From positions 1-25,416 of IMG/VR virus record IMGVR_UViG_3300008114_001466: 25,416 bases of DNA, one strand, 5' to 3'. The stretch's first letter is position 1; each line of letters starts with the position of its first letter. Below are positions 1 through 25,416 of the stretch, one piece after another. Under the pieces are notes generated by a model. It ran no database searches. It was not told where the DNA came from and was given only the letters and a program-made list of their open reading frames with translations. Both the position numbers and the translations under genes were made by a program. The DNA is from a virus.

Positions 1-1577
1 TTGTCAACGTCATAGAAACGGAACACAGGCAACCCAAGAACACCATACAACGAATTCAAGAAAATCTTCTGAATATGTTGGCGTCGGTCATAATAGTCTG
101 CCATTTCCTTGTTTCCTTCGTTGACATACTTCTTCATCGTGTTCTTATATTCGACACGCTGACTAAACCACGTATCAAGAACTTCTGGAATAATACCCTT
201 CTTATCGTTCGTATACAGTACACCATTCGAACTTACCGATAGATTATTATCCGTAATGAATTCCATAAATGTATCGTAGTCCATTTCCATAGAAGAGTCT
301 GTACCCTTTTCCTCAACAACATAAGCAGTAATCTCTTTACGGAAATGTTGTTCCATATTCCAGTTCCGAACAAATCCAATCTTCGTTTCTGGGCTGATGT
401 TAAGACTCATAATGATGGATGGATACAGCGATTGCAAGTCGAGAGAATATACCCAATCATACAAACCAGGTACCGGCTCTTTCACATATGCACCGATAAA
501 CCCTTCCTCTCCACGGTCAAGTGCTTCCATCTTCTCACGACTATCTTGCGGTTTATCCGTCACGATAATTCCCTTACGATGAAGGTAAGTGACGATGGTG
601 CCTTCGAGGAATCGTGACGACATTGGATAGTCCTCATACGGCACGTGTCCGATGTGACAAATACCACGCACAAGTTCGATGAGCTTCAACTTCTTGTCAA
701 GCTCAACAATGATACGCACGTCTTGTAGGTTATACTCAATAAACTTATCAAGGTCATCTCGAAACAATTGATCGAGAGAACCTTCATATGGAATCTTACC
801 CATATTGACTTCAATGCGACCAATTGTATCAAGTCGATAGTTTGGTTGCTGTGTATAAGTAAACTTCTTGTATAGGTCAAGATAGTCCAGCGAACTTACT
901 CCAGCAATTCTATATTTTTCCTGTCGTTCGGAATATTTTACCTTACCGATTGGGGACAGCCGATTGGCAACAGAGGGACCGCAGACTTGTCGGATACGAT
1001 TATACAAATATGGTACGTCGAAATAGTTACTATTCCAACCGGTGATGATTGTGGGTTGAATTTCTTCGTACAAGGAGATGAACTTATGGAGTAAGTCAAC
1101 TTCCGTAGGACAGAATATCGTATCCACTTCTTCCGTCATTCTATTGTCGTACAACTTTGTTGTATCAAGTACGAACACCGTGTATTTGTTTGTTGTTGGA
1201 TCATATGCAGCAATTGAAGTGATTTCATTATTAGGCTTATGAATATTTGGAATACCATTTGCCATCGACACCTCAATATCGAAAAACATCACAATGTTCC
1301 CTTCGGACGGCGTATCCTCGTCTAGATAAACATCCGTCAACACCCGTGTTTCTTTTGGCAAGTCACTCTCAAACACGTTTGGGTGTCCACGCATAAATCG
1401 GCGTGTCTTACTCAAACGTTCACCCGTCATACTTATAAACTTGCCCTTCGGGTCTTTTACATATGCATAATTGAAATCTGCCCACGGCAAAATAATCAAC
1501 CCCTGTTTATCGTCCCAAATATAAACAGTAGGTGATTCATCACCGTGCATATCAACATATATGTTTTTATAAGCCAT
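1..1577 (-). CDS. Family B DNA polymerase, T4 gp43-like, C-terminal part cut by window edge
   Basis: Replicative DNA polymerase with 3'-5' proofreading. The reading frame is open from ATG at 1577 to the left edge, giving 525 residues. The exonuclease motifs are visible: FFDIEVS (D100, E102), a GWNSNYFDVPYL block for Exo II, and YNLQDVRI for Exo III. Polymerase motif A reads SLDLQSLYPSI with D380, and motif B is KIFLNSLYG from K504. The frame breaks off at FYDVD, before motif C (DTD), so the catalytic site is incomplete only because of the window edge. T4 gp43 has about 900 residues, so roughly 40% is missing. A CGAGG ribosome site lies just upstream of the ATG. A hairpin terminator separates this gene from the metabolic genes before it, so it probably has its own promoter, which I could not pin down. 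The family is certain; a gp43 ortholog is inferred from the T4-like neighbours. Confidence 0.95.
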   Translation of the reverse strand, partial: MAYKNIYVDMHGDESPTVYIWDDKQGLIILPWADFNYAYVKDPKGKFISMTGERLSKTRRFMRGHPNVFESDLPKETRVLTDVYLDEDTPSEGNIVMFFDIEVSMANGIPNIHKPNNEITSIAAYDPTTNKYTVFVLDTTKLYDNRMTEEVDTIFCPTEVDLLHKFISLYEEIQPTIITGWNSNYFDVPYLYNRIRQVCGPSVANRLSPIGKVKYSERQEKYRIAGVSSLDYLDLYKKFTYTQQPNYRLDTIGRIEVNMGKIPYEGSLDQLFRDDLDKFIEYNLQDVRIIVELDKKLKLIELVRGICHIGHVPYEDYPMSSRFLEGTIVTYLHRKGIIVTDKPQDSREKMEALDRGEEGFIGAYVKEPVPGLYDWVYSLDLQSLYPSIIMSLNISPETKIGFVRNWNMEQHFRKEITAYVVEEKGTDSSMEMDYDTFMEFITDNNLSVSSNGVLYTNDKKGIIPEVLDTWFSQRVEYKNTMKKYVNEGNKEMADYYDRRQHIQKIFLNSLYGVLGLPVFRFYDVD

Positions 1578-1612
1578 ATAACCTCGTTTTAAGTTTCACT
1601 CTTAAATATACA

Positions 1613-1640
1613 AAAACCCTCAACCGAAGTCAAGGGTTTT
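1613..1640 (-). terminator. Intrinsic terminator with UUCG tetraloop
   Basis: On the minus strand a 12-pair stem (two G-U pairs) closes on a C(UUCG)G tetraloop and is followed by a run of five T. The stem begins inside the stop codon of the metzincin-like gene. It should end the transcript of the nucleotide-metabolism block before the polymerase gene. The sequence is nearly symmetric, but the T-run is better on the minus strand. Confidence 0.8.
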
Positions 1641-2061
1641 AGTTTTGGTCTGACATTACTCCACACGGCTGTCTGAATGGGAAATCGGGGTGTCCTAAAT
1701 ATCCAATAGCGTGTAAACTTTCGTGTACTAATATCCAGCGTTTATTACGACTTGGGTAAGGAAGATAAATAGCTGAATCAGTTGGATTAAAAAATCCTGC
1801 CAAATCAATACTACCATCTACTGCCTGTACTCGTAATTTCGAAGAGGGAATAACTACCCAGTATATATCTTCATATTTCAGTTTAGGCTGTTTTGTATTA
1901 CTACATTCCACGGCATCATTATAAGCCCGTCGCCTTATAACTTCTAGTTTAGTATTTTCTTCTGGAGTAATTTCTGGATATGGTTTTGAGCCAAAAATAA
2001 CAATTAATACTATTAATATAATAGCAGTTAAAACAAGTATTAGTTTAGCTCTAGTTGTCAT
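1639..2061 (-). CDS. Small membrane-anchored metzincin-like putative zinc metalloprotease
   Basis: A 140-residue protein. Residues 6-23 are a strongly hydrophobic segment preceded by Arg and Lys, so I read it as an N-terminal signal anchor; there is no lipobox cysteine. Near the C-terminus is HESLHAIGYLGH (H113, E114, H117, G120, H124), followed by CGVMS with M136. This resembles the metzincin signature HExxHxxGxxH plus Met-turn, except that the third histidine comes one residue late. The catalytic region would face the periplasm or outside. A GGAG seven bases before the ATG supports the start. The gene lies two bases after the dUTPase stop and ends in the terminator. The substrate is unknown; roles in lysis, superinfection or envelope modification are guesses. 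It could also be an inactive relative. Confidence 0.7.
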   Translation of the reverse strand: MTTRAKLILVLTAIILIVLIVIFGSKPYPEITPEENTKLEVIRRRAYNDAVECSNTKQPKLKYEDIYWVVIPSSKLRVQAVDGSIDLAGFFNPTDSAIYLPYPSRNKRWILVHESLHAIGYLGHPDFPFRQPCGVMSDQN

Positions 2062-2063
2062 AG

Positions 2064-2483
2064 TTACACTCCCGTTGAACCGAATCCCCCAGCTCCACGT
2101 TGGTCAGATGATATTACTTCCGTAACTTCTTCTACACTAAAATTAACTGTAGGGATTAGTACAAGTTGTGCAATCTTTTCACCAGGAGTAAGATTGATTA
2201 AGCTCTCTGTCCCATTATATAATGCGATACAAATTTCACCGATGTATCCATTATCAATAACTCCTGCAACGGTGAAGAGTCCACGCTTTGTTGCAACAGA
2301 AGAACGGTCTTTAATGAATCCACCATATCCTTCTGGAAATTGAATAGCGATTCCCGTTTTAACAACTCGCGTTTCTGCTGGGAATATTGCCGTGGCTTCA
2401 TCACAAAACAAATCATATCCCAAATCACCAGCATGTGCTTTCTGCGGCAGTGTCGCAGTTCTAGATAACCTTTTTACTTTCAT
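2064..2483 (-). CDS. dut: dUTP diphosphatase (trimeric dUTPase)
   Basis: Hydrolyses dUTP to dUMP and pyrophosphate, which limits uracil in phage DNA and supplies the dTMP precursor. At 139 residues it has the normal length of a trimeric dUTPase. All five family motifs are present: AGDLGYDL (residues 18-25), DRSSVATKRGL (59-69), a GVIDNGYIGEI block containing the catalytic Asp (74-84), GEKIAQLVL (101-109), and the C-terminal glycine-rich arm RGAGGFGSTG (129-138). The ATG overlaps the stop codon of the upstream thioredoxin gene as TAATG, which suggests translational coupling. With NrdJ and the thioredoxins it forms a nucleotide-pool module. Confidence 0.97.
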   Translation of the reverse strand: MKVKRLSRTATLPQKAHAGDLGYDLFCDEATAIFPAETRVVKTGIAIQFPEGYGGFIKDRSSVATKRGLFTVAGVIDNGYIGEICIALYNGTESLINLTPGEKIAQLVLIPTVNFSVEEVTEVISSDQRGAGGFGSTGV

Positions 2484-2860
2484 TATATAATCTCACTATG
2501 ATTTCTGAAGGCTGTGTCCACTGCTTCTTGTATAAAACCTAACATTGCGGTTTCATCACCACCACCTTCTCTTGTATGTATTTGCTGACCTTTATAGAAC
2601 ACTTTGAAATGTGGAACTCCTTTTACTCCCCAAGTTTCTAAGCAATAATCTTTTTGTTCTTGTGGTTCCCATGCATTTATTCTGTAAAACTTTATGTTGG
2701 CATTAAGTTTATCAAAATACGACGCAGCTGATTCATAATGAGGCATTGTAGCTTTACACGGACCACATGTTGCTCCGAAGAACATAAGAACATGCATCGC
2801 ATCATCTGCGGGAACGCCTGATTCAGGCTGCATGTCTTTCATTGTTATTTCTGTAACCAT
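2483..2860 (-). CDS. Thioredoxin-like protein with CGPC active site
   Basis: A thioredoxin-fold disulfide reductase with the classic CGPC site in an FFGATCGPCK context and the cis-proline in GVPHFKVF. I start it at ATG 2860 rather than the ATG at 2872 four codons upstream, because GGAG lies six bases before 2860 and nothing comparable precedes 2872. From 2860 the protein has 125 residues. Its first 38 bases overlap the end of the Vsr-like nuclease gene in another frame. It is the second of two thioredoxins in this block, and a likely partner is the C-terminal cysteine pair of the NrdJ reductase encoded upstream. Confidence 0.88.
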   Translation of the reverse strand: MVTEITMKDMQPESGVPADDAMHVLMFFGATCGPCKATMPHYESAASYFDKLNANIKFYRINAWEPQEQKDYCLETWGVKGVPHFKVFYKGQQIHTREGGGDETAMLGFIQEAVDTAFRNHSEII

Positions 2861-3254
2861 AACTGTCTCCATTTTTGTTTATCAACTTCTTTATTTTGTT
2901 TCTAACTGATTTGGTGTTTCCGTTTATTTCCGATTCCCACAACGATAAAAACTTAAACCCTAGTGATTCAAAATGAGTTTTTCTACACTCATCTCTCTTC
3001 CATATTTGTGCTGCAGTTTTCTTTTTACCTCTATTGAAAAAATCATATGAGTATTTCTGTGGATTGCAATGCCAGAAATCTCCATATACTTCTATAATAT
3101 ATTTATCTTCTACTAAAAAGTCAACATTGTATTTGTCAATAGAAGTTTGAATCTTAAAAGAGACATTCATCTCTTTTAGCATATTATAAATTTTAGTTTC
3201 TATGTTGTTGAGAGAACTAATAGACTGTTTTTTAAGTTTGGGCTTTCGGCCCAT
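2823..3254 (-). CDS. Vsr-like (EDxHD-type) endonuclease, probable free-standing homing nuclease
   Basis: A 143-residue protein resembling the very-short-patch repair endonuclease fold. From my memory of E. coli Vsr, E19 and D45 have the same 26-residue spacing as E25 and D51. YGDFWH (57-62) matches HGCFWH, so H62 would equal H69. D88 in IWKRDE matches D97, and SLWESEI matches the IWE block. The Vsr T63-H64 pair is replaced by V56-Y57, as I would expect in phage relatives rather than true mismatch-repair enzymes. The N- and C-termini are lysine-rich. The gene lies between two thioredoxin genes, overlaps the next one by 38-50 bases, and looks AT-richer than the operon (about one third GC by eye). 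These features fit a homing endonuclease that has moved in; a repair role is the alternative. Confidence 0.75.
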   Translation of the reverse strand: MGRKPKLKKQSISSLNNIETKIYNMLKEMNVSFKIQTSIDKYNVDFLVEDKYIIEVYGDFWHCNPQKYSYDFFNRGKKKTAAQIWKRDECRKTHFESLGFKFLSLWESEINGNTKSVRNKIKKLINKNGDSYGYRNNNERHAA

Positions 3255-3287
3255 AGTTAAACTCTACAAGAATTCATTTGACGTATC

Positions 3288-3605
3288 TCAAAATTTTATA
3301 GCACGTTCAATTTTACTTTTAATTTTATCTTTTGGAGTTACACCAAAAGCAAATTCTCTTTTACGTCCATCTTTGTACACCAACAACATAGGTACCGCCT
3401 TTGCTCCTGTGAACGTCTTTGCATCCGGCACCGTGTCGATGTCTACCTTATAAAATTGTAGTGGAATCTCTTCCGATAACTCTTCAATTACTGGTAGCAT
3501 CTCTTGACACGGTTGACACCAAGAAGCGTATAAATCTACCACCACTACATCATCAGCAGTAACCGCTTCCTTTAACTCATCAATAGTCTGAATACTAGAA
3601 ATCAT
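3288..3605 (-). CDS. Thioredoxin with CQPC active site
   Basis: A 105-residue protein of standard thioredoxin length. The active site is WCQPC (W29, C30, C33) and the cis-proline is in AVPMLLVYKDG (P72). VDLYASW and VDIDTV are the expected core strands. The Gln in place of Gly within CxPC is uncommon and should alter redox potential or partner choice. An AAGGAAA ribosome site precedes the ATG. The 40-base gap to the upstream sugar-enzyme gene contains a short direct repeat (ACACAAGG twice). Likely partners are NrdJ or another phage or host protein. Having two different thioredoxins within about 1.1 kb suggests distinct partners. Confidence 0.92.
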   Translation of the reverse strand: MISSIQTIDELKEAVTADDVVVVDLYASWCQPCQEMLPVIEELSEEIPLQFYKVDIDTVPDAKTFTGAKAVPMLLVYKDGRKREFAFGVTPKDKIKSKIERAIKF

Positions 3606-3645
3606 ATAATATATTTCCTTGTGTTGAATCCCTTGTGTATAAATA

Positions 3646-6210
3646 TCATCCCATCAATTCTTTTATGTTAACAAAGGTAATTCCAGAATCAATTAAAGAC
3701 TGATTGTTCTTTTTGATTTCTTCAAAGAAATTCCATGCCAACACTAAAATAATATCTGGTTTATCCTCGTTAATCTTATCCTTTGAGAAGATAGGAATCT
3801 TCACACCTGGAACATACTTTCCATGCTTTAGTGTGTTGTCCTCAACGATGTAAGAAATTTCTTCATTTGTCAATCCGAAATAGTTTAAAGCTGTGGTTGC
3901 TTTCGCTGGTGCTCCATATCCAACAATCTTTAAACCGTTCTTCTTCATCATCTTAACATTTTTAACGATGTTGTTTTTTGCCGATTCCACTCTCTTGGCA
4001 AAGTTAACATACGTTTCATATTTGTCAAGACCACATTCCAATTCTTGTGCTAAAAAGTATGAAACACTTGCATCCACATTCTCTGGATTCTTTGCGATAT
4101 AGACTCGGATAGAACCACCGTGAGTATTCACGTGCTCAACCTTATAGACTTTATAACCCAATATATTAAAGAAGTTATTGAGTGACAACACACTCCAATA
4201 ATTGAAGTGTTCGTGATAGATGTTATCGAACGTCAAATCTTGTATTGTGTTTAATAGGTATTGTACTTCAATAATCAACGAACCATCTGGCTTAAGTAAC
4301 GTAAATGCGGCGTTTGCCATTTCCTTCAAGTCGTTCGCATGAGCAAATACATTTGATGCAGTAACTACATCGGCATGACCGTGAGTACTAACGATTTCAT
4401 TTGCTACTCCTGTATTGAAGAAGGAACATATTGTAGGAACTCCTGCGTTTCGTGCCAACTCTACAATATTTTCAGCAGGTTCTACACCCAAAACTCTTAC
4501 ATTCTTTTCCATAAATGGCTTCAAAGCAATACCATCGTTCGAACCAATATCAACGACCAACGACTCTTCTGTCAAATTAAACTGCTTCGTGTATGAATCG
4601 GCTGCTTGTACGAAATGTTCTCTAAATGATTTTGATGTTGACGACACATACAGATAATGCTTGAACATTTTTTCTGATGGTACTGAATATGATAGCTGAC
4701 AGTTATGACTGTCTGGACTATACATCAACTCTAGTGGAAACATTTCACACGGTTCTTCTGATGAGTCTAGTAGGTTGTTTGCTAACGGTGACAGTCCCAA
4801 CGATAATACCGGCTTGATATTATCGTTTCCCGTAATTCTATCTGATGTCTTGTAATCCCGTAACAGTTCATCTCTAAACTTCTCGTCTACCAGTACGTAT
4901 GGAATCGTGTGTGTAACGCCATAGTTTTCATGCTTACGTTCACCACGAACCAGATTTAAAAAGATAGAGTCTTTAGTAAACACCATTGTATGTGCAACAT
5001 TTGGACGGATAACAGACAAGTCACCTTCATTAATTACCTGTGTTTCAATCTTTGCGTTTGGTACAGACAAATCTTTGATGACACTAATGTACTGACCCTT
5101 AATGAGTAAGCACTTCTGCTCTTGTACAGGATGATAGTGATTTGCCCGAACAGATCCTGCCTTTGATTCAATGTATCCAATCAAATTAATAGGTTCTGTT
5201 AATTCGTAGTTACTAATCTTTCCGCGTGAATCAACATATTCATCACCACCACGAAGAATATATTCCAATCGTTCAGGCTGTTCACGTTCCGACCAGTTGG
5301 TTACCATCTCTTTAATAGCGGATGTAAGTTTATTTTGGAATGTAAATCCCGTTGATAGCAACTTTTTGTTTGATAACGTATATCCTACGTTTGGAATCTC
5401 ATCATCCGTTTCAATGAGATTGGTATCTGGTTCAATCGATTTGACAATTTCTGCTACCTGCTTAACTGTCATATTCTCATCAGTTAGATGGAAGATTTCA
5501 TTCTTGATGTCACTACGTTCTTCCATAAACTTAAAAGAACGCACAACATCGTGAATACAAACCAACGACTTTAATTGTACGCCGCGGCCGAATAGTTTCA
5601 ATGTAGCATTTTGCGATGCCATCTTTGAAAAGAGATTTGGCATGATACCGATACGCATTGTATCCGTAGAGTATCCATATACCGAACCCAATCGTAAGAT
5701 AACATAATCCTTGCCAGATGATTTAATATCAAGTTCATTCTGGTATTTACTACGAGAATATGTTAATACCGGAGTAGGTTGCTCTGTTTCTTCAATATCA
5801 AACTTTGCGTCGGGGAATCCTTCGAACACAACGTGTGTGGAAGGGAACACAATCTTACAATGTGAAGGAATGTGTTTCAGAATATTCAGCGTACCCTGAA
5901 TTGCAGTACGCTGAATCTCGTTATCCTTTTCTGTATTTGATTCGGTTTTCGTATAAGCTACATCAGTAATACCGGCGAGATGGTGAACAACATCTGCATC
6001 CTTTAAAATTTCAGACATTTTTTCGTCGTCCAAAATACTACATTGAACGAAGTCGATTCCCCAATCACGTAATTGCTTAACACGTTCTGAAACGAATCTA
6101 TTGTCGGTAACTACAATTTTCTTAAATCGTGCTTCACCGGAATATAACTTTGTCAGTTCCGACCCGATATATCCCAACCCGCCGGTAATTACTACTTTCT
6201 TATGTCCCAT
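3646..6210 (-). CDS. Three-domain sugar-nucleotide enzyme: SDR reductase/epimerase, cupin, C-methyltransferase
   Basis: A fusion of 854 residues from ATG 6210. The ATG at 6216 has GAGG only two bases upstream, whereas 6210 has it at eight, so I prefer 6210. Residue numbers here count from 6216. Residues 1-310 are an extended SDR domain with GGLGYIG (12-18), a Ser/Thr in PSTH near 126 and YSRSK (Y153, K157). Residues 320-445 are a cupin with GSVRANHYH (H360, H362), E366 and a PNVAH block with H409; SDR plus cupin is the layout of CapF-type enzymes. Residues 467-856 resemble NDP-hexose C-methyltransferases: SAM motif VVDIGSNDG (554-562), HEHFNYWS, THGGSIRVY and YGAPAKATTALN. The N-terminal zinc knuckle of that family is reduced to single cysteines, so it may bind no zinc. 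The likely role is making a branched or modified deoxysugar; no glycosyltransferase is visible here. Confidence 0.88.
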   Translation of the reverse strand: MGHKKVVITGGLGYIGSELTKLYSGEARFKKIVVTDNRFVSERVKQLRDWGIDFVQCSILDDEKMSEILKDADVVHHLAGITDVAYTKTESNTEKDNEIQRTAIQGTLNILKHIPSHCKIVFPSTHVVFEGFPDAKFDIEETEQPTPVLTYSRSKYQNELDIKSSGKDYVILRLGSVYGYSTDTMRIGIMPNLFSKMASQNATLKLFGRGVQLKSLVCIHDVVRSFKFMEERSDIKNEIFHLTDENMTVKQVAEIVKSIEPDTNLIETDDEIPNVGYTLSNKKLLSTGFTFQNKLTSAIKEMVTNWSEREQPERLEYILRGGDEYVDSRGKISNYELTEPINLIGYIESKAGSVRANHYHPVQEQKCLLIKGQYISVIKDLSVPNAKIETQVINEGDLSVIRPNVAHTMVFTKDSIFLNLVRGERKHENYGVTHTIPYVLVDEKFRDELLRDYKTSDRITGNDNIKPVLSLGLSPLANNLLDSSEEPCEMFPLELMYSPDSHNCQLSYSVPSEKMFKHYLYVSSTSKSFREHFVQAADSYTKQFNLTEESLVVDIGSNDGIALKPFMEKNVRVLGVEPAENIVELARNAGVPTICSFFNTGVANEIVSTHGHADVVTASNVFAHANDLKEMANAAFTLLKPDGSLIIEVQYLLNTIQDLTFDNIYHEHFNYWSVLSLNNFFNILGYKVYKVEHVNTHGGSIRVYIAKNPENVDASVSYFLAQELECGLDKYETYVNFAKRVESAKNNIVKNVKMMKKNGLKIVGYGAPAKATTALNYFGLTNEEISYIVEDNTLKHGKYVPGVKIPIFSKDKINEDKPDIILVLAWNFFEEIKKNNQSLIDSGITFVNIKELMG

Positions 6211-6231
6211 ATACATAACCTCTAAATTGTT

Positions 6232-8082
6232 TTATTGTACTTCACATCCACCACCACCACAAGCAACTTCACCTTGTAGATTGGTGTTATCTGCTGTTTC
6301 TACAACCTTCCGTAAATCGATATTGTGGAGATGTGACACCAATTCTTTATATTCTGCTTCGCTAATATCTTCGAAGGGTGCCTGCATATAAGTATGGTCT
6401 GCAAATGGGAGGACACTTAATGCCGTAAAGTTTTCACGATTTTCCCACATCCACTCACCAACACCTTCCCACTCATCTGGCTTAATAGTGACGGTAACGG
6501 ATACGTTATTCTTGTTTGCTCCACCACGATGACCAGGCTTCACCCATTCCTTCCAAACCTTTGATACACGCTTCAAAAGATCAAGTGCCGTTTCTTGGCG
6601 TGTTACCGCGCCTTCTGGAGCACGTTGTGGAATACTGATAACCGCCTGTTGATTTGGCTTAAAGAATTCATCTTCAAGAATCTCTGGATGGTTTTCAATC
6701 AAGTAGTTGTAAATACTTTCATTCTTACCAACACGGATGCGACGAATGTAGAAATCGTTATGCCATGCGTGAATACCAGATGATGTCCCTAGAACTAACG
6801 ACGAAGTTCCCTCCGGCTTTACTGTAGTACATCTGGATGCACGGTTCGTTCCAATTAGCTCCGCAACTCGGGCATTTTCCTCCTTCACGATGTTTGCCGC
6901 GCTCTTCATATCCAAGTTCAGAACAGCACCCGCTGCAATACCCGTCATACTCACTCCGATGAGAGCTTCCTTTTCCGTTGTTCTCTTCCATATATCTCTC
7001 AAATAGTGAAAGTTAGTATATGATGCTTGAAGTGTTCCAATGAATGCTGCTGCCTTCGCACGTGCGTTAAAATCATCTTGGTCTTTAACGTCCCCAGCAT
7101 TAATCGTAGTGAGGTTGCAGAATTGGAATGAACGAAGTGAAATTTCTGCACACGGATTCAATCCCCACGATGGGTCATTTGTGAAGAAGAAGCCAGGTTC
7201 ACCAGAACCAGACATTTCAATCTTCTTCCAAAGTTCCAAGAATACTTCCTTCTCTACCTTATGACGAACGATAACCGCACTGTTGTTTGAACGACCACGT
7301 TGTGGATTGGTTTCCCACCAGTTACCAAACTTACAGGTCAACATATCATCGTCATCTAAATCAAACAACGAAATCATTGCGGAACGACGAATACCACCCG
7401 ACAATACTGCATCAGCGATATAACAAAGAATGTCATGCACTTCGAGTGTGGTAAGTTGTTCACCGTTTTGCTTACGGTCGAAAATCTTTTGAATATTATG
7501 AAGCGCATCCTTGAGCGGTTCTGGACCAGGTGCCTTTCCGCCACTCGTAATCAACATCGCACCCTTCGGTCGAATGTCAGAGAAATCATAAACAGGCATT
7601 GCCTTACCACGCATGTATGCGGAGACAAGTACCTTGACTGCATCCGCCCATCCTTCGATGCTGTCACCAACAAGGTAACGACGAGTCTTGGTGGGTTTAT
7701 TGATTTCTGGCAACTTCTCTACGTGGGCACGTTGTACGGAATATCCTACACCGGTACCAGAAAGTAGAAGGAACATTACTTCACTAAATGCATCTGGGTG
7801 GTCGATTGGTAGGAAACAGCAGTTGTACAACCGAGCGTTATTAATTTCAATTGGCTTACCAGCAAACTGTAGTGAACGCATAGATGGGAGAATCTTTTTG
7901 TCATATACAAATTTGTAAGCTTCTTCAATTTCTTTTTCTAAATTTGGGAACTTTTCTAAATGCATCTTCTTGTTTCGATCAACAAGCTCCTTCCACGTTT
8001 CCCGTCGTTCCTTATTTGGAAGGTATTTTGAGTATTTCATAAATGTCGTGATTTCCGACAAAATCTTTGATTCTAGCAACAT
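6232..8082 (-). CDS. nrdJ: Class II adenosylcobalamin-dependent ribonucleoside-triphosphate reductase
   Basis: Reduces ribonucleotides to deoxyribonucleotides using adenosylcobalamin, with no separate radical subunit. I start at ATG 8082 (616 residues), which has GGAG nine bases upstream. A longer frame begins with GTG at 8097 but has no ribosome site. Numbers below use the ATG. NPCAEI holds the thiyl cysteine C311 and E313. C322 in SFQFCNL lies 11 residues later, as C419 follows C408 in the Lactobacillus leichmannii enzyme, and the NCC pair near 88-89 supplies the other redox cysteine. The C-terminal CGGGGC (C608, C613) matches the swinging pair C731/C736. Length and motifs favour the monomeric RTPR type over class I NrdA. 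Two thioredoxins downstream can re-reduce it. Confidence 0.93.
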   Translation of the reverse strand: MLLESKILSEITTFMKYSKYLPNKERRETWKELVDRNKKMHLEKFPNLEKEIEEAYKFVYDKKILPSMRSLQFAGKPIEINNARLYNCCFLPIDHPDAFSEVMFLLLSGTGVGYSVQRAHVEKLPEINKPTKTRRYLVGDSIEGWADAVKVLVSAYMRGKAMPVYDFSDIRPKGAMLITSGGKAPGPEPLKDALHNIQKIFDRKQNGEQLTTLEVHDILCYIADAVLSGGIRRSAMISLFDLDDDDMLTCKFGNWWETNPQRGRSNNSAVIVRHKVEKEVFLELWKKIEMSGSGEPGFFFTNDPSWGLNPCAEISLRSFQFCNLTTINAGDVKDQDDFNARAKAAAFIGTLQASYTNFHYLRDIWKRTTEKEALIGVSMTGIAAGAVLNLDMKSAANIVKEENARVAELIGTNRASRCTTVKPEGTSSLVLGTSSGIHAWHNDFYIRRIRVGKNESIYNYLIENHPEILEDEFFKPNQQAVISIPQRAPEGAVTRQETALDLLKRVSKVWKEWVKPGHRGGANKNNVSVTVTIKPDEWEGVGEWMWENRENFTALSVLPFADHTYMQAPFEDISEAEYKELVSHLHNIDLRKVVETADNTNLQGEVACGGGGCEVQ

Positions 8083-8130
8083 CTTGCTATTCTCCACATC
8101 GGTTAAAGTTTATAGGTTCTAATAAGTATA

Positions 8131-9519
8131 TCACTCTTCGTCAGAAAAATCGCTGTGTAATTCATTAAATTTCTTCGCCAACGTTTTCTTTAACATACTC
8201 TCTCCAGCCTGCATTTGCTTCTTCAACAAAATACCCTTTGAGGAGTTTTCATCATATATTTCAATCTTACCGAGGCTAGTATTCATGTATACGGGAAGCG
8301 TAATACCGTCAGCCCCAAATCGATTCTTCATTAAGTGTGCACGACCTGTGTGATTGGCTTTATCTTCTAGCTTACGGGATAGGGAGATTACGAGGTCGGC
8401 GGTCATAATCTTATTGTAGGATTCGGAAATCTTATCGGCCTGAATGATGTCATCCTGAATACTAGAACGTTGAGTTTGTGAGGCCGTCCAACACGGAATA
8501 CCCAACTCACCACTCATTCCACGAATTTCTTCATAGATGGCACCCAACTCTTGATAACGGGCATCTGCTCTATCCACAGACCGCATCAAATCAGCGTAGT
8601 CAATCAACATAATATCCGGCTTCATCTTATTACCGATTAAGTGTTCAAGATGTGCTCGAAGTGTGTGTACAGTTACACTACGTGCAGGATAATACTTGAT
8701 AATAATATCGCCAGGTATGTTATCTACCATATCACGCACTTTATCTGGATGGCTTGTGATACTACCAGGTTCGATTCCCGTAAAGATGGTATCATATCGA
8801 AGCCCAACGTAATTTTCATTTAATTCAAGTGTATAGTGTACAACACGTTTTCCAGCTTTAGCAGCATTTGCTCCAATCGTAGCAAGCGCCCAACTCTTAC
8901 CAATACCAGAAGGTGCGGCAATGACTCCAAGCTCTCCAGCAGCCAATCCACCACCCGTGAACGCATCAATAGCGTCCCAACCCGTTGGTACACAAATACG
9001 AGAGACGCCAGCAAGACGCATCGCAATATCTTCTTTCCAATTATGTCCGATATTACGAGGTTGTCCTGCTCGGAGTGCCCCATCAATAATATTTTTGATT
9101 TCACCATATTGACCAACTTGCAAAAGATCAACAGATTTTACAATCGCAGACTTTAATGCTTGATTCTTTGCAAAGTCCAAGAAACTATCCTTAACGTATT
9201 CCAAATCATCATCGTTCTTTCTTTGGAATGCGGTACGAAGTTGCTCTTTTACAGCAACCTTCAAAACTTCATCCTTTTCCTTTTCTAACTCAAGCTTAAA
9301 AACCTCAAGTGTTGGAAGGGACTTGTAATTACCAAAATAATTTATAGTTTCTTCGACAATCCATTTACCAGCATCATTCTCAAAAAAGTTTGGATTCAAC
9401 ACATCAAGTGATTGCTGCAAAAATTCAGTAGATGACAAAATACATGCCATTACCTTTGCTTGAAATGAAGGACCAAACTTTGCTAGATTGTCTACGTTCG
9501 TATCATGCTGTGGAGTCAT
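8131..9519 (-). CDS. Replicative DNA helicase, DnaB/T4 gp41-type
   Basis: The hexameric 5'-3' replicative helicase, RecA-like SF4. In 462 residues, the N-terminal helical domain (1-160) is followed by the ATPase domain. Walker A is PSGIGKS (203-209), the catalytic Glu follows in HYTLELNE, Walker B is LIDYADL (305-311), and SASQTQR-type motif H4 appears as ASQTQR (346-351). The tail is lysine- and acid-rich. The ATG lies 17 bases inside the end of the upstream 5' nuclease gene, so the two are probably translationally coupled. No primase is visible in this window, so the gp61 partner must be elsewhere. Confidence 0.95.
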   Translation of the reverse strand: MTPQHDTNVDNLAKFGPSFQAKVMACILSSTEFLQQSLDVLNPNFFENDAGKWIVEETINYFGNYKSLPTLEVFKLELEKEKDEVLKVAVKEQLRTAFQRKNDDDLEYVKDSFLDFAKNQALKSAIVKSVDLLQVGQYGEIKNIIDGALRAGQPRNIGHNWKEDIAMRLAGVSRICVPTGWDAIDAFTGGGLAAGELGVIAAPSGIGKSWALATIGANAAKAGKRVVHYTLELNENYVGLRYDTIFTGIEPGSITSHPDKVRDMVDNIPGDIIIKYYPARSVTVHTLRAHLEHLIGNKMKPDIMLIDYADLMRSVDRADARYQELGAIYEEIRGMSGELGIPCWTASQTQRSSIQDDIIQADKISESYNKIMTADLVISLSRKLEDKANHTGRAHLMKNRFGADGITLPVYMNTSLGKIEIYDENSSKGILLKKQMQAGESMLKKTLAKKFNELHSDFSDEE

Positions 9520-10555
9520 TGTGGAACCTATTTAATGGTATAAAATTCTGAGCTATCCAACTGTCGTAATGTTGGAAACCTCCTAGTAACTTATTCTTCA
9601 TCATCAACTTTGTCAAGTCGTATTTACGCAACTCAACAGTATGATTATGAAACATATTCGCAACTTTTAAACGTGCATCGTTTGACATAATTCCTTCATG
9701 CAAGTTCATTAATACTATATTACGTTCAACTATATCTTTATTACCTAAAATGTTTTGTATCATCTTGGGTACTTTCTTTTCATTTGCATATTTTTGTTCA
9801 ATAAAATCAATAGAGATGGTTGCCGATGGATCTGCGATTTCTGGAATATACTTCTTTAATGTAGTTTCTCCAACGCCTTTTACTCCATCAATGTTATCAC
9901 TCTTGTCACCGTTTAATGCACGGAAGAAGTGAAAGTGTGCGGGATGAATACCATAATCTTCCAAGATAACATCCACATCAAATGTTTTCTTTTTAACAGG
10001 ATTATATACCTTGACGTTTTCACTTGCTAGCTGAAAGAAGTCTTTATCCGTTGAATAGATAATACTCTTCCCACCTTCTTGTGTAACCAGTTGTGAAAGA
10101 TATGCAATCACATCGTCTGCTTCCACGTTATCCAACGCAAGAATTGTCAACGGTAAACATTCTAACATTTCTATCAGAGTGACCAATTGCCACTTCATAT
10201 TTTCTTTTTCTTGCTCATCCGTTGTTAAATCATATGCACGATTCAAACGCACTGGTGGCTTTCGGTTTGCCTTGTACTGTGGGTATATCTTACGTCTGCG
10301 TTGACTTCCACCTTTCCCGTCAAACACGACAACACAACGTGTCGGTTTAAAGGTACGGATGGCAAGACCAAGACTCTTAAGAAATCCCATCATTCCACCA
10401 ATATGATTACCATCTTCATCCATCGAAGGAACAGCGGCATAAGAACGTATGAATAAATTCATCGCATCGATTAACAGGACATGGGAATTATATCCCATGC
10501 CCTGCTCGTCGTTTTCAAACTTCATATTTTGAAATATATCTTGTAAGTTAACCAT
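9503..10555 (-). CDS. FEN-family 5'-3' exonuclease / RNase H (T4 Rnh-like)
   Basis: A structure-specific 5' nuclease of the PIN/FEN family, expected to remove RNA primers from Okazaki fragments as T4 RNase H does. Its 350 residues show the metal-binding acidic set: D30 in LLIDAMN, D79 in VVFDGKG, E145-D147-D148 in VEADDVI, D170 and D172 in STDKDFF, and D217/D220 in NGDKSDN. The helix-hairpin-helix follows in DGVKGVGETTLKKY. The C-terminal third (250-350) is less conserved and may contact the SSB. The start overlaps the previous small gene by eight bases, and the gene sits directly before the helicase. T4 RNase H and the Pol I 5' domain are the closest known types; I cannot choose a finer subfamily. 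Confidence 0.93.
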   Translation of the reverse strand: MVNLQDIFQNMKFENDEQGMGYNSHVLLIDAMNLFIRSYAAVPSMDEDGNHIGGMMGFLKSLGLAIRTFKPTRCVVVFDGKGGSQRRRKIYPQYKANRKPPVRLNRAYDLTTDEQEKENMKWQLVTLIEMLECLPLTILALDNVEADDVIAYLSQLVTQEGGKSIIYSTDKDFFQLASENVKVYNPVKKKTFDVDVILEDYGIHPAHFHFFRALNGDKSDNIDGVKGVGETTLKKYIPEIADPSATISIDFIEQKYANEKKVPKMIQNILGNKDIVERNIVLMNLHEGIMSNDARLKVANMFHNHTVELRKYDLTKLMMKNKLLGGFQHYDSWIAQNFIPLNRFHNDSTA

Positions 10556-10769
10556 TTAGTAATTGCCTTGTGGTAGTACTTTTTGTTTCAGGAGAATATT
10601 TCCATCCGAACAAAAGTCTTACCATAAATTTATGAAACCAATTTGGATGCTTCTTATATACTGGAAATCGTGTACCACCGATATCCCAATGTCCCACATG
10701 CAACGCTGGAACAATAGCGGCATGTGAGAAATTGGAATAGGTCCGTGTATTATTCGTCGTCTGATGCAT
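10548..10769 (-). CDS. Small hypothetical protein between uvsX and the 5' nuclease
   Basis: I do not recognise this 73-residue protein. It fills the gap between uvsX and the nuclease exactly: the ATG lies 20 bases inside the uvsX end, and the stop overlaps the next start by eight bases. That arrangement argues that it is real. The middle is basic and aromatic (HPNWFHKFMVRLLFGWKY), with a hydrophobic patch that could be an amphipathic helix. The N-terminus is rich in Thr, Asn and His. A GTGAG seven to eight bases upstream may be the ribosome site. Its place among replication genes suggests a helper role, but no function can be assigned. Confidence 0.6.
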   Translation of the reverse strand: MHQTTNNTRTYSNFSHAAIVPALHVGHWDIGGTRFPVYKKHPNWFHKFMVRLLFGWKYSPETKSTTTRQLLNG

Positions 10770-11859
10770 CTGCGATACTCACTGCTTCAGGATCAAACTC
10801 ACTCTGATACTTCATAATTAACGAATCACAAATCTCGTTGTAGAGTAGTTCCTTACGTTCCATATCTGATTCAAGGAATCCTGCGAACTCCTTCGATTGG
10901 AATTTGGTTTCTTCACCCGTTTCAGGATCTTCATAGGTGTACCACGCACCAGCTTGCTTCACAAGCTTCAAATCCTTCATCATCTTAAGCCACGCACCCG
11001 TATCATCAATACCACGATTGAAGTAAATCTCAAACTCAGCAGTACGATGCGGCGGTCCCAAACGATTCTTCACAATGTTTGCTTTCACCTTTACACCAAT
11101 TACATCACCCGATGAGTTATTAATCTTTCCCATCAAATTCAATCGGAGACGAGTCGAAGCATGGAACGCAATCGCCTTACCACCCGAGGTTGTCCACGGG
11201 TCAGAGAATGCCATAGCGTTGAGCTTCTGACGGAGTTGATTGGTAAAGACGAGTGCAATCTTTTCTCTGCCAAGTAGGCCGGTAATCTTTCGCATCGCCT
11301 TACTGATGATGATAGCCTTGTCCGTTGCATACCCATCCTTACCGAAGTCGGCTTCCATTTCTTTCTTCGTCGAAGCTGCGGCAACAGAGTCCACGACAAT
11401 CGTAACCAACTTGTCCTTATCCTTTCCAGAACGGACTTTTTCAATAATTGTAGTAATTGCATCAAAGATTTCCTCAACAGTCTGGAGATGAACATAAACC
11501 AGCTTGTTCGTATCAATCCCAACTGCACGGAAGAACTCTGGATTGACTGCGGTTTCTGTGTCAATCAGAACACCAACACCACCGCGTTTCTGTGTGTTTG
11601 CAATGAGCTGTGCACCGAGTAGAGACTTACCACTACCTTCCAATCCCGTCAATTCGGTAATACGACCAACAGCGATACCACCATGCGGACGATTACTAAT
11701 AGCAACGTCAAGCATCGTAGCACCGGTAGAAATAAAATCTGTAAAGTCGGTAGGCGTTTCTTCACGACCATCAAGGAAGAATGCAATCTGGTCGCTGTCT
11801 TTAATGTGAAAACGCAAGGGTACCCCACAAATATAGTAGGGTACCACCTGCGTTGTCAA
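10750..11859 (-). CDS. uvsX: UvsX/RecA-family recombinase
   Basis: Strand-exchange ATPase for recombination-dependent replication and repair. It has up to 369 residues. Walker A is GLEGSGKS (72-79), a Glu follows in IDTETA (E102), Walker B ends at D157 in VVDSVAA, and the L2 DNA-binding region includes TNQLRQK and TTSGGKA (223-229). The C-terminal tail is acidic (ASDDE). The start is uncertain. The longest frame opens with TTG at 11859 with no ribosome site. Other candidates are GTG at 11847 and TTG at 11817, the latter with GGGG five bases upstream; there is no ATG before residue 49, which is inside the fold. A promoter-like element and a strong hairpin cover this region. The gene lies five bases after the SSB stop. 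Confidence 0.93.
   Translation of the reverse strand: MTTQVVPYYICGVPLRFHIKDSDQIAFFLDGREETPTDFTDFISTGATMLDVAISNRPHGGIAVGRITELTGLEGSGKSLLGAQLIANTQKRGGVGVLIDTETAVNPEFFRAVGIDTNKLVYVHLQTVEEIFDAITTIIEKVRSGKDKDKLVTIVVDSVAAASTKKEMEADFGKDGYATDKAIIISKAMRKITGLLGREKIALVFTNQLRQKLNAMAFSDPWTTSGGKAIAFHASTRLRLNLMGKINNSSGDVIGVKVKANIVKNRLGPPHRTAEFEIYFNRGIDDTGAWLKMMKDLKLVKQAGAWYTYEDPETGEETKFQSKEFAGFLESDMERKELLYNEICDSLIMKYQSEFDPEAVSIADASDDE
11819..11845 (-). promoter_or_regulatory. Inverted repeat at the 5' end of uvsX
   Basis: A 10-pair stem (one G-U) with a seven-base loop TATATTT. The arms are GGTACCCTAC and GTGGGGTACC on the minus strand. It lies 14 bases after the first base of the TTG start, or just before the alternative TTG at 11817. 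It also brackets the possible -10 element of the candidate uvsX promoter. It could act as RNA, controlling ribosome entry, or as DNA, as a repressor site. Confidence 0.6.
11830..11859 (-). promoter_or_regulatory. Candidate promoter at the start of uvsX
   Basis: TTGACA (11859 to 11854), an 18-base spacer, then TATATT (11835 to 11830), five of six to the -10 consensus. It shares the 10-mer ACACTTGACA and a CCCTAYTA stretch with the ssb promoter. The -35 box overlaps the first possible uvsX codons, so it can only serve uvsX if translation begins further in, for example at TTG 11817, or if it serves downstream genes. Not proven. Confidence 0.45.
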
Positions 11860-11864
11860 GTGTA

Positions 11865-12647
11865 TTAGTTAAATACTTCGTCGAATTCGTCAATCATATC
11901 TTTGACTGACGTTGACTTCTGCGTAGTCGCAGACTTTGTTGCTGTCACGGACTTTGGTTCGTCCTTAGCGACAGGCGCCGATACCGTTGCCTTACTATCA
12001 GGGTCAAGATAACGCTCGAGAGCGACCTTAAGCTCCTCATAAGTGGGTTCCTTAAAGATTGCACGAAGGTCGGGCTGATTCTCAAGGCATCCCTTGATCT
12101 TGTCAGCGGAATCCGAAAGCGGAGTCTGGTTCGGCTTTGGACGAACCATCGTCTTGGCGAAGTTCGTGTCGGACTTCTCCTGTGGGATATACTCAACCAC
12201 AATATCACGACCATTCTTTACGTCTGTGATGTCGCCGTAATCGGGGTCAGCGATGATAGAAAGAAGTTCCTGATAAACCGTCTTACCGAATGACATAAAT
12301 CGAACACCCTTCTCTTCCTCACCACGAACGACGATGGGAACAAAGGTACGGAGCTTCGGACGGAAAGGACGAGCCTGTGCGTAATCGTCTTTAGTACCTC
12401 CCGACGCAATCTCCTCAGCGAATTCCATAATCGGATCGCGATTACCATACGAGGTCGGGGAAAGATAGGTCTTGTTACCTAGATAATGAAAATACAGTTC
12501 AGCAAAAGGATTTTCCTTGTTTTCCTTCCACGGAACAATACGAACGACCGTCTTACCTTCGGTCGGCTTCCAAAGTGCTTCTGAACGTTCACCCTGGCGA
12601 TTAAACTGGTTAAGTTTAGCTTTTAGTGCGGCAATGTTTAGACTCAT
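11865..12647 (-). CDS. 32: Single-strand DNA binding protein, T4 gp32-like, without the zinc site
   Basis: Coats single-stranded DNA at the fork and in recombination, and contacts polymerase, helicase and recombinase. The call for this 260-residue protein rests on layout. It has a basic N-terminal segment (LKAKLNQFNRQGERSE), an OB-type core (residues 20-200) with FRPK and FVPIVVRG blocks, a Ser/Thr/Ala/Lys-rich linker (220-245) and an acidic C-terminal tail (DMIDEFDEVFN), as in gp32. The gene order ssb-uvsX fits too. T4 gp32 binds zinc through one His and three Cys; here the only cysteine is C187, so the site is missing. The start has a strong ribosome site, AAGGAG seven bases upstream, and its own promoter. 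It looks more GC-rich than the surrounding genes, and high expression is expected. Confidence 0.85.
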   Translation of the reverse strand: MSLNIAALKAKLNQFNRQGERSEALWKPTEGKTVVRIVPWKENKENPFAELYFHYLGNKTYLSPTSYGNRDPIMEFAEEIASGGTKDDYAQARPFRPKLRTFVPIVVRGEEEKGVRFMSFGKTVYQELLSIIADPDYGDITDVKNGRDIVVEYIPQEKSDTNFAKTMVRPKPNQTPLSDSADKIKGCLENQPDLRAIFKEPTYEELKVALERYLDPDSKATVSAPVAKDEPKSVTATKSATTQKSTSVKDMIDEFDEVFN

Positions 12648-12654
12648 TTTACTT

Positions 12655-12690
12655 CTCCTTAATGTTTAGTGTTTAGTGAGTTTACAACTC
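12655..12690 (-). promoter_or_regulatory. SSB mRNA leader: hairpin, ACTAAAC repeats and strong ribosome site
   Basis: The predicted leader starts near 12694. It contains a small hairpin (GAGTT-GTA-AACTC, 12690 to 12678), two direct ACTAAAC repeats (12677 to 12664), then ATTAAGGAG with AAGGAG at 12660 to 12655. T4 gp32 represses its own mRNA by binding a leader pseudoknot and the unstructured A/U-rich stretch beside it. This leader has a similar order, so autoregulation is plausible but inferred. Confidence 0.5.
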
Positions 12691-12712
12691 CCTATCAATA
12701 ATATTAATAGGG
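12690..12712. repeat. Inverted repeat around the ssb promoter -10
   Basis: CCCTAT and ATAGGG are separated by 11 bases, extendable to eight pairs with one G-T. The -10 hexamer lies inside the interval. Its position suits a repressor operator; as RNA, only its second half would lie in the transcript. Confidence 0.5.
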
Positions 12713-12729
12713 CCCTGCTTATATGTCAA
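12701..12729 (-). promoter_or_regulatory. Sigma70-type promoter for the ssb/replication operon
   Basis: A perfect -35 TTGACA (12729 to 12724), a 17-base spacer and TAATAT (12706 to 12701), four of six to the -10 consensus. It sits in the longest gap in the replication region, between the Ntn hydrolase stop and the ssb ribosome site. The start of transcription is expected near 12694. This type implies host RNA polymerase and early or middle expression. Confidence 0.75.
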
Positions 12730-12735
12730 GTGTGT

Positions 12736-13560
12736 TTAGCGATTATTTATCCAAAATACTCTTACTTTAATTTTTGATTGTCGGCCTTCTGGTAATTGAT
12801 TATTAAGACCGTGAAATTCTTCAATCTTACTACGAAATAAATATACTAACATTTCATTAGTATTCAAATTTAATACGATTTGGCTTGTGGTACTCATTTC
12901 CGCTGTATCACGTGCCATATTTAACATAGAATTTTTTGGGTAGAACGGTTGTCGAAGAGCACGCGCTATATCGTGATAATCATTAACTGCTGATAACTGT
13001 TTTTCTGCACTTATCTTACGAATCTTTGAAGATAAATATTTTATACCTTCTGTATATCCTGCGTCGGTATATAAGTGCCCGTGATTGGTACGAACAGTAA
13101 TATCTTCCATATTCAATGGTTTGATGCTCACCGCATGTCTTGACGTATTTTCTATGACCGCTCCTTGTCGAGCGTTTGCTACAATCGTGTGTCCCTTGAT
13201 GCCACCGTCAAATCCAGCCGCAGACTTTATGGCTCCTTTTAAATCTTTGTGACCTAACGCAGCCATAACGCGTGGAGCGTCTTGGGATTTTTGTCCAGAC
13301 TTTTTAACTAATTGTTTTTCTTTTTCGTCAAATCCTACCATCAATGCGGTATTTAAAATACCAATACCGTGTTCATTCATACCTTCAACCCATCCAGTTG
13401 TCATATCATGAAATAAACACACCTCGGTATTATCCACCAATCGTCGAACAATTTCAACTTGTGGGTTGTATGATCTATCACGATTCTTTGCTATAATGAC
13501 ATTAGAACCGATTGTAGATGCGGCTACAATACATTCCCCAAGATGTGATGGTGTGTTCAT
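12736..13560 (-). CDS. Cysteine-type Ntn hydrolase (choloylglycine hydrolase / acyltransferase-like)
   Basis: A 274-residue N-terminal-nucleophile amidohydrolase of the group that includes bile salt hydrolase, penicillin V acylase and C45 acyltransferases. C10 in GECIVAAS would become the N-terminal nucleophile after autocleavage of a nine-residue propeptide. AKNRD places D29 19 residues after C10, the spacing I recall for C2 and D21 in bile salt hydrolase. GMNEHGIGILNT (60-71) matches the GMNExGL...N block, and TNHGH near 158 is a typical later motif. There is no signal peptide, so it should act in the cytoplasm or be packaged. The gene lies six bases after the preceding stop and before the ssb promoter. 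The substrate cannot be read from the sequence; acyl amides, including acyl-homoserine lactones or lipid amides, are possibilities only. Confidence 0.75.
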   Translation of the reverse strand: MNTPSHLGECIVAASTIGSNVIIAKNRDRSYNPQVEIVRRLVDNTEVCLFHDMTTGWVEGMNEHGIGILNTALMVGFDEKEKQLVKKSGQKSQDAPRVMAALGHKDLKGAIKSAAGFDGGIKGHTIVANARQGAVIENTSRHAVSIKPLNMEDITVRTNHGHLYTDAGYTEGIKYLSSKIRKISAEKQLSAVNDYHDIARALRQPFYPKNSMLNMARDTAEMSTTSQIVLNLNTNEMLVYLFRSKIEEFHGLNNQLPEGRQSKIKVRVFWINNR

Positions 13561-13565
13561 ATGTT

Positions 13566-13967
13566 TTAACAGTCAATAATTTTAGATAATTTTGTATTAA
13601 TAGCCTTAAGTTTTCCGTAAGCTGTTACTAACACCATATTTTTTAACTCGGTCCAATCAATTTTGTACGATGTATCTAAAACGCCACCATTTTTTTGTTC
13701 TATCAATTTGTTGATTGCGTTTATAGTATAAATTGTATTTGTGTGCTTTTTTCTGTGTACTGAAATTGTTGACGGTGGTGGTGTTAACTTCAAGCTATCA
13801 CTCTTTGCAACGTTATACGTTAGAATGAGTTGTGAAGCATCTTCAACGTTTTCCAACAAATAGACTTTATTAAACATTAATTTATATGTAGCTTTTATGT
13901 CGTCTATTGTCTTTTCCAATCCGTCTACCGTTGTAAACGTACACAGTAGTTGGGTTTGTTCTTCCAT
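13566..13967 (-). CDS. Hypothetical protein, 133 residues
   Basis: I do not recognise this protein. It begins at ATG 13967 with AGG seven bases upstream (AATAGGTATAGAT). The N-terminal half is mixed helix and strand (DGLEKTIDDIKATYKLMF, LILTYNV). A proline-rich turn (TPPPST) precedes a basic HRKKH stretch and a helical C-terminal half ending in KLSKIIDC. No membrane segment or known catalytic motif is visible. It lies between the family A-type polymerase and the Ntn hydrolase, with a 51-base gap upstream that contains only AT-rich sequence. It is real by position, length and ribosome site, but no function can be given. Confidence 0.75.
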   Translation of the reverse strand: MEEQTQLLCTFTTVDGLEKTIDDIKATYKLMFNKVYLLENVEDASQLILTYNVAKSDSLKLTPPPSTISVHRKKHTNTIYTINAINKLIEQKNGGVLDTSYKIDWTELKNMVLVTAYGKLKAINTKLSKIIDC

Positions 13968-14018
13968 ATCTATACCTATTGAAAGAGAAATACTTCCAAT
14001 AAATATAATTTAGATATG

Positions 14019-15293
14019 TCAAAGTTCCTCTTTTAGAACATCATAATTGATTCCTGAATACAATCTTACTGGGAAGTTTTCTTGTTGTAGTATCTCCCGA
14101 ATATCGTGTTTTATTGTACTTATCTCGTCAGGATGGCAATCTAACAGAATTGCATCATAAGTGTAAAGAATCAATTTAGATTTCTTATCTTCAAGATATT
14201 CCAAAACACTTTTTAGTTTAGGAATTGTTTTTTCAAATTCATAACATTGGACAAAATAATTAAACAACTTATGTTCGGAAACATCTTGGTCTTGAACGTG
14301 AATTCGTCTTTTACTGATTGGTGCAACAAATCCTCTTTCTTGATAATCTGAATAAATACGGCGTGACAGTTCCTTAATACTTTTTAGTAGTGGAATGTCA
14401 GTTTCTACATCAGCACCATAGAGGATACTAAACGTGATTTGTTTACCTTCCTCATATTCTTCTTTTGTGAGAAAGTCTTTTTGATAATACTGCTTCGCCA
14501 AATACGTGTGAATTGGTTCGATTGGCATATCGATATTCATATAATGTCCAATCAATCTTAAGTGATATGCTTCAAAATCCATCTGCACTAGATTTCCACC
14601 AGCGAATCTACTTATAAACGCTGCACGACTGCCATCCGTTTTGTTTAACGCGGCAAAATTAATTTTTCCAAATCTGTTACTAGGTCTACCGGTCATAGTA
14701 TATGGATGATATTGTGAGTATACCAACCCATCTGTAATCAACCGACTTACCTTATCACCAAAATGTGAAATCAATAGCTTTTCATCTACAGCCAAACCAG
14801 CCGATTCAATTTTTCGTAAAACCGATACAGCAATTTTAATAAATGTATTTTCCATACCAGCTATATCATCTGCACCATTTAGTTTATGTAATATAGTGTT
14901 ATGATATTTTCTAATTACACTAGACCAGACTGTAATAGGAACTATTTTATTCACATCCTTTGTATTCTGAAACATCATATGCGTTTCTTTTACATACCAA
15001 GAAAATACATCTTCAATCTCTGGAAAAGACATATTTGCTACATAACCTAAAGTATTTATACGATCTGTGTGGAGTGTAAGAAATGTATTTTTAGGTACAT
15101 CGAATATTGGTGCATCTTGATGTGTAATAGATAATGTATAAAAGTCGCCATTAAAAAATGTATACCCAATGCATAACGTCGGATTAGACGCAGGATGTTT
15201 ATGGATATCACGAAAAATCGGGGTGCATAAATGCATTTCCCGATTCATTCGTTCAACCAATTCATCATACTGTTGTTTATGATTAATAACCAT
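14019..15293 (-). CDS. Short divergent family A (Pol I-type) DNA polymerase
   Basis: At 424 residues it is much shorter than Pol I. Residues 150-424 hold thumb, palm and fingers; residues 1-150 are not recognisable as an exonuclease. TGRPSNRFGKINF (201-213) with a following G and R-AF matches the Pol I TGRLSS...N block. Motif A is MDFEAYHLR: D239 aligns with catalytic D705, but E710 is replaced by H244. In motif B, K284, F288, Y292 and G293 are kept while R754 is replaced by Y280. KRRIH matches the GRRRY region. Motif C is TYDAILLD: D380 aligns with D882, while H881 and E883 become Y and A. Both catalytic aspartates remain, so activity is possible. The ATG directly follows the preceding stop, with GAGGGA as ribosome site. 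Its role beside the family B polymerase is unknown. Confidence 0.82.
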   Translation of the reverse strand: MVINHKQQYDELVERMNREMHLCTPIFRDIHKHPASNPTLCIGYTFFNGDFYTLSITHQDAPIFDVPKNTFLTLHTDRINTLGYVANMSFPEIEDVFSWYVKETHMMFQNTKDVNKIVPITVWSSVIRKYHNTILHKLNGADDIAGMENTFIKIAVSVLRKIESAGLAVDEKLLISHFGDKVSRLITDGLVYSQYHPYTMTGRPSNRFGKINFAALNKTDGSRAAFISRFAGGNLVQMDFEAYHLRLIGHYMNIDMPIEPIHTYLAKQYYQKDFLTKEEYEEGKQITFSILYGADVETDIPLLKSIKELSRRIYSDYQERGFVAPISKRRIHVQDQDVSEHKLFNYFVQCYEFEKTIPKLKSVLEYLEDKKSKLILYTYDAILLDCHPDEISTIKHDIREILQQENFPVRLYSGINYDVLKEEL

Positions 15294-15698
15294 TTATCCC
15301 TCGGACTGCCAATACTCCGTATAGTCTGTAATATACTTGTGGATACCACCAAATGTCAAGTCAGCTTTACGAACCGACTCTTTGTTAGTATCCCGTACTC
15401 CCATAGAAGTTACCCCGTTAGATAATATAGTATTATCTTTTTTACCGACAATTCTCCACTTTACCATTGCTGTTATAAATCGTGGATTAGTTTTAAAATC
15501 AGAATATTGGCGTTCATCAATTTCCGATACATAATCAATATGATTACTCGGTCTTACAAAATATCGTTTAAGATATTTATTTTCTACGTCTTGTAATGTG
15601 ACTATGGGAGGAGTCACTACAGGACTTTTTTCAAACTGTTCTAATATGTTTTTCTTATCTTTTGGGTATATCTTGTTTATCAAATTAATGTCAGACAT
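15294..15698 (-). CDS. Hypothetical protein, 134 residues, possibly structural
   Basis: I do not recognise it. The start (MSDIN) lies three bases after the stop of the large baseplate gene, and its stop abuts the polymerase-like gene. A lysine-rich N-terminus is followed by a compact, charged and aromatic body: KRYFVRPSNHIDYVSEID, FITAMVKWRIVGKK, GGIHKYITDYTEYW. There is no signal peptide, membrane segment or known catalytic motif. Its position at the end of the tail genes makes a small tail or baseplate component plausible, but it could equally belong with the polymerase-like gene after it. Confidence 0.75.
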   Translation of the reverse strand: MSDINLINKIYPKDKKNILEQFEKSPVVTPPIVTLQDVENKYLKRYFVRPSNHIDYVSEIDERQYSDFKTNPRFITAMVKWRIVGKKDNTILSNGVTSMGVRDTNKESVRKADLTFGGIHKYITDYTEYWQSEG

Positions 15699-15701
15699 AT
15701 A

Positions 15702-18700
15702 TTAATCTCGTACCATATCTCTGTCAAGTAATGCGACAATTGCTTCCTTCCACTTGGTGCCTAAATAATTAAATTGAGCATGTATTCCAGTTTGCCAACC
15801 ATTAATATCTATTGTATCTTCAATACTCATAATCTGAAATGCTCCAAACGCTTTGTAAAACGCAGGAATACGATCAACCCAGAATAATTCTCCAATACGC
15901 ATTCCATTAACACCAGGCATTCTTAAATCAGCGGTAAGTGACAATGTTCCCGGTGAAGATCCAAACGCATTAGATTTATCTCCATTTGCGTCACAACGAA
16001 TATTAGCTAACATAAGTTCTGGGAATACTTCGACGTAACGGAAGATATCTTCTAATCCAGGAAACTCTCTCATAATTCCTTCTTTTACGGCCGCGGCGGC
16101 GGCCGTTGTAGTTTCTTGGGTTTGAATTTGTTGCAATTGTGCCTGAGCTCTATTGCATTTTGCACATGTTTCAGAACCTGCAGCTGTATTGGGGTCATTA
16201 CAAATTGCTGGTTTTTGTGCTGGTGGCGTGGGAGTCGTGGGCGCAGCAGCTGGATTTGTTGGTGGGGTGCCCGAGAATGTAACTCTACCGTTAAATTCCC
16301 AATGCCACGCCTCCGCTGGGTCTTGTGTGAATTGATAATTAGATGCGTTTGCCTTTAACCAATTGTGGGCAGGACTACCGTTTGAAATAGAACCACCTCC
16401 CTCGGTACTTAAGTCAAATGCCAATGCCCAACCGTGATTTGAAGTACCAGGTTGTGCACACAATCCAATATAATTTCCCGTTCTTCTAGATTTTAATTGT
16501 GTTGGGGATCTTACATGAGCAGGTCCACCGGTCCATCCTTTGTCTTTTATACAATTTATTTGTACACCGATCGGCCGGTATCCTTCACAATATTTTATTT
16601 TATGCCCAGCGGCCCACGCCGCATCCAACATTCTAATAAGCGCATCTGCTGCTTCTGGAAATGTTTTTGCGCTACCACATGCCGCATATTTATTAATAGT
16701 TACCATAGCACTCGCGGGCATTCTACCATTACGGAATCCTGCGTCATACAGTTGAGATGCTGCAGCTAATCTCGTACTTCTGTTGGTGTACGAAATTGGC
16801 ACATTAAACGGTCCTTGAACACTATCGTACACCACAAATTCTTGTGTACTACCTGGAATTGAAACCACACCTGCGGCGGATGGTGTTGATGTTGGATTAC
16901 ATTGTTGGCATTTCTTACATTCTTCACTTTCCACAGTTGACTGTGCTGCAGCTTTCTCTGCGGCATTTGCGTTATTAGCTGGCGGTTGACCGGCGGAACT
17001 TGCATTTGCTGGTCCCGGCTGGTTACCGATACCAGCCGCTTGAGCCGTCACTTGTGTATTATTTTGTCCACACGTTCCAGTTGGTGATGGTATGATTGGC
17101 TTGATAGTTAAATCTGGACCTTGCCCACCGTTTGCACTAGGTGACAACGTAGTAATAGCAAACATTTCTCTCAAAGAATCATTTGCATCCGAAATTAATG
17201 CTGTACTACAGTTGGTATCTGTATTAGCTTGTACTTCTCCACCTGCTGCTTGTAAATCTTTAGGTTGTACCAATCCCATTGTAGCAATTTGGGAGAATAA
17301 TCTTTTCGGTAATGCTAAGTCTACAGTACAATCTGTTAATTCTGACCCAACTAATTCTACACCACCACCGTCGCGTGGAATTTTTCTTATGTACTTGTTA
17401 AAAATATGAATATTGTTTTTTAATCTTTCTACTGCCGCAACCGAGTTTGGTCGGTAGTTAGCGTCAATAATCGTATATTCATATTTAGCTGTTCCAAAAT
17501 CTGTGGAGGTTCCTACTGTTGGACATGTATACGTCTGTGGTTCCGCTACGTCTAGTGTAAGTGCCCAGAATCCACGGGTTGCACTGTTCATACGGTCTAA
17601 TAACGTAGCAACACCTCTTAAAACCGTATCTGCGCCTGCCATACTTTCCGCAACAGCTTTGTGATTAAGCCAGACACCTGTACTTAAGAATGCTCTGTCT
17701 CTAGAGTTAGCTGGAGCCGTGTCTCCTGCTGCATTAGTTGACGTTTCCAACTTACCTATCTTAGCAAATTCTTTAGATTTATCTGTTTCGTTTAATAATT
17801 TACGAACTTCTGGGTCCGCACGGTTGGGGCTATTGTCTTGTGAAGCTAATACTGCGGCTGCCTCATTGACAACAATCATTGTACCGGGGTCAACCGAACG
17901 TAAGAATTGATTAAAACCAATATAATTTTCTAAAGGATCATCAATATTTTCTCCTCCAGGCGAATTAATTGCAGTTGGAGCAGAAGAACGTGCTGGTCCA
18001 TCCAAATATGGTCGTATCAATGCTATTTTTTGTTTCGTACTTTCAGGAAGTCCTGCTTTTTCGAATATCGCTTTAACACCATGTTCTGGATGATTAATTA
18101 CTACATTAACAAAGAATCGCCATGTCATAAAATATGCATCATCGGATTCCGCAAAACTTTTTTCTGATGTGTTTGGTTTTTGCGTATCTGCGCCAGGCTC
18201 CCCTTCCTTTTTATTACCATTCTGAAAATATTCCACATGGTCTTTCCATTCTGGTAATAACTCTCCTTTATATACACCGTCTAGTAGTGACTTTAAATTA
18301 AGGCCGCCTCCGACTGTTTTAGTAAAGAACGACTCGACACTATTAGCTCCTTCCGCACAAATTTGTCCGGAATTGTCTTTTGGTGGAACAACAGTTTGTT
18401 TAGTAGAATATGCCCACGCATCTTCAGACGGACCTACTATTTTTACAGAACAGTCGAATGAACCATCAGAGTTTGCTTTAGTAGAAAAGTTTGCTACTCT
18501 ACCAAACATCCACATATACTGTCCTTGAGTCGGATACACATAACAATTTAAAATTTCTTCTAAGCCAACTTCACGTTTCGCTAGTCTATCTAACAACGAA
18601 GTTAATCTACCTCTGTCGTACCAAGGAAATAAATGTTCCGAAATATCACCACGTTCTCCAAACGACGGTGATAGTTCTGCCGCAAACTGTTGCCCCCACT

Positions 18701-19244
18701 CCAATACCATACCAACACCCGGTATGAAAAAAGTTCTATGCAATATTTCAAGTTGAGCCAACGATGGTACTGAAATTTCTAACTGTCCGCTTGCTAATAA
18801 TCCATTCTTATTTCTACCGATTGTCATTTTGGTTATACCAGGCGGTGGTATTCTTAAAAAGTCTTTACCTTCGGCAGAGGTGGCTAATTGAATGTTATCT
18901 TCAAAAAATTTAGCTAAAAGATTATCGGCAGGATATTGTGCATATATTTTTTGATTCGTACCATCACCAGTATATGTGTATCCTACATACGGCGCTGTTC
19001 CTCCAGCGTTAGATAACATATCTTCTGCTCTAACGTCTGAATTAATAGCGTGTAATCCAATTGTGAATCCAATATTACCCGCTCCCAAATATTCTGGTAT
19101 TTGAATAGTGGTGGTTGCTTTGACGAATGGCATTGCTACTTGAATTGTGTTATCCAACACACTTCGTGCCTTTAGGATTTTTCGTATTTCTGGATTCGTG
19201 ATTTTATAGTCAAATGAACCGAAATTGTGTTTAGACTCTGGCAT
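15702..19244 (-). CDS. Large baseplate/tail protein with M15 (VanY-type) peptidoglycan peptidase domain
   Basis: A 1180-residue protein. Residues 1-690 look structural, with no signal peptide. Low-complexity Ala/Pro/Asn linkers near 730-770 and 1000-1050 frame a D,D-carboxypeptidase/endopeptidase domain at about 795-1000. That domain has SNHGWALAFD (H937, D944) and EAWHWEF (E978, H981), the zinc ligands and catalytic Glu of M15 peptidases. Cysteine clusters CKKCQQC (776-782) and C1015...CAKC (1027-1030) lie just outside it on either side. The C-terminal 120 residues (GMRIGELFWVDRIPAFY, AFQIMSIEDTID) read like a baseplate hub-type fold. I infer a tail-tip protein that cuts cell-wall peptides during DNA injection. 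The start follows the LysM stop by three bases with no clear ribosome site, suggesting coupling. A hub role like T4 gp27/gp5 is an analogy. Confidence 0.85.
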   Translation of the reverse strand: MPESKHNFGSFDYKITNPEIRKILKARSVLDNTIQVAMPFVKATTTIQIPEYLGAGNIGFTIGLHAINSDVRAEDMLSNAGGTAPYVGYTYTGDGTNQKIYAQYPADNLLAKFFEDNIQLATSAEGKDFLRIPPPGITKMTIGRNKNGLLASGQLEISVPSLAQLEILHRTFFIPGVGMVLEWGQQFAAELSPSFGERGDISEHLFPWYDRGRLTSLLDRLAKREVGLEEILNCYVYPTQGQYMWMFGRVANFSTKANSDGSFDCSVKIVGPSEDAWAYSTKQTVVPPKDNSGQICAEGANSVESFFTKTVGGGLNLKSLLDGVYKGELLPEWKDHVEYFQNGNKKEGEPGADTQKPNTSEKSFAESDDAYFMTWRFFVNVVINHPEHGVKAIFEKAGLPESTKQKIALIRPYLDGPARSSAPTAINSPGGENIDDPLENYIGFNQFLRSVDPGTMIVVNEAAAVLASQDNSPNRADPEVRKLLNETDKSKEFAKIGKLETSTNAAGDTAPANSRDRAFLSTGVWLNHKAVAESMAGADTVLRGVATLLDRMNSATRGFWALTLDVAEPQTYTCPTVGTSTDFGTAKYEYTIIDANYRPNSVAAVERLKNNIHIFNKYIRKIPRDGGGVELVGSELTDCTVDLALPKRLFSQIATMGLVQPKDLQAAGGEVQANTDTNCSTALISDANDSLREMFAITTLSPSANGGQGPDLTIKPIIPSPTGTCGQNNTQVTAQAAGIGNQPGPANASSAGQPPANNANAAEKAAAQSTVESEECKKCQQCNPTSTPSAAGVVSIPGSTQEFVVYDSVQGPFNVPISYTNRSTRLAAASQLYDAGFRNGRMPASAMVTINKYAACGSAKTFPEAADALIRMLDAAWAAGHKIKYCEGYRPIGVQINCIKDKGWTGGPAHVRSPTQLKSRRTGNYIGLCAQPGTSNHGWALAFDLSTEGGGSISNGSPAHNWLKANASNYQFTQDPAEAWHWEFNGRVTFSGTPPTNPAAAPTTPTPPAQKPAICNDPNTAAGSETCAKCNRAQAQLQQIQTQETTTAAAAAVKEGIMREFPGLEDIFRYVEVFPELMLANIRCDANGDKSNAFGSSPGTLSLTADLRMPGVNGMRIGELFWVDRIPAFYKAFGAFQIMSIEDTIDINGWQTGIHAQFNYLGTKWKEAIVALLDRDMVRD

Positions 19245-19247
19245 ATA

Positions 19248-19511
19248 TTATAACTGTTGTGGTATTATTATTTGCTGTCCTGGCTGTATGAATATTGACC
19301 CATTTGCACCACCGTTAGCTCGTGCTATAATGTACCAATATTTAGGAGATCCCAAAAATCTATACGCGATTGAATCCCATCTGTCACCCATACGAGCAAC
19401 GTATTTAAAATCAGTATCAGAAGAATCGTATGCGTCTGGTATCGCAGACGTATAATGACGTTTTTCATTATCGTCTCTGTCAATAAGTATTGGATTTATA
19501 TACTTCGGCAT
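19248..19511 (-). CDS. LysM-domain baseplate protein, T4 gp53-like
   Basis: An 87-residue protein. After 35 variable residues comes one LysM-type domain: ARMGDRWDSIAYRFLG, then YWYIIARANG, then IQPGQQIIIP. In phage tails this domain usually joins baseplate parts rather than binding the cell wall; T4 gp53 and the gpX family of P2-like phages are examples. It sits between the tube/baseplate protein and the peptidase-bearing baseplate protein, three bases from each neighbour, so the three are probably made in step and assembled together. The gp53 comparison is by domain and context only. Confidence 0.85.
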   Translation of the reverse strand: MPKYINPILIDRDDNEKRHYTSAIPDAYDSSDTDFKYVARMGDRWDSIAYRFLGSPKYWYIIARANGGANGSIFIQPGQQIIIPQQL

Positions 19512-19514
19512 ATG

Positions 19515-21353
19515 TTATCTCGTTGTGATTGTCTGTTCAAATGGACCAACTGAACCAGACATTTGTTCTGTAATACCATAGAACGGTGAACTTGCAATAC
19601 GTGATTTCTTTTCTATCAATACGAACTTCATATCAACCTGTGCTCCCATTGGAACTCCTCTATCTATATCCCACGATTCTGTTATCTCATTGAAATTAGT
19701 AGACAGTGAAGTTAAATATCCCGGCTGGTTTACATACATATTACCGATCGTCAATCGAATAATATTTGGTTGAAGAATACCCTTATTAATTCCATAAGGA
19801 TAGACCAATCCCGTTAAATAATTAATACGTTTCCACACAACGTCTAACTCGTCTTTAGAAAACGCCAACACACCGAGTTTAAAACTAATTTCTCTTTGCA
19901 CAGTAACATAACTGATAAACTTTTCAGTTCTACCGATATATTGATAATTTTTGTATTCAGGTGATGCAGATTGTTGTAGGTCTTTTATGAACGCTCTGAA
20001 TTTTATCGGGTCATCATTACCCATAGCTATTGCTATTGTGATTGCATCATCAAAATCATTATTAATATTTCTGTATGGTCGTAGTATGTTTGCTGCACTT
20101 GAACCCGTTTCATTTGATGGGTCTTTGATATAAGAAATTCTTTTATTCGGAGTTGTTCTGTTTATTGCAATATATTTTGCATTTTGAGAAGTCATTCCAC
20201 TATCTTCAAACTGCTTATCACCCGTAATAGATTCTACATCACCCTCAAAGTATTTCAAGAATGGTATTGATTCTTCGTTATTTTTTGTAATTTCACTTAT
20301 CCAAGCATTTTCTGCATCGATAAACTTTTGCTGATTATCTATGAGCTGTTGCTTAGCTTGCATATCTTCTTTGTTATAAAGCGCCAACAGTCCATATTCC
20401 TCTACAACGTCGGACACCAATGCAGTTCTGGACACATCGGCCCCTATGCTAACACCATCATCATTTGGAACACCTCCGGCAGTACCTCCACGGTCAGGTC
20501 GTGTGTAAGAACCGTTAGTGTAGTCGGAATCGAATATCTTGTATGACCAATCTGATGATCCGTTTGATATATAAAAATACGTTTTGTATAATCCATCCCA
20601 CCTACCAGCACCATTAGGTATTGCACCATATCTAATCGTATTCGAAAATACAAACGTTTCGTTTTCTGGATTTAATACACCGCCGTATTTGAATCTGACT
20701 GTCGGGTTAACAAAAGATAATATGTAATCACTATCTTTTGTTCCTAATTCCGGTCTAGTTTTTTTCCAACCATCTGCATCATATCCAAAATCGTCACCAA
20801 CGTTTTTCTTCGCAGTGAAGGCAGAAATAGTACTGGTAATTGGTCCTGCTATTTTTTTCAGTAGTCCTTTTATACCACCAGTTGCATTTTTTGTAAAACT
20901 ATCATATGTTGATTTTTGCAGCTGTCCTAATTTTCTTACGTTTGAGTAAGATGTATCTGTTTTTTTTAATAAAGTGTTTAATGGCCGTAGGTGTCGTCGT
21001 AAATGCAGAAATGGTACGGCGTTGCCAATAGCAAATACAGGATTAATTAATCGTGTTTGCTCAAATGTGTTTCCAGTTTGAAGTAATTGCTGTTTCAATA
21101 AAAACGTTACTCCACGAACACTAAATGTAAAAAGTGTCAATCGTTTTACATCTTGTAATGCACTAGTTACTGGTAGAGCGCGTCCCAATGCTCTACTTGC
21201 TCCACCAAAATATCCATCACCGACGCGACGAACTACAAGAGGGTCGTCATTTCTACCGGTACTCGGTTTTCCATTTTCGAATTTAGTGGTTGCGCCTTTA
21301 TATAATTTATTGACTGTCTGATTATACCGTTTTTCTAGATTAGTAAATGCCAT
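19515..21353 (-). CDS. Baseplate or tail-tube initiator structural protein
   Basis: A 612-residue protein following the tape measure gene by two bases. The N-terminal 190 residues are basic with hydrophobic stretches. A middle region (190-330) is rich in Gly, Asp and Tyr and looks like an inserted beta domain. The C-terminal domain (about 440-590) has YIGRTEKFISYVTVQREISF, then DVVWKRINYLTGLVYPYG, a pattern I know from tail-tube-like baseplate proteins of large phages and contractile injection systems. Such proteins cap the tube beside the tape measure, as T4 gp48 and gp54 do. The exact counterpart is uncertain. No enzymatic motif is visible. Confidence 0.7.
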   Translation of the reverse strand: MAFTNLEKRYNQTVNKLYKGATTKFENGKPSTGRNDDPLVVRRVGDGYFGGASRALGRALPVTSALQDVKRLTLFTFSVRGVTFLLKQQLLQTGNTFEQTRLINPVFAIGNAVPFLHLRRHLRPLNTLLKKTDTSYSNVRKLGQLQKSTYDSFTKNATGGIKGLLKKIAGPITSTISAFTAKKNVGDDFGYDADGWKKTRPELGTKDSDYILSFVNPTVRFKYGGVLNPENETFVFSNTIRYGAIPNGAGRWDGLYKTYFYISNGSSDWSYKIFDSDYTNGSYTRPDRGGTAGGVPNDDGVSIGADVSRTALVSDVVEEYGLLALYNKEDMQAKQQLIDNQQKFIDAENAWISEITKNNEESIPFLKYFEGDVESITGDKQFEDSGMTSQNAKYIAINRTTPNKRISYIKDPSNETGSSAANILRPYRNINNDFDDAITIAIAMGNDDPIKFRAFIKDLQQSASPEYKNYQYIGRTEKFISYVTVQREISFKLGVLAFSKDELDVVWKRINYLTGLVYPYGINKGILQPNIIRLTIGNMYVNQPGYLTSLSTNFNEITESWDIDRGVPMGAQVDMKFVLIEKKSRIASSPFYGITEQMSGSVGPFEQTITTR

Positions 21354-21355
21354 AA

Positions 21356-24300
21356 TTATCCTCTACGCATTAAGCCGACAGTTGTTGAGGCATCGGTTCT
21401 GCCCACCAAAATCTTACCAATTTTTTGACCGTCTACTTCTACATTCATTCTACCAATAGCGTTTACTACTTGGTCCAGTTTTGCTTCTAACTTGGTCAAA
21501 TCAACCGAAACAGATGGTGTAGTTTCAGTTTTTTGTTTATTTGCATCTCTACCCAACGCACCAAATGATAAGAATCTTACACCAGTATTTACTGCATCAG
21601 ATACCATATCATCAGCATATGCAACAACGTTATCTCTATTATTCAATGCAATTGCACCAGACGGTGTAACCAAAGTACGTTCACCATATCCTGAACGAGA
21701 TACTACGTCATCACCAAACCAGTTCATCGGGTTCAACTTACTCGCCACGCTTCTCACAGCATTTACCGGATTCAAGGAAGAAATCTTTTCCTTAATCCAA
21801 TCAAATATTCTTGTAAACGCACCAGTTATACCATTCCAAATCATCTCTGGTAATGATGTAAACCAAGTTACTGCTGTATCAAATGCTGTAGATATTTTTT
21901 CTGGTAATGAAGTAAACCAATCACCTATTGATGAAAGACCTGCCGTTATTTTTTCTGGTAAACTTGCAAACCAATCAACCACACTATTGAACTTCTCGGT
22001 TACCAGTGCCCAGAAGTCTGGGAAGAATTTCTTTATTGGACCAAAGAAGAAATCTACCATCATTTTACCTATATCAGAAAATAGACTCTTGACTGAATCC
22101 CACAGTTTACCCACCGCTTCTTTTGCTCCAGAGAAATCTCCAGAAAGTAATTTAGTTATAACGGCTAATCCACGAAATGTAATTTCCAAACCACCAGAAA
22201 ACACTCTCAATACTACTGCCAAGAGTTGTAATGGACGTAGTACAATCATACCAATGACCGACCCAACCACTTCAAATGCTTTACCTAATTTCTTAGCGGT
22301 TTCACTTGTTTCACCACCGGGACCAGAAAAGACTGCAAACATTGACATAAACGCATCTTTTACTGGTGATAATGATTTCCACACCATACCAAATGCTTCT
22401 TTAATTGGCGTGAACATACTGATAAATCCTGATATTTGTTGACCGAATACGTGTGCAACGCCTGGGAAGTATTTGTTAATTGATTTACCTAATGTGTTTC
22501 CTATAAATCCACCGACCATCATACCAAGTGGACCTCCCATTGCTCCCAAAGCAGTTCCCACAGCAGCCAATCCACCTTGAACCAAACCGGAACCCGCAGC
22601 TTCTGTTCCAGATTTGCCTTGCTGTCTAGCCGTCATAAATCCTTCGGCTGCTCCAAATATACCAGATAATGCAGATCCACCCAGCTTCACACCTTTACTT
22701 ACAGGCGATATTAGAGATTTTGCTACTGACCCCGCACCCTGCATAATAGAACCAGTAACTCGACCAGGCGCAGCTATAGCCGTTCTAATACTTTGTAACG
22801 GTGATGTTATAGCGGTACGTAATCCTTGTAGGAAAGTAGTTTGTGTTGCAGCAGTACCTGCAGCGGATGTCGCTGCAGTGCCTGCGGCGGATGTCGCTGC
22901 AGTTCCCGCTGCTCCGGTTCCAGGCAATTTTATAAATTTAGAAATTATGTTTTGGGCAGTTGAAGTTCCCAATCCCTTTGCTATAAATCCAAGTGTTGTA
23001 GCAATTCCAGTAAATACTAATGCCTGTGCTTCCCCAAGGTTAACTAATCTGGATAAGAATCCGTTTGCATCTTTTTGTAATTGTTCCGGTGATAACGTTG
23101 CTTCTCCAGAACCTTCAGTTCCTTTCGGTGCTCCCAAACGTTGGAGTTCTTCCATAGAAATACCAAACGCTTGTGATAGAGCTAGTTGTTCTGACCGACG
23201 AAGTTTAGTTAGGTCTTTACCTTGCGATGCAAGTTGTGATCTCAACTCTTCCATCAACGCACCGGTGTCTCCAGATTCCGCAACTTCAGCCAGTCTGCTA
23301 CTATCAAATCCGAAGCCCATTGCTCCAAGTTCTGCCTGTTTCTCTAGGAAGCCTTCAAAGTCACCAATAATATTATCACCGACTTGATCAATCTTACCTA
23401 AATCTACACCAATCTTCTTTGCGTCTGCTGCGGCGCGTGCAAATGAAACAGCAAATCGTGTTCCATTTCGAGCCAACAATTCGGAATTTTGACCAATTGC
23501 TGCCATTGCATCTTTAGAAGTCAATCCCTTCTTAGCAAATTCACTAACGAACTGATCTTGTGCTTTCTTTGCAGCACCAGTATCACCCATTGTTTGGGTC
23601 ATAAAGACACGGCGTGCTTTTGCCAACTCACCAGCACCAACACCCATTTCTTTAGCTTGACGTGCTATATCAGCGGCGGCACCAGAAGTTAGTACGCCAC
23701 CAAATTCAGATTGGAATGCTGCTTGTGCTTCTTGAATTTGTTCCGTAGTAACGCCAGCCTGTTTACCTAACGAAGTAAATGTTCCAGCAAAACTCTTAAC
23801 ACTAGCTACAAGATTTTCAAATTTTAATTTTGCAGCAGAACCCGCTGACAATCCAAACTGTTGTTGCGTTTGACGTACCGTAGCTACTAGATTACCAAGA
23901 GCATTACCTAATGTTTGTAATGTACCCGCAAGCGCATTCATACTCTTTGCTATACCAGACGCCAATGTATTTGCTGCTTCCTTTCTAACGGTTTCTTCTT
24001 CGGCGATTCTATCTTCTAAAGCTTTTTGTAAATTATTTTCAGCGGCTGTTGACTGTAGCACCTCTCCAGCTTGCTGTTGCAATTTGTCTGTTAAATTATC
24101 TATTTCACTTTGATAATCGTTATTTATTGCTTCTAATTCTTGTAATCCTTCACTTATTTGTTGTGCTTCAGATTCCATACCACCGATAGATTGAATTAAA
24201 TCCAATCGACGTAAGTTTTCTCGCGTGAGAGTATTATTGTTTTGTGCAATAGCGGATTCGTAAGCACCTGCGGCATCGGCTGCTGACTGCATATCTGCTT

Positions 24301-25282
24301 CCATACCAGGAATTGAAGCAGCAATACTGTCTCTGTACTGAATCTCTGCTTTTCGCATTTCTTTTGTTTCATTAAACGCAGCAAGGATACTTTCTTTTCT
24401 AGCTTGTAGAGTTTTTACAAGTTGTTCTTCTTCTTGTGTTAATTCCTTCTGTTTTCCTCTACCTTTGAATTCACCACGTTTTTGAATTCGACGTATCTCT
24501 TCATTTACCGCATCAATTTGAGATTTTTGAACTTCTTCATTACCTCGTAATGATTTAATTCTATCGTTACTTGCTGCAACATCTTCATTAGCAGCATTAA
24601 TTTGAGATTGCATGAATCTTTCTAGATCTCTTGAAGATTCTGCTTGACTCTGTAACGCTTGATTTGCGCTCTTTATTTGCGATATTCGTTCTTCAGTTGC
24701 TTGCTTTTCACCTTGTGCTGCTTTTATTTGAGCTTGTACGTATCCTAACGATTCGTTTCTAGAATCAATTAATGCTTGCACTCCACCTTGTTCTTGGACT
24801 TTTTGTTCTAGGGTTGCAAACGTACTATCTGCTTCTTTTAATAATGCAGCCGTGTGTTGTTTCTGTGCATTCAACAATTCTCGTGCTTGTGCAACTGATG
24901 CTTGTGCAACTGATACCTTAGCTTTTGCTACGGCATATTCTGCTTTAGTTGTCTGAATTACATTTAAAAATTCATTAGACGCGGCACCCATCGAACGCTT
25001 GAGTCTACTTGCTTGCGTCGATTGCTCTTGAAGTGATTGTTTAGTTGCATCTAACTGTTTAGTAGCCGTGGCTACCTCATCACCGAACTGCTTAAGTGCG
25101 CTCTTAATAGTATTTGCAGTACTACTTAATTCTTTTAATGAGGAAGATGTTTTTGTAGCAGAATCTGACGCACCCTTAAGATTAACCTTTCCGGCATCTT
25201 CAGATAACTTTTTTAAACTTGCTGTAAGCGAAGCAATCGTACTAGATAATTCTTCGGTGTTTACCGTAGTATCTTCCGCCAT
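21356..25282 (-). CDS. Tail tape measure protein
   Basis: Sets tail length and is expelled ahead of DNA at infection. At 1308 residues it is the largest gene here. Residues 1-460 are almost all helical coiled coil, rich in Gln, Ala, Glu and Lys. Hydrophobic glycine-rich segments appear near 745-770, 895-930 and 1000-1035, as expected for a protein that enters the cell membrane. Two internal tandem repeats are present: GTAATSAA (about 789-812) and an 18-residue WFxSLPE unit (W1104, W1122, W1140). If the usual 0.15 nm per residue holds, the tail would be nearly 200 nm long. GAGG seven bases upstream supports the ATG at 25282. The order tape measure, tube/baseplate, LysM, hub is normal for contractile tails. 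Confidence 0.93.
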   Translation of the reverse strand: MAEDTTVNTEELSSTIASLTASLKKLSEDAGKVNLKGASDSATKTSSSLKELSSTANTIKSALKQFGDEVATATKQLDATKQSLQEQSTQASRLKRSMGAASNEFLNVIQTTKAEYAVAKAKVSVAQASVAQARELLNAQKQHTAALLKEADSTFATLEQKVQEQGGVQALIDSRNESLGYVQAQIKAAQGEKQATEERISQIKSANQALQSQAESSRDLERFMQSQINAANEDVAASNDRIKSLRGNEEVQKSQIDAVNEEIRRIQKRGEFKGRGKQKELTQEEEQLVKTLQARKESILAAFNETKEMRKAEIQYRDSIAASIPGMEADMQSAADAAGAYESAIAQNNNTLTRENLRRLDLIQSIGGMESEAQQISEGLQELEAINNDYQSEIDNLTDKLQQQAGEVLQSTAAENNLQKALEDRIAEEETVRKEAANTLASGIAKSMNALAGTLQTLGNALGNLVATVRQTQQQFGLSAGSAAKLKFENLVASVKSFAGTFTSLGKQAGVTTEQIQEAQAAFQSEFGGVLTSGAAADIARQAKEMGVGAGELAKARRVFMTQTMGDTGAAKKAQDQFVSEFAKKGLTSKDAMAAIGQNSELLARNGTRFAVSFARAAADAKKIGVDLGKIDQVGDNIIGDFEGFLEKQAELGAMGFGFDSSRLAEVAESGDTGALMEELRSQLASQGKDLTKLRRSEQLALSQAFGISMEELQRLGAPKGTEGSGEATLSPEQLQKDANGFLSRLVNLGEAQALVFTGIATTLGFIAKGLGTSTAQNIISKFIKLPGTGAAGTAATSAAGTAATSAAGTAATQTTFLQGLRTAITSPLQSIRTAIAAPGRVTGSIMQGAGSVAKSLISPVSKGVKLGGSALSGIFGAAEGFMTARQQGKSGTEAAGSGLVQGGLAAVGTALGAMGGPLGMMVGGFIGNTLGKSINKYFPGVAHVFGQQISGFISMFTPIKEAFGMVWKSLSPVKDAFMSMFAVFSGPGGETSETAKKLGKAFEVVGSVIGMIVLRPLQLLAVVLRVFSGGLEITFRGLAVITKLLSGDFSGAKEAVGKLWDSVKSLFSDIGKMMVDFFFGPIKKFFPDFWALVTEKFNSVVDWFASLPEKITAGLSSIGDWFTSLPEKISTAFDTAVTWFTSLPEMIWNGITGAFTRIFDWIKEKISSLNPVNAVRSVASKLNPMNWFGDDVVSRSGYGERTLVTPSGAIALNNRDNVVAYADDMVSDAVNTGVRFLSFGALGRDANKQKTETTPSVSVDLTKLEAKLDQVVNAIGRMNVEVDGQKIGKILVGRTDASTTVGLMRRG
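21812..21973 (-). repeat. 54-base tandem repeat in the tape measure gene, three copies
   Basis: The motif tctggtaa followed by aaccaa recurs on the plus strand at 21846, 21900 and 21954, exactly 54 bases apart. It encodes an 18-residue unit beginning WF(A/T)SLPE three times. The DNA copies have diverged while the Trp, Phe, Leu, Pro and Glu positions are kept, so selection acts on the protein. Confidence 0.85.
22847..22918 (-). repeat. 24-base tandem repeat encoding GTAATSAA in the tape measure gene
   Basis: About three 24-base units, the middle one being the cleanest (22871-22894), encode Gly-Thr-Ala-Ala-Thr-Ser-Ala-Ala. It is a low-complexity linker between the helical half and the membrane-like half of the protein. 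Such repeats can gain or lose units and so change tape length. Confidence 0.8.
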
Positions 25283-25285
25283 TCA

Positions 25286-25411
25286 TTATCCTCGAAGTGC
25301 GTGATATGTTGCCGCAAACAACGTAGCAACATTTCCACTTGGTGCAGTTGCTATTGCTGGTCCCATAGTTGCTGCACCTTTTATAGAAATATCTCTTTTT
25401 AATCGAGCCAT
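25286..25411 (-). CDS. Small gene or C-terminal end of a gene cut by the right edge
   Basis: The frame encodes 41 residues from ATG 25411 to TAA at 25288, beginning MARLKRDISIKG and ending ATYHALRG. Only five bases precede the ATG inside the window, so I cannot tell a complete small protein from the end of a longer one. The stop lies four bases before the tape measure start, and the GAGG of the tape measure ribosome site overlaps its last codons, which supports it being translated. It is basic at the N-terminus and Ala/Gly/Thr-rich after that. In tailed phages the gene before the tape measure is often an assembly chaperone, but this fragment is too short to say. Confidence 0.55.
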   Translation of the reverse strand: MARLKRDISIKGAATMGPAIATAPSGNVATLFAATYHALRG

Positions 25412-25416
25412 TGGTG

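Follow-up and report, generated by a model that had tools for sequence, protein, structure and literature searches.

The phage from which this DNA comes carries a second, short DNA polymerase, probably without proofreading, in addition to a family B enzyme. The protein, encoded in the window (the whole stretch of 25,416 nucleotides that was analysed), belongs to divPolA1, a kind already known from Yutin et al. (2024, Virol J 21:200, PMC11348598), whose text names it from 14 phages of 155-190 kb. Its residues, predicted fold and gene neighbourhood make it very probable that divPolA1 is an active auxiliary polymerase. Its role would tentatively be gap filling or maturation of Okazaki fragments together with the neighbouring 5' nuclease, a reading that we rank above a part in recombination-linked synthesis, the bypass of lesions or a changed choice of sugar. 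New here are the size of the family (at least 587 matching IMG/VR stretches vs the 14 phages described), a histidine at the steric gate and a tyrosine in motif C that are invariant in the nearer part of the family (absent from the 2024 text; its figures may show the His), and a constant small companion gene, orf133.

Gene, predicted fold and exonuclease-like part of divPolA1

The family A-type polymerase ORF noticed in the preliminary description is real and lies on the minus strand (Table 1); the plus strand of the same interval has stops throughout. A Pfam profile search, one of the checks suggested there, matched the window protein to DNA_pol_A (PF00476) with an E-value of 5.7e-10 and 39.1 bits, above the gathering cut-off of 34.3, and phrog_17 (DNA polymerase) matched it with an E-value of 5.4e-16. 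An identical polA gene is found in six further IMG/VR contigs, with 0 differences over 1272 bases, which makes an assembly accident unlikely. The longest contig with the identical gene, G001, has 166,598 bases (completeness not stated) vs the 155-190 kb reported for divPolA1 phages. We also ruled out a decayed fragment, on the grounds of the open frame, a 68-row alignment with full-length homologues and low dN/dS.

Table 1. Features of the window discussed in the text
Feature	Coordinates	Strand	Basis or remark
divPolA1, short family A DNA polymerase, 424 aa	14019..15293	-	ORF, Pfam, PHROG, fold, residues
divPolA1 parts: exonuclease-like N-terminus, palm/fingers C-terminus			
orf133, small protein downstream of divPolA1	13566..13967	-	133 aa; conserved position
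AAT (acyl-transferase)-like protein, lineage-specific operon member	12736..13560	-	weak Pfam match, 22.1 bits, below cut-off 23.2
gp32-like single-strand DNA-binding protein (SSB)	11865..12647	-	Pfam, PHROG
RecA/UvsX recombinase	10750..11859	-	Pfam, PHROG
5'-3' exonuclease (FEN / T4 RNase H type)	9503..10555	-	Pfam, PHROG
DnaB/gp41-like replicative helicase	8131..9519	-	Pfam, PHROG
B12-dependent (class II) ribonucleotide reductase, adjoining helicase	6232-8097	-	Pfam
Family B DNA polymerase, first 525 aa, exonuclease part included	3..1577	-	runs off left contig end

An AlphaFold2 model of divPolA1 (68 sequences; alignment A2, 67 of the 71 usable polA loci plus the window) reached a mean pLDDT of 93.7 and a pTM of 0.91. 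Among the 50 Foldseek matches listed, the best in the PDB were Pol I large fragments, Pol nu and Pol theta (E 3.8e-17 to 1e-13), and VIA-align against the Bacillus Pol I large fragment gave a Z of 25.6 and an rmsd of 3.9 A over 394 residues at 16% identity. The structure prediction, also suggested earlier, thus points to a polymerase fold like that of Pol I large fragments, the match spanning residues 1-421 of the predicted model.

No exonuclease domain had been evident in the preliminary description, a statement that survives for the acidic active site, which is apparently missing, but not for the fold: the N-terminus of the model aligns with Pol I, and an exonuclease-like part is predicted to be present in shortened form. 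By sequence, too, the stretch before the palm is shorter (divPolA1 has been reported with a truncated thumb). Within residues 1-149, only two positions, D60 (as D or E) and D77, hold an acid in at least 90% of the 78 near-full-length members, too few conserved acids for what would be a working exonuclease site. Because the profile alignment with the E. coli enzyme is confined to the polymerase part and stops short of the N-terminus, we call the loss of the 3'-5' exonuclease, and of proofreading, likely and go no further.

Active-site residues in the nearer part of the family

Residue equivalences were checked against E. coli polA. They agree with the motif residues first listed (D239=D705, K284=K758, F288=F762, Y292=Y766, D380=D882) and with the four substitutions (E710 to H244, R754 to Y280, H881 to Y379, E883 to A381), so that in place of the canonical Pol I active site, with Glu at E710 and an H-D-E motif C, the window protein has His244 and Y-D-A. 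IMG/VR was scanned for relatives with patterns from motifs A and C, yielding at least 599 stretches, at least 587 of them confirmed relatives (stretches, not phages). The best 80 of the at least 599 were retained, and the residue counts accordingly describe the nearer part of the divPolA1 family. From 96 sequences with a polA match we removed the window, L003-L007 and three duplicate proteins, leaving 87 distinct members, 78 of which are at least 380 aa long. L108 and L109 are truncated and without motif A. All 87 were ranked by likeness to a query that already has the His and Tyr hallmark residues.

In these 87 distinct members of the nearer part of the family, Asp at the D705 site (D239), Arg at the R668 site (R203) and Lys at the K758 site (K284) are each found in 85 of the 85 members with the column, and Asp at the D882 site (D380) in 87 of 87. 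The residues described at first as lost are not a sign of decay, being themselves invariant or nearly so: His stands at the E710 steric-gate site in 85/85 members with the column and Tyr at the H881 site in 87/87, the E883 site holds Ser in 59 members and Ala in 28 (87/87), and the R754 site holds Tyr in 76 of 85. The F762 and Y766 equivalents are kept in 84/85 and 85/86 members, respectively. Since one search pattern contained the His, members outside the motif A pattern are its fair test: there are 18, two without the region, and the others have His in 16 of 16 cases. Another 43 members fit the motif A pattern without fitting that of motif C (a few of them entered through other searches), and all have the motif C Tyr. 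As a control, the regular PolA of Flavobacterium phage immuto, of Roseobacter phage CRP-3 and of E. coli have Glu at the gate site.

The constancy of this histidine, and the Glu kept by the ordinary enzymes, would fit an altered sugar selectivity, in which replacement of the steric-gate Glu lets the polymerase tolerate or use ribonucleotides. His is bulky, however, and may still exclude a 2'-OH, the F762 and Y766 equivalents are kept, and with a DnaG-type primase already encoded the enzyme would not have to make primers; we consider this quite unlikely. A bolder form, which we think improbable, would make divPolA1 a distinct type of enzyme across a large group of T4-like phages, its His gate and Y-x-Y-D-[S/A] motif C giving a relaxed or switched sugar choice with which mixed RNA/DNA strands would be made or lengthened at the fork, for example at RNA primers.

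The substitutions at the E710 (His), R754 (Tyr) and E883 (Ser/Ala) sites could slow catalysis. According to the text of its description, phage Tt72 Pol, which naturally has Ser at the E883 site, is active, its S616A variant retains 76% of activity, and E389A, at the E710 site, leaves 35% (PMC9324360). The change at the E883 site is therefore no sign of a dead enzyme; the ordinary PolA of CRP-3 also has Ser there. Pairs of relatives above 60% identity gave dN/dS values of 0.05-0.23 wherever computable, which are rough, since in many pairs dS approaches or exceeds 1, and which point to purifying selection on the relatives of divPolA1; the window's own copies are mutually identical, and the nearest other relative, at 46-47% identity, is too far for dN/dS. 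A non-catalytic accessory or structural protein in which only the fold is kept would explain why several active-site side chains have changed. Both metal-binding Asp and the motif B Lys are nevertheless invariant in its nearer part, which a dead fold would not need, and this, with the low dN/dS of relatives, makes such a protein highly improbable.

The replication operon and a proposed division of labour between polymerases

The genes follow one another in the order polA, orf133, (AAT-like), SSB, RecA, 5' nuclease, DnaB helicase and ribonucleotide reductase. Far from lying away from the replisome genes, as had been thought, polA and the SSB gene are 1,371 bases apart, in a conserved arrangement. 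Where at least 4 kb of downstream sequence was available, orf133 was found in 53 of 54 loci, SSB in 52, FEN in 48 and RecA in 45; with at least 6 kb, orf133, SSB and FEN were each found in 37/37 loci, the helicase in 36/37 and RecA in 35/37. RecA is recognised less evenly at least in part because the recombinase of some lineages is beyond the reach of the query: immuto, one of the two misses at 6 kb, has an annotated recombinase. A ribonucleotide reductase of the window type is present in 21 of these 37 loci. Upstream, with 5 kb in hand, a LysM-type baseplate ORF occurs in 44/45 loci and a 612 aa ORF in 41/45. The operon order recurs in the 484-kb phage LR756508, Microcystis phage Mel-JY01 and immuto. 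By this gene order, divPolA1 heads a cluster of replication genes conserved across diverse phages and presumably co-expressed as an operon.

Several side observations concern this region. The weak match of the AAT-like ORF, which sits between orf133 and SSB, is to acyl-CoA:6-aminopenicillanic acid acyl-transferase, and among the compared loci the ORF is seen only in identical copies and L092. In L006, a further copy of the phage, the RecA frame is split (13401-14613) while polA is identical, which may reflect either misassembly or a true deletion. By eye, a minus-strand ORF of 856 aa (3646-6216) looks like a fusion of an NAD-dependent epimerase, a cupin-like part and a SAM methyltransferase, and a small Vsr-like endonuclease (2823-3254, minus strand) lies between two thioredoxin-like ORFs.

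The companion protein orf133 has a confidently folded model (pLDDT 94) that matched nothing in the PDB at an E-value of 0.001 or below; its one viral fold match is an uncharacterised protein of an uncultured phage. It has no Pfam or PHROG match at the thresholds used, and its profile found nothing significant among PDB sequences. In alignment A3 (59 of the 69 orf133 loci plus the window) an H-R pair and an N are invariant, residues that, at a guess, would fit nucleic-acid binding.

The separate acquisition of polA, proposed in the preliminary description, finds no support in this synteny, in co-divergence or in the low GC common to its neighbours, on which grounds we reject a recent event of this kind. 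The gene is indeed AT-rich, as had been noted (33.2% GC), but orf133 (31.8%) and orf134 (33.6%) share this composition; the value is low and not extreme, 8 of the 112 phage ORFs of at least 150 aa being lower. PolA protein distances co-vary with those of orf133, SSB, RecA, FEN and helicase (rho 0.48-0.70; 0.49-0.70 without orf133), and permutations gave 0/200 for every pair, which shows only that the distances are not unrelated. Correlations among SSB, RecA, FEN and helicase are stronger (0.68-0.84), and for this reason polA may have undergone some exchange.

The family B polymerase is complete in G001 (840 aa, with Pfam exonuclease and polymerase domains); its exo I, exo III and polymerase motifs were found by pattern and exo II by eye. 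The initial picture of a short, divergent PolA beside a T4-type replisome with an intact, exonuclease-bearing PolB is thus borne out. G001 also encodes two clamp-loader proteins, a DnaG-type primase, an SbcCD-like fusion and an ATP-dependent ligase. PolB is present in 4 of the 7 first-scan records, six of which share the window's own gene (none of the seven being demonstrably a complete genome), and in 10 of another 11 contigs with divPolA1 and at least 50 kb (the exception, G015, has 98.8 kb). Among four GenBank phages, Pfam detects PolB in Mel-JY01 and the 484-kb phage and none in immuto or CRP-3. No PolA besides divPolA1 was found in PolB-bearing contigs by a Pfam search that also missed two known divPolA1 genes. 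An exclusive pairing of divPolA1 with PolB was rejected: immuto has a regular PolA and no PolB by Pfam, and the text of Yutin et al. (2024) reports that in each divPolA1 phage a 'regular' polymerase, whether of family A, B or C, is encoded as well (PMC11348598). DnaG-type primase was found in 8 of 13 records, G001 included (one is immuto, the source of the query, and one a partial match; several of the records without it are contigs far short of full length). A primase role for divPolA1 is unlikely, primer synthesis by it being unnecessary where a DnaG-type primase is already encoded. GroEL was found in 4 of 13 records and not in the 166.6-kb G001, a contig that may be incomplete.

In the arrangement that we favour tentatively, bulk replication would probably fall to the family B enzyme, with its exonuclease, clamp loader and primase, while divPolA1, catalytically competent and without proofreading, would synthesise short stretches locally. 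Paired with the adjacent 5' nuclease, it would amount to a Pol I divided between two genes, which takes out RNA primers and fills gaps ahead of ligation, and it might also extend D-loops made by RecA. Primer removal and gap filling offer the simplest division of labour because FEN and divPolA1 between them correspond to the components of Pol I, and because the phage also has a distinct replicase with exonuclease as well as a primase, a clamp loader and a ligase. T4 argues against the Okazaki role, as its lagging strand is matured by PolB, RNase H and ligase; to our knowledge, T4 lacks a family A polymerase. A role in recombination or one linked to the helicase would suit the operon just as well, and FEN is not singled out by a conserved position next to RecA and SSB.

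Recombination-dependent synthesis, in which divPolA1 would extend the D-loops of the phage RecA/UvsX and SSB and start late forks before PolB takes over, is possible but rather unlikely. Genes for a RecA-type recombinase and a gp32-like SSB lie downstream in most relatives, and polA-SSB is the strongest of the polA pairs in co-divergence (rho 0.697). Against it, RecA is recognised less evenly than FEN (45/54 vs 48/54 loci at 4 kb, at least partly a matter of query reach), and T4, as far as is known, carries out recombination-dependent synthesis with PolB alone.

The few conserved acids of the exonuclease-like part and the reshaped gate and fingers residues would also suit translesion synthesis or damage tolerance, with damaged or modified bases being copied. 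A Mom-like DNA modification protein is encoded on the 166.6-kb contig of the same phage, G001 (L115:5676-6494, minus strand; Pfam Mom, 1.3e-44), with an N6/N4 DNA methylase near it (L115:13127-14032), and the annotation of immuto includes genes for 7-deazaguanine in DNA. We nonetheless find this role unlikely, as divPolA1 is placed in a core replication operon and ordinary polymerases usually copy such DNA modifications.

That a second polymerase is kept as first gene of the replication operon, whichever main family is used, suggests a replication step that the main enzyme does not cover, in a family frequent among IMG/VR phage contigs (at least 587 stretches). Its invariant His offers a sharp and cheap test of steric-gate residue function in family A enzymes. 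The presence of divPolA1 in phages with a named host, such as Flavobacterium phage immuto and Microcystis phage Mel-JY01, makes depletion or deletion conceivable.

Comparison with known polymerases

In their text, Yutin et al. (2024) describe divPolA1 with conserved downstream replication genes, the main palm residues kept and a truncated thumb, infer a replication role, an active polymerase and an inactive exonuclease, and place the regular polymerase near GroEL or GroES in all 14 phages (PMC11348598). Their main text nowhere uses steric, histidine, E710, ribonucleotide or Okazaki; their Fig. 5 may show the His. Among the literature matches listed, the name divPolA1 appeared only in that paper and its preprint, no biochemistry of any divPolA1 was found, and those on a steric-gate histidine or E710 included no paper on this family; our search found no paper on Mel-JY01.

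The window protein shares the divPolA1 traits of homology, an extra regular polymerase, downstream replication genes and conserved palm residues. We assign it to divPolA1 because its best annotated relative, gene 1 of immuto (tblastn, 31.6% identity over 76% of the query, E 3e-36; alignment A1), comes from the reference phage of Yutin et al.; the unannotated 484-kb phage scores higher. The immuto protein is similarly short (441 aa vs 424 here), its gene is followed by an orf133 homologue, SSB, recombinase, 5'-3' exonuclease and DnaB helicase, and its genome encodes a further regular polymerase. In immuto, however, that polymerase is of family A and lies beside GroES/GroEL, whereas here it is of family B; the second of the ORFs that separate polA from SSB carries no annotation there and is AAT-like here; and NrdF and NrdA stand where the window has a class II ribonucleotide reductase.

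With the Pol I large fragments (Klenow, Bst, Taq), divPolA1 shares the predicted fold over residues 1-421 and the R668, D705, K758, F762, Y766, Q849 and D882 sites. It differs in having 202 residues before the TGR-block Arg vs 344 in Klenow (324-667, where we take Klenow to start at residue 324 of E. coli Pol I), in the replacement of E710 by His, R754 by Tyr, H881 by Tyr and E883 by Ala, and in the few conserved acids of its exonuclease-like part. The divPolA2 of barbaviruses is likewise, in the text of Yutin et al. (2024), a divergent PolA without exonuclease beside PolB, but it is described with variable neighbourhoods and an unrelated N-terminal domain (PMC11348598), whereas the divPolA1 studied here combines an N-terminus resembling that of Pol I with conserved replication genes around it.
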